This document shows, one piece after another, positions 1 to 64,000 of a stretch of 64,000 bases of DNA (position 1 is the stretch's first letter; each line of letters opens with the position of its first letter). The notes under the pieces were generated by a model. The model did no database searches and had not been told where the DNA came from. It saw only the letters and a list, made by a program, of their open reading frames with translations. Origin of the DNA: a methanogenic archaeon ISO4-H5 (GTDB taxonomy: Archaea > Thermoplasmatota > Thermoplasmata > Methanomassiliicoccales > Methanomethylophilaceae); the NCBI GenBank assembly GCA_001560915.1, contig CP014214.1, positions 806,001 through 870,000 on the forward strand, written 5' to 3'. The position numbers were made by a program, and so were the translations under genes.

Positions 1-412
1 TGCCAGACATTCATTTTCGAGTCATTTTACCAAATGCGGTTAAGGCATCTGTCTGCCCGTTTCCGATCCCCCGTGGAAGCCGGAAATCCGCATTAGCCAG
101 AGAAATAATTCGTACGAATTACAATCGGATGACAACTCTACAGCGAACATGTTCTGCGGATTTCGCAGTATATAAACCGATGTGTCAAACTATTAATACC
201 CCCGAGATTAATCATGTCACCGTAGGGAACAATCAGTTCGTTGAGTGCATCCCATCCCTTCTGACCTACTGGTCTGTTCCCTCAATTTTTGCACTCTTAC
301 AAGCAGGACGGTACGTTTTGCGACCAGTATTTTGTTTCGGGCATCCGTGTTTCCGAATCCTGGGCCCATTCTATAACTTTAATAATGGACACGCGCATAC
401 GTGAGCGATTAA
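1..412. other. Upstream region without a recognised gene
   Basis: No convincing gene is seen here. A 91-codon open frame at 129-404 has no family resemblance and no clear ribosome binding site, so it is left out. TATA-like sequences lie near 170-178 (TATATAAAC) and 368-377 (TCTATAACTT). The second is about the right distance to start a nearly leaderless SRP54 message. The first would give a leader of about 210 nt. Confidence 0.5.
107..120. promoter_or_regulatory. 14-bp perfect palindrome
   Basis: AATTCGTACGAATT is a perfect 14-bp palindrome in non-coding DNA, about 50 bp upstream of a TATA-like box. The form suits a dimeric regulator site. No regulator can be named and no gene is close downstream, so the role is open. 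Confidence 0.3.
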
Positions 413-1786
413 ATGGTCCTAGACGGATTGGGAAAATCCCTTAGAGGCGTTCTTGACCGCATCAACAGTTCCGCGGCCATCGACGAAGCCCTCATCAAAG
501 ACGTGTGCAAAGAGCTGCAGCGTGCACTTCTCCAGGCCGATGTGAACGTTCAGCTCGTTCTCAAACTCACCAACAACGTGAAGACGAGATCCCTCAGCGA
601 GAAGCCTGCCGCCGGCAAGTCCGCCAAGCAGCATGTCACCCGTATCATCTACGAGGAACTTGTGAATCTCCTGAAGAACGGCGAACCCCTCGCCCTCAAG
701 CCCCAGACCATCATGCTCGTAGGTTTATACGGTCAGGGTAAGACCACTTCCGCAGGAAAGCTCGCCAATTACTTCATCAAGAAAGGATTCAGCGTCGGAC
801 TCATCGGAGCCGACGTCTACAGGCCTGCGGCTCTCGATCAGCTCAAGCAGCTCGGTGCCAAGGTCGGTGCCGAGGTCTACGGCGAACCCGGACAGAAGGA
901 TGCCGTCAAGATCGTGAAGGACGGACTGGAGAAGTTTGCCGACAAGAAGATCAGGATCATCGATACCTCCGGACGTCACGCACTGGAGGACGACCTCATC
1001 GAAGAGATCATCGGAATCTCCAAGGTAGCACACGCCGAGGAGAGGATCCTAGTCCTCGATTCCCAGGTCGGTCAGCAGGCAGGACCTCAGGCTGACGCAT
1101 TCAACAAAGCCGTTGATGTCACCGGTGTCATTCTCACCAAGATGGACGGTACCGCAAAGGGAGGAGGCGCACTCTCAGCTGTCGCCACCACCAACGCAAG
1201 AATCGTTTTCCTCGGAGTCGGAGAGCACATCCGCGACCTCGAGGCCTTCGATGCTGACAGATTCATCTCCCGTCTCCTCGGAATGGGTGACCTCGCCAGT
1301 CTCGTCGAGATCGCCAGAGAGGAGATGGCCGATGAGGAAGAGGATATGGAGGCCATCGCCAGGAACATGATGACCGGCCGTTTCACCCTTAACGACATGT
1401 ACGCTCAGATGAAAGCGGTCAAGAAGATGGGTGCCCTGAAGAAACTGGTCGGACTCCTGCCCGGAATGAACAAGATGGAGGACAAAATCGATCTCGACGC
1501 CTCCCAGGCCAGGCTCGACCAGTACAAGGTCATCATGGACTCCATGACCATGCAGGAGAAGGACGAACCCAATCTCATCAAGGGTAAGCGCATCGAGAGG
1601 ATCGCCCGCGGAGCCGGTGTTTCCACTTCCGATGTCAAGGAACTCCTCAAGCAGTACAACAACAGCAAGAAGATGATGGGTGCCGTCGGAAAGGACAGGA
1701 AGATGCGCAAGAAGATGCAGAAGCAGTTCGGCGCGATGGATCCCGAAGCCCTCAAAGAGTTCGAGAACAGCGGTGGAAGCGAATGA
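413..1786 (+). CDS. srp54: Signal recognition particle protein SRP54
   Basis: This is the GTPase of the signal recognition particle, which binds signal sequences and SRP RNA and targets ribosomes to the membrane. The 457 residues match archaeal SRP54. An N domain (about 1-95) is followed by the G domain with the P-loop GLYGQGKTT near 104-112, DTSGRH near 184, TKMDG near 242, and a Met-rich M domain from about 300. The G3 motif reads DTSGRH rather than the usual DTAGRH. The stop overlaps the start of trmY by 4 bp, so the two are probably translated from one message. Confidence 0.96.
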   Translation: MVLDGLGKSLRGVLDRINSSAAIDEALIKDVCKELQRALLQADVNVQLVLKLTNNVKTRSLSEKPAAGKSAKQHVTRIIYEELVNLLKNGEPLALKPQTIMLVGLYGQGKTTSAGKLANYFIKKGFSVGLIGADVYRPAALDQLKQLGAKVGAEVYGEPGQKDAVKIVKDGLEKFADKKIRIIDTSGRHALEDDLIEEIIGISKVAHAEERILVLDSQVGQQAGPQADAFNKAVDVTGVILTKMDGTAKGGGALSAVATTNARIVFLGVGEHIRDLEAFDADRFISRLLGMGDLASLVEIAREEMADEEEDMEAIARNMMTGRFTLNDMYAQMKAVKKMGALKKLVGLLPGMNKMEDKIDLDASQARLDQYKVIMDSMTMQEKDEPNLIKGKRIERIARGAGVSTSDVKELLKQYNNSKKMMGAVGKDRKMRKKMQKQFGAMDPEALKEFENSGGSE

Positions 1787-2397
1787 GGTACTTCGTCATC
1801 ACCGGACACAAGGCGGCCACCGACGGCTCGTTCAAACTGGACGATCTGGCGGGAGGTGCCGGCAGGATGGACATCCTGGTCAGGTGTGTGAATTCCGCCT
1901 TCGTCATGAGTCACAACCTCCGCAAGGATGCCGAGATCTATCTGGTGCTGGAAGGCGGAGAGGATGCCCCCAAGACCGTGAGGTTCGAGGGAGCCACCGT
2001 CAAGTATCTCAATCCCGACGAGAGGAGTACCGCATCCCTCATCAGGAACGCCCTTCTGAAAAAGGTGCCCAAGGAAGGGGAGATCAGTTCCTCTCCCGGA
2101 GTTTTCATCTCACGCATGAGTTTCGACGACGTTATCGACAAACTCGCCAAACTCGGCAATTTCGTCTATCTGAAGGAGGATGGGGTGGACTGCAGGGATT
2201 TCGAGTTCCCCGAGAACCCGATCTTCGTCCTCGGAGACAATCAGGACCTCACCGAGGCCGAGGAGAAGAAGCTTCTCGAGCAGAATCCCTCCACCATCAA
2301 CGTGGGACCGTATAGTCTCCATGCGGATCATTGCATGATCCTCGTGCAGAACGAACTCGACAGACGTCAGGCGGCAGGTGAGAACAATGCCCTATGA
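1783..2397 (+). CDS. trmY: tRNA (pseudouridine54-N1)-methyltransferase TrmY
   Basis: The N-terminus (MRYFVITGHKA) and overall pattern match TrmY (former DUF358), a SPOUT-fold enzyme that uses SAM to turn pseudouridine 54 of archaeal tRNA into N1-methylpseudouridine. The 204-residue length is normal. The C-terminal part, with GDNQDLTEAEE and the following GPYSLHADHC stretch, corresponds to the knotted cofactor-binding region of the family. The start overlaps the SRP54 stop (ATGA) and the end overlaps the next small gene by 11 bp. Confidence 0.9.
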   Translation: MRYFVITGHKAATDGSFKLDDLAGGAGRMDILVRCVNSAFVMSHNLRKDAEIYLVLEGGEDAPKTVRFEGATVKYLNPDERSTASLIRNALLKKVPKEGEISSSPGVFISRMSFDDVIDKLAKLGNFVYLKEDGVDCRDFEFPENPIFVLGDNQDLTEAEEKKLLEQNPSTINVGPYSLHADHCMILVQNELDRRQAAGENNAL

Positions 2398-2617
2398 TAC
2401 CCGTGAGGACGCCCAGAAGGAATACACCCTCAAGATTCCCCAGCACCACCACTGCCGCAAATGCGGAAAGGCGTTCGTGGGCGAGGGATACTACTGCTCT
2501 GAAGAGTGCAAGAAGACCGACGGAGAGCAGGCGCGCAAGAGCCTCAGGAAATACATAATCATCGTGGCGGCCCTATGGGTCGTCACCATAGCCGCGATAA
2601 TCGTAGTGGGTATCTGA
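2387..2617 (+). CDS. Small zinc-ribbon membrane protein (DUF2116-like)
   Basis: A 76-residue protein. A Cys-rich ribbon (CRKCG, then CSEEC, residues about 23-41) is followed by a basic stretch and one C-terminal hydrophobic segment (IIIVAALWVVTIAAIIVVGI), so a small zinc domain is probably tail-anchored in the membrane. The ATG at 2387 was chosen over a GTG at 2378 because GGTG sits just upstream. Such proteins are widespread in archaea and their function is unknown. It overlaps trmY and lies 1 bp before the next gene. Confidence 0.8.
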   Translation: MPYDTREDAQKEYTLKIPQHHHCRKCGKAFVGEGYYCSEECKKTDGEQARKSLRKYIIIVAALWVVTIAAIIVVGI

Positions 2618-2618
2618 A

Positions 2619-3581
2619 ATGAAGACCGCAGTAGCAGGAACTTTCAACGTCATACACGACGGGCACAGGGCGCTTTTCGACCGTGCCTTCGAACTCGGTT
2701 CGGAGGTTTTCGTGGGACTAACCAGCGATGACATGGCATCCCAGACCAGGTCCGATTTCCTTCCTTATCACCTCAGGGAGAAGGCACTGCAGATCGAACT
2801 CTCCCGTTATGGGAAGCCCTTCCAGATATTCGAGCTGAACGATATCTACGGCTCGCCCGACATAATGGACGATGTCGATGCCCTGATCGTATCCCCCGAG
2901 ACCGAATCCAACGGCTACAAGGTGAACGAGGACCGTGTAAAGAGGGACATCAAACCTCTGATCATCTCCGTTGTGCCTTTGGTCATGGCCGCCGACGGTA
3001 ACAAGCTCAGCGCCCATCTGATTCTCGAAGGCAAGTACAGCCGCAGCGGTGCCGCCGATGCACTCGATGTTGCAGTGGGTTCTCTCAACCATGTGAAGGT
3101 CGAGGCCGTGCGTTCCGTCATGGAGCGTATCTTCGGCAATGTCCGTGTTACAGCCGTCGATGTGGACAGCGGGGTACCGGACCAGCCACACGAGGCGGAG
3201 ACCAGGCAGGGAGCCATTAACCGCGCCCGTGCCGCGCTCGGAGAGCATGACCTTTCTGTAGGTATCGAGGCAGGTGTCTTCGAGAAGGAGGACGGCCTCT
3301 ACGATTACCAGTACTGCGCCGTAGCCGACCGCGACGGCAGGATCACTGTCGGTACCGGCTCCGGTTTCATGTATCCGCCCGCGGTCGCAGAACTCGTCCG
3401 TCAGGGAAAGACCGTCAGCGAGGCCATGGACCAGGTCTTCGGACAGAAGGACATCGGACACGGTCAGGGGGCCATCGGCTACCTGAGCCGCGGACTCCTC
3501 GAGAGGAAGGCGCTCACCGAACAGTCCGTCACCGCCGCCATGGTTCCCAGGCTCAACGATTCATATGATAAGGCTAACTGA
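2619..3581 (+). CDS. Fused phosphopantetheine adenylyltransferase and YjjX-type inosine/xanthosine triphosphatase
   Basis: Residues 1 to about 150 are an archaeal-type PPAT (COG1019) with the nucleotidyltransferase motif HDGH at 13-16. It would adenylylate 4'-phosphopantetheine in coenzyme A synthesis. Residues about 150-320 resemble the DUF84/YjjX family (GSLNHVKVEAV, later GIEAGVF), which hydrolyses ITP and XTP to clean the nucleotide pool. No stop or frame change separates the halves, so this is a real fusion of two normally separate enzymes. It overlaps the next gene by 17 bp. The activities are inferred from family resemblance. Confidence 0.85.
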   Translation: MKTAVAGTFNVIHDGHRALFDRAFELGSEVFVGLTSDDMASQTRSDFLPYHLREKALQIELSRYGKPFQIFELNDIYGSPDIMDDVDALIVSPETESNGYKVNEDRVKRDIKPLIISVVPLVMAADGNKLSAHLILEGKYSRSGAADALDVAVGSLNHVKVEAVRSVMERIFGNVRVTAVDVDSGVPDQPHEAETRQGAINRARAALGEHDLSVGIEAGVFEKEDGLYDYQYCAVADRDGRITVGTGSGFMYPPAVAELVRQGKTVSEAMDQVFGQKDIGHGQGAIGYLSRGLLERKALTEQSVTAAMVPRLNDSYDKAN

Positions 3582-5109
3582 GCTTCCCGGGGATTCGCCT
3601 TATACCATAGACGAATGCAAGATCCGCGGCAGGGCTGACGAGGTCATCATTCCGGTCAATGAGGCCGAGGTCATCGAAGCTGTCAGGACATGTTCCAGCA
3701 TCACGATTTCCGGCATGCGTACCGGGATGTGCGGAGGCTCCGTTCCTTACGAAGGTTCGGTCCTTTCGATGGAGCGTTTCAATAAGATTCTGGGAGTCGG
3801 AAAGGATGACCGCGGTTTCTTCGTGCGGGTGCAGCCTTTCGTCACCGTGCGTCAGCTGAACGATTTCCTCAGGAAGCGCGTATTCGATGATGTCTCCGAT
3901 ATAACCGAAGGTGCCATAGCAGAGATGAAATCCCGTCCCGAGGGATTCTTTTACCCCGTCGACCCGACCGAACTCAACGGGTCGCTCGGAGGCAACATCG
4001 CCGCCAATGCATCAGGTCCCAGGACATACAAGTACGGGCCTACGAGAAACTGGGTGAGGCGCATCCGTGCGGTTCTCTCCGACGGTTCTGTTCTTGATAT
4101 AACCCGCGGTGACATACATGCAGAAGGGCGCACCATCAGCATACCTTTCGCGGACGGCAAACGTAGTTTCACTTTACCATCATATCAATTCAACACCGCA
4201 GTCAAGAACACGGCCGGACTCTTCGTCGAGGACAACATGGATGCTATGGACCTCTTCGTCGGGAGCGAGGGAGTGTTCGGGATAATAACCGAAGCGGATC
4301 TCTACGTCATTCCCGCCTATCCTCTCATAAGCAGCATCGTTTTCCTGCCCAATGACGGGGATGCTTATGCCCTGTCAAGGGATTTTGCCAACAGCGGCGT
4401 CACACCGGAATTCCTGGAGTTCTTCGATTCCGGCTCTTTGAATCTAATACGTTCATCTCGCAGGGACGATCCCCGTTTCACGGAGATGCCCGACATCCCC
4501 GAAGATGCCGGTTCCGCACTGTTCTTCGACCTCCCGATCGATGATAATCTGAAGGAAAATTTCAGACGTCTGGAACATGTGATTGCCAAGCACGGAGGGT
4601 CCCTCGGGAACAGCTGGTGCGGATACGAACTGAAGGACCGTCAGAGGTTCTTCGCATTCAGGCATGCTGTGCCTCAGAGCATATTCGATTATGTCGCAAG
4701 ACTGAAGGGTGCCTCCGCACCCGGAATAAACAAGATGGGGACCGACATGTCCGTACCTCTCGACAAACTCGATGAGATGATGGCCGCTTACGATGAAGTC
4801 ATTACCCGCTACGGATTGGAGTATGTCATCTTCGGGCACATCGGGAACGGCCACCCCCATGTGGAGATCATCCTGAAGGATATGGACGATTTGGAGAGAG
4901 CCCGTCAGGCCTATATGGAACTCGCAGCCAAAGCAATCGAATTGGGCGGTTCCCCCAGTGCCGAGCACGGTATCGGGAAGCTGAAGGTGGATTACGTGAG
5001 GATGATGTACGGTGACGACGGGGTGGAGCAGATGAGAGCCGTGAAACGTGCGATGGATCCCAAGTATCTATTCAACCCCGGCAATATCTTCGGAGGCGAG
5101 GCGGAATGA
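3565..5109 (+). CDS. FAD-linked oxidase, GlcD / D-lactate dehydrogenase type
   Basis: The 514 residues show a PCMH-type FAD-binding domain (about 15-230, including GSLGGNIAANASG) and an FAD-oxidase C domain ending in the usual FNPGNIF. HIGNGHPHVEI is a typical active-site stretch of glycolate/lactate oxidoreductases. It is followed without a gap by etfB and etfA, the arrangement known for lactate dehydrogenase-Etf complexes that oxidise lactate to NAD by electron confurcation. The substrate is inferred: other 2-hydroxy acids are possible. The ATG lies inside the upstream gene. Confidence 0.85.
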   Translation: MIRLTELPGDSPYTIDECKIRGRADEVIIPVNEAEVIEAVRTCSSITISGMRTGMCGGSVPYEGSVLSMERFNKILGVGKDDRGFFVRVQPFVTVRQLNDFLRKRVFDDVSDITEGAIAEMKSRPEGFFYPVDPTELNGSLGGNIAANASGPRTYKYGPTRNWVRRIRAVLSDGSVLDITRGDIHAEGRTISIPFADGKRSFTLPSYQFNTAVKNTAGLFVEDNMDAMDLFVGSEGVFGIITEADLYVIPAYPLISSIVFLPNDGDAYALSRDFANSGVTPEFLEFFDSGSLNLIRSSRRDDPRFTEMPDIPEDAGSALFFDLPIDDNLKENFRRLEHVIAKHGGSLGNSWCGYELKDRQRFFAFRHAVPQSIFDYVARLKGASAPGINKMGTDMSVPLDKLDEMMAAYDEVITRYGLEYVIFGHIGNGHPHVEIILKDMDDLERARQAYMELAAKAIELGGSPSAEHGIGKLKVDYVRMMYGDDGVEQMRAVKRAMDPKYLFNPGNIFGGEAE

Positions 5110-5870
5110 GGTATCTTGTTTTTGTCAAACAGGTTCCGGATACCACTCTGATCGAAGTCGATGAACAGGGAAATCTCCGCCGCGAAGGAGTGCCCTCCAT
5201 CCTGGACCCTTATTCCGAGCATGCTCTGGAAGTCGCTGTTGCCCTTCGCAAAGAGGGAGATTCCGTCACGGTAGTGACCATGGGGCCTCCGCAGGCCTCT
5301 TCGGCACTCCGCCGCTGTCTGGAGATCGGTGCGGATGAGGCCTATCTCCTTTCTGACAGGGCCTTCGCCGGAGCCGACACCTATGCCACCGCCCGTACAC
5401 TCACAGCCTTCATCGAGAAGTTCGGGGAATGCCCCGATCTAATCCTATTTGGTAAGCAGGCCGCTGACGGTGACACCGCTCAGGTTCCTGCAGAGGTGGC
5501 AGAGATGTTGGGTGCCGACCAGTTCTATTACGTTGTCTCTGCGAAGCAGTCCGGAGACGGTTTCGAGGTTGTGCAGGATTATGGGAATGAACTGCGCACC
5601 TGCCGTGTGAAGACCGGTTCCGTCCTCTCGGTTTCCGAAGGGGACATCAATCGCCGTCTGCCCTCCATCGAGAGATATCTGCAGGTATCCGAGATGGAGA
5701 TCAAGGTGCTCGACCGCATTGCTCTGGGTCTAGGGAATTTCTCGGTCGGTGGCAAGGGCTCTCGCACCAAGATTGTTAGGTCCGCTAGTGTGCGTTCCGA
5801 GCGTTCATGTACGGTCATTGACGGTTCCGATCCTTCCAAGGCAGCCGAGATCATCAGGGGGCAGTTCTGA
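5106..5870 (+). CDS. etfB: Electron transfer flavoprotein beta subunit
   Basis: The start MRYLVFVKQVPDTT and the stretch FGKQAADGDTAQVPAEVAEMLG are typical of EtfB. The 254-residue protein would bind the second flavin or nucleotide of the Etf heterodimer and pass electrons to or from the dehydrogenase encoded just upstream. Its start overlaps the dehydrogenase stop (ATGA) and its stop overlaps the etfA start (TGATG), showing tight translational coupling and a stoichiometric complex. Confidence 0.92.
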   Translation: MRYLVFVKQVPDTTLIEVDEQGNLRREGVPSILDPYSEHALEVAVALRKEGDSVTVVTMGPPQASSALRRCLEIGADEAYLLSDRAFAGADTYATARTLTAFIEKFGECPDLILFGKQAADGDTAQVPAEVAEMLGADQFYYVVSAKQSGDGFEVVQDYGNELRTCRVKTGSVLSVSEGDINRRLPSIERYLQVSEMEIKVLDRIALGLGNFSVGGKGSRTKIVRSASVRSERSCTVIDGSDPSKAAEIIRGQF

Positions 5871-6937
5871 TGGGCTGCGATTCATGTTCGTCCGGTTCCT
5901 GTTCGACCAAACCCAATGATGGTCTTCCTCCCGGGATGCTTCAGAAATACCGTCTCAACGTGGACCGTTCCGACGGTTTCCTCGTGTGGATAGAGACCGA
6001 ATACGACTCCAAGGGGAACATCCGTGTATGCGACCATTGCAAGGAACTGCTCGGAAAGATTCGCGAGATGGACAAGGGCAGGTCCAGGGTGTGGGGAGCG
6101 ATATTCGGACATCTCGAGCTGAAATCCCTGTACGGGGAACTGTACTCATGCGGTGTCGATACCCTCTATGAAGTGCATGACAGATCCTTAAGCACATTCC
6201 ATCCCGAGGCTTACGCAGATAATCTGGCACAGATCATCATCCGTACTGAACCCGCCGTGGTCCTGTTCGGTGCCACTCCCCGCGGAAGGGAGCTGGCGCC
6301 CCGTGTCGCGGCAAGGCTGGAGACAGGTCTCACAGCAGATTGTACCGAACTGTCTTTGGATGACCGTATCCTCAGCATGACCCGTCCTGCCTTCGGAGGC
6401 AATGTAATGGCCACCATCCAATCCACCGCCTTCCCTCAGATGGCGACCGTACGTCCCGGAGTCTTCCCCATTCCAGAACCTTTCAGGGAGGGCAAGGGGA
6501 CTGTGATCTATTGGCAGAGCACCTGCCGCAATCTCAAAGATATCATCAATTCGGAGGTCAAGGAGACTGCAGGAAGAGACATCTCCTGTGCCAAGATCCT
6601 CATCTCTCTCGGAGCAGGTATCAAGAAAGAATCCATCGAAGTTGCGGAGTCAGTTGCCCGTAAGCTCGGAGGTTCCGTTTCCTGTTCAAGGAAACTCGTC
6701 GAGAAAGGATGGTTCGATCAGTCCCATCAGGTGGGGCAGTCGGGAAGATCCGTTGCGCCGGACATCTATCTTGCCTTCGGAATATCCGGAGCGATTCAGC
6801 ATTTGGCAGGAATCTCCTCGGCGAAGAAGGTCATCGCAGTCAACAAAGATCCGGAAGCACGCATCGCGGAGGTCGCGGACCAAGTGATTGTCGGGGATGC
6901 AAACGCAATTCTCAGGGAATTGGACGCTTCGCTTTGA
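5870..6937 (+). CDS. etfA: Electron transfer flavoprotein alpha subunit with Cys-rich N-terminus
   Basis: A 355-residue EtfA. The C-terminal third carries the FAD-binding signature (GRSVAPDIYLAFGISGAIQH, then VIAVNKDPEA) and the middle is the alpha/beta Etf domain (FGATPRGRELAPRVAARL). The N-terminus is unusual: MGCDSCSSGSC packs three cysteines into eleven residues, and CDHC follows near residue 50. That could bind a metal or Fe-S centre. It is the third gene of the dehydrogenase-etfBA unit. An AT-rich stretch of about 90 bp follows before pdxK. Confidence 0.92.
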   Translation: MGCDSCSSGSCSTKPNDGLPPGMLQKYRLNVDRSDGFLVWIETEYDSKGNIRVCDHCKELLGKIREMDKGRSRVWGAIFGHLELKSLYGELYSCGVDTLYEVHDRSLSTFHPEAYADNLAQIIIRTEPAVVLFGATPRGRELAPRVAARLETGLTADCTELSLDDRILSMTRPAFGGNVMATIQSTAFPQMATVRPGVFPIPEPFREGKGTVIYWQSTCRNLKDIINSEVKETAGRDISCAKILISLGAGIKKESIEVAESVARKLGGSVSCSRKLVEKGWFDQSHQVGQSGRSVAPDIYLAFGISGAIQHLAGISSAKKVIAVNKDPEARIAEVADQVIVGDANAILRELDASL

Positions 6938-7030
6938 TGAGTTCACAGATATTAACTATTGTTAACACATCTTGACAAATTCGTCCAAAAGCCATAAAGG
7001 TTAATTAATGGGGGGCAGTCATGGATTCCC

Positions 7031-7882
7031 ATGGCAAACGGCCCACAGAAACGTGTACTCGCAATCCACGACATCTCCTGCGTGGGGAAATGTTCACTTA
7101 CGGTAGCTCTTCCTATCATCTCCGCCACGGGTTTGGAGGTACCCAGTCTTCCCACTGCGGTTCTGTCCACCCATACCGGAGGATTCACCGGATTCACATA
7201 CCGTGACCTTACCTCGGACATGATTCCCATATTAGAGCATTGGAAGTCTCTGGGTCTTCAGTTTCAGGGCATATACACGGGATTCCTCGGCTCGTTCGAA
7301 CAGATCGACATCGTCACCAAGATCATCGACGAGGTCGGTAAGGATGCCAAGATTTTCGTCGATCCCGTCATGGCAGACAACGGCAGTCTCTACAGCGTCT
7401 TCCCTCCCAATTTCCCCCAGGGAATGAGGAAGCTGTGTGCCAAGGCTCATGTCATCCTGCCCAACATAACTGAGGCGACTCTCATGTTGGGCGAGGAGTA
7501 CAAGCCCGGACCTTACACCAAGCAGTACATCGAAGGTCTTCTCAAAAGGCTCGCGGACATAGGTCCCAGACAGGTGGTCCTCACCGGAGTCTACTTCGAT
7601 ACCGATGAGCTCGGAGCAGCCTGTTACGATGCCGAAACAGGCACAATCTCCTATGCGTTCGAGGACAAGATTCCCGGGTTCTATCACGGAACCGGTGATG
7701 TGTTCAGTTCCGTAGTGGTGGCTGCCGTGATGAAGGGATTGCCTTTGGATGAAGCGGTGGAGATCGCTGTTGACTTCACTCAGAAGAGCATCCGCAGGAC
7801 CTATGATGCCGGTACCGATGTCAGGTACGGTGTCAACTTCGAGGAGGGAATACCCCTCCTGCTGAAGCAGCTGGGTCTTTGA
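7031..7882 (+). CDS. pdxK: Pyridoxal/pyridoxine kinase, ribokinase fold
   Basis: The 283-residue protein has the PdxK/PdxY pattern: IHDISCVGKCSL at the N-terminus, LPTAVLSTHTGGF for substrate binding, FVDPVMADNGSLY, NITEATLM, and the GTGD catalytic/anion-hole motif near residue 220. It would phosphorylate pyridoxal or a related vitamer to give the PLP cofactor. Related ribokinase-fold kinases (ThiD) cannot be fully excluded, but the HDISCVGKCS segment favours pyridoxal kinase. It stands alone, converging on the bcp gene. Confidence 0.88.
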   Translation: MANGPQKRVLAIHDISCVGKCSLTVALPIISATGLEVPSLPTAVLSTHTGGFTGFTYRDLTSDMIPILEHWKSLGLQFQGIYTGFLGSFEQIDIVTKIIDEVGKDAKIFVDPVMADNGSLYSVFPPNFPQGMRKLCAKAHVILPNITEATLMLGEEYKPGPYTKQYIEGLLKRLADIGPRQVVLTGVYFDTDELGAACYDAETGTISYAFEDKIPGFYHGTGDVFSSVVVAAVMKGLPLDEAVEIAVDFTQKSIRRTYDAGTDVRYGVNFEEGIPLLLKQLGL

Positions 7883-7884
7883 AT

Positions 7885-8376
7885 TCAGAAGGGAAGTTCC
7901 TCGGCCTTATCTGTCTTGAAATGGGAAAGCATGCCGTCGAGCACCCTCTGTGCGTGACCAGTGGCTTTGACATTAGTCCACGCCTCTTCGACCTTCCCGT
8001 CCTTTCCGACGAGGAATGTGGACCTGATGGTTCCCTGGACGATCTTCCCGTAATTCTTCTTTTCTCCGTAGGCACCGCAGGCCTTGGCGAATTCGTGGTC
8101 CGAATCGGAGAGCAGTTTCTCCTTAAGTCCGTGCTTGTCCTTGAATTTCCTGTGGGAGGCGACCGAATCCCCGCTGACCCCGAAGATGAGGACATTCCTC
8201 ATGGCGAAGTTGGCGTAGAGGTGGGTGAAGTCGACTGCCTCGGTGGTGCATCCGGGGGTGTTGTCCTTGGAGTAGAAGAACACGATATAGCGAAGACCCA
8301 GAAGCTGTTTTGAATCGACGGTCTCTCCGTTCTCGTCCTGGAGGACGAAGTGAGGGAATTCGTCTCCTTTCTGCAT
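7885..8376 (-). CDS. bcp: Peroxiredoxin, BCP/PrxQ type
   Basis: A 163-residue thiol peroxidase with the peroxidatic Cys43 in the motif DNTPGCTTEA. Many PrxQ proteins have the resolving Cys five residues further on. Here that position is Val48, so the enzyme is probably 1-Cys or uses another thiol. It would reduce peroxides in the cytoplasm, useful for an oxygen-sensitive methanogen. The start overlaps the pheT stop by 1 bp, so it is the last gene of the hmgA-pheT-bcp unit. Confidence 0.93.
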   Translation of the reverse strand: MQKGDEFPHFVLQDENGETVDSKQLLGLRYIVFFYSKDNTPGCTTEAVDFTHLYANFAMRNVLIFGVSGDSVASHRKFKDKHGLKEKLLSDSDHEFAKACGAYGEKKNYGKIVQGTIRSTFLVGKDGKVEEAWTNVKATGHAQRVLDGMLSHFKTDKAEELPF

Positions 8377-10034
8377 CAGAACAGCCTCCCGGAGCGCTCG
8401 GCGATGAGGTCGGAGAGGTCCATCTCCATCATCATGACGGGGTGGGTGAGTTCATAGTCGGTGATACACTTGGGTGACATCTCTCCGAACAGTCCGATCC
8501 TCTTTCCGTTGACGACGATGAACGCACCCCTGCCGGGCAGGAAGGTGGTGTAGTCGCAGCTCTCGATGGTGTATTCCACCCTCATCTCCCTGAGAACGGA
8601 TTCGGTCAGGGATTTGATCTCGGTAAAGGAGGTCCTGGAAGCGGCCTGGAGGGCACAGAGGTGGAGGACGTTCTTGGAATTCCTGATGACGTAACCGACC
8701 TCGAAGATCTTCTGGGGCAGGTCGCGGTTCTTGTTGTGGCGGAGGATCCTCATCAGAGAAGGCATCATATATGCGCGCAGGCAGGTGTGATCCTCGGTGA
8801 TGGGATTCTTTACCTTGACGACTTCTACCTCGGGGAGTCCGGAGATTCCGAACTCATCCCTCTCGTTGGAAAGGGTGAGGGTGGTGAGCTCCATGTAGCC
8901 CATTCCGATCATGATATCCTTGAGGTTCTCTGAGAAGGTGGTCTCCGGGAGCAGTTTTCCGAAGGTCTGGGTCACGTTCATCTGACGCTTGCCGTACTTC
9001 TCGAATCCGTATCCGATGGATACCTCCTCGTAGATGTCCGCATCGTGGAGGATGTCGAACCTGTAGGCGGGGACATAGGCGGTAAGCTTATCGCCTTTAG
9101 CTTTGCCGTCGATACCGCAGCGGCGGAGTGCCTGAACGCATTCCTCTCCGCTGAGGGGGATTCCGTTGACGTGGTTGCATGCCTCGATGGAGACGGTCTT
9201 CTCGCGGGGGGTGAGGTCAGGATAGACCTTCTTGGGAGCACCTTCCATCTCGATGGTGCAGATCTGTCCTCCCCTTTCTACGAGGGCGGAGGCCACGATG
9301 TTGAGGCATACTTCTACCGATTTCTCGTCGAATCCGGTAACATCGATGAAGATGTTCTTGGTGTTGACCGTGACGGTGGTTAAGGCGCCGTTGATGATGG
9401 GCGGGAACGAGAGTACGTTGCCGTCAGCATCGAAGATGATGGGGAACTTGTCGCATCCTTCCATCAGGTGGGCGAAGGCCTTACCCTTCTCGTGCTTGGT
9501 GAGTACTTCGCGGGGGGTCATGGCCTCGGTCTTGGCGAGGGGGACGAACGACATAGAATCGGGGTCCACCGCTTTGAATGTGAACGGGGGCTTCACCTTG
9601 TCGAGGTCGTGTACGCCGATGGCGAGTTTGCTCCTCTTCCTTCCAACGGTGGTGTGGAGTTTCTCCTGGAGCTCCATGATGGAGCGGAGTGCCTGGTCGT
9701 CGATGGTGACTCCTTTGACGACGCATCCCATGAAGTAGGGTCTGATTTTCTTCACTTCGTCGGTGACGATGGCTTTCACATCGCTCTTTCCGAGTTCGTA
9801 CTTCTTGAGTCCGGGTTCGAATCCCAGGAATGCTTTCAGTCCGCGGGCGATTCCCTCTGCGGAGTACATGTCGGGCCTGTTGGGGAAGAATTCGATAGCG
9901 ATTGCATCGGAACCTTCCTCGTGCTCGTCGATGACTCCTCCCATGAGGGGGACCTGTTCGAGGACGGTATCCATGGGTACATCGTGTCCGACGATGCGGA
10001 CCAGGTCCTTGTAACTGGTGTTGATCACTGGCAT
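8376..10034 (-). CDS. pheT: Phenylalanyl-tRNA synthetase beta subunit, archaeal type
   Basis: At 552 residues this has the shorter archaeal/eukaryotic PheT form. It contains EFFPNRPDMYSAEGIARGL near residue 50, the B3/B4 tRNA-editing region (IGVHDLDK), the B5 domain, and a catalytic-like core ending with GLFGEMSP and MEMDLSDL. With PheS (not in this window) it charges tRNA-Phe. It starts inside the end of hmgA and ends overlapping bcp. Confidence 0.94.
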   Translation of the reverse strand: MPVINTSYKDLVRIVGHDVPMDTVLEQVPLMGGVIDEHEEGSDAIAIEFFPNRPDMYSAEGIARGLKAFLGFEPGLKKYELGKSDVKAIVTDEVKKIRPYFMGCVVKGVTIDDQALRSIMELQEKLHTTVGRKRSKLAIGVHDLDKVKPPFTFKAVDPDSMSFVPLAKTEAMTPREVLTKHEKGKAFAHLMEGCDKFPIIFDADGNVLSFPPIINGALTTVTVNTKNIFIDVTGFDEKSVEVCLNIVASALVERGGQICTIEMEGAPKKVYPDLTPREKTVSIEACNHVNGIPLSGEECVQALRRCGIDGKAKGDKLTAYVPAYRFDILHDADIYEEVSIGYGFEKYGKRQMNVTQTFGKLLPETTFSENLKDIMIGMGYMELTTLTLSNERDEFGISGLPEVEVVKVKNPITEDHTCLRAYMMPSLMRILRHNKNRDLPQKIFEVGYVIRNSKNVLHLCALQAASRTSFTEIKSLTESVLREMRVEYTIESCDYTTFLPGRGAFIVVNGKRIGLFGEMSPKCITDYELTHPVMMMEMDLSDLIAERSGRLF

Positions 10035-11218
10035 TTCTTACCCCTCCCGAGTTCTGCGTGAGCCTTTCCGAGGTGTCCTGCGGCCTGTGCTCCCAGTGTG
10101 GAGAGCTCGCCCGCGAGAACGGTGACCGAGAGGATCTCCGCCAGTTTCCTGGCTTTTCCGGCACCCTTGCAGCCGAGGATATTGAGGGCCTCGCTCTGGC
10201 AGGGCAGACCGGTTCCGCCTCCGACGGTTCCGAGTTCTACGGCAGGCATCCTGACGCTGATGTAGAGATTGCCGTCCACATCCTCACAGTCGGTGAGGGT
10301 GAGGCTGCCTCCGATGACCTGTGCGGGGTCCTGTCCGGTGGCGATGTAGAATGCGGCCACCATGTTGGCGGCATGGGCGTTGGCACCGAGGGTGCCGGCC
10401 ATGGACGAACCGATGAGGTTCTTCCTCACGTTGGTCTCCACGATGCTTGCTGCTGTTGTGTGGAGTTTGGATTCGACGATATCGGCGGGGATGAGGGCCT
10501 CGGCAACGACGGTCTTGCCTCTTCCCTCGATCATGTTAATGGCTGCAGCCTTCTTGTCGCTGCACATGTTACCGGATACGGATACCATGACCGCTCCGGT
10601 GGCTTCCTCGATGACCCTGCAGGCGGCTTCGGAAGCGATGGTGGCCATGTTCATTCCCATGGCATCGCCGGTTTCGAACGAGAACCTCAGGTAGAGTCCC
10701 CTGCCCATGGGGAATTTCTCGATCTTTGCGAGTTTTCCGTGGGAGGTGGTGCCTGCGACAGCAGCTTTAATCTCATCCTCATGGGCATCGATCCACTGGA
10801 TGGTCTGGCAGGCGTGTTCGAGATCCCTCACCCTCATGACGGGGGCGCGGGTCATGTAGTCTCCGAAGACCCTGGTCCTGGATCCGCCAGCTGCGTTGAT
10901 TACCGACATTCCCCTTCCGATGGACGCGATAAGGGCACCTTCGGTGGTGGCAAGAGGTACGATGAACTCTCCGTTGGCGTATTCGCCGGAGATCTTCACG
11001 GGACCGGCATATCCCAGGGGGACCTGGGTGGAACCGATCATGTTCTCGCAGTTGTGGGCCGCCTTCTCCGGATCGATGGCGCACTTGGCGATGGTATCGA
11101 GGTCGGCACCGGAGTATTCGGCAACGGCGGCACGCCTCTCGTCGACGTCCGCCTGTGTGTGGCCCCTGTTCTTGAGGCCTGTTCCGTCTGTCATGCCCCA
11201 GTGCATTCGTTCGTGCAT
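10025..11218 (-). CDS. hmgA: HMG-CoA reductase, class I
   Basis: A 397-residue soluble NADPH-dependent enzyme that makes mevalonate for archaeal ether lipids. Class I features are present: ENMIGSTQVPLGYAGP (substrate loop), ATTEGALIAS with the catalytic Glu, VSGNMCSDKK with the catalytic Lys, MAGTLGANAHAAN, and the C-terminal catalytic His in AAGHLGKAH. The unusual feature is its place directly after two chelatase-type genes (27 bp from chlD). It overlaps pheT by 10 bp. Confidence 0.96.
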   Translation of the reverse strand: MHERMHWGMTDGTGLKNRGHTQADVDERRAAVAEYSGADLDTIAKCAIDPEKAAHNCENMIGSTQVPLGYAGPVKISGEYANGEFIVPLATTEGALIASIGRGMSVINAAGGSRTRVFGDYMTRAPVMRVRDLEHACQTIQWIDAHEDEIKAAVAGTTSHGKLAKIEKFPMGRGLYLRFSFETGDAMGMNMATIASEAACRVIEEATGAVMVSVSGNMCSDKKAAAINMIEGRGKTVVAEALIPADIVESKLHTTAASIVETNVRKNLIGSSMAGTLGANAHAANMVAAFYIATGQDPAQVIGGSLTLTDCEDVDGNLYISVRMPAVELGTVGGGTGLPCQSEALNILGCKGAGKARKLAEILSVTVLAGELSTLGAQAAGHLGKAHAELGRGKKCQ

Positions 11219-11245
11219 AATAAAGTAAGCGGGCGCGCGCAGTGT

Positions 11246-13204
11246 TCAGAGGATACCGCGGTTCTTCTTGATTTCCCACATCATGGGCCCGACATCGTAC
11301 AGGTGTGCATTCTCGCGGGGTTTGGTATTGCCCCAGAGGCCCGAAACGGTGGATTTGGATTCGAGGTCGTCGAGCATGAAGAGCCTTCCGTGCAGGGTCC
11401 GTGCCAGCTCGAGGGGTACATCGGATTTGGATGCGCCGAGTCCCGTGTCGACGATTATCCAATCTACGTTCTCGGCCTGAAGATGGCCTGCGATCTCGAT
11501 TGCCTCCTCGCAGGGATCCCTGTCTGGGTCTATGGATTGTGTTGCCTTCCCGTCGGTGAAAACCACGATGTGTATGAACGCTTCGGGATGCTTCTTCTTG
11601 TATGACTGCACGAATCTCCAGCAGGCCATGAACGCTTCGCTGAGGGGTGTTCCCTTGTCGAGTTTGATGTCTTCTACGATCTTGGTCAGCTGGTCAACGG
11701 CACGGGTCGGAGGCATAATCTCCTCGATCCTCTTCTCGTTGAAGGTCATGAGACCTACCCGGTCCCTCTTGGCGTAATGGGATTCTAGCATGGAGAGGAT
11801 GGCTGCTTTCGTTTTTCCTATGCGATTTCTGATGATCAGCGAACCGCTGGCATCGAGCATGAAATAGAACGCGTGTTCGACGTGCTTGGTGCGGACCTTC
11901 TCCCTCAGATCGTTCTTGGTGATCTTCACCATGCCCTTGCTCCTTCCGCGTGTCTTCTGGTATGGTGCGGCGGCCCTGATGGTGGCATCCACGGCGATAT
12001 CGTTGCATTCGCCCTTGGGGATGCGGAATCCGGAGTATTTGCCTCCGGGGGATTCGACGAACCGGCTGTGTTTGGAGTCGCTCTCCTTTCCGAAGTAGTC
12101 TGCTTCCTCCATGAGGTCGATGGTGTCGAATCTGGCGGAGACCTTGGCCACCAGTTCGGTGTCGGCATCTTCATCGTCAGTCTTGGTCTCCAGGAGGTCG
12201 GTGATCTCGTCCGGGTTCACTTCCTCGTTTATCTTGTCGACAATCCTGCTCTCGGTGGTGCCCTTCCTTTCGTCGTGGATGAAGAGGGGCATGTCCCTGT
12301 TGGGATATGCCAGAGGCTGAGGTTCGGCTTCTTTCTTCTCCTCGGTTTCGAAGATGGTCCGGCGGTGGTTGAGGGTGTATTCGGAGGCCAAGAGGATATC
12401 ACCGTCGTTGGTCCTCTTCCTGCCTGCTAAGGCAGCAAGAGTGATTGCGCATTGTCCGCAGGAGACTAGGCCTCTCATGCCGGGTACGCCGTACTTCTCG
12501 CAGATGGTGGCAATCGCCTCCCGATGTTTCTTCAGGAGCTTCACCTGAGGCAGCAGGAGACGTGCCTTTTCCACATGTGCCAGCAGCTGTCTGTCGAGCT
12601 TCTCATAATGTTCCAGGAACGATGTGTCCCCGTCATAGAAACGCAGATTGTTCCGCACGGATACGAGGTATTCTTCCTCCTCGGGACGGTGCATCTTCAC
12701 GCACATGTCGAAGCGGTCTTTCAGATGGGGATCGAGCCTCTCACTGAGGGAAGTCACGGTGGCCAGGAGCTTGATCCTTGCGGGGTACTCGACGGACAGT
12801 CCCTCCCTTTCGATGACGACTTTCCCCTTGGAGGCTGTTTCAAGAGCTTGAAGGGCGGTCAGTTTCTCCATCAGGTCTATGCCGTCAATACAAACCTCTC
12901 CACCGTCCCCTTCTCCCAGGAGCCCGATCTCGGGTTCTATCTGTCCTGTGGTTATCGCCTTCTCGATATTGATGGACCCGAACAGACGGTCCTCGGTAAC
13001 TCCGATGGGCACATTGACCAGTGGAACATCGGGATTGAGCGAAGCGAGGGAATGTATCAGGGCGGTCTTTCCGGTTCCCGATTCGCCGGTTACCAGCATG
13101 GTTCTCAGGTTCGGATTGACCAGGAGGCACAGGACAGCCTTCTTGGCTTTCCTGTTGCCTGCTATGACGGAGAACGGCAGAACATCCTGGTCGGTAATCT
13201 TCAA
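11246..13204 (-). CDS. chlD: Magnesium/cobalt chelatase-type D subunit, second copy
   Basis: A 652-residue protein with an N-terminal AAA+ module (Walker A GESGTGKT at about 40-47, Walker B ICIDGIDLM-like), an acidic linker (about 300-370), and a C-terminal von Willebrand A domain with the MIDAS motif DASGS starting at Asp451. ChlI/ChlD pairs drive metal insertion by a large CobN/BchH subunit, here perhaps cobalt for corrinoid or another tetrapyrrole step. It is a paralogue of the gene just upstream, with the most divergence in the linker. No CobN/BchH subunit is in the window. Confidence 0.85.
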   Translation of the reverse strand: MKITDQDVLPFSVIAGNRKAKKAVLCLLVNPNLRTMLVTGESGTGKTALIHSLASLNPDVPLVNVPIGVTEDRLFGSINIEKAITTGQIEPEIGLLGEGDGGEVCIDGIDLMEKLTALQALETASKGKVVIEREGLSVEYPARIKLLATVTSLSERLDPHLKDRFDMCVKMHRPEEEEYLVSVRNNLRFYDGDTSFLEHYEKLDRQLLAHVEKARLLLPQVKLLKKHREAIATICEKYGVPGMRGLVSCGQCAITLAALAGRKRTNDGDILLASEYTLNHRRTIFETEEKKEAEPQPLAYPNRDMPLFIHDERKGTTESRIVDKINEEVNPDEITDLLETKTDDEDADTELVAKVSARFDTIDLMEEADYFGKESDSKHSRFVESPGGKYSGFRIPKGECNDIAVDATIRAAAPYQKTRGRSKGMVKITKNDLREKVRTKHVEHAFYFMLDASGSLIIRNRIGKTKAAILSMLESHYAKRDRVGLMTFNEKRIEEIMPPTRAVDQLTKIVEDIKLDKGTPLSEAFMACWRFVQSYKKKHPEAFIHIVVFTDGKATQSIDPDRDPCEEAIEIAGHLQAENVDWIIVDTGLGASKSDVPLELARTLHGRLFMLDDLESKSTVSGLWGNTKPRENAHLYDVGPMMWEIKKNRGIL

Positions 13205-13214
13205 GCCCCCTGAG

Positions 13215-13233
13215 ACGGCATGTAGGATGCCGT
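13215..13233. other. Hairpin between the two chlD genes
   Basis: ACGGCAT and ATGCCGT form a 7-bp perfect stem around a 5-nt loop, just upstream of the second chlD start. It could affect transcript processing or translation between the paralogues. Confidence 0.4.
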
Positions 13234-13297
13234 TGTTTGCCGCTGGTGATTGGCATCTCTTTACAAATAGTTGGCCACGGAAAAAAGTGGATAGGCC

Positions 13298-13313
13298 GCC
13301 GCGTGACCGCGGC
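13298..13313. terminator. GC-rich hairpin after the first chlD gene
   Basis: GCCGCG-TGAC-CGCGGC is a perfect 6-bp stem, starting 12 bp before the chlD stop as read on the minus strand (the 3' side of the gene). No strong U tract follows, so it may be an RNA-stabilising or partial termination element rather than a full terminator. Confidence 0.4.
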
Positions 13314-13324
13314 AGCCATGGGTT

Positions 13325-15343
13325 TCATCTAAGTCCGCGTTTCTTTTCGAGCTCCCAGAAGATGGTCTGGGACTCTTCGGGCTGAGGTGTTTTGGGTTTC
13401 TCGGGATTGCTGGGACCCCATACGGTCGAGACAGTTTCCTTCGACTGCAGATCGTCAAGCATGAACAGTCTTCCGCCGAGGTTCTGCGCAAGGAACTTAG
13501 GCATGTCGGACTTGGAGGTGCCCAATCCGGTATCCACCACGATCCAATCCACATTCTCCTCGTGGAGGTGTTTGGCAATCTCCAGCGCTTCCTCGCAGGG
13601 ATCCTTGTCTGGGTCTATGGACTGTGTTGCCCTGCCGTCGGTGAATACCACGATGTGGATGAATGCCTCGGGATGTTTCTTCCTGTAGGATTTGACGAAT
13701 CTCCAGCACTCCATGAACGCCTTGCTGAGCGGGGTTCCGGTATCCACAGCGATCTTGGTGATGGCATCGGAGAGATGCTCCACCGCCCTTGTCGGGGGCA
13801 TGACCTCCTCGATCCTCTTCTCATTGAAGGTCATGAGACCTACGCGGTCCCTCTTGGCGAAGTGGAGTTCCAGCATTGACAGGATGGCTGCCTTGGTCTT
13901 TCCGATACGGTTCCTGATGACCAGTGAACCGCTGGCGTCGAGCATGAAGTAGAAGGCGTTCTCCACATGTTTGGTGCGGACCTTCTCCCTGATGTCGTCC
14001 TTGGTGATCTTGATTTTCCCCTCCTCGTGTTTCCTGGAGAACTGGTGGGGTGCGGCAGCCCTGATGGTAGCATCAATGGCGATGTCGCTGCATTCTCCTT
14101 TGGGAATGCGGAATGAGGTGTACTTCCCGGTGGCGGACTCGACATACTTCTGGCGTTTGTTCTGTCCTTCGACTCCGTAGTAGTCGGCGGCCTCCATCAG
14201 GTCGACGGTGTCGAACCTCTCGGAGACCTTGGCCACCAGCTCGGTGTCGATGTACTCCTCGTTGAATTCTAGGTTGTTGACCTCGAGGAGGGTCTCGGGA
14301 TCCACGTCCTTGAGGGAGACGGTCTTCTCCACCGCGATGCCTTCTTCGTCGTCATCGTCATTGGCTTCCTCCGTTTCCTTCTGCTCTTTGGCCTTCTGGA
14401 CCAGCGGGCGGTCGTCGTGGACGAAGCGCATGATGTCCTTGTTGGCGTACATCAGGACGGAGTTCTGCTCGGGAGTGGGGTCCTTCTTGACCTCGAAGAT
14501 GGTCCTGCGGTGGTTGAGGGTGAGTTCCGTGGCATAGACAATATCGTCGGAGGTGGTCTTCTTCCTGCCGTTGAGTGCTGCGAGGGTGACCGCCACCTGT
14601 GCGCAGGCGACCGCACCCCTGTATCCGGCGATTCCGTACTTGTTGCAGATGCGGGCGATGGCATCGCGGTGTTTGACCAGGAGTTTCACTTCGGGAAGCA
14701 GTTTCCTGGCGTCCTTCACCTTCTGGAGGATGGCCCTGTCCTGGTCCTCGTAATCTTTGAAGAACTCGAGATTGCCGTCCTGGAGCATCAGGTTGTTCCT
14801 GAGGGAGACGATGTACTCCGCTTCCTCGGGGCGTCTCATCTTGACGCTGATGTCGAAACGGTCCTTCAGGTGGGGATCGAGCTTCTCCCTGAGAGAAGTG
14901 GTGGTGGCGAGCAGCTTGACGTCCGCATCGTACTTCACCGACAGTCCTTCCCTCTCGATGACGACTTCGCCTTTGATGGCGGTCTCGAGTGCCTGCAGGG
15001 ATACCAGTTTGTCCATCAGGTCGATGTCGTCAATGCAGATGACTCCGTGGTGGGCCTCTCCGAAGAGACCCTTCTCGGCCTCCATCTTTCCGGTGGTGAC
15101 AGCCTTCTCAAGGTTAATGGATCCGAACAGACGGTCCTCGGTGGCGCCGATGGGCACGTTTATCACGGGCATGTCCGGGTCCAGGGAACCGAGGGAGCGG
15201 ACCAGGGTGGTCTTGCCGGTACCGGTGCTGCCGTTGAGCAGCAGGGATTTCAGGTTGGGGTTGACCAGGAGGCAGAGTACGGCGGTCTTGGCGGTGTGGT
15301 TCCCAGCAACCGCCGAGAACGGCATGATGGCCGATTCCTGCAT
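13325..15343 (-). CDS. chlD: Magnesium/cobalt chelatase-type D subunit, first copy
   Basis: 672 residues: an AAA+ domain with Walker A GSTGTGKT at 38-45, a long acidic linker (DDDDEEG near 345) and a vWA domain with DASGS at Asp469. The frame stays open further upstream to 15661, but that stretch is the chlI coding sequence in another frame. The ATG at 15343 overlaps the chlI stop (TGATG) and gives the same N-terminus as the paralogue, so it is the start. It probably forms a two-ring AAA+ motor with ChlI for a CobN/BchH-type chelatase. Confidence 0.88.
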   Translation of the reverse strand: MQESAIMPFSAVAGNHTAKTAVLCLLVNPNLKSLLLNGSTGTGKTTLVRSLGSLDPDMPVINVPIGATEDRLFGSINLEKAVTTGKMEAEKGLFGEAHHGVICIDDIDLMDKLVSLQALETAIKGEVVIEREGLSVKYDADVKLLATTTSLREKLDPHLKDRFDISVKMRRPEEAEYIVSLRNNLMLQDGNLEFFKDYEDQDRAILQKVKDARKLLPEVKLLVKHRDAIARICNKYGIAGYRGAVACAQVAVTLAALNGRKKTTSDDIVYATELTLNHRRTIFEVKKDPTPEQNSVLMYANKDIMRFVHDDRPLVQKAKEQKETEEANDDDDEEGIAVEKTVSLKDVDPETLLEVNNLEFNEEYIDTELVAKVSERFDTVDLMEAADYYGVEGQNKRQKYVESATGKYTSFRIPKGECSDIAIDATIRAAAPHQFSRKHEEGKIKITKDDIREKVRTKHVENAFYFMLDASGSLVIRNRIGKTKAAILSMLELHFAKRDRVGLMTFNEKRIEEVMPPTRAVEHLSDAITKIAVDTGTPLSKAFMECWRFVKSYRKKHPEAFIHIVVFTDGRATQSIDPDKDPCEEALEIAKHLHEENVDWIVVDTGLGTSKSDMPKFLAQNLGGRLFMLDDLQSKETVSTVWGPSNPEKPKTPQPEESQTIFWELEKKRGLR

Positions 15344-16374
15344 CAGAACTTGCTCAGGCAAGTCCTTACCTCGTTGACATCGAAGGTAGTGTTCTCGAAT
15401 GCCTTCTTCTTGATACGGTGGGAGAGGACCATGGGGGCTACCTTGATGAAGTCGTCCTTCACGATGTGGTCCCTGCCCTCGAGTGCGGCGTTGGCGCGTG
15501 CTGCCCTCATGAGTGCGAGGTCTGCCCTGTGTCCCTCCATCTTGAAGTGTCCGGACAGTTTGGCTGCCATCATGATGGATGTGTCGTCGAGTTCGACCTT
15601 GGAGACGATATCTTTGGCCTTGGCGATCTTCTGCCTCAGCTCCTCGAGCTCGTCCTTGCATCCTTCGAGGTATTTCTCGGGGTCGGCGTCGTAGGTCATA
15701 CGGCGTTTGATGACTTCCATACGGGATTCGAGGATATATTCTTCTTTTACTTCTATAGATAAACCGAACCTGTCGAGCAGCTGGGGCCTGAGATCTCCTT
15801 CCTCGGGGTTCATGGTTCCGATGAGGATGAAGTTGGAGGGGTGGGAGAAAGAGATTCCCTCCCTCTCGATGTAGTTCCTTCCCATGGCCGCGGAGTCGAG
15901 GAGAAGGTCGACGATGTGGTCGTCGAGAAGGTTGATCTCATCCACGTAGAGGATGTTGCCGTTGGCGTTGGCGAGGATTCCGGGCTCGAACTTCCTCTTT
16001 CCAGTCTCCAGGACGTGCTCGAGGTCGAGGGTACCGGCCACGCGGTCCTCGGTTGCGTTCAGAGGCAGCTCGACTACCTTGGTGGGTGCCATGACGGTCT
16101 CGAGTTTACCGTCCTTGGCGAGTTTCTCTCTGCATTCGGGGCACATCTTACGGATCTGGTAAGGGTCGCATCCGAACCTGCATCCTTTCACGACGGGGTG
16201 GGCGGGCAGGAACTGGGGCATGGAACGGACCGCGGTGGATTTGGCGGTTCCTTTGCTTCCTTTGATGAGGACTCCGCCGACACTGGGGTCGACGGCGTTG
16301 AGGAGCAGTGCGAGTTTCATGTCATTCTGACCGACGATGCGGGTGAACGGGAAGGTATAGTTGTCTTCTGCCAT
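15343..16374 (-). CDS. chlI: Magnesium/cobalt chelatase-type I subunit (AAA+ ATPase)
   Basis: A 343-residue AAA+ ATPase of the ChlI/BchI family. Walker A is GSKGTAKST (39-47), Walker B is LYVDEINLLDDH, and NPEEGDLRPQLLDRFGL is the family sensor/arginine-finger stretch. Four cysteines (CRFGC, then CPEC, near 65-85) look like a small zinc site seen in archaeal members. It heads the chlI-chlD-chlD series. A TATA-like TTATAG about 30 bp before the start suggests a nearly leaderless transcript. Confidence 0.92.
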   Translation of the reverse strand: MAEDNYTFPFTRIVGQNDMKLALLLNAVDPSVGGVLIKGSKGTAKSTAVRSMPQFLPAHPVVKGCRFGCDPYQIRKMCPECREKLAKDGKLETVMAPTKVVELPLNATEDRVAGTLDLEHVLETGKRKFEPGILANANGNILYVDEINLLDDHIVDLLLDSAAMGRNYIEREGISFSHPSNFILIGTMNPEEGDLRPQLLDRFGLSIEVKEEYILESRMEVIKRRMTYDADPEKYLEGCKDELEELRQKIAKAKDIVSKVELDDTSIMMAAKLSGHFKMEGHRADLALMRAARANAALEGRDHIVKDDFIKVAPMVLSHRIKKKAFENTTFDVNEVRTCLSKF

Positions 16375-16744
16375 TGTATCTGATTCGGTTTAACATACCT
16401 TCGACTATAAGTGGATTGCCCAAATTCGTAGGAAACTTTAACTATGGTTTGTTTTGAAAATTGATGGATATATGGTTCATCCATTAAGAAATCTACATAA
16501 AATGTGCATAAAATCACCATAATTGGTTCAAACAGCGTTAAAACCGCCCCAAAATAATAGCGAAAACCGCGATTTTACGAGATTGGAGTGGTTTATTCTG
16601 TTGTTTTTGTCATTGTTAATATTGAGTCCTTCACGAAATTTTATATACATTTGGATGGATGATAAGCTAAGACGAGTCGGGAAACTGACTTGTCATAGCG
16701 TAAGTTCCTACGGGAACGAGCGTTTGTATTGGAGGAAAAACAAA
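16375..16744. promoter_or_regulatory. Divergent control region between chlI and mttB
   Basis: This 370-bp AT-rich region holds promoters for both sides. For mttB, TTTTATATA at 16639-16647 predicts a start near 16670 and a leader of about 75 nt. The leader contains a small hairpin, GTTCC-TACG-GGAAC at 16704-16717, and a GGAGG ribosome site at about 16731. On the other strand a TTATAG box near 16405 serves chlI. ATGGAT and ATCCAT at 16464-16484 form a short inverted repeat that might bind a regulator. No gene is seen. Confidence 0.65.
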
Positions 16745-18244
16745 ATGGCACAAACTACCCCCATTTATCCTGCGAACGAGACCCTTAACGGAGTCAAATT
16801 CGAGCTTTTCAGCGACGACGAAGTCCGCAGGATTGACATGGCTACCCGTGATGTCCTTGCGACTTACGGTGTCCAGGTTTCTGACGACGAAGCAAGGAAA
16901 CTCTTCAAAGAGGCCGGCTGTGAAGTCAACGAGGAGACCTGGGTCGTAAAGATCCCTTCCCACGTTCTTGACAAGGCTCTTGCAACCTGCCCCAAGAAAT
17001 ACTACCTCTACGGAAGGAACGATGAGAGGACCTTCCCCATGGAGTGGCTCGGAAAGGTCAACTACACCTGTTTCGGAACCGGTATCCAGGTCTGTGACTA
17101 CCTCGGACACGGCGAATTCGAGACCCGTGACTCCACCGGAAAGGATGTTGCAAACATCGCAAAACTCTGTGACGCACTCCCCGGACTTTCCTTCTTCTCC
17201 CTTCCCGTCTCCGCAAGAGAGTGGGCAGGAAAAGGATGCGAGGATGTCCACGAGGCACTCATCTCCCTTACCAACACTTCTATGCACTTCCACCACATCG
17301 ACCCCGTTGCTGCTAACGTAAAGTACTACTGGGAAATGGTGAAAGCATACTACCACGGCGACGAGGCCGAGGCACGTGCAAAGCCCATCATGTCCATGCT
17401 GGTCTGCCCCACCTCTCCTCTCGAGCTTTCCTACAACGCATGCCAGTGCATCATCCAGGGTGCCAGGTTCGGTATCCCTGTGAACGTTCTGTCCATGGCA
17501 ATGGCCGGAGGATCCTCCTCTGTCTACCTCGCAGGAACCCTCGTTACCCACAACGCAGAGATTCTCTCTGGAATCGTTCTTTCTCAGCTCGCATGCCCTG
17601 GAGCACCCATCATGTACGGATCCTCCACCACCTGCTTCGACCTGAAGAGGGGTACCGCACCCGTCGGATCTCCTGAGCTCGGACTTATCAGCGCATCTGT
17701 CGGAAAGCTTGGACAGTACTACAAGCTCCCTGTGTTCACTGCAGGTATGTAGACCGACGCCAAAGTCCCTGATGAGCAGGCAGCCCACGAGAAGACCATC
17801 ACCTCCCTTGCAGCAGCACTCGCCGGAGTCAACATGATCTACGGTGGAGGAATGCTCGAGCTCGGTCAGACCTTCTCCCTTGAGCAGCAGGTCATCGACA
17901 ACGACATCATCATGATGGAGAGGAAGTTCATGGAGGGTGTCCCCGTCACTGACGAGACCCTCGCCGTTGATGCAATCAAGTTCATCGGAATCGGTAACGA
18001 CTTCATCGCACACCCCTCCACCATGGAGCAGATTGACCTCGCTTCCGACCCTGAAATCTTCGACAGGACCATGCTCGGAGAGTGGAGGGCCAACGGAAAG
18101 AAGGATGCAGTAGACCGCGCACACGAGAAGGTCGTTGACATCCTCGCAAACCACATTGTTACCCCTGTCCCTGACGACGTCATGGCAGCTTGGGAAAAGA
18201 TCGTTAAGGAGGCCGATGAGGTCTTCCTCAAGAACAAGGAGTGA
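16745..18244 (+). CDS. mttB: Trimethylamine methyltransferase MttB with pyrrolysine (amber read through)
   Basis: MttB moves a methyl group from trimethylamine to the corrinoid protein MttC. The frame is interrupted only by TAG at 17750-17752, which falls at residue 336, close to the known Pyl position of MttB. Translation then continues in frame to TGA, giving 499 residues, the normal length. Flanking sequence (FTAGM before, [10 protein letters not shown] after) is intact on both sides, so this is pyrrolysine, not decay. The ATG at 16745 follows a strong GGAGG site. mttC follows after 6 bp. Pyl tRNA and synthase genes are not in this window. Confidence 0.95.
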
Positions 18245-18250
18245 ATTTAA

Positions 18251-18901
18251 ATGGCACAGGCAGATTTAGAGCAGAAAGCATACGACGGCGTAATGAAATA
18301 CGACATCAAAGGCTGCAAGGCAGTCGCAGAGCAGGCAGTTGCTGAGGGAGCAGACCTCGTCGCACTCATCAACAACGGCTTCACCAAGGCCATCACCCAG
18401 GTCGGAGAGCTCTTCGCACAGAAGAAGATCTTCCTTCCCCACATCATGGCTGCAGCAAACGCAATGAACGCAGGTATCGAAGTCCTCACCCCCGAGCTCG
18501 AGAAGTCCGGAGGCCAGGCCGAGTCTATCGGAACCTTCTGCATCTGCACCATCGAGGGAGACATCCACTCCATCGGAAAGGACATTTGCGCAATCATGCT
18601 CAAGGTTGCCGGATTCAACGTCATCAACCTCGGCCGTGACGTCAAGCTCGATGTCATCGTCCAGGCATGCAAGGACAACAACGCCATCGCAATGGGATCC
18701 TCCGCTCTTATGACCTCCACCATGGTCGGTCAGAAGACCCTCGAGGACAAGATGAAGGCAGCCGGACTCAAGGGCAAGTGCCTCACCAACGTCGGTGGAG
18801 CACCTGTCACCCAGCAGTGGGCTGACGAGATCGGAGCAGACGTCTACTCCGAGAACTCCAACGACATCGTCACCAAGATGGTTGCCGCTGTCAAAGGCTG
18901 A
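18251..18901 (+). CDS. mttC: Trimethylamine corrinoid protein MttC
   Basis: The 216-residue methyl-carrier has an N-terminal helical cap (about 1-85) and a B12-binding Rossmann domain. The motif GDIHSIGKDI has the cobalt-ligand His at residue 106, with GSSALMTSTM and NVGGAPVT later. It accepts methyl groups from MttB and hands them to a MtbA-type enzyme that methylates coenzyme M. It is co-transcribed with mttB and followed by a large RNA stem. Confidence 0.96.
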   Translation: MAQADLEQKAYDGVMKYDIKGCKAVAEQAVAEGADLVALINNGFTKAITQVGELFAQKKIFLPHIMAAANAMNAGIEVLTPELEKSGGQAESIGTFCICTIEGDIHSIGKDICAIMLKVAGFNVINLGRDVKLDVIVQACKDNNAIAMGSSALMTSTMVGQKTLEDKMKAAGLKGKCLTNVGGAPVTQQWADEIGADVYSENSNDIVTKMVAAVKG

Positions 18902-18912
18902 AACCCCAAATC

Positions 18913-18988
18913 AATTCCGGACCAAACCACATCCCCTTCGGGGGATGCAAATGGTTTCCTCCAAAAAGATCATTTAAGGTCCGGAATT
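18913..18988 (+). ncRNA. Structured RNA element in the mttC 3' region
   Basis: An 11-bp perfect outer stem (18913-18923 with 18978-18988) encloses a second stem AAACCA/TGGTTT (18924-18929 with 18952-18957) and an inner hairpin ATCCCC-TTCG-GGGGAT (18931-18946). The three nested helices make this much more structured than a simple terminator. It lies between mttC and a MarR gene. It could stabilise the highly expressed mttBC message, end it, or be processed into a small RNA. Confidence 0.6.
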
Positions 18989-18993
18989 ATCGG

Positions 18994-19011
18994 GGCCTGC
19001 TTCGGCAGGCC
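18994..19011 (+). terminator. Hairpin before the marR gene
   Basis: GGCCTGC-TTCG-GCAGGCC is a perfect 7-bp stem with a UUCG tetraloop, a very stable form. It follows the large nested stem and precedes the MarR gene by about 28 bp. It may mark the end of the mttBC transcript or a processing site. Confidence 0.5.
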
Positions 19012-19039
19012 TCACAACTTGATCATTCAGGTGGTTGGA

Positions 19040-19666
19040 ATGACAGAAAATTCTGTAAAAGACTCCAACAAATTGACCAGAGACAAGCGTATCTCCGCTG
19101 TCAGTCCTTATGATACTTATTGGAACTCCTTCCTACCTGCTTTTATGGACCGTATGAGTCTCCAGATGCGCAAGAACATGACTGCCATCGTGGAACCCTA
19201 CGGACTCTCCCACGCCCACGCCATCTATCTCATCGCCCTGAATCTGCAGGACGGACAGACCATGGTGGGCCTTTCCCGTTTCCTCGATCTCGATACCGCC
19301 AACACCAACCGCGTCATCAAGACGCTCAGGGAGAAGGGATTCGTCTACGACGACAGGAAGTCCGAGAGCAACAAGAAGTTCCGTATATTCCTCACAGATT
19401 CCGGCAAAGCTCTGGCGGACATGGTGATGACCAGGATCACCGAGCTCAACAACAGCTACTTTGCCAACATCCCCCGCGAGGATATCCTCAACATGAGGAA
19501 CACCCTCATCCAGGTCCTCAACAACATGAATCTCGATATCGACGAGTACATGCATTCGAAGTACGAGGATCCGTTCTACACCCACCTTCACCTCATGCCG
19601 CAGGTCGACGGTTACGAATCGCTTTCCACACGCGCACCCAGCCGTATCGTCCGGGATAAGGAGTAA
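19040..19666 (+). CDS. MarR-family transcriptional regulator
   Basis: A 208-residue winged-helix protein. The central part follows the MarR plan: helices up to residue 65, recognition region FLDLDTANTNRVIKTLREKGFV, wing DDRKSESNKKFRIFLTDSGKAL, then dimerisation helices. A C-terminal tail of about 45 residues is longer than usual. The ATG at 19040 was chosen over a TTG further upstream. Its place directly after mttBC suggests control of methylamine genes, but no operator was identified. Confidence 0.85.
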   Translation: MTENSVKDSNKLTRDKRISAVSPYDTYWNSFLPAFMDRMSLQMRKNMTAIVEPYGLSHAHAIYLIALNLQDGQTMVGLSRFLDLDTANTNRVIKTLREKGFVYDDRKSESNKKFRIFLTDSGKALADMVMTRITELNNSYFANIPREDILNMRNTLIQVLNNMNLDIDEYMHSKYEDPFYTHLHLMPQVDGYESLSTRAPSRIVRDKE

Positions 19667-19715
19667 GGAATCTTATCTGACGTTAACTTTTATATCCGCA
19701 GGAGAATGACAGATT

Positions 19716-20312
19716 ATGAGCAAGATCGTCGCCGTTATGGGCAGTGCAAACAACAAAGGGAACACCGCTGCTGCCGTGGATGCAATCCTTGACGGCGCTA
19801 TGGGTCTCTCTACCAACGTCATCCGCTATCACAATCTCGGAAAACTCAGTGCCGTGAAGGCATGCGATTTCGGAGATCTTTCAGCAAGGGGTATCGAGGC
19901 AGTACCGGATTCCGACATCAGGTCGATCCTGGAAGACATCTCGTCTGCCGACGCGGTCCTTTTCGCCACACCTCTTCTTTACCGTTTCCCGACTCCGCAG
20001 TTCACGATGATTCTCGACTGCCTGTCCTGTTTACTCTCTGAGGGAAAATCAGCCCTTGCAGGAAAGAAAGCGATTGTGCTGGTGACCTGTGAGAAGGTAG
20101 ACACCTATTCCAACGGTGCCCTCGACTGTCTGGTCGACGCCATCGAGAGTCTCGGAATGTGCGTGGTCAGCAAGATGATCTTCTCCACTCACGGCGGACA
20201 GCAGCAGTTCATCGAGAACCGCACCGCTATGGAAAAGGCCGTCATGGTGGGAGCTAAGTTCTCCAAGACCTTCGACGTGGAACCTGATTCAGAGATCATC
20301 CTCCTCGGATGA
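19716..20312 (+). CDS. Flavodoxin-like NAD(P)H-dependent FMN reductase
   Basis: 198 residues with the flavodoxin fold of the NADPH-dependent FMN reductase/iron-sulfur flavoprotein group. MGSANNKGNT matches the phosphate-binding loop, TPLLYRFPTPQFTMILDC the FMN ring region, and GKKAIVLVTC the following strand. The compact Cys set of true iron-sulfur flavoproteins is not evident, so a plain FMN oxidoreductase is more likely. It has its own TATA-like box (CTTTTATATC) about 30 bp upstream. Confidence 0.8.
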   Translation: MSKIVAVMGSANNKGNTAAAVDAILDGAMGLSTNVIRYHNLGKLSAVKACDFGDLSARGIEAVPDSDIRSILEDISSADAVLFATPLLYRFPTPQFTMILDCLSCLLSEGKSALAGKKAIVLVTCEKVDTYSNGALDCLVDAIESLGMCVVSKMIFSTHGGQQQFIENRTAMEKAVMVGAKFSKTFDVEPDSEIILLG

Positions 20313-20325
20313 TCCTGTAAACATC

Positions 20326-20333
20326 TTTATATA
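20326..20333 (+). promoter_or_regulatory. TATA box in front of the candidate small RNA
   Basis: TTTATATA, 14 bp after the flavodoxin-like gene. It lies about 25 bp before a highly structured non-coding stretch and well away from the rps19e start, which has its own TATA-like box (CTTTTATATT) near 20481. Confidence 0.55.
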
Positions 20334-20351
20334 GGGAGTAGAACTTCCTGT

Positions 20352-20478
20352 AATTACGGTTTGGAGTCCCGGCTTTCTGGGATTTACCGTGGAGTGAATT
20401 TCTCACTCGGGCCGCAAGGGACCGAAAGGCGGACTTGCGGGGTCGATTTACATTTTACTTAGGTAGAATATTACCTAA
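20352..20478 (+). ncRNA. Candidate structured small RNA upstream of rps19e
   Basis: Four hairpins follow each other. ACGGT/ACCGT at 20356-20390 has TCCC/GGGA inside. GAGTGA/TCACTC is at 20392-20408. CCGCAAG/CTTGCGG at 20412-20440 has an inner CC-GAAA-GG and a purine-rich internal loop where tandem G-A pairs are possible. TTAGGTA/TACCTAA is at 20459-20478. There is no open frame. A separate TATA box precedes it and another follows before rps19e. It is either an independent RNA or a long leader. The purine loop could be a kink-turn-like L7Ae site, but this is speculative. Confidence 0.5.
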
Positions 20479-20554
20479 ATACTTTTATATTAGCCTTGAC
20501 TATACGGCCTTGCAGCCGCGTAGGATTTCATCCGTTGCGGCAGAAGGTAAGCAA

Positions 20555-20986
20555 ATGGTTACAGTCTATGACGTTCCCGCAGAGGCACTCATCCTCAAAG
20601 TGGCTGAGAAGCTCAAAGAGAACGATAAGATCGTACCTCCGGAGTGGGCAGAGTTCGTAAAGACCGGTGTCCACACCGAGAGGGCACCCGTCCAGGAGGA
20701 CTGGTGGTTCACTAGGGCCGCCTCCATCCTGAGGAAGCTCTACGTAAAAGGTCCCATGGGAACCTCCAAGCTCGCTGGCGAGTACGGTGGATTCAACGAC
20801 AGGGGATCCAAGCCGAACAAAGCAGTCAAGGGAAGCCGCAACATCATCAGGAAATGCCTTATCCAGCTCCAGGATGCCGGACTCCTCGAGGCCACTCAGA
20901 ACAAGCAGGGACGTAAGATCGCTCCCGCAGGACAGAGTCTTCTCGACAACTGCGCGAAAGAGGTTGCAGATGCAATGAAGAACTGA
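20555..20986 (+). CDS. rps19e: 30S ribosomal protein S19e
   Basis: 143 residues with the S19e pattern (VYDVPAEALI at the start, PPEWAEFVKTGVHTERAP, WWFTRAASILRKLY, GSRNIIRKCLIQLQDAGLLE). This archaeal/eukaryotic protein acts in small-subunit assembly. It heads the conserved archaeal order rps19e, PDCD5-like gene, rpl39e, rpl31e, aIF6. The ATG at 20555 gives the family N-terminus. Confidence 0.96.
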   Translation: MVTVYDVPAEALILKVAEKLKENDKIVPPEWAEFVKTGVHTERAPVQEDWWFTRAASILRKLYVKGPMGTSKLAGEYGGFNDRGSKPNKAVKGSRNIIRKCLIQLQDAGLLEATQNKQGRKIAPAGQSLLDNCAKEVADAMKN

Positions 20987-20997
20987 AGGTGACTTAC

Positions 20998-21330
20998 ATG
21001 GAAGACGACCCTGAATTGGAAATGTTAAGGCAGAAGAGGATGGCCGAGATGCAGCAGGCTCAGCAGAGGCAGAGCCAGCAGCAGGAACAGGCCAGACAGG
21101 CAGAAGCACAGAAGCAGTCCATTCTCAGGCAGATCATGGTCCCCGAGGCAAGGGACAGGCTCGCAAACGTCAAACTCGCGAACCCTCAGCTTGCCGCAAA
21201 TGTTGAGAACCAGGTAATCCGCCTTTACCAGAGCGGAAGGCTCAACGGCCCGATCACGGACCCCATGTTAAGAGAGATCCTTCAGAGCATGGTTCCCCAG
21301 CAGAGGGAAATCCACATAGAGAGGAGATAA
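20998..21330 (+). CDS. PDCD5-like DNA-binding protein
   Basis: 110 residues of the PDCD5/TFAR19 family. An acidic start and a Gln-rich helix ([13 protein letters not shown]) are followed by the three-helix core ([23 protein letters not shown], then [16 protein letters not shown]). The archaeal role is unsettled: DNA binding or chaperone-like functions are proposed. The ATG at 20998 follows GGTGA and is preferred to a GTG nine bases upstream. Confidence 0.93.
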
Positions 21331-21332
21331 AC

Positions 21333-21488
21333 ATGTCCAGCACTAAGCCCCCGGCAATGAAAGAGAGGCTCAACAAGAAGATCAAGCAGAACCGCCGTGT
21401 CCCCGCATGGGTCATGATGAGGACCAACAGGCAGTTCCTCAGGCACCCTAAGAGGCGTTCCTGGAGAATGGGAAAACTTAAGGAGTGA
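21333..21488 (+). CDS. rpl39e: 50S ribosomal protein L39e
   Basis: A 51-residue, strongly basic protein. Its motifs [15 protein letters not shown] and [11 protein letters not shown] identify L39e, which lines the ribosome exit tunnel. It starts 2 bp after the PDCD5-like gene with GGAGA just before the ATG. It is followed after 5 bp by rpl31e. Confidence 0.96.
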
Positions 21489-21493
21489 TTCAA

Positions 21494-21757
21494 ATGGCAG
21501 ACGAAGTCACCAGGATCATCATCATTCCCCTCAGGGGAGCAAAACAGGCACCTCGCTCCAGGAGGACCGAGCGCGCCGTTAAGGACGTCAGGGCAGCCAT
21601 CATGAGGCACATGAAGGTCGACGCCGAGCACGTCTGGATTGACAAATCCGTCAACGAGAAACTCTGGGAGAACGGTATCCGCAACCCTCCTTCCAGGATC
21701 ACCGTCAAGTGCGTCAAGTTCGACGACGGTCTCGTTGAAGTGTCCCTTTCGGAGTGA
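21494..21757 (+). CDS. rpl31e: 50S ribosomal protein L31e
   Basis: 87 residues with the L31e pattern (IIIIPLRGAKQAPRSRRTERAV, WIDKSVNEKLWENGIRNPPSRI). It sits near the exit tunnel of the large subunit. The ATG at 21494 is preferred to a TTG/ATT-type start further upstream because GGAGTG precedes it. It ends 4 bp before the aIF6 gene. Confidence 0.96.
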   Translation: MADEVTRIIIIPLRGAKQAPRSRRTERAVKDVRAAIMRHMKVDAEHVWIDKSVNEKLWENGIRNPPSRITVKCVKFDDGLVEVSLSE

Positions 21758-21761
21758 TACG

Positions 21762-22427
21762 ATGTCAATGAGGCTTTCCAGGACCGCAGGTACCATCAAC
21801 ATAGGTGTTTCAGCGGTAGCTAACGAGAGCCTCGCATTCATATCCCCCGATGCCGACGACCAGTTCCTCAAGGATCTGGAAGAGGCATTGGGGGTCAAAC
21901 CCTTCAAAACCACCGTGGCGGGCTCCCACGTGACGGGATCGCTTATCGCCATGAACTCCAACGGTGCCGCTGTATCGGGACTTGCCGAGGAAGCGGAACT
22001 GGAGATCATCAAAGGACAGATTCCTGTCCTTCTGCTGCCCGATTACATCAACGCAGCGGGAAACAACATTCTTGTCAATGACCACGGAGCAGTCGTGAAC
22101 CCCGAGTTCTCCGACGACATGCTGAAGAAGCTCGAGGAGATTTTCGGAGTCGAGGTCGTCCGTTCCGCCATCGCGGGATGCAACACCGTCGGTTCCCTGT
22201 GTAAGTGCAACAACAACGGCTGCGTGTGCACTATCGATGCCACCGACGACGATATCGAACTCATCAAAGAGGTACTCAAGGTCAAGGAGGTCCAGAGGAC
22301 CACCGTGAACCACGGTTCCAAATACGTGGGCTCCGGAATCGTCGCCAACTCCAAGGGTGCGCTCGTGGGAGATGCCACCACTCCTATCGAGATGGGAAGG
22401 CTGGAAGACGGTCTCGTCCTCTACTGA
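21762..22427 (+). CDS. eif6: Translation initiation factor aIF6
   Basis: 221 residues with the five-fold repeated pentein structure of aIF6. The repeats are visible as SLIAMNSNGAAVS, NILVNDHGAVVNPEFS and SGIVANSKGALVG. It binds the 50S subunit and blocks premature joining with 30S. An unusual detail is a Cys cluster (CKCNNNGCVC) in the fourth repeat, which could bind metal. Last gene of the ribosomal cluster. Confidence 0.95.
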   Translation: MSMRLSRTAGTINIGVSAVANESLAFISPDADDQFLKDLEEALGVKPFKTTVAGSHVTGSLIAMNSNGAAVSGLAEEAELEIIKGQIPVLLLPDYINAAGNNILVNDHGAVVNPEFSDDMLKKLEEIFGVEVVRSAIAGCNTVGSLCKCNNNGCVCTIDATDDDIELIKEVLKVKEVQRTTVNHGSKYVGSGIVANSKGALVGDATTPIEMGRLEDGLVLY

Positions 22428-22456
22428 TTTTAGAATTTTCCGATATCCGGAATCGT

Positions 22457-23095
22457 TCAGCGGTCGAATACCCAGACGCCTGTGAAATCAGTGATGTCAT
22501 CCGATTCGAGATCGATGGCATTGCCGACATGGACCACTTCGTTCCTGCATCCGTCCGTGAACGTATTGAGCGGCGAAAGCGGGAGCGTGATGCCTCCGAC
22601 CTTGTAGTCCGTAGGTACGACAACCTTGGGTCCGATCTTGTCGATGAACTCCCTCACCTTCTCGATGGGCAGGGTCCAATGCTCCCCGACGGGAACGAAA
22701 AGGAGGTCGACACCTTTCAGACGTTCCATGACCCAGTCGAGGGGAATATCTCCCAGACATCCGCACATCGCGATGCTTATTCCGTCCATGGAGAAGCGGT
22801 AGATCGTGTTGGCACCGCGCAGTTCTCCCATGCGGTCGTCGCTGAATGAGGGCAGACCGGTGAATTTGAAACCGTTCTCCTCGAAATCGCCCCTTTCGCA
22901 GATAAAATCCTTGTGTTTTCCGGTGATGACCCTGAATGCATTACGGTCGAATGTGTTGTGGGTGCATAGTGCCAGTTTGGAAGAAACCTTGGGCGGGAAG
23001 ATCCCGATGGACTTGCCGTCATGCGGATCCACCACAACACTGTTCCTATCATCGGCGAACTCGAAACATGAGTAGCCGTGCCACCTTATGAACAC
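22457..23095 (-). CDS. Metallo-beta-lactamase-fold protein with lost metal ligands
   Basis: 212 residues of the UlaG/UPF0173-like (Lactamase_B_3) group: IRWHGYSCFEF at the start, later FVPVGEHWTL and VVPTDYKVGG. Active relatives carry THxHxDH, an Asp in a GDT-like motif, and a His in a PMHY-like motif. Here these read THNTFDRN, CGCLG and PTDYK, so almost every ligand is replaced. It is probably a catalytically dead member that binds a ligand or partner. It converges on the ribosomal cluster. Confidence 0.75.
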   Translation of the reverse strand: MFIRWHGYSCFEFADDRNSVVVDPHDGKSIGIFPPKVSSKLALCTHNTFDRNAFRVITGKHKDFICERGDFEENGFKFTGLPSFSDDRMGELRGANTIYRFSMDGISIAMCGCLGDIPLDWVMERLKGVDLLFVPVGEHWTLPIEKVREFIDKIGPKVVVPTDYKVGGITLPLSPLNTFTDGCRNEVVHVGNAIDLESDDITDFTGVWVFDR

Positions 23096-23207
23096 GTCAG
23101 GCTGAATTTGTTAGCCCGATATAAGCGTTCGGTTCATCGTCCAGAAACGGATGTTTTCTGTAAAAGTTGCGCAAAAATAAAAAGCAACGACACAGATACA
23201 CCAGTCG

Positions 23208-24356
23208 ATGGAGAAGACACTGATCCTCGTCATCGACAGGGACAACGACTACGGTGAGAAGGCCGGGGTCGTCTCTCCGGTTATCGGGTACGAAGAATGC
23301 AAGAAGGCAGCTTTAGCCCTAGGCATTGCGGACCCGGAGGATTCCGATACCAACGGACTCCTCGGTGCGCTCCATCTCTACAACGAGCTCAAGAATGAGC
23401 GCGGAGCCGGCGGCGTCGAAGTCGCCCTGCTCTGCGGTGACAAGAAGGTCGGACACCACTCCGACCAGATTCTCGTCCAGCAGCTAGAATCGGTTCTCTC
23501 CGAGGTGAAGCCCGACAATGCCCACCTGGTCAGCGACGGTGCCGAAGATGAGTATATCGGCCCTATCATCCGCAGCCGTATCAGCATCGACCATGTTGAA
23601 AGGGTCATCGTCCAGCAGACTCCCAGAGTCGAGAACACTATCTACATACTGAAGCGTGCTATGGACGATCCCGAGAAGCGTCAGCGTTTCATCGGCCCTA
23701 TCAGCTGGGTCCTGATCCTCATCGCACTGATGTTCCTCATCTCGAACTTCGCTGTGGCGGAATCATTCAACCGTTTCCTGGCGATCTCGGTCATCCCGGT
23801 GTTTGTCTTTGCCGTCGGTCTGATTTTGGCAATCTATTCATACAATCTGGTCGACCGTGCCAATGACTGGTATGACCGCTGGAAGCAGAGGGCCCGCCAT
23901 GGAAGCATCCAGATGGTATTCGTGGTCGCAGGAGGACTTGTGGGAATCGTGGGATTCGTCATCTCGCTCTTCTCCGTGGGAGAAGTATACACAGAACGCA
24001 CCACGCAGGCCGTCGTGCTGTTCCTCATCAATTTCCTTTGGTTCGGTGTTTTCGCCGTTCTCATCTATGTTTTCGGAGCAATCCTGGACGGATACATCTA
24101 CTCCCGCAAGCTGAAGTACATCCTCATCACGATCATTCTCAATCTCGTATCTATGGGACTCATCGCCAACGGAATCTTGGATTATCTGATGGCCTATGTG
24201 GGTCTCTATCATACCGAGAACCTCGTCATTGTCGTGGAAATCGCCGCAGGATTCATGATGACCATCGTGGCATCGGTGCTCCAGGTGAAGGTCCGTAAGA
24301 TCTACTACCGTTCCGTTCCGTCCGACAGAGGGGCTCCGGCCGATGAAATTCAGTGA
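23208..24356 (+). CDS. DUF373 membrane protein
   Basis: 382 residues. An N-terminal soluble domain (about 1-145; MEKTLILVIDRDNDYGEK) is followed by six or seven hydrophobic segments between about 165 and 370. This is the archaeal DUF373 (COG2237) family, of unknown function. The soluble part lies at the N-terminus, probably cytoplasmic. It overlaps mptE by 14 bp, so the two are likely co-expressed. Confidence 0.85.
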   Translation: MEKTLILVIDRDNDYGEKAGVVSPVIGYEECKKAALALGIADPEDSDTNGLLGALHLYNELKNERGAGGVEVALLCGDKKVGHHSDQILVQQLESVLSEVKPDNAHLVSDGAEDEYIGPIIRSRISIDHVERVIVQQTPRVENTIYILKRAMDDPEKRQRFIGPISWVLILIALMFLISNFAVAESFNRFLAISVIPVFVFAVGLILAIYSYNLVDRANDWYDRWKQRARHGSIQMVFVVAGGLVGIVGFVISLFSVGEVYTERTTQAVVLFLINFLWFGVFAVLIYVFGAILDGYIYSRKLKYILITIILNLVSMGLIANGILDYLMAYVGLYHTENLVIVVEIAAGFMMTIVASVLQVKVRKIYYRSVPSDRGAPADEIQ

Positions 24357-25011
24357 ATGGGAACCTCTTTACGAGGAGATATGTTCCGATTTCGGGATCT
24401 CCCCTGCATCGGACATGGCATCTGTTCGCATTCTCAAAGCAGTTACCCTCAATTCAGATCTGTGCGACGAGGATGCTTTCAAGGACAAGATCGGGGAGAC
24501 GGTGTCGGTCATCGGCGATTCCCCCTTCCTGGAGAAGGATCTGGAACATGGTGTAGAAGGCTGCATTATCTGCTCCGGTTCTGCAGTTCTGCGTTTGCTC
24601 AGAGCAGGTCTGAAACCAGACATTGTGGTAACGGACCTCGACGGCAATATAAATGCCCAGCTGGAGGCCAGTTCCGACGGTGCTGTCACCCTGATATTGG
24701 CACACGGGGACAACATGGATCTGGTCCGGGAATATGCACCGCTGTTCACGGGTCCTGTTGTACTGACCACCCAGGCTGCCCCCGAGAATACCGTGTTCAA
24801 CTACGGTGGATTCACTGACGGCGACAGATGCGTATGCTTGGCCAGGGAGTTCGGTGCACGCCACATCCTGTTATACGGCTTCGATTTCGATCATCCCAAC
24901 CAGAAAGAAGGTTCCGACCCTGTCAGGAAACTGAAGAAACTGTCATGGGCCAAGAGGATAATCTATTCCGACGGCGGGAATGATATCGAGGACCGTTCCA
25001 ATCACGCTTAA
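24343..25011 (+). CDS. mptE: 6-hydroxymethylpterin diphosphokinase MptE
   Basis: 222 residues of the archaeal MptE (DUF115) family, which transfers diphosphate to 6-hydroxymethyl-7,8-dihydropterin in tetrahydromethanopterin-type cofactor synthesis. Recognisable parts are CSGSAVLRLLRAGLKPDIVVTDLDG and LAHGDNMD. The gene starts inside the DUF373 gene. Its TAA stop lies inside the 9-bp target duplication of the insertion sequence that follows, so the insertion left the coding sequence complete. Confidence 0.88.
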   Translation: MKFSEWEPLYEEICSDFGISPASDMASVRILKAVTLNSDLCDEDAFKDKIGETVSVIGDSPFLEKDLEHGVEGCIICSGSAVLRLLRAGLKPDIVVTDLDGNINAQLEASSDGAVTLILAHGDNMDLVREYAPLFTGPVVLTTQAAPENTVFNYGGFTDGDRCVCLAREFGARHILLYGFDFDHPNQKEGSDPVRKLKKLSWAKRIIYSDGGNDIEDRSNHA

Positions 25012-25012
25012 G
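25004..25012 (+). repeat. Left target-site duplication of the insertion sequence
   Basis: ACGCTTAAG. The same nine bases occur at 26422-26430 directly outside the other end of the element. This copy contains the TAA stop of mptE. Confidence 0.93.
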
Positions 25013-25068
25013 TACAACGTTCGATAATTAATTCGCAACAATGATTGCTGCCAGAACCGATGCCGGCA

Positions 25069-26157
25069 TCAGGATGATGCCAGGCATCCGCTCAGCAGAA
25101 TCGCCCTCTGTTCCTTGTACCGGCTGAATGTCTCCGTCTTCATCAGCAGCTTGCGGACAGCCCCTTTCATCGTGAACGCATGTATCGACTCTCCGAAGAG
25201 ACGTTTCACGTCGCTGAATCCGCATTCCGATTTCCAACGGCGTCCGTAACCGCTTTTCTCAACCCATTCCGCATATGGCATGCTGCACCAGAGTCTGGTC
25301 GCCTCTCCTCTGTAACGAGAACCGCCGTTCACAGGCTTCGTGTTCACTTTGAAGCTGGTGACGAATCTTGACCCGAGTCTTCCGCAGACGTGATCGAAGT
25401 TCTCCGCCGAGCTGTATGCCCCGTCGGCATACACAGTGCCGATACGGTGGCCTGCGGCCACCGCCGCATCCAGCAGGGGGATCATCAGCGGCGAATCGCC
25501 CACGGTCTTGTCCGTCACCGCGAACGCGATGACTTCTCCCGTATCCACATCGGACAGCACATGGAGTTTCAGCCATCCCCTGCGTTTCGGACCAGTCCCC
25601 CATTTCTCCTTCCTCCAGAGACAGGTGTTCGAGAGGTTGAATCCGGAAGAATCTATGCCTACGTTGCGCGGGCGGCCGATGACGTTGCTTCCTGCCCTGA
25701 GGATGTACGTTCCGCCATTCTCTGAAAGAAGCCTGTCCAGTATTTCCGCAGAACGTTCGAAGAGTCTGGAATACGAAGGTGCCTTCATGCCGTGGCCCTC
25801 CAGTATGGCCGCCGCCAAGCCGGCGGCCGTACGGTACGTGCCCTTGATCAGTGTCTGGAGGGAGATGATCCAGAAAATCATCGAATCACAGAAAGAATAA
25901 GGTCTCCCGACCTTCCCCGAGTTCATCTCCGCCAGTTCCTTCCGGAACAGCGGGATCCAGTTTCCGACCGAAGCCGATTCCCTGGAGAATTCGACCGGGG
26001 CGAGGTTGTTCGCCCGCTGTTCCTCGGAAGTCGGTTTCCTCGGCGGAAGCTTCTCTTTCTTAGGCGGTTCGGCGAATGTGCCCTTAACCTTCACATCGTA
26101 GGGGGTCATCCGAGCATCGGTCTTTAAATTCCTCTGAGCCTTATTCCTTCTTGTCAT
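25069..26157 (-). CDS. Transposase, IS5/IS903-like DDE type
   Basis: 362 residues. The N-terminal part has GRPYSFCDSMIFWIISLQT and SYSRLFERSAEI, typical of the IS903 branch. The DDE residues appear in GIDSSGF, YADGAYSS and WKSECGFSDVKRLFG. KRRGWLKLHVLSDVDTGEVI is the usual segment between the first two acids. The frame is intact. GGAG lies about 12 bases before the ATG and a TATTAAATAG box is about 110 bp upstream on the same strand. Confidence 0.92.
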   Translation of the reverse strand: MTRRNKAQRNLKTDARMTPYDVKVKGTFAEPPKKEKLPPRKPTSEEQRANNLAPVEFSRESASVGNWIPLFRKELAEMNSGKVGRPYSFCDSMIFWIISLQTLIKGTYRTAAGLAAAILEGHGMKAPSYSRLFERSAEILDRLLSENGGTYILRAGSNVIGRPRNVGIDSSGFNLSNTCLWRKEKWGTGPKRRGWLKLHVLSDVDTGEVIAFAVTDKTVGDSPLMIPLLDAAVAAGHRIGTVYADGAYSSAENFDHVCGRLGSRFVTSFKVNTKPVNGGSRYRGEATRLWCSMPYAEWVEKSGYGRRWKSECGFSDVKRLFGESIHAFTMKGAVRKLLMKTETFSRYKEQRAILLSGCLASS

Positions 26158-26421
26158 CTGTTGTCATCTCCAGGTGGCCGCCCGCAAGGTGTGGTAATCG
26201 ATACGGGCGTACTTCTGTTTTCGAATGAGCCAGCAGTTGTTTTTACTGGCAGTATACGGTATGCATTTCTACTATTTAATACCGAAAAAACTAAATATTA
26301 GAAGTGCACACGAAACGGTGGTTTATTTAAATACTATTTCCACTGGAAACTAAAACAGGCGGTCGAGATTACCGCAGATCGGGGCCGTCACAAGTCATTC
26401 GGAGAATTGCCGAACGTTGTA
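26158..26421. other. Long non-coding right end of the insertion sequence
   Basis: This 264-bp stretch between transposase and terminal repeat has no gene. It carries the transposase promoter (TATTAAATAG on the minus strand near 26265-26279), an inverted repeat CGCCCG/CGGGCG near 26178-26208, and a 36-nt CRISPR-repeat-like sequence at 26321-26356. Such a long structured end is unusual for an IS5-type element. Confidence 0.6.
26321..26356 (+). repeat. Solitary 36-nt CRISPR-repeat-like sequence
   Basis: The 36 nt begin with GTTTATTTAAATAC and end with GGAAACTAAAAC. TTTCC-ACT-GGAAA forms a short hairpin just before the 3' tail CTAAAAC. The length, GTTT start, AAAC end and hairpin placement are CRISPR-repeat-like, and the 3' end recalls type VI-A repeats. 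There is only one copy in the window and no cas gene, so it is not an array. Confidence 0.25.
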
Positions 26422-26430
26422 ACGCTTAAG
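26422..26430 (+). repeat. Right target-site duplication of the insertion sequence
   Basis: ACGCTTAAG, identical to 25004-25012. Removing the element and one copy restores a plain intergenic sequence between mptE and the site-2 protease gene. Confidence 0.93.
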
Positions 26431-26481
26431 GCATAGTTCATATCCTTGTTTTGCTTACCTTCCGTCCGAAAGGGGTGACAT

Positions 26482-28011
26482 ATGAACACGACGGAACTTA
26501 TCCTTCTGATTCTCGTCATAATCTACATTCCCCTTTGGTTCATCGTATGGAAACATCCTGCGGCCCTCCGCCACGGGTTCGAGAAATACGGTCCGGCCAT
26601 CAAGATAAACACCCGCCTGGGTCTTGCATTCATAGACCGTTTCGGAAGGTACAAACGCTTCTGGCACTGGTGCGGGGTGTTCGCTCAGGTCGTATCATTC
26701 CTGCTGATGGTCATGATGGTCTTCATCATGGCCGTGGCAGTCTACAGGATGCCTCAGACCCTTACCAACGGAGGCCTCGGACTGGAATACGTTCTTGCCA
26801 TTCCCGGTCTGAATCCTCTGCTCCCGCTCTGGTACGGTCTTCTGGCACTTATCGTCGCATTGGTGTGCCACGAGCTTGCCCACGGCCTTCAGAGCCGTGC
26901 CAACGACATCGGTGTGGAGCATACCGGTCTGCTCTATGCAGTGGTTCCCTTGGGAGCATTCGTGGAACCCAAGCAGGAGGATGTGGAGAAGGCTCCCCGC
27001 CGGGCTCAGATAGATCTGTTCACCGCAGGTATAACCACCAACTTCGTCATCGCGGCAGTCTCGTTCCTTCTGTTCTCCGGCGTTATGCTCGGAGGTATAT
27101 CCTCCCCATACGGAGATAACGCAGCGGTCTACACCGAGGTTGCTGATTCTCCCGCATATTCGGCCGGCATTCCTGCCGGAGCACTTATTTTGGATATCAA
27201 CGGAGAACCTTTCTCCTACACCGAGGATTACACTGTTACCTCATACACCTGGAGCCCCGGAGAACTGGTCAGCGTACATTACCGTACGGCTGATACTGAA
27301 TCCACGGTCACCATGCCTTGGGGTCTCTACGTATCGAAGACGGTCAGCGGTTCCCCGGCAGACACAATACTGGACAAGAAGATTCTCTCTTCCATTACTA
27401 CTGCATCTGGCACTTACAAGTTCTATACCCAGCAGGCCTTCTCCAATTTCATGGGAACCACCCATCCTGGTGACACGGTAACTCTCAATTACACCGATCT
27501 TACAGGCTCTCCGCTCACCAGCACAGAGGTGAAACTGGGAACCTCAGGAAGCATCGGATATCTTGGAGTATATACGACAACCTCCGGAATGAACTTGATT
27601 ACCCCCAACATGCTGAAAAGCACTTCTGCCAACCCGTTCTACGGTGCTGATAGCATCACCGACTACGCCACCGGTATGCTCAGCTACATAGCACATCCGT
27701 TCAGCGGTCTCGACCCCATCCCCGACAGCGTACGCTGGTGGTACGGGGACCAGATGTTCGGGTTCTGGGAGATATGCAAAATCTTCTACTGGCTCTTCTG
27801 GCTCAACCTGATGCTGGGTGTGACCAATGCCCTGCCTGCTTATCCGTTCGACGGAGGATACGTGTTCCGCGGATGGGTCGACGCGCTCTATGAGAAATTG
27901 GGTCACAGGGACAAGGAAGAAAGGGAGAGACGTGCGGATGAGATAACCCGCAACGTTTCGACCCTGATGATATTCCTCTATGTCCTGCTGATCGTTGCGA
28001 TACTGATCTGA
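26482..28011 (+). CDS. Site-2-type intramembrane zinc protease (M50) with PDZ domain
   Basis: 509 residues. The zinc-binding HELAH lies at 130-134 within a membrane segment. The third ligand is in NALPAYPFDGG, with Asp457. A PDZ-like domain sits between them (about 215-330; YSAGIPAGALILDINGEPF). Several hydrophobic segments surround the motifs. Such proteases cleave membrane-bound regulators. The ATG at 26482 follows GGGGTGA. It starts 51 bp beyond the insertion sequence, so its promoter may have been changed by the insertion. Confidence 0.92.
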   Translation: MNTTELILLILVIIYIPLWFIVWKHPAALRHGFEKYGPAIKINTRLGLAFIDRFGRYKRFWHWCGVFAQVVSFLLMVMMVFIMAVAVYRMPQTLTNGGLGLEYVLAIPGLNPLLPLWYGLLALIVALVCHELAHGLQSRANDIGVEHTGLLYAVVPLGAFVEPKQEDVEKAPRRAQIDLFTAGITTNFVIAAVSFLLFSGVMLGGISSPYGDNAAVYTEVADSPAYSAGIPAGALILDINGEPFSYTEDYTVTSYTWSPGELVSVHYRTADTESTVTMPWGLYVSKTVSGSPADTILDKKILSSITTASGTYKFYTQQAFSNFMGTTHPGDTVTLNYTDLTGSPLTSTEVKLGTSGSIGYLGVYTTTSGMNLITPNMLKSTSANPFYGADSITDYATGMLSYIAHPFSGLDPIPDSVRWWYGDQMFGFWEICKIFYWLFWLNLMLGVTNALPAYPFDGGYVFRGWVDALYEKLGHRDKEERERRADEITRNVSTLMIFLYVLLIVAILI

Positions 28012-29013
28012 TCAGTGAAGCACTTTGGAGGACAGGTGCTGTTTCGGCTTGCATCCGGTGATGATATCGCTGGAGAAGTCGAAGAGAGTGCCCTTCTCGC
28101 CGTTGTAGGTGAGTTCGAGCTTCTTCGATTCGTTGACCTTACCGACCACCGCACCCTCGCACTTGACCTTCCTGAAGATCTCGATGATGCGTTCGGAGTT
28201 CTCGTGGGGACATGTGTAGACGAATCCGCATCCCTGATAGCAGAGGAGCCACCTGATGAAATCTGTGCAGTCCTTGGGTACGGGGATCTTGTTGAGATCG
28301 ACCTCGGCACCCATCTCGGAGGCTTCTAAAAGCATTCCGAGAGTACCAACAGAACCGGGGTTGCTCATGTCCTTTCCCGCATGTGCCAGCTTCTCGTCCG
28401 CGACAATGGCGGCGGCCTCCATCTGACGTTTCACGAGCTTGGGATCCTTGTCGAGGGTGGTGAGCCATGCGTAAGGGATGTTGTCGGGATAATGGCCGTC
28501 GAGATCCATGACGAAAACGATGTCGTCTCCGGGTTTGGCGGAGCAGCTGCGGATGAGGCATTCTTTCTTGACTTCACCGATGATGGATATGTCGATGGCG
28601 TGATAGTTGCAGTCGGGGTGGGTATGTCCACCGACGATGGGGACTCCGAACCTCCGGACTCCTTCTTCCATACCTCTCAGGAGCATGCCGCAGATGCGGT
28701 TATCGGACATGGAGACCACATCCACCATGGCGGTGGCGCGTCCTCCCATGGCTGCGATGTCGTTCACGTTCACAAGGACCGCGAAGTATCCTGCCATGTA
28801 GGGGTCGGACTGAACCAGGGATTCCATGATACCGTCGGTGGCGAAGAGGACGTAGCTGTCCCCCATCTCGATGGCTGCCGCATCCTCTCCCTCTGCCGCG
28901 GCGACGCGGGGGAAGGCATCGGTGGGCAGGAGGTCCACCACTTCATGGATCTTGCTCTTCCTGGTGACACCCGGGAAGTTCCTGATAGATTCGATTATGG
29001 TCTGGAGTTCCAT
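28012..29013 (-). CDS. mmp2: Methanogenesis marker protein 2 (AIR synthase-related)
   Basis: 333 residues of the PurM/SelD-like ATP-binding fold. The patterns AGYFAVLVNVNDIAAMGG, VGGHTHPD, DNIPYAW and SNPGSVGTLGMLLEASEMGAEVDL match methanogenesis marker 2 (COG2144), present in nearly all methanogens. Its exact reaction is unknown. The ATG at 29013 is preferred to an upstream start at 29043 because GGTG precedes it and it gives the family N-terminus. It converges tail-to-tail with the protease gene with no gap. Confidence 0.9.
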   Translation of the reverse strand: MELQTIIESIRNFPGVTRKSKIHEVVDLLPTDAFPRVAAAEGEDAAAIEMGDSYVLFATDGIMESLVQSDPYMAGYFAVLVNVNDIAAMGGRATAMVDVVSMSDNRICGMLLRGMEEGVRRFGVPIVGGHTHPDCNYHAIDISIIGEVKKECLIRSCSAKPGDDIVFVMDLDGHYPDNIPYAWLTTLDKDPKLVKRQMEAAAIVADEKLAHAGKDMSNPGSVGTLGMLLEASEMGAEVDLNKIPVPKDCTDFIRWLLCYQGCGFVYTCPHENSERIIEIFRKVKCEGAVVGKVNESKKLELTYNGEKGTLFDFSSDIITGCKPKQHLSSKVLH

Positions 29014-29085
29014 TTTCACCACTCTGCAACCTTTGATCTGCAATGCCGTGATATCTCAAACCACGTTAAATAGTATCCTCTCGAG

Positions 29086-29886
29086 TCAGTTAATCACACA
29101 GAGGTTGATTCTGAGACGGTGGCTGGCCACGGCGGCCGCATGAGAGTCCCCGCCGAGCGCTTTTCTCATATCAGTGAAGAGTTCAGTGCCGTGTTTGGCC
29201 AAAGCCGAAACTACACGCCCATGGTCCTTGTAGAGTGTCTCTGCGAGGTCCGAGAACCTGTCGCCGCGGAGTGAGCCGTAGCATTCCTCCTTCGCGGCAC
29301 CCATGCTGAATTTCTGCGGATCGAGGATGTAATAGGAAACAACCCCGTCTACCAGGCCGTCCATCATATCCTCGTCCCAAACAGGTCTGTCGCGGCAGTA
29401 GAGTATCTTGCCGTCTGACAGGAGGTAGAATCCTTCGTAATCATCCTCGAAGAGATCCTGTCCGCCGATGGGGCCGCCGAAGACATTGATGCCCCTGGTG
29501 CGCAGTTTGCGGATCAGATTCTGTATGCGTAGGAGTTCGAACCTCTCCTTGTTCTCGAGGATCCTGTCGATGGCCTCGTCGCGGTCCGGCTGTTCGGCGG
29601 CATCGGATATGCGGAGGATTATCTTCCCGTGTCCGCGGGATGCGATCTCGTCTGCCAGCTGGGAGAACGGGGCCCCGGGCTCATAGCGGAAGAGGAAACG
29701 TTCCTTCTCGGCCCCGTTCGAGAGGCTGAACACCGCAGTCTCGGCACATCCTTCTTCTTTATCGGTGCATTTGACGACCGTATTGTCCCCGAGGGCGTAA
29801 TAACCTTCCCAGTAATCCTCCGAGAGTATCTGCTGAGAGATGCCTTTGGGGCGAACAGCGTTCTTCTTCGATCTTCTCGCACACAA
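29086..29886 (-). CDS. Protein of unknown function
   Basis: A frame of 266 residues with no family I recognise. The sequence is mixed charged and hydrophobic, without signal peptide or membrane segments. Two related stretches, YYALGDNTVVKCTDKEEG and FYLLSDGKILYCRDRP, each preceded by EDYW/EDDY, suggest an internal duplication of about 120 residues. The only start that fits is TTG at 29886, just after an in-frame stop, so the true start is uncertain. It is divergent from the kinase gene at 29984. Confidence 0.6.
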   Translation of the reverse strand: MCARRSKKNAVRPKGISQQILSEDYWEGYYALGDNTVVKCTDKEEGCAETAVFSLSNGAEKERFLFRYEPGAPFSQLADEIASRGHGKIILRISDAAEQPDRDEAIDRILENKERFELLRIQNLIRKLRTRGINVFGGPIGGQDLFEDDYEGFYLLSDGKILYCRDRPVWDEDMMDGLVDGVVSYYILDPQKFSMGAAKEECYGSLRGDRFSDLAETLYKDHGRVVSALAKHGTELFTDMRKALGGDSHAAAVASHRLRINLCVIN

Positions 29887-29983
29887 TTCAAATCGGACAC
29901 GTATGGCTTAACCAACTAATAGAAGTTAGTACATGCATATAAGCAGGGAAGGGGATGCCCTTTTGGGAGAGAGGTGACCAGAC

Positions 29984-31390
29984 ATGATACCGGTGTGGAA
30001 GAAATACGGCATTGGAATGGTCATGCTCCTCGGCCTTCTGTTCATTTATTCGATATATCTCCTTACCATAAACCGCTTAGGCGATTTCGATACCCTGGCG
30101 GTGACCAAGATGGCTCTTGCCGTCTGCGGTATGGGATTATGCGTAATGCTCATTCTGACCTTCTTGCTCGATACCAAGATCGACCTCGGAGCGATATTCT
30201 TCCTCGTGATGATCATAGCCGATTTCTTCGCACTGATGACCAATCTAATCGATGCTTCGTTCATCGGGAGCAGTTCGTATGCCTGGCTCATCACGATTTC
30301 GCAGTATGCAAACCCTGCGCTCATCTACAGTATTATGCTGTTCTCATGGATGTATATCGCTTATATCAGCGGACCCCGGGGAAGGATGAGTATGAGGTTT
30401 GATGCGATAATCTCCGTGATCTTCGCATTCGGAATGGCGCTACTCTTCGTCAATATCTTCACCGGATACCTATTCACCGTCACCAAGGATGCTCTCCTGG
30501 TCTACGGACCTTTGAAGTGGCTGCTGATGGTGCCTACCGTATCAATGGTGGTGGTAGGTATATTCGGTACATACGCACTCGTCCGCGGCAAGCGTAAGAA
30601 ACTGGCATTGGCCGTCCTCATAATGGCGCCGGTCACATCGATGCTGCTGGACCTCTATTTCAGTCCTGTAGGAACCACCAACGAGATATTCTGTCTCGCA
30701 CTGCTCATCATCTACGGTAATTTCTACGTGGGTAGGAGCCAGGAACTCATCCTGAAGGAAGCGGAGCTCATGGAGCAGAGGGCGAAGATCCTCATCTCTC
30801 AGATCCAGCCCCACTTCCTGTATAACTCCCTGACCTCTATCATGAACATCAAGGGAAACCCCCCAGCTACCCGTGAGGCCATCTCGGAATTCGGGCTGTA
30901 TCTCAGAGGAAACATGGATTCCCTGAAGAAGAGCGGACCCGTCATGCTCCGTGATGAACTCGACCACGTGGAGACGTTCATCATCCTGCAGAAACTGGAG
31001 TGGGGGGACAAACTCGGATACAAGCTGGACATCAAGGTCAAAGATATCCTTGTTCCTGCCCAGACCCTCCAGATTCTTGTCGCTTACTGCATAGATTACG
31101 GACTGAAGCCTTCGGACGGCGGCACCATCTATGTGAATTCCTGGATTGCAGGCTCCAATTATGTGATAACAGTCGGTCATGACGGCAAGAGGTTCGACAC
31201 CTCCGCTCTGGATCAAGATGACTCGACATACCCGGGGGAGATGACATTCAACAGAATCAGCAACCGTCTTGCCGACCTGGTCGGCGGTAAAATCGAGATG
31301 TTCCGCAGGGACGGAGGCGGTAATCTGTTCCGTATCCTCATCCCGATTCCCAGGAAGACCCATACACGTCCATCTTATCAGGAGAGATGA
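29984..31390 (+). CDS. LytS-type membrane histidine kinase with degenerate ATP site
   Basis: 468 residues. Six or seven hydrophobic segments (about 10-250) precede a His_kinase (PF06580) module. The phosphoacceptor motif QIQPHFLYNSL is intact with His277. The ATP-binding N box is lost: VENAIKHG of its paralogue reads VAYCIDYG (366-373). The G1 motif DDGxGF reads HDGKRF (399-404). It can probably accept phosphate but not bind ATP. It is a paralogue of the kinase at 32903-34303. It overlaps the next gene by 4 bp. GAGAGGTGA precedes the ATG. Confidence 0.88.
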   Translation: MIPVWKKYGIGMVMLLGLLFIYSIYLLTINRLGDFDTLAVTKMALAVCGMGLCVMLILTFLLDTKIDLGAIFFLVMIIADFFALMTNLIDASFIGSSSYAWLITISQYANPALIYSIMLFSWMYIAYISGPRGRMSMRFDAIISVIFAFGMALLFVNIFTGYLFTVTKDALLVYGPLKWLLMVPTVSMVVVGIFGTYALVRGKRKKLALAVLIMAPVTSMLLDLYFSPVGTTNEIFCLALLIIYGNFYVGRSQELILKEAELMEQRAKILISQIQPHFLYNSLTSIMNIKGNPPATREAISEFGLYLRGNMDSLKKSGPVMLRDELDHVETFIILQKLEWGDKLGYKLDIKVKDILVPAQTLQILVAYCIDYGLKPSDGGTIYVNSWIAGSNYVITVGHDGKRFDTSALDQDDSTYPGEMTFNRISNRLADLVGGKIEMFRRDGGGNLFRILIPIPRKTHTRPSYQER

Positions 31391-32118
31391 AGATGATCCC
31401 TTCTGATCAGGAGATTGATGCTTGTCTGAACGGATTGAAAAGGTTCGATGTTACCTCTCCTGTACCCACGGTTCCGATTATTATCGGGGATGGATCCATC
31501 GCCGCTTTGAAGGACTTCGCCGATACCGTCGGAATCCGTCTTTTCTTCGTGGAAAGGACCTTCGTGGACCGCGACCATCTCAAGATAACCCCTGACCATC
31601 TCAAAGGTCTGGGTCTTGACATTCTGGGCGGGGTTCAGCTCGATTCCCATGTATACAACCGCGACATGGATGCCATCGATCTCTCGGCTCCTGCTGAGAT
31701 CAGGATCTATGTTCTGTACGAGGGCAGACCGTTCGGAATCATAGCCGACAATCCCGATCTGAAACCCCTGCTCTCGCTGAGGCCCGAAGACCGCGTCGCG
31801 GAGTTTGTCGAAGCCCGCAGGGCCAAGGCCCGGGAACGCATATCGCTCGATGTGAAGAAAGCGGACCCGGTCCACGAGAAGTTCTCGGAAACTCTGGTCC
31901 TGGACCGCCAGTTCCGTGCATTGACCGATGATTACGAGCGGTTCCAGTACGTCATGAAGATCGCCCGCAGGCCCGGTAACGATGCATTCAAGAAATCTAT
32001 TTTCAAAGCCGACGGTAGCGGATTCTCCATGGATCTCATCCGCCGCGTGTTATCCATCTGCGAGGAGAAGACGGGGGATGCCCCCGCCGAGACCAGGCAG
32101 ATGGTTTTCAGGGATTGA
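31387..32118 (+). CDS. Protein of unknown function coupled to the kinase gene
   Basis: 243 residues, no recognised family. The start overlaps the kinase stop (ATGA), so the two are translated together. Visible features are IPSDQEIDACLNGLKRF near the start, VPIIIGDGSIAALKDFADTVG, a middle part rich in beta-strand patterns (AEIRIYVLYEGRPFGIIAD), and a basic, probably helical C-terminal half. No signal peptide or membrane segment. Its place suggests a role in the same signalling route. Confidence 0.7.
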   Translation: MKMIPSDQEIDACLNGLKRFDVTSPVPTVPIIIGDGSIAALKDFADTVGIRLFFVERTFVDRDHLKITPDHLKGLGLDILGGVQLDSHVYNRDMDAIDLSAPAEIRIYVLYEGRPFGIIADNPDLKPLLSLRPEDRVAEFVEARRAKARERISLDVKKADPVHEKFSETLVLDRQFRALTDDYERFQYVMKIARRPGNDAFKKSIFKADGSGFSMDLIRRVLSICEEKTGDAPAETRQMVFRD

Positions 32119-32901
32119 TCACCTGTAGAACTGCTGAATGGATTTCTCGGCCCAGGGATACTGGGTCATGTATTCGCCGTAGAAGTTGTTGAACGCGTTC
32201 GGCAGGCCTTTGAGGTAGTCGTATGCATCGCAGCTGAAGTTGTCGGGGATGACGGAGTATTCGCTCCTGTCAAGGTTGACGATGCTTTCCGCATGGGCCT
32301 CCTCCAGGGTCTTCTGGAGTTCCTTGACGACCTTGGTGAGATAGTCCTGGGACTTCCTGGTGAACGCATCATCCTGGAGAAGCACGCTGCACAGTTCCCT
32401 CCTGGTGACGGCAGATCCTTTGCGGTCCACAAGATATGCAAGGAGCTCCTTCGCGAGTTTCCTCGAGAAGTGCAGGGTCTCGCCGTCGACGAATAGTTCG
32501 AAGTTTCCGAAGGTGCGGACGAAGATGCGCTTGTCGGTGGTCTCGACGGGGTTACGGAGATTCTCCAGCTCCCTTCTGACAAGACGTGTCGAGATGGGTT
32601 TCGTGATGTATCCGCTGGCATGCAGCGAGAACGCGTCGGGTGCGTATTCGGAGTAACCGGTGGAGAAGACGATGTTCACGCGGACGTTGATTGCTTTGAG
32701 TTTCTTAGCTAAATCAAGTCCGGACATGCCGGGCATACGGACGTCGAGGAACGCGATGTCCGGAGGGTTCTCTGTGGCGAACTTCAGCGCCTCCGTAGGA
32801 GAGTTGAATGCATTGATCTCCGCATCCTTCTCGCATTCGCCGATCGCGGTCACAAGGACATCGAGGGCATCTTCCTCATCATCTACTGCAAGTATTCTCA
32901 T
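32119..32901 (-). CDS. Response regulator with SARP-like winged-helix output
   Basis: 260 residues. The receiver domain (1-120) has all key residues: acidic pair Asp7/Asp8, phospho-acceptor Asp53 in FLDVRMPG, Thr81 and Lys101. An OmpR/SARP-type winged helix follows (about 123-200; FVRTFGNFELFVDGETLHFSRKLAKELLAYL), then a short BTAD-like helical tail (CDAYDYLKGLPNAFNNFYGEY). REC-SARP regulators are usual in bacteria. The gene lies directly behind the kinase at 32903-34303 and meets the coupled unknown gene tail-to-tail with no gap. Confidence 0.92.
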   Translation of the reverse strand: MRILAVDDEEDALDVLVTAIGECEKDAEINAFNSPTEALKFATENPPDIAFLDVRMPGMSGLDLAKKLKAINVRVNIVFSTGYSEYAPDAFSLHASGYITKPISTRLVRRELENLRNPVETTDKRIFVRTFGNFELFVDGETLHFSRKLAKELLAYLVDRKGSAVTRRELCSVLLQDDAFTRKSQDYLTKVVKELQKTLEEAHAESIVNLDRSEYSVIPDNFSCDAYDYLKGLPNAFNNFYGEYMTQYPWAEKSIQQFYR

Positions 32902-32902
32902 T

Positions 32903-34303
32903 TTATCTCATCTCCCCCCCCCCCATTGAGGTTCTGGGGATGGTTATCTTTACCATCGTGCCACGGCCGATCTCGCTCCGGATGGACAGTTTTCCGTTGG
33001 ACATCTCTTCCAGGCGCTGTTTCACGTTCGCCAGTCCGATGTGGCTCCTGTCATCCTCGTTCAGAGGTTTGGATACATCGAAACCGACCCCGTCATCCGA
33101 TATCGTTATGACATGTCCCTGTGCGGTGAGGCGGGTCGCAATCTCCACCGTGCCTCCGCCCTCTTTAACAGTCACACCGTGCTTGATGGCGTTCTCCACG
33201 AGCATCTGCAGGGTGAGTGCGGGTATTTGGAACGACGTATCCCTGATGTCATAACGCACGTTTAATTTTTCCTTGAATCTGAGCTTCTCCAGGTCGACGT
33301 AGGTCCTCACATGTTTCATCTCGGTGGCGAACGGAACCGTTTCGATCTGACCTAGGGTCTTGAGGTTTCCGCGCATGTAGTTGGAGAAGTGTTCGATGGC
33401 GGACACGGTCTCCGGCGGGTTACCCTCTATGTTCTTGATGGATTCCAGGGTGCGGGTCAGGACCTCGGGCTGGATATGGGCGATCATCATGGAGACCTTC
33501 CTCTCGGTGATTTCCGCATTCTTCCTGGTGATCTCCTGACCTTTCTCCACGTAGAAGTTTCCGTAAATGAGAATCAGAGAGAACAGCATTGCGATGTAAA
33601 TGACCCCGATACCGTAGAAGAAGTACTGGACCAGGGCACCTGCGATAGGCATGAGCGCGTAACTGTACAGTCCGATCTTCTTCTTGGATCCCTTTACATA
33701 ACGGTAAACGGCTATGGTGTTGAGCCCTATCATGCAGATAGGGGCGATCAACGATATCCAGTAGGTGTCGGCGCGTGCATAGAGTCCTGTCTCAGGGTCT
33801 ATCGTGAACACGGCCGAGGTCCAAGGGTTGGTGAGGATTATGCACAATCCTAGGAGCAGGATCGTATAATGGACGATCTCGATACCCCTCATCCAGCTAT
33901 CCCGTGTATCTGCCAGGTGCTTCACGTAAAGCCAGAACGTGACCAGGACCAGCAGGACGAATCCGTAGTTGTAATAGTTGATGATGTTGTTGAGAACGAC
34001 CTGGTTCGGGTTTCCGTCGACCATCCAGCTCTCGAAATCCCAGAAGAGCAGCATGCTCTCGAGGGTGATGAACGCCATGAAATAGATGGTACCGACATTG
34101 ATGCGGTGATCGAAAAGGATGGTTATGAACAGGAGGATACAGACCGCCATCCCGAAAATATCCATCGATTGGTTGACCACGACGTAGTACGGTCTGACCG
34201 AATAGATCGCATCAGCGTACTGTCTGCTGGTCACGATGAGCATCAGGGCGAGGACCGCCATGGAGATGTATCCCACCTTGCTCCAGTCCGTAACCTTGAC
34301 CAT
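32903..34303 (-). CDS. LytS-type membrane histidine kinase lacking the phosphoacceptor His
   Basis: 466 residues with the same layout as the kinase at 29984-31390. The ATP-binding part is intact: VENAIKHG with Glu370 and Asn371, DDGVGFD from Asp403, and HIGLANVKQRLE. In the phosphoacceptor motif QIQPHFLYN becomes HIQPEVLTR, with Glu280 in place of the His. Self-phosphorylation at this site is therefore not possible. A run of 11 G lies eight codons before the end. The stop is 2 bp before the response regulator start. Confidence 0.88.
   Translation of the reverse strand: MVKVTDWSKVGYISMAVLALMLIVTSRQYADAIYSVRPYYVVVNQSMDIFGMAVCILLFITILFDHRINVGTIYFMAFITLESMLLFWDFESWMVDGNPNQVVLNNIINYYNYGFVLLVLVTFWLYVKHLADTRDSWMRGIEIVHYTILLLGLCIILTNPWTSAVFTIDPETGLYARADTYWISLIAPICMIGLNTIAVYRYVKGSKKKIGLYSYALMPIAGALVQYFFYGIGVIYIAMLFSLILIYGNFYVEKGQEITRKNAEITERKVSMMIAHIQPEVLTRTLESIKNIEGNPPETVSAIEHFSNYMRGNLKTLGQIETVPFATEMKHVRTYVDLEKLRFKEKLNVRYDIRDTSFQIPALTLQMLVENAIKHGVTVKEGGGTVEIATRLTAQGHVITISDDGVGFDVSKPLNEDDRSHIGLANVKQRLEEMSNGKLSIRSEIGRGTMVKITIPRTSMGGGEMR
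32914..32924 (-). repeat. Homopolymer of eleven G near the kinase 3' end
   Basis: On the coding strand 11 consecutive G encode part of the ending SMGGGEMR. Such tracts slip easily. A change of length would swap only the last few residues and move the stop toward or into the response regulator start, so it could alter translational coupling. Confidence 0.8.
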
Positions 34304-34351
34304 ACTCAGTCCCCGCGTTGAGTATGGATTTCATCGGTAAAAAAGAATTCT

Positions 34352-34639
34352 TTACTTTTTGAGGACGAGCTTGGCTGATTTGTTGAACAGCCCGTACTTT
34401 ATCCTGAAGGACATGTCGTCGGAGACGTCGACCTGTGTGACCCCGCTCAGGGAATCTATGCCGGGATTCCTCACCAGCACGGTGATGTCCTGGAGTCCGA
34501 AGGGTACGTGCATGTACACTATCTCTCCCGCCTTGCCCTCGGCGAGCATTTCATCCTTTATTCCGAAGATGAAGGTGCAGTCGGCCCCGAATCTGTGAGG
34601 AGGGTTGCATTCGATGGTGAGGATAGCGTCGTCGGCCAT
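34352..34639 (-). CDS. Small protein of unknown function
   Basis: 95 residues, rich in beta-strand patterns (ILTIECNPPHRFGADCTFIFGI, DITVLVRNPGI, SFRIKYGLF), with two cysteines and no signal peptide. No family recognised. The ATG at 34639 is preferred to longer starts because a CTATAAAG box lies about 27 bp upstream, giving an almost leaderless transcript. It is divergent from the Sel1 gene. Confidence 0.6.
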   Translation of the reverse strand: MADDAILTIECNPPHRFGADCTFIFGIKDEMLAEGKAGEIVYMHVPFGLQDITVLVRNPGIDSLSGVTQVDVSDDMSFRIKYGLFNKSAKLVLKK

Positions 34640-34687
34640 GCGGGATGATGGGGTTCTTGCTTTATAGGTTGGCGGTGATGACGATGC

Positions 34688-35128
34688 ATGAGCTGCCCGG
34701 AAACCTTCGATGAGGCCCAGAGGAACGTGTACGAGCGTGCCGAGGGCGGGGATGCCGAGGCTATGTTCCTTCTCGCCTCCTTCTACCACAACGGAGACAA
34801 CGTCCCTGTGTCGGAGAGCGAGGCATTCGCGTGGTGCCGGAAGGCCGCTGAGGCGGGAAGCGTCAATGCTATGAACAATCTCGGTTCTCTCTACGGCAGC
34901 GGAATCGGAGTCAAACAATCCTTCGAGGAGGCTGTCCGCTGGTTCGCAAAAGCAGCCGATCTGGGTATGGCGGATGCACAGTACAATCTGGCAGTCATGT
35001 ACAACCGCGGACTCGGTGTGGAACAGGATTCAGTGAAGGGTGCGGAACTGCTCTGCAAGGCAGCGCAGCAGGGCCACGAACCCGCCATGGATGAGCTCGC
35101 CCGGATGTACCGCAGCGTTCAGAAATGA
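34688..35128 (+). CDS. Sel1-repeat protein
   Basis: 146 residues made of about three Sel1-like (TPR-type) repeats: AMFLLASFYHNGDNV..AFAWCRKAAEAGS, AMNNLGSLYGSGIGV..AVRWFAKAADLGM and AQYNLAVMYNRGLGV..GAELLCKAAQQGH. No signal peptide, so it acts in the cytoplasm, probably as a protein-binding scaffold. A related protein is at 35631-36065. Partner unknown. Confidence 0.85.
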   Translation: MSCPETFDEAQRNVYERAEGGDAEAMFLLASFYHNGDNVPVSESEAFAWCRKAAEAGSVNAMNNLGSLYGSGIGVKQSFEEAVRWFAKAADLGMADAQYNLAVMYNRGLGVEQDSVKGAELLCKAAQQGHEPAMDELARMYRSVQK

Positions 35129-35222
35129 AACCCTGTTTTTGACAATGGCCGTTAACTGTAAGGGTAGATTTTGGAAATTTTTTAAATATAGTTAATACAA
35201 CACCCTATGCGGAGATTATAGT

Positions 35223-35549
35223 ATGTCTTTAACTTCCGAATTAAAAGTAGCCGCCAACGTCGGCCGCGATTTTGCAAACATCTATGTGAACGAGGCTCTC
35301 GAGAACATCGAGAAGACCGTAATGACCCTCTACTTCCTGGATAAGGGCGACCGTTTCAAGCATTATGTATTCGTCCTTGCCGGAAACCGTACCAGGATGA
35401 CCGTAGAGCAGCTGGGGGCAGGCAAATACGTCTGCGAGGCGACCCAGTACGCGGGCGAGGAGAAACTCACCGCCGAGATCGAGTTCGAGGTCCCCGAGTT
35501 CATCGGTGTCGACACCGGTCTCGACCTTTCCGAGATCTCCCTCCGCTAA
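35223..35549 (+). CDS. Conserved-looking small protein of unknown function
   Basis: 108 residues, acidic, without signal peptide or membrane segment. The pattern (helix to about residue 30, then strands VMTLYFLDKGDRFKHYVFVLAG, RMTVEQLGAGKYVCEA, AEIEFEVPEFIGV) suggests a small alpha/beta or beta-sandwich fold. It has a clear promoter (TTTTTTAAATATAG near 35175-35187) and its own terminator at 35567-35587, so it is a single-gene unit. Confidence 0.65.
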   Translation: MSLTSELKVAANVGRDFANIYVNEALENIEKTVMTLYFLDKGDRFKHYVFVLAGNRTRMTVEQLGAGKYVCEATQYAGEEKLTAEIEFEVPEFIGVDTGLDLSEISLR

Positions 35550-35566
35550 TCGATTTCAAACTCATT

Positions 35567-35587
35567 CCGGACGGTCTGTCCGTCCGG
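35567..35587 (+). terminator. Hairpin terminator
   Basis: CCGGACG and CGTCCGG form a 7-bp perfect stem around a 7-nt loop, followed by CCCTATCCTTTTATTG. It lies 18 bp behind the stop of the small gene ending at 35549. Confidence 0.65.
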
Positions 35588-35630
35588 CCCTATCCTTTTA
35601 TTGTCCTACTGGGATTGACCGTTCGATAAG

Positions 35631-36065
35631 ATGGAAGAAACCGTGATCTACTACTCGGGAAGGAACATCCGCAACCTCGTGAGGCTGGCGGACAGGGATG
35701 ACGACGCAGACGCCATGTTCGAGCTGGGCTACCGCTACTATTTCGGATACGGTGTCAGGCACAATATCGCCAAGGCACTTCTCTGGTTCTACAATGCCGC
35801 CATCCGCGGGGATGCGGACGGCTGCTACATGATGGGCACCATGCTCTCCTGCGGAGAAGGCGTGGAACTCGATGATGAGGAAGCAGTCTACTGGTTCCTC
35901 CAGGCTGCCGATCTGGGACACCTCGATTCCATGAACGAACTCGGTATCATGTTCGCAGAGGGATACGGGGTCGAACAGGACATGGAAGCCGCCAGGGAAT
36001 GGTGGCAGAAAGCCGCCGATGCCGGTTCCGAAGAGGCCAAGGAGAATCTCGAGCGTTCCGCCTGA
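35631..36065 (+). CDS. Sel1-repeat protein
   Basis: 144 residues with three Sel1-like repeats (AMFELGYRYYFGYGV..ALLWFYNAAIRGD, CYMMGTMLSCGEGV..AVYWFLQAADLGH, SMNELGIMFAEGYGV..AREWWQKAADAGS). No signal peptide. A paralogue of the gene at 34688-35128 but in a separate transcription unit. The role is presumably scaffolding of a protein complex. Partner unknown. Confidence 0.85.
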   Translation: MEETVIYYSGRNIRNLVRLADRDDDADAMFELGYRYYFGYGVRHNIAKALLWFYNAAIRGDADGCYMMGTMLSCGEGVELDDEEAVYWFLQAADLGHLDSMNELGIMFAEGYGVEQDMEAAREWWQKAADAGSEEAKENLERSA

Positions 36066-36070
36066 CCTAT

Positions 36071-36084
36071 CCCCCTTACGGGGG
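36071..36084 (+). terminator. Short GC-rich hairpin after the Sel1 gene
   Basis: CCCCC-TTAC-GGGGG forms a 5-bp stem 6 bp behind the stop codon. No strong U run follows directly. TTTTTG comes 20 bp later. Confidence 0.5.
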
Positions 36085-36149
36085 AACAACCACTTAAACC
36101 GCAATTTTTGTCGTGTTGGAATTATATACCATAGTCTCGATGATTCCTT

Positions 36150-36701
36150 ATGCAGCGCGATTACATCTACGGGGAGAAGGCCGCTCTGGTCGTAGTGGAT
36201 CCACAGCGCAAATTCTCTCTGCCTACCGAAGATTGGGAACAGGTCCGTGACAAGGTCGTTCCGGAGATCAACCGTTATGCCAAACTCTTCAGGGAGCATG
36301 GACTGCCGGTGATCTTCATTGCCTTCCAGGGTCCCGCCCACATCCCCTATCCGGGTGCCGATGGTGACGAATGGCTCCAGGGCATCGAGACCGCTCCTAC
36401 CGACATCGTAGTCAAGAAGGAGAACATGAGCTGTTTCAAACAGACCGATTTGGAGGAGATTCTCAAGGAACGGAAGGTCGACCATGTCTTCCTCGCAGGA
36501 ATGCTGGCAGAATACTGTGTCACTGCTACCTATTTCTCCGCTATCGAGCGCAGCATCGGTTCTGTTGTACTGCCTTCGGCACTCATCGCGTACAAGCCCG
36601 AGGGTCTGGAAGCCGTCAAGGTCCTGCTCAACTGGACTCCCGATGATGTCCTGATGGCATATCTCGAAGGCCGGCAGGGTCCGCCGCCCGAGATCATGTG
36701 A
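36150..36701 (+). CDS. Isochorismatase-family cysteine hydrolase
   Basis: 183 residues with the catalytic triad of the family: Asp17 in VVVDPQRKF, a Lys in IVVKKENMSCF, and Cys123 in GMLAEYCVTATYF. Members hydrolyse amides or vinyl ethers, such as nicotinamide, N-carbamoylsarcosine and isochorismate. The substrate cannot be told from the sequence. Single-gene unit, with a strong terminator following. Confidence 0.88.
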   Translation: MQRDYIYGEKAALVVVDPQRKFSLPTEDWEQVRDKVVPEINRYAKLFREHGLPVIFIAFQGPAHIPYPGADGDEWLQGIETAPTDIVVKKENMSCFKQTDLEEILKERKVDHVFLAGMLAEYCVTATYFSAIERSIGSVVLPSALIAYKPEGLEAVKVLLNWTPDDVLMAYLEGRQGPPPEIM

Positions 36702-36718
36702 TATTCAAGAAACTATTC

Positions 36719-36746
36719 CGGCAGGACCTCCTGCCGCCTCCTTTTT
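36719..36746 (+). terminator. Hairpin terminator with T run
   Basis: CGGCAGGA and TCCTGCCG form an inverted repeat around CC (in practice a 6-bp stem and 6-nt loop), followed by CCTCCTTTTTTC. It lies 17 bp after the hydrolase stop. Confidence 0.7.
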
Positions 36747-36808
36747 TCACCGATTCGAATCAGTTCTGGGTCATCAAAATGTTTCATTTATTTTTTTAAA
36801 TGGATTTA

Positions 36809-36831
36809 TTTGCTAACAATTTATTAGCAAA
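36809..36831. promoter_or_regulatory. Palindromic operator next to the winged-helix gene promoter
   Basis: TTTGCTAA and TTAGCAAA are perfect 8-bp arms with 7 bp between them. A TATATAAAC box follows within 10 bp, about 28 bp before the ATG at 36865. The downstream gene encodes a winged-helix protein, so autoregulation is a natural guess. Confidence 0.6.
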
Positions 36832-36864
36832 TAATTAATATATAAACGTCAATAAGGTTCGCAC

Positions 36865-37392
36865 ATGGAGCATTTCGACCGTTACACCTCCCTGTCCGAC
36901 GAGCGTACGCTGGAGCTTTTGGCGTACATCCGCAGCTGCGGCGGTGAATGTTCTACGGTCGAACTCAGAAAGGTGGTGCCCAATTACCCCACCCTCAAGG
37001 AGAGACTTGATTGGATGGCGGAGGACGGACTGATCGACAGTTCACGTGTCTATGCCCCGGTGAAGAAGACCACCGTTTTCGTCACGGATCTCGGCAGGAA
37101 GGTCATTTCCGCCCTGAGTTTCGGTTACGGCTCCATATCGATGCGTTACGCGGATCCCGTCTTGAGATGCCTTTCCAAAGGGGGAAAGGTCCATTACGCG
37201 GATCTTCTGAAGAACGTTTCAAATCAGAGAGCACTCGAGAAACTCCTGTCGGCATTGGAGGCAGACGGCCTCATTACCCGCGGAGTCGAGAGTGAATCAT
37301 ACCGTGCCAAGTTCGCCCTTGCCACCGAGGAAGGTGTCAGGGTTGGCAAGGGTTTTGCTAAGGCATATCGCATAATCAGGAAAACAGCTTGA
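36865..37392 (+). CDS. Winged-helix DNA-binding protein
   Basis: 175 residues with two winged-helix-like halves. The first (about 10-85) runs from ERTLELLAYIRSCGGECSTVELRKVV to LKERLDWMAEDGLID. The second (about 95-170) has DPVLRCLSKGGKVHYADLLKNV and LEKLLSALEADGLITRG. No effector domain is visible. The promoter overlaps a perfect palindrome (36809-36831), and the transcript is probably nearly leaderless. The DHH gene follows after 12 bp, likely in the same unit. Confidence 0.75.
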   Translation: MEHFDRYTSLSDERTLELLAYIRSCGGECSTVELRKVVPNYPTLKERLDWMAEDGLIDSSRVYAPVKKTTVFVTDLGRKVISALSFGYGSISMRYADPVLRCLSKGGKVHYADLLKNVSNQRALEKLLSALEADGLITRGVESESYRAKFALATEEGVRVGKGFAKAYRIIRKTA

Positions 37393-37404
37393 AGGGATGC
37401 AAAG

Positions 37405-38745
37405 ATGTTTGTGGATTTCTTGGATGGGAATGTGAAAGAGAGGCTTGTGAAAGCGGTGGAGATCGCAAGGCGGCATAAGTCCATGCACCTGTTCACCCAT
37501 TACGATGCCGACGGAATGGCCTCTATGGCCATCATCCGTGCCGCCCTGAAGAGGGAAGGTATCGATTGCACATACGAGGTTTTCACTACGCTGGGTCATA
37601 AGGAGATGGAGTCCGTCCGCGGAGTTCCTGCGGTGTGCTTCATCATGACCGACATGGGTACCAGTTTCCTCCCGGAGATGGGAGATTATCAGTGCGACTG
37701 CGTTGTCTTGGACCACCACGAGATCCCCCCGGATTTCGACCTCGACCAGGACGGGAAGGTATTCGTCAGCTGTTGGCTTGCCGGTGTCAGCGGGGCCCAC
37801 GATGCATGTGCCTCCACGATGGCATTCCTCTTCGCCATGACCATGAACGAGTCGAACTTCGACCTTGCCACCATCGCCATGGCAGGGATGATGGGTGACA
37901 ACCAGCACCGTCCCGCATTCAGCGGATACAACAAGGTCATCGTAGACGAAGCGATCAACCGCGGCCTCGTCAAGACCATGGAATCCATCGTACCCGTGGG
38001 AGATATCACTGAATCCCTCATGTTCACCATCGACCCGTATCTCAGAGGTATCACGGGCAATCCCGATGCTCTGCACGATTTCCTCTTCGAGCTCGGACTG
38101 AATGCCACCTCCCAGCTGAAATTCGGCGATTCCGAACTCGCTTCACGTTTAGATAAGGGAGTCCTTGCAAAACTCAGGGAGAACTCTGTCGAGGAGGACA
38201 TAATCGCCAGGGTGATCCGTACCCGTTATTATCTTACAGATTTCAAATGTGATGCACAGCTGCTTTCCGATACGATTGACGCATGTGGCAGGAGTAAATC
38301 CCCCGCAACAGCCATGAGTGTCATCGACAGCCACGATATTCTCGCAGGCCGCGGAATCTACATTGAATTCCGCAGACAGCTGCTTGCTATGGTCGACAAT
38401 GCCACTGCACACATGGAACAGCGCGAGAACATCAGGTATTTCACCTATACAGAACAGGGATACGGCGGCCTCGTGTGCGCCACCCTGATCAAATACGGCG
38501 AGAAGAGCGACATGCCTATCATCGCTGTGCTCGATGTAGGCGATCACATCGACTTATCTTCCCGTTGCTCCGCGGAAATGGAGAGAGCAGGAATCAATAT
38601 GGCCGATGCCATGATGTCATGTTGTAAGATGAATTCCGGAGACGGCGGAGGACATTCCAACGCCGCCGGAGGAAGGATTCCGAAGGAGAATCTCGAGAAA
38701 TTCCTCAAGGATGTCGATTGGACAATCGGTATGCAGAAACAGTGA
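37405..38745 (+). CDS. DHH-family phosphoesterase, RecJ-like
   Basis: 446 residues. The N-terminal DHH domain has THYDADGMASMAI and VVLDHHEIP. The C-terminal DHHA1 domain has the glycine-rich GDGGGHSNAAGG. This is the archaeal RecJ/GAN-like group of exonucleases on single-stranded DNA or RNA. A specific role (replisome GAN, RNA degradation or small-nucleotide hydrolysis) cannot be assigned. The usual DxD and DHH metal ligands are present. Confidence 0.88.
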   Translation: MFVDFLDGNVKERLVKAVEIARRHKSMHLFTHYDADGMASMAIIRAALKREGIDCTYEVFTTLGHKEMESVRGVPAVCFIMTDMGTSFLPEMGDYQCDCVVLDHHEIPPDFDLDQDGKVFVSCWLAGVSGAHDACASTMAFLFAMTMNESNFDLATIAMAGMMGDNQHRPAFSGYNKVIVDEAINRGLVKTMESIVPVGDITESLMFTIDPYLRGITGNPDALHDFLFELGLNATSQLKFGDSELASRLDKGVLAKLRENSVEEDIIARVIRTRYYLTDFKCDAQLLSDTIDACGRSKSPATAMSVIDSHDILAGRGIYIEFRRQLLAMVDNATAHMEQRENIRYFTYTEQGYGGLVCATLIKYGEKSDMPIIAVLDVGDHIDLSSRCSAEMERAGINMADAMMSCCKMNSGDGGGHSNAAGGRIPKENLEKFLKDVDWTIGMQKQ

Positions 38746-38817
38746 TTTCTGCCCTGATTCTTCATCATTACTTTTAATTCTCTATATAGGAGGGCCGATT
38801 TTGGCCTGTTTTATTTA

Positions 38818-38838
38818 CCTACCTACTTAGTAGGTAGG
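38818..38838. promoter_or_regulatory. 21-bp palindromic operator upstream of metY
   Basis: CCTACCTACT and AGTAGGTAGG are perfect 10-bp arms around a single T. A TATATA box follows at 38841-38846 and the metY ATG at 38877. The last gene of the operon encodes an Rrf2-type repressor, a family that binds such imperfect or perfect palindromes, so this is its likely site. Confidence 0.75.
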
Positions 38839-38876
38839 AATATATACTAGCTGTATGATAAGGTATGTAAGGTAAC

Positions 38877-40169
38877 ATGACCGAGAACAAATACAAACTC
38901 GAAACCCTGCAGGTACATGCAGGCCAGGAAACGCCCGACCCCGCGACCGACGCCCGCGCGGTACCGATCTACATGACCACATCATACGTGTTCAAGGATT
39001 CGGCAACCGCAGCCGGAAGGTTCGCACTTTCCGAACCCGGAAACATCTACACCAGGCTCATGAATCCTACCTCCTCCGTCTTCGAGGAGAGGATCGCTGC
39101 CCTGGAAGGAGGAATCGCTGCCCTTGCCACTGCCTCCGGCTCCGCTGCGATCACCTACGCCATCCAGAACATCGCTCTCGCCGGCGACCACGTCGTGTCC
39201 TCCACCAACATCTACGGCGGAACGAACAACCTCCTGGCCAACACCCTGAGGGAGCAGGGAATCGAGACCACTTTCGTGGATCCCTCCGACCCCGAGAACT
39301 TCAGGAAGGCCATCAGGCCCAACACCAAACTCCTCTACACCGAGGTTCTGGGTAATCCCAACTCCGATGTCGCCGACATCGAGGCCATCTCCAAGATCGC
39401 ACATGAGAACGGCATCCCGCTCATCGTGGACAGCACCTTCACGCCTCCTTCGGTGTTCCGTCCCATCGAGCACGGTGCAGATATCGTGGTGCACTCCGCC
39501 ACCAAATTCATCGGCGGTCACGGAGTGGCCATGGGAGGAGTCATCGTCGACAGCGGTAACTTCGACTGGGCCCAGAACGACAAGTTCCCCACCCTCTCGA
39601 AACCCAACCCCTCCTACCACGGAGTCGTGTTCACAGAGGCAGTTGGAAAAGCCGCATTCGTTGTGAAAATCAGGACCACCCTCATGAGGGATCAGGGAGC
39701 AACCATCTCTCCCTTCAACTCGTTCCTGCTGCTGCTGGGACTTGAGACTCTGTCCCTGCGTACCGAGCGTCACACCGAAAATGCCCTGAAGGTTGTGGAG
39801 TACCTGAAGAACCACCCCCTCGTGGAGAAGGTCAACCACCCCTCCCTTGAGACCGGTGCCAAGAAGGCCCTCTATGACCGCTACTTCCCGAACGGAGCAG
39901 GTTCCATCTTCACCTTCGAGATCAAAGGCGGAGCCAAGGAAGCCAAGAAGTTCACCGAGTCCCTGAAGCTGTTCTCCCTCCTGGCGAACGTCGCGGACGT
40001 GAAATCTCTGGTCATCCACCCCGCATCCACCACCCACTCCCAGCTGGAGGAAGAGGAACTGCTCAGGGCCGGAATCAAACCCAACACCGTGCGCCTCTCC
40101 ATCGGAACCGAACACATAGACGATATCATCGCGGACCTCGAACAGGGTTTCGCCAAAATCAAAGCGTGA
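38877..40169 (+). CDS. metY: O-acetylhomoserine sulfhydrylase / Cys-Met metabolism PLP enzyme
   Basis: 430 residues, the length of O-acetylhomoserine sulfhydrylases rather than the shorter cystathionine gamma-synthases. PLP-binding Lys210 is in HSATKFIGGHG. ETLQVHAGQE at the start and GAGSIFTFEIKGG near the end are family signatures. It uses sulfide to make homocysteine from acylated homoserine. The substrate could also be phosphohomoserine. First gene of metY-cysK-rrf2. Confidence 0.9.
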   Translation: MTENKYKLETLQVHAGQETPDPATDARAVPIYMTTSYVFKDSATAAGRFALSEPGNIYTRLMNPTSSVFEERIAALEGGIAALATASGSAAITYAIQNIALAGDHVVSSTNIYGGTNNLLANTLREQGIETTFVDPSDPENFRKAIRPNTKLLYTEVLGNPNSDVADIEAISKIAHENGIPLIVDSTFTPPSVFRPIEHGADIVVHSATKFIGGHGVAMGGVIVDSGNFDWAQNDKFPTLSKPNPSYHGVVFTEAVGKAAFVVKIRTTLMRDQGATISPFNSFLLLLGLETLSLRTERHTENALKVVEYLKNHPLVEKVNHPSLETGAKKALYDRYFPNGAGSIFTFEIKGGAKEAKKFTESLKLFSLLANVADVKSLVIHPASTTHSQLEEEELLRAGIKPNTVRLSIGTEHIDDIIADLEQGFAKIKA

Positions 40170-40173
40170 TAGA

Positions 40174-41100
40174 ATGCTGTATAAATCCATCGACGACACC
40201 ATCGGAGGAACCCCTCTCGTGGAGCTCACGAACATCGAAAAAGAGTACGGACTGAAAGCCAAGATCTACGGAAAAGTGGAGTTCTTCAACCCTGCTGGGT
40301 CTGTGAAGGACCGTATCGCCAAGGCCATGATCGACGAGCTGGAGAAGCAGGGCAAGATCAACAAGGACACCGTCCTCATCGAGCCCACCTCCGGAAACAC
40401 CGGAATCGCTCTCGCATCCATCGCCACCGCAAGGGGATACAAAATCAAGATCGTGATGCCCGAGACCATGTCCATCGAGCGCAGGAAGCTCATCAAGGCT
40501 TACGGTGCCGAGCTCGTCCTCACCGAGGGTGCCAAAGGAATGAAAGGAGCCGTCGCCAAGGCGGAGGAGCTCTCCAAGGAGATCCCCAACTCCGTCATCC
40601 CCGGACAGTTCGTGAACCCTGCCAACCCCGAGATCCATTTCAGGACCACCGGTCCCGAGATCTACAAGGACCTCGACGGAAAGGTGGACATCCTCGTTGC
40701 AGGTGTAGGAACCGGAGGAACCCTCACCGGAACCGGAAAGTACCTGAAATCCAAGAATCCCAACGTGAAGGTCGTCGCTGTGGAACCCAAGGGCTCTCCC
40801 CTCCTCTCCGAGGGCAAGAACGGTCCCCACAAGATCCAGGGAATCGGTGCGGGATTCATCCCCGACACCCTCGATCAGAGCATCTACGACAGTGTCATCG
40901 CCGTCGAGGATGCCGATGCGTTCGTCAACGGTCGTCTCATCGGTAAGAAGGAAGGATTCCTCGTGGGCATCTCCGCAGGTGCCGCCCTCACTGCAGCACT
41001 GCAGTTGGCCAAGGATCCTGCCAACGAAGGCAAGAATATCGTGGCCATCTTCGCAGATACGGGAGAAAGGTACTTATCGACAGCACTTTTTGAGGAGTGA
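40174..41100 (+). CDS. cysK: Cysteine synthase (O-acetylserine sulfhydrylase)
   Basis: 308 residues. PLP-binding Lys45 is in NPAGSVKDR, the substrate loop is PTSGNTGIALA, and the phosphate-binding loop is GTGGTLTGTGKYLK. It makes cysteine from O-acetylserine (or phosphoserine) and sulfide. It starts 4 bp after metY and ends 3 bp before the regulator, so the three form one operon. Confidence 0.94.
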   Translation: MLYKSIDDTIGGTPLVELTNIEKEYGLKAKIYGKVEFFNPAGSVKDRIAKAMIDELEKQGKINKDTVLIEPTSGNTGIALASIATARGYKIKIVMPETMSIERRKLIKAYGAELVLTEGAKGMKGAVAKAEELSKEIPNSVIPGQFVNPANPEIHFRTTGPEIYKDLDGKVDILVAGVGTGGTLTGTGKYLKSKNPNVKVVAVEPKGSPLLSEGKNGPHKIQGIGAGFIPDTLDQSIYDSVIAVEDADAFVNGRLIGKKEGFLVGISAGAALTAALQLAKDPANEGKNIVAIFADTGERYLSTALFEE

Positions 41101-41103
41101 TGT

Positions 41104-41574
41104 ATGGGGACCTTCATTTCCACCAAAGGCAGATATGCAATCCGCTTCCTGATCGATCTAGCGGAGCATGCCGATGAGGAAAGGATCCCCCTCAAGGATG
41201 TTGCCGAAAGGCAAAAGATTTCCCTGAAATATCTCGAGACCTTCATGCCCAGCCTCGTGAAGGCCGGGCTGGTCTCGGGATCCCACGGAAAGGGCGGAGG
41301 ATATTCACTCCTCCGTTCCCCTTCCCAAATCATGATCGGAACCGTTCTGAGGGTCACGGAGGGCTCTATTGCCACCGTGGCATGTCTCGAGAACGGCGGT
41401 GTCGAATGCGAACGTGCCGCTTACTGCAAGACGCTCCCGATGTGGAGGAAGCTCGACAGTCTGATCACCGAGTACCTTGACAGCGTGTCCCTTCAGGATT
41501 TGATCGACGGCACTTCGACAGAACAGGCACCCTGTCCTTTCGACATACTTCCCGAAGATTCCAGCCAGCTTTGA
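41104..41574 (+). CDS. Rrf2-family regulator with IscR-like cysteines
   Basis: 156 residues. The winged helix (about 1-80; KGRYAIRFLIDLAEHADEERIPLKDVAERQKISLKYLE) is typical of Rrf2/CymR/IscR proteins. Three cysteines (C, then seven residues, C, then five residues, C, in CLENGGVECERAAYC) resemble the Fe-S binding set of IscR. It could sense Fe-S state or cysteine and repress metY-cysK through the palindrome at 38818-38838. Last gene of that operon. Confidence 0.88.
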   Translation: MGTFISTKGRYAIRFLIDLAEHADEERIPLKDVAERQKISLKYLETFMPSLVKAGLVSGSHGKGGGYSLLRSPSQIMIGTVLRVTEGSIATVACLENGGVECERAAYCKTLPMWRKLDSLITEYLDSVSLQDLIDGTSTEQAPCPFDILPEDSSQL

Positions 41575-41581
41575 TCATAAA

Positions 41582-42898
41582 TCATTGATCGTCTGGCACT
41601 ATTATTTCTACGTCTTCGGGGAAGAGTGTTTCCGCATCGATTACCGAAGAGCGGATGACGGCTTTCCTGAGATTGTCACACCCGCTGAAAGCATCCTCTT
41701 CGATCTCGACAACGGATTCGGGAATATCGATTTTCTCGAGAGACGAGCAGTTCCTAAATGCAGCAGAATCTATTGTAACCAGTCCCTCGTTGAGTCCGAC
41801 TTTCTTCAGGGAGAGACATGAATCGAATGCCATGGGCCCCAGGTATTCGAGGTTCGACGGCAGGGTTATTTCCTCAAGTCCCGAACCCTTGAATGCCCTC
41901 TCGTTTATCCTCTCCACCGAGTCGGGGATTTTCATTCTTGAAAGAGAGGTGCACCCTTCGAAAGCTCCGAATTCGATGGTCTCCAGGTCTTCCGGAAGAA
42001 CGACGTTTTCGAGTGAAGAACATCCGCTGAACATCTCTCCCTTCAGTATCCTGTCCCTGAAACGTAGCCCGTGTTTGGATTCTTCGTGGGCTATGGTGAC
42101 TGAGCGCAGTTCACTGCAGTCCTTGAAGGCAGCGACATCGATAGATCTGACAGAAGCAGGAACGATAATAGATTCCATCTTTCCGCCGCGGAAGGCATCC
42201 CTTCCGATCTCCACAACGGTATCAGGTACTTCGAACACCCCTGTTTTCCCTGCGGGTACTGCAATCAGGACCGAACGGGAACGGTTGTAGAGAGCACCGT
42301 CCTCCGAAGAATAGACGGAACTGAAGGGACTGACGTCTATCTCCTTCAGCGAAGAGCAGCCGGCGAACGGATTCCCTGCGATGCGGAGCATCTTATCAGA
42401 AAGGGATATCCTAACCAGTGATGAACATCCGAAGAATGCCTTCTCCCCTATGGATCTGAGGACAGGGGAGGTCTCGAAGGAGATCATCGACGAACATCCC
42501 TCGAAACAGCTGTAATCGATGGTTTCGACGCATCCTCCGAGTACTACCCTCCTGAGTTTCACACAGTCTTCGAAGGCATAACCTCCGATGGATCTGAGGT
42601 GGCGTCCGAACTTTACTTTCTCGAGAGAACGGCATGAACAGAATGCTAGCGAATCGATACGTTCCACAGTGTCTGGGATATCTACTTCCACCAGGTCCGA
42701 AGTGTGGAATGCCTCGGGTCCGATGGAGGTTATGTTTCCCTCGAAGGACACCCTGGTGAAATCCTCATAATACCAAGGGATGTCCAGCCTGTCTTTGTCC
42801 TCGTCGCGGCGGAATATCATATCCCCGTTACCGCTCAGGAAGAGGGTATCGTCACGGATTTCCCATGAGATCTCCGCTCCTTCGTAGACAGGCTTCAT
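41582..42898 (-). CDS. BspA-like leucine-rich repeat protein, intracellular
   Basis: 438 residues made of about 15 LRR_5 (BspA-type) repeats such as IGEKAFFGCSSLVRISLSDK and INERAFKGSGLEEITLPSN. Unlike the other two LRR proteins in this window it has no signal peptide and no C-terminal membrane anchor, so it is probably cytoplasmic or released. The start has a short non-repeat part (WEIRDDTLFLSGNGDM). Function unknown. Protein binding is likely. Confidence 0.85.
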   Translation of the reverse strand: MKPVYEGAEISWEIRDDTLFLSGNGDMIFRRDEDKDRLDIPWYYEDFTRVSFEGNITSIGPEAFHTSDLVEVDIPDTVERIDSLAFCSCRSLEKVKFGRHLRSIGGYAFEDCVKLRRVVLGGCVETIDYSCFEGCSSMISFETSPVLRSIGEKAFFGCSSLVRISLSDKMLRIAGNPFAGCSSLKEIDVSPFSSVYSSEDGALYNRSRSVLIAVPAGKTGVFEVPDTVVEIGRDAFRGGKMESIIVPASVRSIDVAAFKDCSELRSVTIAHEESKHGLRFRDRILKGEMFSGCSSLENVVLPEDLETIEFGAFEGCTSLSRMKIPDSVERINERAFKGSGLEEITLPSNLEYLGPMAFDSCLSLKKVGLNEGLVTIDSAAFRNCSSLEKIDIPESVVEIEEDAFSGCDNLRKAVIRSSVIDAETLFPEDVEIIVPDDQ

Positions 42899-42959
42899 GG
42901 GTGCCTATCAGTTTTTGCGTAGAAGTATCTTCTTGTCGCTCGAACAAAATTCATCGATT

Positions 42960-42975
42960 ACTCCTGTTTAGGAGT
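42960..42975. promoter_or_regulatory. Inverted repeat in the LRR gene promoter region
   Basis: ACTCCT-GTTT-AGGAGT, perfect 6-bp arms, directly beside a TATATA box read toward the LRR gene. It may be an operator or a small leader hairpin. Confidence 0.35.
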
Positions 42976-43063
42976 TTATATAGACTCTGACATGGATGGA
43001 TGATATAACCATGTTTATATATGAGCAACGGATATACTGAAACAGTCAGTCGGATATTTCTCA

Positions 43064-43083
43064 GCCGGGGAAGCCACCCCGGC
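43064..43083 (-). terminator. GC-rich hairpin behind the small gene
   Basis: GCCGGGG and CCCCGGC form a 7-bp perfect stem around AAGCCA, about 10 bp after the stop of the gene ending at 43093 on the minus strand. Confidence 0.6.
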
Positions 43084-43092
43084 CCTCCAACC

Positions 43093-43395
43093 TTACTCTT
43101 TTCCTGACAGACGCCTGTTCAGTTTTGCTATACTGACGCTCTTGTCGTCGTAGGGGCTGAACTCGTTCATCAAAATGTTGAGTTCGTCGAAGGTGAATCC
43201 GTTCCCGGTCAGCGAACAATCCTTCTCGGTGCAGTTCTCCTTCTGTCTGATGGCCCATTCGAAGATCTTCTTCTCGTCCTCCTCATCAAGGGGAATCGAG
43301 ATTCCGATATTGTCAAGATTGTTCCTGATTATCCTGATGGAACTCTCGCTGACCTCTATGAGGTCGGATTTCTTCTTCTTGAACCACGATACCAT
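43093..43395 (-). CDS. Small protein of unknown function, downstream of the helicase cassette
   Basis: 100 residues, charged and probably helical (FKKKKSDLIEVSESSIRIIRNN, then LDEEDEKKIFEWAIRQKENCTEKDC). Two cysteines lie five apart. No family recognised. GGAGGAGA precedes the ATG and an ATTATAG box lies about 35 bp upstream, so it may have its own promoter. Same strand as the helicase cassette, 75 bp behind it. Its link to the cassette is uncertain. Confidence 0.65.
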   Translation of the reverse strand: MVSWFKKKKSDLIEVSESSIRIIRNNLDNIGISIPLDEEDEKKIFEWAIRQKENCTEKDCSLTGNGFTFDELNILMNEFSPYDDKSVSIAKLNRRLSGKE

Positions 43396-43470
43396 TTATC
43401 TCTCCTCCAAAGTGGATTGCCTTAGGAGACTATAATGGTTGTCCGAACATGTACCTGGGGGCGGGCGCCC

Positions 43471-45582
43471 TCAGGATACACCGTTCTCCTCCAGCGAGAA
43501 TACCGCATTGACCCACTTCTTGCGCTGGTTCTTCTCGATCCTGCAGCTCACGTCATGGCGGACTATCTCACGGTAGTTATCGGCGAATTCATGCAGGGCC
43601 TTCCTGATCTCGGAACCTACTGTCTTCAGAGCGTCGATGGCTGCGATGCGGGATTCGTCATCGGTTGTTCCGAGCCCGGTATCCATGGCCGTGCAGAACC
43701 TCTTCCATAGGGAAGTGACGAACAGCAGGGTGTTCTCCTCCGCCTGTATGTCGCGGCGGTTCTTCAGCTGTTTCTTGGAACGCGCCATTCCCGCCACGGT
43801 GGCATAGAGAGGCTTCAGTTTCATGAGTTCGAGATAGTCCTCGTTGGTAGAGATGACGGGATACTGCTTCTCGATGGCTTCCAGCGATTCATACAGGTCA
43901 TCGAAGGCACGCACCAGGGTCTTGGAGGTATCCGGGGTGATAAGCTCGAGCTTGCAGTCGTACTTGGCGGAGGCGAAGATGTTGGTGTAAGTCTTCACAG
44001 CCTTGAACGAATCTGCGGCGAGGACCACCGCTTTGCAGAAGTCGGATTCAGCGGATATGGTCTCGTGCTTCATGATTGTCTTCATCACGGAACGGCCGAG
44101 ACCCGACTGTGCCAGCACGGTGTATCTGCCGATTCCGTTGACCAATGCCCAGTCGGCCACGTTGATGAGTTTCTGCCTTTTCATGAGGACCTCGATGAGC
44201 TTCTTTCCTTCGAGGATGTAACCTCTCCTGAGGCATATTTCAAAGTAATCGAAGACGTACTTCATGGGGACGCTGCGGTTGACCCTGTCGCACAGGATGT
44301 CTTCCAGATCCTGCTCTAAATCTGGTCTCCAGATCTTGGAATCCAGTTTGTTGATGCTGTTCAGAGTCTCCCTGAGCTTGTCCAGGTCGCCGTCCTTGAG
44401 GTGAGCCGCTATCCTGTCGGAGAACAGCTTGGGATCGCGGGTCCTGCGGGAGATCTTGTTGAGTCTGTCCAAGTCGTTGTCGGACATGTGCAGGTTGGCG
44501 GTTGCTGCCTGAATGCACTTCTTGATCTCCCAGCCGTTGATCTTCTGCACCGCGATGACCTCTCCGGTACGGGAACCTTCGAAGCCCTTGACGGTTATCT
44601 CGCGCCTGGTGAACCAGTACTTGTATCCTATCGACGGGGTCTCGATGACCACCGCGTCGCAGCCTATCTCCTCGGGAAGTCTGGCACTTACGGGATCCTG
44701 TACGTTTTTGAGATTGCTTCCGTACAGGAAGAGACCCTCGGGAGTGGCGAAATCCTTGGGCAGGACGCACTGCGTGAGGCCTTCGGGAGGCGTCGATGTC
44801 CAGGTCTTGACCTCGAACTTGTTGGCGGGGTTGAACCTGAAAGTCTCCTTGTCTATGGCTTTGAGGATGTCGTCTCCGGTGAATTCCTTGGAGAACGCTT
44901 CCATGTCGATACCGGATGCATCGGAGTTCACTTCGAAGCATCCTGTGGGGATATCGAAGTAGAGGTAGACCGGCTGGGCATACTTGAAGGACTTCTCTCC
45001 CGGCTCGACGATCTTGCCTTCGGAATCCTTCTTCTCGCGCTTGATCTTGGCGGGTTTGATCTCCGCATTCTCCGAGAGCCTGAAGTAACTCTTGTGGGAC
45101 CTGACAAACGAAGTCAGCTCGTCTGGGTCTACGTGTGCGACGATCCTCATGGGGCGGAGTTCCTCCATGTCCCTGCCCTTCTCGAACCTGACATTCCTGG
45201 AGGGGAAGAACAGCATCTTCTCGTCGACGGTTCCGTTCCTGTCGGTGACGAAACCGGAGTCGTAGAAGGGTCTCGCCTCGGGTTTGATCTTGATCCTCTT
45301 GATGGAGGTGTTCTTGCTGAGTCCCTCGGTCTCCACGCGGACCATGTTCCTCTCCTCCAGCTGCCTGATCTCGCCTATGATGAACGGGAGAAGGTCGAGC
45401 GAAACGGAGAAGATGCTCATCACATCGGAGATTTTCAGGTCTACGGAGGCCTCCTCTCCGTAGCCGATCATCTTCAGGAGCATGTATTCCAACCCGGAAG
45501 CCTTCTTCTTCTCCAGATAATCCGATGTGAAGGAGAACCTGGTGGCCGTCATGGGCAGGGTGATCCTGACATCCTCGTTCAT
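43471..45582 (-). CDS. Large partner protein of the SF1 helicase, function unknown
   Basis: 703 residues with no family I recognise. The N-terminus (about 20-110) resembles a winged helix (ISDVMSIFSVSLDLLPFIIGEIRQLEERNMVRVE). A basic stretch follows (KPAKIKREKKDSEG, near 175), then an alpha/beta middle part and a long helical C-terminal half rich in basic residues. No nuclease, kinase or ATPase motif was found. It starts inside the end of the helicase gene (4-bp ATGA overlap), so the two proteins are made together and probably form a complex. Confidence 0.8.
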   Translation of the reverse strand: MNEDVRITLPMTATRFSFTSDYLEKKKASGLEYMLLKMIGYGEEASVDLKISDVMSIFSVSLDLLPFIIGEIRQLEERNMVRVETEGLSKNTSIKRIKIKPEARPFYDSGFVTDRNGTVDEKMLFFPSRNVRFEKGRDMEELRPMRIVAHVDPDELTSFVRSHKSYFRLSENAEIKPAKIKREKKDSEGKIVEPGEKSFKYAQPVYLYFDIPTGCFEVNSDASGIDMEAFSKEFTGDDILKAIDKETFRFNPANKFEVKTWTSTPPEGLTQCVLPKDFATPEGLFLYGSNLKNVQDPVSARLPEEIGCDAVVIETPSIGYKYWFTRREITVKGFEGSRTGEVIAVQKINGWEIKKCIQAATANLHMSDNDLDRLNKISRRTRDPKLFSDRIAAHLKDGDLDKLRETLNSINKLDSKIWRPDLEQDLEDILCDRVNRSVPMKYVFDYFEICLRRGYILEGKKLIEVLMKRQKLINVADWALVNGIGRYTVLAQSGLGRSVMKTIMKHETISAESDFCKAVVLAADSFKAVKTYTNIFASAKYDCKLELITPDTSKTLVRAFDDLYESLEAIEKQYPVISTNEDYLELMKLKPLYATVAGMARSKKQLKNRRDIQAEENTLLFVTSLWKRFCTAMDTGLGTTDDESRIAAIDALKTVGSEIRKALHEFADNYREIVRHDVSCRIEKNQRKKWVNAVFSLEENGVS

Positions 45583-48500
45583 TCGTTCACCTCCATGATA
45601 TCGTCGGAGGAAAGGTACCCTCCGTTCTCCTTCACGCGGTCGATGATCTCCTTGTAAACGGGACGGGGCTCTCCCTGTCCGTCAAGGTCGATCTCCTCCT
45701 GTTCGAGGGATTCCGCGTTACCTACCAGGACGAGAAGTCTCCTGGCACGGCTCATGGCGACGTTGATCCTCCTGAAGTCGGAGATGAAAGTGGATTTCCC
45801 GGTCCTTACGAGGGAGAGGATGATGATGTCCCTCTCGTCACCCTGGAAATCATCGACGGATTTGACTGCGAACTTCTCCTCTCCGAAGCTCCTGAACTTG
45901 GAGGGGATGCCGCGCTTGCGCAGCCTCTCGTAGATCTGGTCGGTCTGTTTCCTGATGAGCCTCGCCTGTGCGGCGTAGGGGGTGATGATTCCGAGGGACA
46001 TCTTGTCCGATTCGGATGCGTTCGCGATATCCGTGCCGGACGAGTCGCTGGTGCAGTTCTCTTCCAGCAAGGTCACCATGCGGGTGACTACATCTGCTTC
46101 GAGCTGGTTCTCGAAGGAGGTGCTTCCCTGCTGCATGGACTCGCTTCCGCGGCAGTCTATGAAGACCACGGAGTTGTTACCGTCGATGAGGTTGCGTTCC
46201 TTGCCGGGGATGACGATCCTGTGCGCTTTATCCTCATCGCGGCAGCCCATCTCCAGGCTGTCTCCGTAGAATCTGTTGATTGCCCCCATAATCTGAGATG
46301 CCATACGGTACTGCTGCTTCAGCATTATTTTAGACTGATCGGGAGCGGACTCGAAGAGGGTCTTGAACAGCGGTTCGGTGTACATCTTCTTGAAGCGTTC
46401 TTCCCTTTCGACGATGGGGTCGTCGGGGGAGACGGTGTTCTTGTCGTATTTGACGTTGTAGATAGGAGGAAGCTGCTTGTGGTCGCCCACCATGATGATG
46501 CTCTTTCCGGAGAGGATGGGCCTGAGCAGTTCGGGGAACGGTACCTTGGAGACCTCGTCGATGATGACCACATCGATTCCCATAGTGGTTACGTCGAGGT
46601 AGACGTTGTCCTCTTCGCCTTCGGTGTCAACCATGGTCCTTCCCTCGGCGGTACAGGTGATTCCCACGACGTTCACGAAGTTCCTGAGTTCCTTCATGAG
46701 ACGGTCGCGGTCGTTCTTGTCTATGCCTTCCTCCCTGAGGTACCTGATGATGTCCTCGTAGGTCCTGCGGGAGAGTTCCACATCCTTGTCGTCGAGGGAG
46801 TAGATGGTGGCCACCCTCCTTTCAAGAATCTCATATGCTTCGTCGAGAGTGGTGAACTTCTCCGATATACCCAGATCGTTGAAAAGCGATTGGATCTCGT
46901 GGGCGAGGGCCTCGGATGCACGGAGGTATTCTTTGTATTTCTTCTCCTGTTCGATCTCGGAGATTTCGTCTTTGACTTCTGCGATCTTCTTCAGCAGTTC
47001 CTCGTCGGATTCGGTGTTGGGGTCCTCGGAGGAATACCTGTCGATGCGTGCCTCGATCTTCCTCCTGACCTTCTCCCTGATGCGGGATAAGCGATCTCTG
47101 ATCTCCGGCAGGGAGGAGGGGAGGTCTGCTCCGAACCTGTGCAGCAGGACGAAGTCTTCAATCTGTAAATTGGTCGATTCCACAAGGGAATCGATCTCTC
47201 CTTGGATGGCTGTCTTGTCGGCCTCTTCTTTGGCACGGCACAGTCTGATGTAGAGGTCGGTGTACGGGCGGTTCTCCTCGATCAGATTGATCTGGCGGAA
47301 GAAATCGTCCTCGGAGAGGGACATGATAGCCGCGCAGTATCCGTACCTGCCGAATACTTTGCCCTCCAGTTCGCTCTCTCCGTCCCTGCGCCTGCTCTTG
47401 GTCGTCAGCACTACGGAGTCCCTGAAGAGATCCTTGATCTCCTTGCTGTGCTCGTTGTAAGTGGTCAGCTCGTACTGGTCGATGGATTCCAGCGATTTCC
47501 TTAGCAGGAACAGCTTGGAACGCCTTCCGTCGGCCGCCCTGCGGTTGCTTTCCAGTTTCTGCGAGAGGGTGGCGAGGTCGAGGCGGTCGTCCTCGATATC
47601 CATGAGCTCATCCTCCGCATCGTCCTTGGCGTCGCAGTATTCCTTGTACAGGTCTTTGGTGCGGTCGAACCTGGTCTCCACGGAGTACTTCTTCTTGGGG
47701 TCCGAGTATAAACCAATCTGATTCTCCAGGGAGTTGGCAGTATTGCGGTAAAAGTTGGAGACAATCGATTCCAGTTCGTAATCGCTGCTCCTACCCTCGG
47801 ACATGAGACGGACGGGTCTTATGAGAGGGTTCTTCAGCAGTCTGTCGAAGGCGTTGTCGATGGCCTTGTTGTTCTGACTGGTGATGAGGACCTTCCTTCC
47901 CCTGAGCACTTCCTGCGTAGTGATTTCGGAGATGACCTGGGTCTTTCCGGTTCCGGGAGGTCCCTGGATGAGATAGAGTCCGTCGCTGTTGACCGCTTCT
48001 TCCACGGCACGCCTCTGCAGGTCGTTGAAGTTCTTTCCGAAGAAGTGTCCGATGGGTGTCACGTCTCCCAGGCGGGTATCGCTGGTGGAGAAGAGATAAG
48101 ATGCGAGGTACGGGTTGGCGACCTCTCCGTTCTTGAACGATTCGAGGGCGTCCATCTGACGGGTGATGTTGGTCTGCGTACCGGTCTGGTCGGCCACGAT
48201 CTTGAACTGGCTGCCCTTCTCGAAGAACTTCTGCCTCTGGTAGTATTCCTCCAGGAGGTAGGCTCCAGAGGGGAGAGGGATCTCGAAGAACACGGTGAGG
48301 GTGCTCTTGTCGGCTCCTTTGTATAACTCTTCCATCTCCTTACCGAATTTGGCCTCGATCTCGGTACGCCTCTGCTTCCTGACGGGTCCGAGGGTCTTCT
48401 CGGCCTCCATCCTGAATGCTCCGCGGCGTTCGTTCACGAGTTCTGCACGCCTCTGGTTGCGGAACCTTTCCTTTACAGCGTCGAAGCACTCCTCGGGGGA

Positions 48501-49916
48501 TATGGATTCGTAGGCTTCCTTCCAGTTCCTTCCGCCGTCGCTCTCGTCGTCCGCACGATTCTTGCGTTCCTCTTCGGCTTCCTCGGCGAGGGTGTCCGCG
48601 ATGGAGTCGAGATAAGCTTCGATATCGGTGACCACCGCCTCGGATGCGAGGTACTCGGTGGACATCCTGTCGATCTCTTTGTCAGCCTGCTGCTTCAGCT
48701 CGGAATCCAACTGTGCCAGAGCTTCGTTTCTGCGTTCCTTGACGGGCTTCACGACTTCCTCGGGAAGGAGTCCCGTGGGACGTGCGGGCTGCAGACGTTC
48801 GTTGCCCACGCGGGACATCCTGTGGGCGAGTTCCCGCTCCTTGCGGTCCATGGCCATGTTGTTCTCGGCCAGGGCCCTGGCGGGGTCGATGATCTTGATT
48901 CCCATGGCTGTCAGCTTGTTGAACTTCTCCACGTACTTGGGGTCGTTCTCGTACAGCTGGTGCTCGATGGGGTGGGTGATGCGGACGAGAAGACGGGCCT
49001 TAGCATCGCTGCCGGTGCTGTCAATCCATATCGCCTCGGGAGTCTCCACGATGGGCTGGCGGTCGGTGACTGATCCGGGGGGCAGAGGTACTGCCATGAA
49101 GAATTCGGGGCGTTCGACGGCGAAACCGCGGATCTCGCTCTCATCTGCCTCCTGTCTCTCGGTCGTCAGGAAATCGCTCCATTCGTTGAGCATGGAGATG
49201 ACCGCTCCCGGGTCCTTCACGATGTAGAGCTCGTTGAGCTCCTCGATGAGGGCGGGGGTGATGACCGATTTCATGTAGATGTTCTTGGGTTTGCCGTCGG
49301 CGAGTTCTCCTTTGGTGGTGTAGAAACCCTCCATCCAGTTCCTGTCGAGGGAGTTGCTGGAGGAATTGACTACTCTAGAGATGATGGCGGCATCGATCTT
49401 CTTCTCGCCGTAGTGGGTGGATTTGTTGAGGACGGAGATTCCCTTGACCACGAACTCCACGCGGGTGAACTTGGTCTCCGCTTTGGAGACGATGTCTCCC
49501 ATGAGTACGAGGTCGTTGGCGTTGAGGGGTATGCGGATGGCTGCGTTCTCCAGTTCGAGGGGGAGTTCGGAATCCTCGTCGGGATGGGTCTTGTAGAACG
49601 AAGGGTGGCAGATGTACATCGGCCTGACGGTCTTCTTCCTGGCACGGTAGAGGCAGTTGTAGATGAAGGTGATCAGCTCGCGGGACTTGGTGATATCGTA
49701 GCTGAGGAGTTTGAACTGCTCCGTGAGGCTGTTCTTGAACGGGGAGAAACGTTTGGACTGTTTCGGTTCAGCACCCTGTCCGTACCAGTACTCGCTGAAG
49801 TTCAGTACGATGGTGCTTTGTTCCTCTGGCACATACTTCCTTGCCGCGTCGGTCTGCAGTGAGAATTTCTCTACGAGATCCGACGGATATCTGCTGCTCT
49901 TGAACTGTGTCTGCAT
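45579..49916 (-). CDS. Giant superfamily 1 helicase (Upf1/Dna2-like) with long accessory regions
   Basis: 1445 residues. Helicase motifs: Walker A GPPGTGKT near 652-659, motif Ia ITSQNNKAIDNA, Walker B IIDEVSK near 1115-1121, GDHKQLPPI (motif III), a DFQGDERDIIILSLVRT stretch (motif V) and AMSRARRLLVLVGN (motif VI) near 1380. About 370 residues, mostly charged and coiled-coil-like, are inserted between motifs Ia and II. The N-terminal 640 residues match no domain I know. Homologues act on RNA or DNA, and many large ones sit in defence loci. A TATA box near 49993 serves the pair. Confidence 0.92.
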   Translation of the reverse strand: MQTQFKSSRYPSDLVEKFSLQTDAARKYVPEEQSTIVLNFSEYWYGQGAEPKQSKRFSPFKNSLTEQFKLLSYDITKSRELITFIYNCLYRARKKTVRPMYICHPSFYKTHPDEDSELPLELENAAIRIPLNANDLVLMGDIVSKAETKFTRVEFVVKGISVLNKSTHYGEKKIDAAIISRVVNSSSNSLDRNWMEGFYTTKGELADGKPKNIYMKSVITPALIEELNELYIVKDPGAVISMLNEWSDFLTTERQEADESEIRGFAVERPEFFMAVPLPPGSVTDRQPIVETPEAIWIDSTGSDAKARLLVRITHPIEHQLYENDPKYVEKFNKLTAMGIKIIDPARALAENNMAMDRKERELAHRMSRVGNERLQPARPTGLLPEEVVKPVKERRNEALAQLDSELKQQADKEIDRMSTEYLASEAVVTDIEAYLDSIADTLAEEAEEERKNRADDESDGGRNWKEAYESISPEECFDAVKERFRNQRRAELVNERRGAFRMEAEKTLGPVRKQRRTEIEAKFGKEMEELYKGADKSTLTVFFEIPLPSGAYLLEEYYQRQKFFEKGSQFKIVADQTGTQTNITRQMDALESFKNGEVANPYLASYLFSTSDTRLGDVTPIGHFFGKNFNDLQRRAVEEAVNSDGLYLIQGPPGTGKTQVISEITTQEVLRGRKVLITSQNNKAIDNAFDRLLKNPLIRPVRLMSEGRSSDYELESIVSNFYRNTANSLENQIGLYSDPKKKYSVETRFDRTKDLYKEYCDAKDDAEDELMDIEDDRLDLATLSQKLESNRRAADGRRSKLFLLRKSLESIDQYELTTYNEHSKEIKDLFRDSVVLTTKSRRRDGESELEGKVFGRYGYCAAIMSLSEDDFFRQINLIEENRPYTDLYIRLCRAKEEADKTAIQGEIDSLVESTNLQIEDFVLLHRFGADLPSSLPEIRDRLSRIREKVRRKIEARIDRYSSEDPNTESDEELLKKIAEVKDEISEIEQEKKYKEYLRASEALAHEIQSLFNDLGISEKFTTLDEAYEILERRVATIYSLDDKDVELSRRTYEDIIRYLREEGIDKNDRDRLMKELRNFVNVVGITCTAEGRTMVDTEGEEDNVYLDVTTMGIDVVIIDEVSKVPFPELLRPILSGKSIIMVGDHKQLPPIYNVKYDKNTVSPDDPIVEREERFKKMYTEPLFKTLFESAPDQSKIMLKQQYRMASQIMGAINRFYGDSLEMGCRDEDKAHRIVIPGKERNLIDGNNSVVFIDCRGSESMQQGSTSFENQLEADVVTRMVTLLEENCTSDSSGTDIANASESDKMSLGIITPYAAQARLIRKQTDQIYERLRKRGIPSKFRSFGEEKFAVKSVDDFQGDERDIIILSLVRTGKSTFISDFRRINVAMSRARRLLVLVGNAESLEQEEIDLDGQGEPRPVYKEIIDRVKENGGYLSSDDIMEVNE

Positions 49917-50038
49917 AGCCTCCCCTTCCTCCTTCGCGTTTCAAAAAAAACCAGAAAAGAAAAACGGTTGGGAGTGTATCGTCTTTTTATATAAAAGCGG
50001 TGACGCTCGGGCATCTTCCTGGGGCTTTGACGAAATCA

Positions 50039-50116
50039 TCAAAATCTGATCAAACCCCCTTCTAAAATCAGCCTCAGATTATGGGCCAGTGCGGTGAATA
50101 TGATCTCGAATTGGTC
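50039..50116 (-). pseudogene. Remnant of a transposase C-terminus
   Basis: On the minus strand, 25 codons and a stop read DDQFEIIFTALAHNLRLI and a short end. The FTALAHNLRLI pattern is typical of the C-terminal end of DDE transposases. Nothing upstream in frame continues it, because the MFS gene occupies the other side. It differs from the transposase at 25069. It is probably the leftover of a decayed insertion sequence at the 3' end of the MFS gene. Confidence 0.45.
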
Positions 50117-51452
50117 ATCTGGATATGTCTCTGAGGCTCTCGCCCTTGGTCTCCCTGCCGAACAGGGCCACCACAACAGCGACGGCGGCGAAGGCCAGGG
50201 CCAGGACCACGAACACCAGGACGAATCCCTGGTCGGATCCGTATGACTTGTAGAGTACGGGGACGATGAAGGGCGCGATGAACGCTCCCACGCGTCCGAA
50301 GGCGGATGCCCAGCCATTGCCGGAACCGCGGACATCGGTGGGATAGACCTCGGGGGTGTAGGAGTATACGGCTCCCCAGGCTCCGAGGGCGAAGAAGTAC
50401 AGCAGGCATCCGAAGGCGAGGATCATCATCTCCGAGTCTGCGTGGCCGAAGAACCACGATGCGACGGCGGTACCGGCGAAGTAAAGGATTAGAGTAGGTT
50501 TGCGTCCCCACCTCTCGATCAGATATGCTGCGCTGAAGTATCCGGGCAGCTGTGCCAGACACATGATAACGGTGTATCCGAAGCTCTTGACGATGTCGAA
50601 TCCCTGCTCGGTCAGGAAGGTGGGAGTCCACAGGACGAATCCGTAGTAGCCGAAGTTCACGCCGAACCATATCACCCAAACGACGGCGGTGGAGCGGAGG
50701 TTCTCCTTGCTCCAGAGGAGCCTGAACTCCTCGTACCAGGGCTTGCTCTCGCTGACCTCGGAGGATGAATCGTCAGGGCAGGGTTCTATGCCGGCCGCCC
50801 TCTCGAGTCCGGAGACGACCTTCTCCGCCTCCTCCCTCCTCCCGTTGACCTCCAGGAACCTGGGGGACTCGGGGACCTTGAAACGGAGGGCCGCCGCTAA
50901 GAGAGCGGGGACCGCACCGACGAAGAACGCGATGCGCCATCCGTGCGAGGGAATCAGCAGGAACGCCACGAGGGAGGCAGCCAACCATCCCCAGGCCCAG
51001 AAGCTCTCGAGGATGACCACGTTCCTTCCCCTGGACTTCAGGGGGGACAGCTCGCTGACGAGGGTGGCCGCCGCAGGCAGCTCCCCTCCCAATCCGAAGC
51101 CGGTGATGAAACGGAAGACGATCAGCATCCAGTATTCGGTGGCCAATCCGCACAGGAAGCTTCCGATGCTGTAGATCAGAAGCGTATAGAGGATGACGGT
51201 GCGCCTTCCCAATCTGTCGGAGATGGCTCCGGAGAGGGCGGCGCCGATCATCATTCCGAAGATTCCGGAGCTGGTCAGCCAGCTGAGCTGGTACTTGGAA
51301 AGGTCCCAGTCGGTGCCGATGGAGGCGATGACCCCGCTGACCATGCCCTGGTCCATGGCGTCGAACATCCATCCCACACCCACCAGCATTAGGATGACCC
51401 AGGTGGTGCGGGTCATGGGTATCGATTCGATGCGCTGTGAGATGGTTGCCAT
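50115..51452 (-). CDS. Major facilitator superfamily transporter
   Basis: 445 residues from the ATG at 51452 (a GTG at 51470 is possible). Twelve hydrophobic segments are visible. The sugar/aromatic-acid transporter signatures are present: SGAISDRLGRRTVIL after segment 2, FRFITGFGLGGELPAA at segment 4, PESPRFL before the central loop, and the repeat LIERWGRKPTLI in the second half. The substrate is probably a small organic acid or sugar, taken up with protons. No neighbouring catabolic gene helps. Confidence 0.87.
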   Translation of the reverse strand: MATISQRIESIPMTRTTWVILMLVGVGWMFDAMDQGMVSGVIASIGTDWDLSKYQLSWLTSSGIFGMMIGAALSGAISDRLGRRTVILYTLLIYSIGSFLCGLATEYWMLIVFRFITGFGLGGELPAAATLVSELSPLKSRGRNVVILESFWAWGWLAASLVAFLLIPSHGWRIAFFVGAVPALLAAALRFKVPESPRFLEVNGRREEAEKVVSGLERAAGIEPCPDDSSSEVSESKPWYEEFRLLWSKENLRSTAVVWVIWFGVNFGYYGFVLWTPTFLTEQGFDIVKSFGYTVIMCLAQLPGYFSAAYLIERWGRKPTLILYFAGTAVASWFFGHADSEMMILAFGCLLYFFALGAWGAVYSYTPEVYPTDVRGSGNGWASAFGRVGAFIAPFIVPVLYKSYGSDQGFVLVFVVLALAFAAVAVVVALFGRETKGESLRDISR

Positions 51453-51579
51453 GGTTTCTCTGAGGGGCACTGACCTTTCGAGATAATAGTTTTGTCTATG
51501 AGGAGGGGAGTTGGAAGAATATCTGCGTCCGCACCAGTTTGTAGTTATCCTTTTTTATTCTTGTCTGCATTTTGTCTAC

Positions 51580-53655
51580 ATGAACATTTACCTGGCCAGA
51601 AGCAATTCGGACAGTATCCGCGGTTCCCGCACCAGGGAATTGGCCGCCATCGCGATAGCGTTCGTGATGATGGCTGTCGGATGTCTAGTTCTTACAAACC
51701 TTTCCGACTCCTCCTCCGCACTTCCCGGCACTAACAGCTGCGGTGACAGTCTCACTTGGAGCTACGACAGCGGCTCCAAAACCCTCACCATTACCGGTAC
51801 CGGTGCCATGACCGACTATACGGATCACGGCCCCTGGTACGATTATGCCAACGAGATGAAGATCATCTTCGTGGAGGAAGGATGCACCCACATCGGCAAT
51901 AACGCTTTCCGCGGCCTGGGAGGAGTCAACTCGGTAACCCTCCCCGCCACCAGCCTTCAGTCCATAGGGAACGGCGCCTTCTTAGCCTGCTACCTAGTGA
52001 CCGAGTTCAACCTCGGGAAGAACGTCTCCTCCATCGGCAGCGAGGCCTTTGCGAGCTGTGCGGATCTCAGAAAAATCACCGTGAATGCGGAAAACACTCA
52101 TTTCTGCGATGTCGACGGAGTCCTGTTCGACAAGGACAAGAAGACCATCCTCAAGTTCCCCGACAGGAAGTTCCTAACTGACCAATACACGATACCTGCC
52201 GGGGTCCTCACCGTCACTTCGGACTCCTTCCAGGGCAATCAGTGTCTGCACAACGTCACCATCCCCTCGAGTGTCACCACCATACAGCCCAATGCGTTCA
52301 AGAACTGCACATGGCTCGAGAACTTCACCGTGGACGCCGGAAATTCCGCCTATTCCTCTCAGGACGGCGTCCTGTTCGACAAGGCAAAGACCGAGCTGAT
52401 CTCATACCCCATGTATAACAGCAGGTCCTCCTACACCGTTCCGGATACGGTCACCACGCTGAGTGCCAACGCGTTCTATGCGGACTTCTACCTTGAGTCT
52501 ATCATCCTGCCCGCCAACCTGCAGCACATCGGAGGACATGCCTTCGAGCTTACCCAGAGCCTGAAGAGCATTACCATCCCCGAAAAGGCGACGGACCTGG
52601 GAGAGGCGCTCTTCGCCAACTCATGGGTCCAGTCGGCGACCATCGATGCCAAGGTGGAGACCCTCCCCACTCTGATGTTCGAATACTGCTCCTATCTGAC
52701 CGAAGTAAAGATGCCTGCCACCCTGAAGAGCACCGGGGAATCCGCATTCCTGAGCTGCTCGGCCCTGACTTCCGTCAGCATCCCTGCCTCGGTCACCGCC
52801 ATCAGCGATGGCACGTTCGAGGAATGCAGTGCCCTTTCGACAGTTCATTTCCCCGCCTCACTGAAGACCATAGAGCAGAATGCCTTCAAAGGCTGCACCG
52901 CACTCCCTCAGAACTTCTCCATCCCCGATGGTCCGACCAGTATCGGCATATCCGCATTCGAGGGATGCACCAGCCTGAGGTTCGTGACCCTGCCCGTCAC
53001 CGTGAAGACCCTCGACGGATCCTTCATCGGATGTTCCGGCATGGAGGGCATCAGCCTGCCCGACGGCCTCACCACCATCGGTTCCATGACCTTCAAGGAC
53101 TGCAACAGCCTGTGCTACATGGTGATACCCGAAGGTGTCACCCAGATCCTGGACAAGGCTTTCGACGGCTGCAACCATATGAGCGCCATTTACATCCCCA
53201 CCACCGTGACCACCTTCGGCGAAGAACTGTTCGACTGCGGTTTCTTCGACGGAGAGACAGAGCTGACCATGCAGCAAACCGTCGGCAAGGTCTTCTCGCA
53301 CATATACGACAAATACCAGCAGACGTCCGGAATCCTGTTCGATTCCATGGGCGGATCCCCCGTGTGGCCCTCCACCGGCGATGCCGGCGCCCAGGCCCCC
53401 AAGCCCTTGGATCCGACCAAGGCCGGATACAAATTCGCAGGATGGTTCGCCGACAAGGAGTGCACCACCCCCTACGTCATCGACAAGATCCCCACCGGCA
53501 GCACCTTCGTGTACGCCAAGTGGGACAAGGTCAGTATCAGACCCCCGGTGAACGACGACAGCCCTGCACCCTACGGCATCCCCATGGCGATCCTCGGAGC
53601 CGCCATTGTCGGCCTGGCGCTGTACGCAATCGCAGCCTCCCTGCGCCGTCCCTGA
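51580..53655 (+). CDS. Secreted BspA-like LRR protein with InlB-type repeat and membrane anchor
   Basis: 691 residues from the ATG at 51580, which fits a leaderless start about 25 bp after a TTTTTTATT box. A hydrophobic segment near residues 20-40 (AAIAIAFVMMAVGCLVLTNL) is a signal peptide or anchor. Many LRR_5 repeats follow (IGNNAFRGLGGVNSVTLPAT, VTTIQPNAFKNCTWLENFTV). An InlB B-repeat-like domain (GYKFAGWFADKECTTPYVID) comes next, then a C-terminal transmembrane segment. Surface display is expected. Such proteins are common in gut methanogens and may bind host or microbial partners. Confidence 0.9.
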   Translation: MNIYLARSNSDSIRGSRTRELAAIAIAFVMMAVGCLVLTNLSDSSSALPGTNSCGDSLTWSYDSGSKTLTITGTGAMTDYTDHGPWYDYANEMKIIFVEEGCTHIGNNAFRGLGGVNSVTLPATSLQSIGNGAFLACYLVTEFNLGKNVSSIGSEAFASCADLRKITVNAENTHFCDVDGVLFDKDKKTILKFPDRKFLTDQYTIPAGVLTVTSDSFQGNQCLHNVTIPSSVTTIQPNAFKNCTWLENFTVDAGNSAYSSQDGVLFDKAKTELISYPMYNSRSSYTVPDTVTTLSANAFYADFYLESIILPANLQHIGGHAFELTQSLKSITIPEKATDLGEALFANSWVQSATIDAKVETLPTLMFEYCSYLTEVKMPATLKSTGESAFLSCSALTSVSIPASVTAISDGTFEECSALSTVHFPASLKTIEQNAFKGCTALPQNFSIPDGPTSIGISAFEGCTSLRFVTLPVTVKTLDGSFIGCSGMEGISLPDGLTTIGSMTFKDCNSLCYMVIPEGVTQILDKAFDGCNHMSAIYIPTTVTTFGEELFDCGFFDGETELTMQQTVGKVFSHIYDKYQQTSGILFDSMGGSPVWPSTGDAGAQAPKPLDPTKAGYKFAGWFADKECTTPYVIDKIPTGSTFVYAKWDKVSIRPPVNDDSPAPYGIPMAILGAAIVGLALYAIAASLRRP

Positions 53656-53734
53656 GGATTCAAACGATTTACACCCCGGGGGCCCCGGCCCCTGGGACAT
53701 GCTTTATCAATAACGAATTGCATTCACTCCCATC

Positions 53735-54409
53735 ATGTCAGAGGAACCCCAGACCGCCGAGGACTTCGAGAGGATCGCCGACGAGAAGGCCAAGCAGAAG
53801 GCCGAAGGCTGGAACGCCTACGTCGAACAGTACTACCGCAATGCGATCAAGGGAGGTAGTGTTTCCGCAATCTCCAAGCTCGCCGATTACTACTATCTCG
53901 GGGACGGGAACGACAACAAGAAGGCCGCCGTTCTCTATCTGGAGGCTGCCAAGGCCAAAGGCGACGACTGCGAGCGCGAGGTATCCATTCTGACACGCAT
54001 GCTCGAATCCTCGTGGCTGGAGCCCGAATGGGCATTCTTCGGAGAGGTCCTGGAGCTCCTGGCGGAGAACGGCAACCGCGAGGCCAAGCACATGATCCGC
54101 AGGGAGGAGGTCCCCGATCCCACCGACGATTACGGTTACGAGACATTGCTTGCTGAGACGTTCGAACTTCCTGAGGAAGCCGAGCCGGAGAAGAAGGAGA
54201 GGCGCACCTGGGGACGCGGACTCGGAAAACGCCCTCTCACCAGTCTGCTTTACGACATGGGGATCGAATTCACCCGTTCCAGCAACGGTATCATCAAGAC
54301 CAAGCTTGGATTCGAGATCAAAGACGAGATCGAGAAGCTGAAGAAGATGGGCTATCCGTTCAAGTACTCGTACAAAACCGGTAAATGGACCGTCATGGAC
54401 AAGAAGTGA
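53735..54409 (+). CDS. Sel1-like repeat protein with C-terminal extension
   Basis: 224 residues. The first 130 contain Sel1/TPR-like helical pairs (YYRNAIKGGSVSAISKLADYYYLGDG, AAVLYLEAAKAKGDD). The C-terminal part (TWGRGLGKRPLTSLLYDMGIEFTRSSNGIIKTKLGFEIKDEI) is different and ends in a basic stretch. No signal peptide. It is followed after 12 bp by the dihydrouridine synthase, probably in one transcript. Confidence 0.75.
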   Translation: MSEEPQTAEDFERIADEKAKQKAEGWNAYVEQYYRNAIKGGSVSAISKLADYYYLGDGNDNKKAAVLYLEAAKAKGDDCEREVSILTRMLESSWLEPEWAFFGEVLELLAENGNREAKHMIRREEVPDPTDDYGYETLLAETFELPEEAEPEKKERRTWGRGLGKRPLTSLLYDMGIEFTRSSNGIIKTKLGFEIKDEIEKLKKMGYPFKYSYKTGKWTVMDKK

Positions 54410-54421
54410 GCGTATCTGCCT

Positions 54422-55441
54422 ATGTGGCATCTCGGAGTTCTGAACATCGACGGACCTGTCGTCCTGGGGCCCATGTCGGGATACACCAGTGCAGCATACC
54501 GTGAGTTCATGAGGCCTTTCGGGGTTTCTTTATCGTATACCGAGATGGTCTCCGACCAGGGTCTGAAGTACGGCGGAAGGCAGACCATGAGTTTCCTCGA
54601 CTTCCGTTCCGAAGGGACTACGGGAGTACAGCTCTTCGGCCATGTGCCAGACGACCTTCTTGAGGCTGCTAAGAAGGCTTTAGAGATCAATGATTCATTG
54701 GCTTTCGTGGATATCAACATGGGATGTCCCGTGCCCAAGGTGAACCGTACCGGAGCGGGTTCCGCTCTGATGAAAGACCCTGCTCTCTGTGGGGATATCG
54801 TCCGCAAACTGAAGATGAATCTCGATGTGCCAGTGACCGTGAAGATCCGTCTCGGGTGGACCGGTTCCACTGTCAATTTCATGGATGTCATCAGAGAGGT
54901 GGAAGCCGCGGGAGTCGATGCCGTATGCATCCACCCCCGTACCCGGGACGAGCGTTACACCGGGAAGCCCCATTACGATCTCGTGGAGAATCTGCGTGAG
55001 GAGATGTCCGTCCCTCTCATCATCTCAGGCAACATTTACTCTCTCGAGGATGCCATATCCGCCCGCCGGACCACCGGGGCCGATGCTGTCATGCTTGCAC
55101 GCGGAGGCATCGGGAATCCCCTTCTTGTGACGCAGATTGACCGTTTCTTCAGATACGGCGAGCGGTTACCCAACCCCACCGTGAGGAAGCAGGCCGAGTT
55201 ATGCCTGCAGCTGGCGGATATGCTTATCGAGGAGAACGGGGAGGATATCGCCATGCGCCGCATGCGCAGTTTCGCTCCTCATTTCTTCTCTGGCTGTTAC
55301 CGCGGGAAGGCCTACCGCAATATGTTAGCAACCGGGATTACAGACAGGAACAGCTTGACTGACATGTTAGGAAAGATCGTCGACAAGATAGGCGACGACA
55401 CAATCGGCAACGACGGACGCTGCGAAACTGCTGAATTCTGA
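54422..55441 (+). CDS. tRNA-dihydrouridine synthase
   Basis: 339 residues, an FMN-dependent TIM-barrel enzyme of the Dus family, which reduces uridines in tRNA D-loops. Signatures are LGPMSGYTSAAYR (FMN binding), MGCPVPKVNRTGAGSALMKDP with the catalytic Cys, VKIRLGW, IHPRTRDERYTG, ISGNIYS and MLARGGIGNP. A full-length member. Converges with tfb through a shared hairpin. Confidence 0.92.
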   Translation: MWHLGVLNIDGPVVLGPMSGYTSAAYREFMRPFGVSLSYTEMVSDQGLKYGGRQTMSFLDFRSEGTTGVQLFGHVPDDLLEAAKKALEINDSLAFVDINMGCPVPKVNRTGAGSALMKDPALCGDIVRKLKMNLDVPVTVKIRLGWTGSTVNFMDVIREVEAAGVDAVCIHPRTRDERYTGKPHYDLVENLREEMSVPLIISGNIYSLEDAISARRTTGADAVMLARGGIGNPLLVTQIDRFFRYGERLPNPTVRKQAELCLQLADMLIEENGEDIAMRRMRSFAPHFFSGCYRGKAYRNMLATGITDRNSLTDMLGKIVDKIGDDTIGNDGRCETAEF

Positions 55442-55449
55442 TAAAGGAA

Positions 55450-55469
55450 CCCGTCCCCGAAGGGACGGG
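55450..55469. terminator. Bidirectional hairpin between dus and tfb
   Basis: CCCGTCCC-CGAA-GGGACGGG is a perfect 8-bp stem with a 4-nt loop, lying between the two converging stop codons. It can serve both directions. Confidence 0.65.
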
Positions 55470-55477
55470 AATGAGTT

Positions 55478-56410
55478 TCAAAGGGTGATTTCCATTCCGA
55501 GCTTCTCGTTGAGCTCTTTGTAACGGTTCCTGATGGTGACCTCGGTGACACCTGCCACATCGGCGACCTCCCTCTGGGTCCTCCTCTCGTTGGTGAGGAT
55601 GGACGCGATGTAGATGGAAGCTGCTGCGACACCGGTGGGTCCCCTTCCGGAGGTGAGTTCCTTGTCGGTGGCGTCCTTGAGGATCTCGATCGCCTTGTTC
55701 TGGGTGTTACCGCTGAGCTTCAGCTCGGAGCAGAACCTCTGGATGTAATCCTGGGGCTTGGTGGGCAGGAGCTTGAGTTTGAGCTCACGGGTCATGAACC
55801 TGTAGGTCCTTCCGATCTCCTTCCTCTTGATCCTGCTGAAGTCGGAAACCTCGTCGAGGGTCCTGGGGACACCGCACTGCCTGCATGCCGCATAGACGGA
55901 GGAGGCGACGACGCCTTCGATGGACCTTCCCCTGATGAGGTTCTTCTGGACTGCTTTCCTGTAGATGAGCGCGGCGGTCTCCCTGACGTTCCTGGGGAGT
56001 CCCATGGCGGAGGACAGCCTCTCCAGCTCTGAAAGTGCTGCTGCGAGGTTCCTCTCGGTTGCGTTGGAGACACGGACCCTCTTCTGCCATTTCCTGAGCC
56101 TGTACATCTGGGCCCTGTTCCTGGTGGGGATGGACTTTCCGTAGGAGTCCTTGTTCTTCCAAGAGATCTCGGTTGAGAGTCCCTTGTCGTGGATGGTAAA
56201 GGTCATTGCGGAACCCGTACGGGCCCTTTTATCACTCTGCTCAGAGTCAAATGCCCTCCATTCGGCACCCTGGTCGATGAAGTTGTCATCGAGGACCAAT
56301 CCGCAGTCTTCACAGACAAGTTCGGCCCTCTCGTAGTCACGTACAATGTGGCGGCTTCCGCACTCGGGGCATACTTCAATGGTCTCTTGTTTTTCTTTCT
56401 CCCTAACCAT
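55478..56410 (-). CDS. tfb: Transcription initiation factor IIB (TFB)
   Basis: 310 residues. The zinc ribbon has Cys14, Cys17, Cys33 and Cys36. The B-finger region follows ([18 protein letters not shown]), then two cyclin-like repeats (about 120-200 and 210-310; [50 protein letters not shown]). It recruits RNA polymerase to TBP-bound promoters. The TATA box TTTATATAG lies about 50 bp upstream. Confidence 0.97.
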
Positions 56411-56519
56411 CGGAAATACCTCTAAGATAATATTTCTTTATTGTCCCTCCTTTCTATATAAACTTTTCCACATATCTTATATATGGCATACTTCGAATTA
56501 GTAGGGGATATCCTATCCA

Positions 56520-56547
56520 ACCATCAAAAACTATTAAATTTGATGGT
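56520..56547. promoter_or_regulatory. 9-bp inverted repeat upstream of 56637
   Basis: ACCATCAAA and TTTGATGGT, perfect 9-bp arms with 10 bp between them, located 20 bp before a TCTATATGA box read toward the gene at 56637. A likely dimer-binding site; the regulator is unknown. Confidence 0.4.
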
Positions 56548-56636
56548 GGAAAGTGTGACGGACCTTCTATATGAAATGAACGTTGAATACATCCAACTCC
56601 GATTCTGTTTTTAAGTGTGGTGTCATTCGGGGGACC

Positions 56637-57359
56637 ATGGAGTACGAATCGGGATTCTCCTTCATCTACAGCGACGACGCATCCATGATCTCCCTGGAAT
56701 CCTCGGAGGACGAACGCAAACTCGTGGCGATCTGCATGGGTCTCGGCAAGGAACACGGGATCCCCGATTTCAGCTGGACCTTCCGTTTGGATGAGGAATT
56801 GCTTCAGCGCATCGATTCGATGATCGATTCGTGCGGTCTCGTTTCCTGGGAGACGCAGTACGAATCCGCGGAGGATTCCGACATCATGTGGGATGTGAAG
56901 GTCAAGGCCCGCGGCATCGTCGCTGTTCAGTCCTACGGGAAGGGAGAGAGGCCCGAATCGTTCTACAGACTCTACGGGAACGTGTGCGACCTTCTGAAGG
57001 ATCTTTCCGGTTCGGTCAGGTTCGATGCTGCCGGTCTGAAGCTCCTGGAGTACAGGTTCATCCGCAACGGTATCAACTGTTCCTGTCATCTGGAGCCTGC
57101 CGGAGAATGCTATCTCGAGATGACCGGCCGCGGAGAGAAGACCATGAAGCTCTCTCCCGAGCAATGGGACTCCGTCAAGAAGCTAGTGGATGCATCCCCG
57201 ATGCCCCGCATAGGTTTCGAAAGGAACACCGGCTCCCAATACGTCTCGTGGACCCTCTGTTCCGACAGGGGCGAGGTACGTTACGTGCTCGGCGGAACCG
57301 TAGGGCAGGAATGGTACGCTTTCGAAGAGAAACTGCTGTCGGTATTAGGGATTCAGTGA
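56637..57359 (+). CDS. Protein of unknown function
   Basis: 240 residues, acidic, no signal peptide or membrane segment, no known family. It has a largely beta-strand pattern with repeated Trp-containing motifs (FSWTFRLDEELLQRI, MWDVKVKARGIVAV, YVSWTLCSDRGEVRYVLGG), perhaps a duplicated beta-sandwich. The ATG at 56637 follows GGGGGA. Its 3' end overlaps the nptA gene on the other strand by 7 bp. Confidence 0.65.
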   Translation: MEYESGFSFIYSDDASMISLESSEDERKLVAICMGLGKEHGIPDFSWTFRLDEELLQRIDSMIDSCGLVSWETQYESAEDSDIMWDVKVKARGIVAVQSYGKGERPESFYRLYGNVCDLLKDLSGSVRFDAAGLKLLEYRFIRNGINCSCHLEPAGECYLEMTGRGEKTMKLSPEQWDSVKKLVDASPMPRIGFERNTGSQYVSWTLCSDRGEVRYVLGGTVGQEWYAFEEKLLSVLGIQ

Positions 57360-59017
57360 AGTTCCCTGATGGTCTTTCCGACGTTGATGTAGTGGTCCGC
57401 GATCCTCTCGATGTCGGAGGTCATGGATAAGAATTCGGCACCCACGGTGGGGCTGCAGACGCCCTGTCCCAGACGCTCGATATGGTTGTCGGCCATCTGG
57501 TCGGTGACGCTGTCGACTTCCTCCTCTATGTCGTAGGCTTCTTTGAGAGTGGGCTCGTCCCTTGCTTTGTAAGCGACGATGATCTTCTGATAGAGGCTGT
57601 CGACGATCTCCTCCACATGGTCGATTTCGGCGCATGCGATATCGGAGAACGATTCGTTGCCCGCTTTGAGCTTCTCCGCATACTCGACGATGTTCTCAGC
57701 GTAGTCTCCGACCCTCTCCACATCGTTGATTGTTCTGAACGCTGTGGAGATGTAGACGCTGTCCTTATCGCTCAGTTTAGTGTTGGAAAGTTTCAGCAGG
57801 AAGTGGGTGAGCTCCCTTGCGGTGTAATCGAGCTGGTCCTCGGTATCAGCGAACTTCTGCCTCTCGGTCATGTCGAGAGTGCGGATGATGTCGAGCGACC
57901 TGTGGAAGTTCTCGTGGGCCTGCCCGGCCATGTTGAGGATCTCGTTCTTAACCTCTCCGACCGCGATGGCGGGGGTCTTGAGCATGTTGTTGTCCACGAA
58001 GTAGAGGTGGGGACCGTTGACGCTCTCGCCGTTGGGTGCGGTCTTGTCGGGGATGATGCGCATGACGACGTCGATGAGCTTTCCGGTGAGGGGAAGCATG
58101 ACTGCCACAGTCACAACGTTGAACACGGTGTGGAACATGGCGAGGTCGATCTGCTCGCTGGGGAACATTCCGCTGAAGAGACCTCCGTAGTCGGTGGAGA
58201 ATCCGTAGATGAGGACGAATCCGAAGGTGATGAAGATGATCGCACCGAACACATTGAAGAGAAGGTGAATGAGTGCGGTCCTCTTTGCGTTGAGTCCGCC
58301 GGTCATTCCAGCCATGACTGCCACGACGCAGGAACCGATGTTGGATCCGATGGTGAGGTAGATACCCTGGTTGAGTCCGATGAGTCCTCCGCCGATCATG
58401 GTGATGATGACCGCGGTCATGACCGAAGAACTCTGTACGAGGGCGGTGAGTGCGGCACCGAGGACCACGAGGATAACGAGGTTGTCGATGCTCGAGAGGT
58501 AGTCCTTGACGCCGGGTTCCTGGGCGAAGTCACCCATGGCAGAGCTCATGAGCTCGAGACCGACGAAGAGCATACCGAATGCGGCGATGGCGCTTCCGAT
58601 GTTGCGGGTCTTGTCTTTTTTGGCGTATGCAGAAAGGAAAGCTCCGACACCGGCCATGGCCGCGAAGATGTAGGTGAGAAGGTCTGAACCGCTGCTGGAT
58701 CCCCATGCGACGATCTGAGCGGTGATGGTGGTACCGATGTTTGCTCCGTAGATGACGGCTGCCGCCAGCGTGAGCGACATGATACCTGCTTTGACGAAAC
58801 CGATGACCAGAACAGTTGTCGCTCCGGAACTCTGGATGGCCGCGGTGGCAGCCGCTCCGATTCCGACGCCGACGAGTTTCTTTTCGGAGGCTCTGGCGAA
58901 AAGATGCCTGAGTCTGCTTCCGCAGATAGCCTCCAGGTTACCGCTCAGCATGGTGCATGCCACTAGGAAGACACCTATTCCGGCGAACAATGAAAGAATC
59001 GCGACGGTTAAATCCAT
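57353..59017 (-). CDS. Na/Pi cotransporter with PhoU-like C-terminal domain
   Basis: 554 residues. The membrane part (1 to about 310) has the two QSS motifs of the Na/Pi-cotransporter family (AAIQSSGATTVLVIG and ALVQSSSVMTAV). The C-terminal half (about 345-550) is PhoU-like and helical (DSVYISTAFRTINDVERVGDYAENI, DIERIADHYINVGKTIREL). It moves phosphate with sodium, and the PhoU part probably tunes activity. A TTATAAG box lies about 55 bp upstream. Confidence 0.92.
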   Translation of the reverse strand: MDLTVAILSLFAGIGVFLVACTMLSGNLEAICGSRLRHLFARASEKKLVGVGIGAAATAAIQSSGATTVLVIGFVKAGIMSLTLAAAVIYGANIGTTITAQIVAWGSSSGSDLLTYIFAAMAGVGAFLSAYAKKDKTRNIGSAIAAFGMLFVGLELMSSAMGDFAQEPGVKDYLSSIDNLVILVVLGAALTALVQSSSVMTAVIITMIGGGLIGLNQGIYLTIGSNIGSCVVAVMAGMTGGLNAKRTALIHLLFNVFGAIIFITFGFVLIYGFSTDYGGLFSGMFPSEQIDLAMFHTVFNVVTVAVMLPLTGKLIDVVMRIIPDKTAPNGESVNGPHLYFVDNNMLKTPAIAVGEVKNEILNMAGQAHENFHRSLDIIRTLDMTERQKFADTEDQLDYTARELTHFLLKLSNTKLSDKDSVYISTAFRTINDVERVGDYAENIVEYAEKLKAGNESFSDIACAEIDHVEEIVDSLYQKIIVAYKARDEPTLKEAYDIEEEVDSVTDQMADNHIERLGQGVCSPTVGAEFLSMTSDIERIADHYINVGKTIRELH

Positions 59018-59346
59018 TGGTACACTTCTTTTTGGTAAGCGGTTTCGGCAAACCTCGATTTTCGAATTCCCTTATAAGACTGACTGTCCTGAGCGGATTC
59101 TTCGATTGGAATTATCTGTATTTTTTTGAACTTATTGCGATTAAACGGGGTTTTCATGCCGATTTTGGACGAAAAAATGTCAAATTTTATTATACGAAGG
59201 GCAAAACCTCCATCGGAAGCATAGGTCTCCGTTTTGTACCTAACTGCATGTAAGGTTACTGTCTAAATAGGGGGTCAACTTACAGCAACCGTTATCGGAA
59301 GGGATACATTGAAAGCGGTATTCACGGAGTCATCGGAGGCGGTTTT
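59018..59346. promoter_or_regulatory. Divergent intergenic region between the Na/Pi transporter and helicase genes
   Basis: 329 bp, AT-rich, no gene seen. TTATAAG near 59070 serves the transporter on the minus strand. ATTTTATTATAC near 59183-59194 fits a promoter for the helicase, giving a leader of about 130 nt. GGAGGCGG at 59334 is the helicase ribosome site. No strong inverted repeats were found. Confidence 0.5.
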
Positions 59347-61395
59347 ATGAAGACAAGGTTCTGTCCCAACTGCGGGTCTATGACATTCCCCGGAATGCCC
59401 CGCTGTTCTTCCTGCGGAATGCCTCTCGACGGATCCGTCGAGAACTGGAGTCCTCCGCCTAAGAGCGACGGTCCTAAGATCATCGCAGCTGTGAACCCTT
59501 CCGCCCCTTATCTTCCGTACGAACCGAGGGAGGTGCAGTTGGATATCATCAAAGATATCCGCACCGCTTTGGAAGCGGGGAAGCACATTGTTATCGAATC
59601 GGGGACCGGTACCGGTAAGACCATCACCTCCCTTGCAGGATCCCTCGAATTCGCCAAGGCCCACGGGAAGAAGATCATCTACATCACCCGTACCATCTCT
59701 CAATCGGATCAGGTCATGAAGGAGCTGAAGGCCATCTCCACCTTGAAGCCCGTGTCCGGAATCACGCTTACGGGAAGGAACAAATCCTGTCCTCTTCTCC
59801 AGTCCCGTTCGGATTTCGATAACCTGTCGCCGAACGCATTGTCCACCCTGTGCTCCGACAGGAAGCAGAGGAGTCAGCAGGGACGCAGCGGAGGCTGCCC
59901 CTACTTCGACCAGGTAAGCCATCAGATGGATACCGTCGAAGCGTACTGCAAACGTGCCTTCCCCAAATCCGATGAGATTGATGCCTATTGCAGAGGACTC
60001 AAAGTCTGTCCCTACGAAGTCAAGAAGGTGATGATGAAGGACTTCGATGTCATCGTCGCGCCCTACATACATATCATAGACCCAGACATCAGGGATAACT
60101 TCCTGTCGGTGCTCGATGTGGAGCCCAAGGATATCGTTCTCATCGTGGATGAGGCGCACAACCTGATGGATGCCGTCAGGGAGCAGGAGAGCTTCTCTAT
60201 CAATCTCAGGTTAGTCAATTCGGCCCTCGACGAATGCGGTGTGCTGAAGAAACCGGAAGTAGCCGACGGCGTGGCCATCGACGAACTTGTGAAAGCAGTC
60301 AAGAACTCGATGCGTGACCTGGCCAGCGGAAGGATCGCATTCGGAGGGACCGAGGCCCTGCTCAAAGCGGATGAACTCGAGGAATCCCTCTGTAAAATGC
60401 TCGGAACCGACAGGCAGCACCTCGGCATGATGGTCGAGAGGATGAACGAGATCGGCGAGAACAGGCAGGATGCCATCGCCGATACCGACGCACCTTCCTG
60501 TCCTCTGCTCGAACTCGCGGTACTGCTCCGCAGGTGGGTAAAGTCTCCCTCCGACAGATATGTGAAAGCGGTCCGCGTCAACGAGGACGGTGAGGTCCTC
60601 ACCGCGGGATGCATCGATCCGGTGGACATCGGGAAGTTCATGAATGAGCTCAAAGGGGCTGTTCACATGTCCGGAACTCTGCAGCCCTTATCCACTTACG
60701 CGAAGGTTCTGGGTCTTCCGATGGATTCCATTCCCCGCACCTATCCTTCACCGTTCCCCAAGGAGAACAAACTCGTCATCTATTCCAAGGATCTGACCAC
60801 CAACTATCAGGAACTTCAGAGGAATCCCGCCATGAAGCAGCAGCTGCAGCGTACCGTCGCCCAGCTCTGCAATGCGGTTGACAAGAACATCCTGGTCTTC
60901 ATGCCGTCATACCGTGTGATGAAGGAGATGAGACCCTATCTGGAGGAGGCCATCTACAAGAATCTCTACTGGGAAGAATCCGGCAGGCAGAAAAAGACCA
61001 TGGCCGCCCTCGATCAGTTCAGGAGCGGCCGTTCGGGTGTCTTCGTCTGTGTCATGGGCGGTTCCATCGCGGAAGGAATGGACTTCCCCGGCGATGAACT
61101 GTGTTTTGCAGTCATCGTAGGCATACCGTACCCCCCGCCGTCTCTGGAGATCAAGGCCATGAAGGATATGTTCGACCAGAAATACGGTCCAGGTTTCGGT
61201 TGGAGGCTGACCAGTCAGATTCCTGCGGTCAGGAAGATGAGACAGGCCATCGGGCGTCTTATCAGGACTCCCACGGACAGAGGTATGGCCGTGATTCTCG
61301 ACAACCGTGCTGCCCGCGATGCCAGACAGCTGGAAGCCGTCCCCTCTGACGACCCTGTGGCAGATGCCGTCAAATTTTTTGCGAAAAAAGCGTAA
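59347..61395 (+). CDS. XPD/DinG-type DNA helicase with N-terminal zinc ribbon
   Basis: 682 residues. A zinc ribbon (Cys6, Cys9, Cys20, Cys23) is followed by the SF2 helicase core: Walker A GTGTGKT near 86-92 and VDEAHNL near 267. The cysteines CPLLQ, LCSDR, CPYFDQ and YC..CPYE between them include the 4Fe-4S ligands of the Rad3/XPD group. The second half has GGSIAEGMDFPGDEL and RQAIGRLIRTPTDRG. It unwinds DNA 5' to 3', probably in repair. Confidence 0.9.
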   Translation: MKTRFCPNCGSMTFPGMPRCSSCGMPLDGSVENWSPPPKSDGPKIIAAVNPSAPYLPYEPREVQLDIIKDIRTALEAGKHIVIESGTGTGKTITSLAGSLEFAKAHGKKIIYITRTISQSDQVMKELKAISTLKPVSGITLTGRNKSCPLLQSRSDFDNLSPNALSTLCSDRKQRSQQGRSGGCPYFDQVSHQMDTVEAYCKRAFPKSDEIDAYCRGLKVCPYEVKKVMMKDFDVIVAPYIHIIDPDIRDNFLSVLDVEPKDIVLIVDEAHNLMDAVREQESFSINLRLVNSALDECGVLKKPEVADGVAIDELVKAVKNSMRDLASGRIAFGGTEALLKADELEESLCKMLGTDRQHLGMMVERMNEIGENRQDAIADTDAPSCPLLELAVLLRRWVKSPSDRYVKAVRVNEDGEVLTAGCIDPVDIGKFMNELKGAVHMSGTLQPLSTYAKVLGLPMDSIPRTYPSPFPKENKLVIYSKDLTTNYQELQRNPAMKQQLQRTVAQLCNAVDKNILVFMPSYRVMKEMRPYLEEAIYKNLYWEESGRQKKTMAALDQFRSGRSGVFVCVMGGSIAEGMDFPGDELCFAVIVGIPYPPPSLEIKAMKDMFDQKYGPGFGWRLTSQIPAVRKMRQAIGRLIRTPTDRGMAVILDNRAARDARQLEAVPSDDPVADAVKFFAKKA

Positions 61396-61419
61396 ATACC
61401 ACCTATTTATCGCAGGTCC

Positions 61420-62370
61420 ATGGATTTCTGGAACTATGCCACCGATGTGAGGTTATTCGTCGCATTGGGCATAGTGCTGGCAATTTGCATCGGATCCATC
61501 GGAGACATCGCGGCTCCGCTTTCCATCGCCGTTCTGACGGTGCAGCTCACCGCATCGATCCACGGACTTCACATAAAGAAGGAGGAGTTCCGCAGCGATT
61601 TCAAACCTGCAGTTCTATCTCTGATCTACTGTTTCGGCATCTGCACCGGTTCCGCACTCCTGATGGGTTTATTCTTCATCGACAATACTGCTTTGTGGTA
61701 CGGCTGGGTCATGCTCGCTGCGGTCCCCGCGGGAGTGTCCGTGGTGACTCTGGCACTTATGATGAAAGGCAACATGGCGATGACCATGATCGCCATGGTC
61801 CTGATCTATGGAGTGGCGATGTTCATTACCCCTGCCATGACTTTCGTTTTCATCGGCGATGCAGTAAGTCCTCTCGAGATCCTGAAGTACATCATCCTGT
61901 TCATCGGCATCCCTGTGCTGCTGAACATCCCTCTGAGCAGGGTTTCCATCCAAAGGAAGTACAAGGTGTCCTTCATCAACGTGCTGATGATGGTGCTGCT
62001 GGTGCTTACCCTGGGACGCAACAGGGATTTCATCTTCGAGAACGTAGACCTTCTCAGTATGCTGGTTCTTGCCTGTATCTTCAGGACCTTCATCGTAGGT
62101 TCCCTGATGCTCTATATCCTGAAGAAGAAAGGGGTGGAGAGGCAGAATACCGTGGTTTATGTCGGATACGGGGTCTGGAAGAATTCCGGTTTGGGAGCGT
62201 CTCTGTGCATGCTGCTGCTGGTGAGCTATCCGGAGGCAGCCCTGCCGTGTGCCCTTTCCCTAGTGGTCGAATCAGTCTGGTTTGCGCTCACTAATAAGTC
62301 GGTGTCAACAAACTGGCCTGCCGAAATATATCCCGAAGAGACCAAATCCTACGGCAGAAAGGCACAGTAA
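61420..62370 (+). CDS. Membrane transporter, BASS (bile acid:sodium symporter)-like
   Basis: 316 residues with about nine or ten hydrophobic segments. The stretch AAVPAGVSVVTLALMMKGNMAMTMIAM resembles the core crossing helix of BASS-family symporters, and YVGYGVWKNSGLGASLCMLL the second repeat. The C-terminus ends in a short soluble tail. The substrate is unknown; small organic acids are typical for archaeal members. Starts 24 bp after the helicase gene. Confidence 0.7.
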   Translation: MDFWNYATDVRLFVALGIVLAICIGSIGDIAAPLSIAVLTVQLTASIHGLHIKKEEFRSDFKPAVLSLIYCFGICTGSALLMGLFFIDNTALWYGWVMLAAVPAGVSVVTLALMMKGNMAMTMIAMVLIYGVAMFITPAMTFVFIGDAVSPLEILKYIILFIGIPVLLNIPLSRVSIQRKYKVSFINVLMMVLLVLTLGRNRDFIFENVDLLSMLVLACIFRTFIVGSLMLYILKKKGVERQNTVVYVGYGVWKNSGLGASLCMLLLVSYPEAALPCALSLVVESVWFALTNKSVSTNWPAEIYPEETKSYGRKAQ

Positions 62371-62404
62371 CGTTAATTATGTCCTTCACGATAGGGGGTT
62401 TCAA

Positions 62405-62492
62405 GCGGAAGTGGCACAGCCTGGACCAATGCGCCGGACTTGAAATCCGGTGGTGATTCACCTCGGGAGTTCGAATCTCTCCTTCCGCGCCA
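62405..62492 (+). tRNA. tRNA-Ser (anticodon UGA)
   Basis: The acceptor arms GCGGAAG (62405-62411) and CTTCCGC (62482-62488) pair fully, followed by G and an encoded CCA. The anticodon stem CCGGA/TCCGG encloses TGA at 62441-62443, reading UCA. The long variable arm (GGTG-ATT-CACC) marks a class II tRNA for serine. The T arm GGGAG-TTCGAAT-CTCTC is regular. No intron. Confidence 0.96.
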
Positions 62493-62560
62493 TCTGCTAT
62501 TACATTATAATTGAGCGGTCTTTCATAATCATTAAAACCGCAGACTTTGTTCTCTGACAC

Positions 62561-63973
62561 ATGTCCTTCCGCTGGGCTCTTCCGATCGCAGCCGTCCTGA
62601 TGGCGACGGGATTCATCCTTTTCACGGAATGTGCGGATGAGTCGGAGGCTCTGAACGAGGGCTACAAATTGGATTGGGAAGGTAACGATCTCACCGCTAC
62701 GGGCAGCGGCGACTTCCAAAGTGATCCGGGCTGGACCGCCCTGGAGAATCTGACCATCGTTCCCGATGGCGGCGAGGTGAGTATACCCGATGAGGCGTTC
62801 CAGAATAATGCCACACTCAGAACCGTCACCATCCAGGGTTCAGTCGGTTCCCTCGGCGGAGAACATGCGTTCTATAACTGCGATGCGCTGGAAACCGTCA
62901 TCGTACATGGTTCGGTGGGTTCCATCGGTTTCAGTGCAATCTCTTACTGTGGTGCCCTCACCACAGTTACCATAGAGGGATCTGTGGGACATGTCGGAGA
63001 ATGTGCATTTTAGTCCTGCAGCATTCTTGGCACAGTAACCATAAAGGGTACTGTAGATTCCATAGGCAATACTGCGTTCATGGGCTGTCATGCCCTTACC
63101 ACAGTAACCATAAAGGGTTCCGTGGAGTCCATCGGCTCGAATGTATTCTCTTACTGCGATGCCCTCACCACAGTAACCATAAAGGGTTCCGTGGAGTCCA
63201 TCGGTGAGGCTGCGTTCGAAGCCTGTGCTCTGACCGCTGTTGCCCTTAAGGGCCCCCTGCAGTCTATCGGATCAGATGCGTTCCGTAATTGCAAAGCCCT
63301 AACCTCAGTAGACATCGAGGGTTCCGTGGGGGCCATAGGTTATGGAGCCTTCTGGAACTGCGATGCCCTTACCACAGTAACCATAAAGGGTTCCGTGGAG
63401 TCCATCGGGATCGAAGCGTTCTCATCCTGCGACCATCTAGGCACCGTTACCATCACCGGTCCGATTACCGCTATAGGCGGAAATGCATTCTTCGGAAGTG
63501 AGAATCTGGAGACCTTGAACATCGCCTGCAACGACCCGCTGAACATCACCGCGGGAAGTGCTGATAACGGTCGCATCGCACAACATGCCGTGACCGTGAA
63601 CCATGTCCATAGGTATTCCGCCACATACACGTGGGCCGACGACGGGAGTTCCTGCACGGTTCACATGGTATGCGCCAACTCCTCCGATCACAAACACGAT
63701 GAGATTCCTCCGGTTACCTCGGTCGTGAAGATTCCACCCACCGCGACAGAGATGGGAACCACCGAGTATTCCGTGTCGGGTACCTACGACGGCTTCGCCT
63801 ATTCCGACACCAAGGACGTGCAGGACATCCCTGCGACCGGTGGAGATCCCTATGACCCAGGCGATAAACCATCAAGCCATAACCGGTTCCTCGCACTCGC
63901 ACTTACCCTGTCTGTGCTGTCCCTTCTCGGAGTGGTCGGTGCAGTGGTCCTTCTACGCAGACGTACGGTCTGA
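62561..63973 (+). CDS. Surface LRR protein with an in-frame amber codon (Pyl candidate or nonsense mutation)
   Basis: One frame of 471 codons from 62561 to the TGA at 63973 is broken only by TAG at 63011-63013 (codon 151). Residues 1-30 form a signal peptide. LRR_5 repeats run from about 85 to 330 with the unit SIGxxAFxxCxxLTTVTIKGSV. A C-terminal membrane anchor follows (LALALTLSVLSLLGVVGAVVLL). The TAG falls at the variable position after AF, which elsewhere holds Y, S, M, E, R or W. Reading through restores signal, repeats and anchor. It may be pyrrolysine or a recent nonsense mutation. Confidence 0.7.
63092..63135 (+). repeat. 44-bp repeat copy 1 in the LRR gene
   Basis: Begins GCCCTTACCACAGTAACC and ends GAGTCCATCGG. 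It matches 63365-63408 exactly and 63161-63204 with one change. It encodes the same half of an LRR unit. Confidence 0.95.
63161..63204 (+). repeat. 44-bp repeat copy 2 in the LRR gene
   Basis: Same as copy 1 except one T to C change near the start. It lies 69 bp (one LRR unit of 23 codons) after copy 1. Confidence 0.95.
63365..63408 (+). repeat. 44-bp repeat copy 3 in the LRR gene
   Basis: Identical to copy 1 and 204 bp (68 codons) after copy 2. Identity at the DNA level, not just protein level, points to recent duplication or gene conversion. Confidence 0.95.
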
Positions 63974-64000
63974 TTGGGCGGTCTTTCAGCGGAAGAGGAT

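Follow-up and report, generated by a model that had tools for sequence, protein, structure and literature searches.

Reciprocal active-site loss in paired LytS-type sensor kinases of the methanogenic archaeon ISO4-H5 suggests complementary half-kinases

Descriptions of histidine kinases almost always picture a homodimer with both active sites on each subunit. The stretch of 64,000 nucleotides from the methanogenic archaeon ISO4-H5 that was analyzed here (CP014214.1, positions 806,001 to 870,000; "the window") encodes two LytS-type kinases, A1 and B1 (Table 1), neither of which is complete on its own, and raises the question of how such a pair could signal. The first-pass annotation had described A1 as keeping the phosphoacceptor His277 but lacking the N-box Asn and the G1 motif, and B1 as having intact ATP motifs (Asn371, DDGVGFD) but Glu280 in place of the His; a motif table bore out both descriptions at residue level. 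The phosphoacceptor box reads SQIQPH277FLYNS in A1 and AHIQPE280VLTRT in B1, and the G1 regions read GHDGKRF and SDDGVGFD, respectively, so that as members of the LytS type A1 has the His without ATP motifs and B1 the ATP motifs without the His. In Pfam searches both proteins matched PF06580 (His_kinase) well above the cut-off of 25.2 bits, with E-values of 5.4e-16 for A1 (59 bits) and 6.5e-13 for B1 (49 bits). HATPase_c was strong in B1 only (1.4e-12), the match in A1 (2.3e-4) remaining under the curated cut-off. From hydropathy only, an N-terminal multi-pass membrane sensor is predicted in A1 and B1, with six hydrophobic 19-mers above threshold in the N-terminal half of A1 and seven each in B1 and in A2 and B2, a second pair of the same genome. 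The start of gene X overlaps the end of A1 by four bases (ATGA), and the two are therefore probably co-translated. Gene X gave no match in Pfam and NCBIfam searches. Upstream regions were inspected only visually, without any claim of an operator motif.

Table 1. Features of the A1/B1 locus, in positions of the window
Feature	Position	Strand	Basis
A1: LytS-type membrane kinase, phosphoacceptor partner (retains His277, has lost the ATP site)	29984..31390	+	468 aa ORF, Pfam, motif table
His277 codon in SQIQPHFLYNS of A1	30812..30814	+	invariant H277 column
A1 degenerate N-box VAYCIDYG, Asn to Tyr368	31079..31102	+	
A1 degenerate G1 motif HDGKRF	31178..31195	+	
Gene X, 243 aa, function unknown	31387..32118	+	ORF
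Response regulator, receiver domain (DD7-8, Asp53, Lys) and winged-helix C-terminal part	32119..32901	-	
B1: LytS-type membrane kinase, ATP partner (Glu280 replaces His, intact ATP site)	32903..34303	-	466 aa ORF, Pfam, motif table
B1 intact G1 motif DDGVGFD	33077..33097	-	
B1 intact N-box VENAIKHG (Asn371)	33176..33199	-	
Glu280 codon of B1, phosphoacceptor position	33464..33466	-	His in 0/13 B-type homologues

Whether the two losses belong together was followed through 102 family genomes, in which ISO4-H5 itself is G000 and its sisters are G003, G004, G006, G008, and G009. ISO4-H5 holds a second tandem pair, A2/B2, with the identical reciprocal loss, and both pairs or their remains are present in the five sister genomes. 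A third pair, with its own regulator, and an additional, separate complete kinase occur in G009. The order A1-X followed by regulator-B1 is conserved in six genomes (over two contigs in G008), and A2 and B2 lie in tandem; full-length relatives of gene X follow A1 in G003, G004, G006, and G009, and are split over two contigs in G008. With B1 as a query against genome contigs, RUG13270 was the sole match. Exactly one partner carries the His in each of the 12 pairs, the ATP site of this partner is damaged in 11 of them, and that of the other partner is intact in all 12. Counted by protein, all 12 A-type proteins have the His and none of the 13 B-type proteins does, with E, Y, N, A, R, or T in its place, and the N-box Asn is found in 13/13 B-type proteins and 1/12 A-type proteins; both G1 glycines are kept in every B-type protein. 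All 27 homologues scanned matched PF06580, whereas HATPase_c was recognized in only 4 of 12 A-type proteins compared to all 15 of the B-type and complete kinases scanned. The reciprocal loss in A1 and B1 is not chance but a pattern seen in all 12 homologous pairs. Co-occurrence of both losses per genome, the check proposed in the first-pass annotation, was borne out, with a B-type protein adjacent or in the same small cluster in each genome that has an A-type protein, and no ATP-less A beside a His-bearing B was found among the pairs examined. That the two losses always come together holds for 11 of the 12 pairs, but not for G009, where A1 retains both the His and the ATP site beside a His-less B1. 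In G003, A1 has kept the G1 motif and lost only the Asn (to Lys).

Sequence conservation divides along the same line. Within A1 and A2 the His helix is 87-90% identical, compared to 54-58% within B1 and B2, whereas the CA domain is 63-64% identical within B and 31-37% within A. The N-box stretch reaches 92% in B1 and 89% in B2, and the His helices of A1 and A2 are nearly identical to each other, as are the N-boxes of B1 and B2. Even inside one class, the sensor regions share only 26-47% identity. Between G000 and G008, dN/dS of the DHp and CA parts was 0.09 and 0.27 for A1, 0.07 and 0.30 for A2, 0.22 and 0.17 for B1, and 0.33 and 0.16 for B2. Since all of these values are well under 1, no half is decaying; purifying selection acts on both halves of A and B, with opposite emphasis.

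The genome of ISO4-H5 is a single contig, 99.9% complete, and its four PF06580 proteins are the two reciprocal pairs. Searches with PF06580 and HATPase_c/PF02518 detected no complete histidine kinase in it; the other PF02518/HATPase_c matches were read as GyrB, TopoVI-B, Hsp90, and an unrelated MORC-like ATPase, and one was a chance match with a stop. The regulator of the locus (PF00072, 1e-20; PF00486, 1.8e-4) is the only REC-HTH protein that a genome-wide REC search returned, and its full-length relatives occur in 7 of the 102 family genomes, exactly the seven with these kinases. The only other receiver-like protein (G000:C1:455254-456150) was rejected as a second regulator. It is present in 12 of 14 genus genomes, 6 of the 8 without these kinases among them, and is thus not tied to them. 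The earlier suggestion that the kinases feed the adjacent response regulator can therefore be sharpened: a regulator does lie at the locus, but it is the sole one, and it is probably common to both pairs, because the second pair lies elsewhere and the genome shows no kinase with both halves.

We read A and B as an obligate heteromeric sensor kinase in which B phosphorylates A in trans, and put the probability of this reading at roughly 80%. It rests on sequence alone, and the heterodimer, the trans phosphorylation, the phosphotransfer to the regulator, and strict pairing within each pair are all inferred. A1 and B1 would complement each other as the halves of a single membrane sensor kinase, most likely pairing via what both retain, the DHp dimerisation helices and the multi-pass membrane sensor. 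ATP would be bound by the CA domain of B, which would then phosphorylate the His of A, the CA domain of A itself probably no longer binding ATP, and the phosphate would pass from A to Asp53 of the regulator. The A2/B2 pair would work likewise, probably converging on that same regulator. The heterodimer model requires trans phosphorylation; whether LytS-type kinases act in trans or in cis has not been established here. Several points weigh against this reading. Monomer models were unusable (pLDDT 38.5 for A1 and 37.0 for gene X, with few sequences in the alignment), A1 of G009 with both halves could work alone in that one species, where there is also the separate complete kinase, and the G1 motif persists in A1 of G003. 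Furthermore, in B1 of G000 and G008 only, the box AHIQPE places a His one helical turn ahead of Glu280, which is a possible displaced acceptor.

If this His276 were used by B1 of ISO4-H5 as a homodimer, A1 would be merely an inhibitory or sensing partner. We consider this very improbable, since Q, R, or N stands at that position in the remaining eleven B-type proteins, B2 of ISO4-H5 among them, and since the canonical His box is invariant in A1. Even less can be said for the idea that the kinases are decaying pseudogenes that lost different motifs by chance. There are indeed many substitutions at motif positions, and the replacements at the His position of B vary, but the frames are open in six genomes (apart from one in-frame TAG in B1 of G003 and some draft-contig breaks in G008) and no protein lacks both halves; decay was rejected on the dN/dS values and on the retention of one His and one ATP site in 12/12 pairs. 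It could also be that B-type proteins serve as phosphatases or as allosteric modulators and that A-type proteins receive their phosphate from another donor, without any ATP-driven transfer from B to A. Pseudo-histidine kinases can be modulators, e.g., the ChrS pseudokinase and DivL (PMC9491836). However, no further histidine kinase was found in G000 that could charge A, and B keeps a full ATP site, which is more tightly constrained than any other part of it (CA dN/dS 0.16-0.17) and for which a pure modulator has no obvious need; this explanation is improbable, if not as remote as the former two.

A more serious alternative, though still an unlikely one, leaves the half-kinases intact and gives up their fixed pairing: A1 and A2 could stand in for each other as acceptors, and B1 and B2 as kinases, forming up to four heterodimers (A1B1, A1B2, A2B1, A2B2) on one regulator. 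The near identity of the His helices and N-boxes would fit with this, as would four half-kinases facing a single REC-HTH regulator in G000. On the other hand, each pair is co-localised wherever both ends are seen, the pairs are old and divergent in their sensors, and the third pair of G009 has its own regulator. Partner swapping also enters an extension of the heteromeric reading, which we can offer only tentatively, as it appears to us rather less than an even chance: the entire two-component repertoire of this archaeon would consist of two obligate half-kinase pairs (three in G009), each firing only on contact between an acceptor sensor and a kinase sensor and thus acting as a two-input AND gate on one regulator, the gates possibly swapping partners, and would have evolved by a ratchet in which the His was lost first in one paralogue and the ATP site then repeatedly in the other.

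As to the origin of the heteromeric kinase, A1 of G009, complete beside its His-less B1, looks like an intermediate stage. Together with G085, a genome of another genus with two complete tandem kinases and the regulator, it suggests the order duplication, His loss in B, ATP-site loss in A. On the heteromeric reading, a complete LytS-type kinase was taken up together with its regulator, probably from a bacterial donor, and duplicated in tandem; the His of B would have been lost early, and ATP-site loss in the A lineages would have followed, probably on several occasions. A plausible ancestor type, inferred without a dated tree of the transfer, is seen on the Butyrivibrio plasmid pNP243 (rumen Lachnospiraceae). 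Its complete PF06580 kinase, 31% identical to G085_K1 over 62% of the latter, adjoins a regulator with REC and a C-terminal domain, and a second plasmid regulator is 40% identical to that of the window; unlike A/B, the plasmid has one complete kinase and no split. Whether the split happened once or twice is unresolved: A1 groups with A2 in the trees, and B1 with B2, but once the CA domain is left out these groupings receive no more than 76/83 and 66/61 support, and A1+B1 or A2+B2 as alternatives could not be rejected (p-AU 0.3). The first clade tests omitted the third pair of G009, which lies inside those clades, and their low p values are unusable.

The sister genomes thus appear to preserve steps from a homodimer to an obligate heteromer, namely a complete tandem pair (G085), a complete A with a His-less B (G009), a half-broken A (G003), and the fully reciprocal state (G000 and others). 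By exchanging such natural proteins it becomes testable how subunit interdependence arises after duplication and whether a receptor can serve as a strict two-input gate. If the heteromeric reading is true, the detectable histidine-aspartate signalling of this archaeon runs without any self-sufficient histidine kinase. In the open-access literature, no paper was found on such a system in Methanomassiliicoccales or with the phrase "heterodimeric histidine kinase". Split histidine kinases as such are already known. In Rhodobacter sphaeroides, CheA3 and CheA4 carry the acceptor His and the ATP domain on separate proteins; neither autophosphorylates alone, and trans phosphorylation is followed by transfer to a regulator (PMC3591291). 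A and B likewise place the two sites on different proteins of one genome. However, CheA4 lacks P1 and CheA3 lacks P3 and P4, which is a loss of whole domains (PMC3591291), whereas A and B are full-length membrane LytS-type sensors that keep their domains and have only broken active sites; Pfam finds in A1 and B1 only PF06580 and HATPase_c, and the CheA set P1-P5 and a chemotaxis context are absent. The Hik36/Hik43 kinase of Synechocystis (PilL-N/PilL-C), which acts with the regulator Rre6, is distributed over two genes (PMC7656254), but it is a CheA homologue cut in two and not a case of reciprocal active-site loss in full-length duplicates. FasB and FasC of group A Streptococcus resemble A1 and B1 in that two multi-pass sensor-kinase-like proteins share one locus with one regulator. 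They form heterodimers and no homodimers in two-hybrid assays, FasC does not need its kinase domain, and its H246 has been proposed as the acceptor (PMC12675982). Yet FasB retains candidate histidines and FasC is only a proposed pseudokinase, so that reciprocity is not established there (PMC12675982), unlike in the 12 archaeal pairs, where the loss is reciprocal. Next to CheA3/CheA4, PilL-N/C, and FasB/FasC, A/B is a new archaeal variant of the LytS type.

The kinases A1 and B1 had been described in the first-pass annotation as LytS-type paralogues that each lack the half kept by the other, and their reading frames and motifs were found exactly as described. A1 retains the phosphoacceptor His277 (SQIQPHFLYNS) and carries VAYCIDYG and HDGKRF at the positions of the ATP-site motifs, and B1 has Glu280 at the His site (AHIQPEVL) and keeps both the N-box (VENAIKHG, with Asn371) and the G1 motif (DDGVGFD). 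Pfam searches matched PF06580 (His_kinase) in both proteins and PF02518 (HATPase_c, cut-off 26.4 bits) in B1 only, with 48.5 bits for B1 and 22 for A1. A histidine at residue 276 of B1, one helical turn ahead of Glu280, is shared with the sister genome G008 and absent from the remaining B-type proteins. The surroundings of the locus include a transposase-like reading frame about 3.8 kb upstream of A1 and, adjoining the B1 end, two small Sel1-repeat-like proteins, which also occur beside B1 in G008 (L047).

Coordinates of the kinase loci and neighbouring or related features
Feature	Location	Strand	Length
Transposase-like ORF	window 25069-26157	-	362 aa
A1	window 29984-31390	+	468 aa
Gene X	window 31387-32118	+	243 aa
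Regulator (receiver + HTH)	window 32119-32901	-	
B1	window 32903-34303	-	466 aa
Sel1-repeat-like protein	window 34688-35128	+	
Sel1-repeat-like protein	window 35631-36065	+	
A2	L005:3796-5163		
B2	L005:5165-6544		
Receiver-like protein (L015)	G000:C1:455254-456150		~300 aa
G003 B1	L039:6541-7986	-	
G009 third pair and regulator	L051:1122-5449		
G009 complete kinase	L049:307-1761		

The genome of ISO4-H5 (one contig, 1.94 Mb, 99.9% complete) encodes four PF06580 proteins, namely A1, B1 and, at a distance of 0.4 Mb, the tandem kinases A2 and B2. In A2 the His motif SQIQPHFLYNS is retained and the ATP motifs are lost (VSSVIEYN, YNDSVTP); B2 has Asn in place of His (RIEPNFLNEA) with VENAIKHG and DDGVGFD intact. 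Since the other HATPase_c matches read, by sequence, as GyrB, topoisomerase VI B, Hsp90 and a MORC-like protein, the histidine-kinase repertoire detectable by PF02518 and PF06580 searches consists of half-kinases only; DHp (His-helix dimerisation domain) families of the PF00512 type were not separately covered.

The reciprocal pattern recurs across 12 A-type and 13 B-type proteins. The phosphoacceptor His is present in 12/12 A-type vs 0/13 B-type proteins, the N-box Asn in 1/12 vs 13/13 and both G1 glycines in 2/12 vs 13/13; HATPase_c was recognised in 4/12 A-type proteins and in all 15 B-type and complete kinases scanned. In each of the 12 pairs a single partner carries the His, and either one or both ATP sites are intact. 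Two exceptions are informative: A1 of sister genome G009 has both sites intact, and that of G003 has lost the Asn and retained G1. Within-group identity is likewise reciprocal: for the His helix it is 0.87-0.90 (A) and 0.54-0.58 (B), and for the ATP-binding (CA) domain 0.31-0.37 (A) and 0.63-0.64 (B). Between ISO4-H5 and G008, dN/dS (Nei-Gojobori) is 0.07-0.09 for DHp and 0.27-0.30 for CA in A, and 0.22-0.33 and 0.16-0.17 in B; these ratios are rough at a dS of 0.6-1.4. All are below 1, and both types are maintained with the strongest constraint on the half that each retains. The retention of a CA-like domain in A suggests, by inference, a structural role for it.

Of the 102 genomes of the family, 7 encode PF06580 proteins, as do 3 in a sample of 400 from the class. 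Within the genus, five sister genomes carry four or five copies each and eight others none. The sister and related genomes sharing these kinases are drafts (68-93% complete), among them G008, which is genome RUG13270 (10,066-base contig common to G008 and L054); the few genes cut or frameshifted at contig problems, including its A2 and B1, were excluded from comparisons in the affected parts. In 6/6 genomes A1 is followed by gene X on one strand, with B1 and the regulator convergent (across two contigs in G008), and A2-B2, seen in five genomes, is a tandem in all of them. An A2/B2 pair was not found in G009. This genome has a third reciprocal pair, very divergent and very fast evolving, with tree branches of 3.6 and 2.4; the pair is followed by a regulator of its own, which shares 55% identity with that of the window. 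G009 also has a separate single LytS-type kinase with His, N-box and G1 all intact, and no regulator was seen on the short contig of this kinase. G003 has an additional B2-like copy at a contig edge, and its B1 contains a single in-frame TAG aligned to Tyr335 of B1, an invariant Tyr in the other aligned B-type and complete kinases. Since pyrrolysine use is known in methanogens of this kind, the codon may be read through, or it may reflect a sequencing error or a nonsense mutation.

With regard to origin, a like locus in G085, which belongs to a different genus of the family, has two tandem kinases, both complete, and a regulator in convergent orientation with 46% identity to that of the window; on a plasmid of a rumen Butyrivibrio, one complete LytS-type kinase adjoins a related regulator. 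This suggests bacterial acquisition followed by tandem duplication, without a dated tree. A1, A2, B1 and B2 each form one group, and the trees pair A1 with A2 and B1 with B2, though not decisively, so that the split may have occurred twice, or only once, before duplication of the pair. On the assumption that ATP sites, once lost, do not return, a minimum of two losses of the Asn is required, and three to four if G009 A1 takes its preferred placement beside ISO4-H5 and G008 (support 81/69); all of these fall in A. Duplication probably came first, followed by loss of His in B and then of the ATP site in A.

In the proposed mechanism, B would bind ATP and phosphorylate A in trans within a shared DHp bundle, and A would then transfer its phosphate to the regulator at Asp53; interaction and activity are inferred, and single-chain structure models were unusable. 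The regulator is the only receiver-plus-HTH protein encoded in the genome. Its full-length relatives occur in exactly the seven genomes with these kinases, and weaker matches elsewhere are receiver domains only. A divergent receiver-like protein (L015) is present in 12/14 genomes of the genus, independently of these kinases. Gene X, which overlaps the end of A1, always lies directly downstream of it and has no match in Pfam or NCBIfam. Its full-length relatives co-occur with A1; since weaker partial relatives exist in genomes without these kinases, both in this genus (G011) and in a different one (g4), X is, judged from such matches, a member of a wider unnamed family. As A and B each keep a membrane sensor, a receptor requiring two inputs could result.

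The split-kinase principle is already known. It is biochemically proven for CheA3/CheA4 (PMC3591291) and known for PilL-N/PilL-C (Hik36/Hik43; PMC7656254), and for FasB/FasC a membrane-kinase heterodimer, with FasC as a proposed pseudokinase, is supported by two-hybrid and genetic data (PMC12675982). The A/B pairs would work like these systems but differ in that the reciprocal loss is at point level, in full-length LytS-type paralogues, and is archaeal and repeated across pairs and genomes; the novelty lies in this variant.
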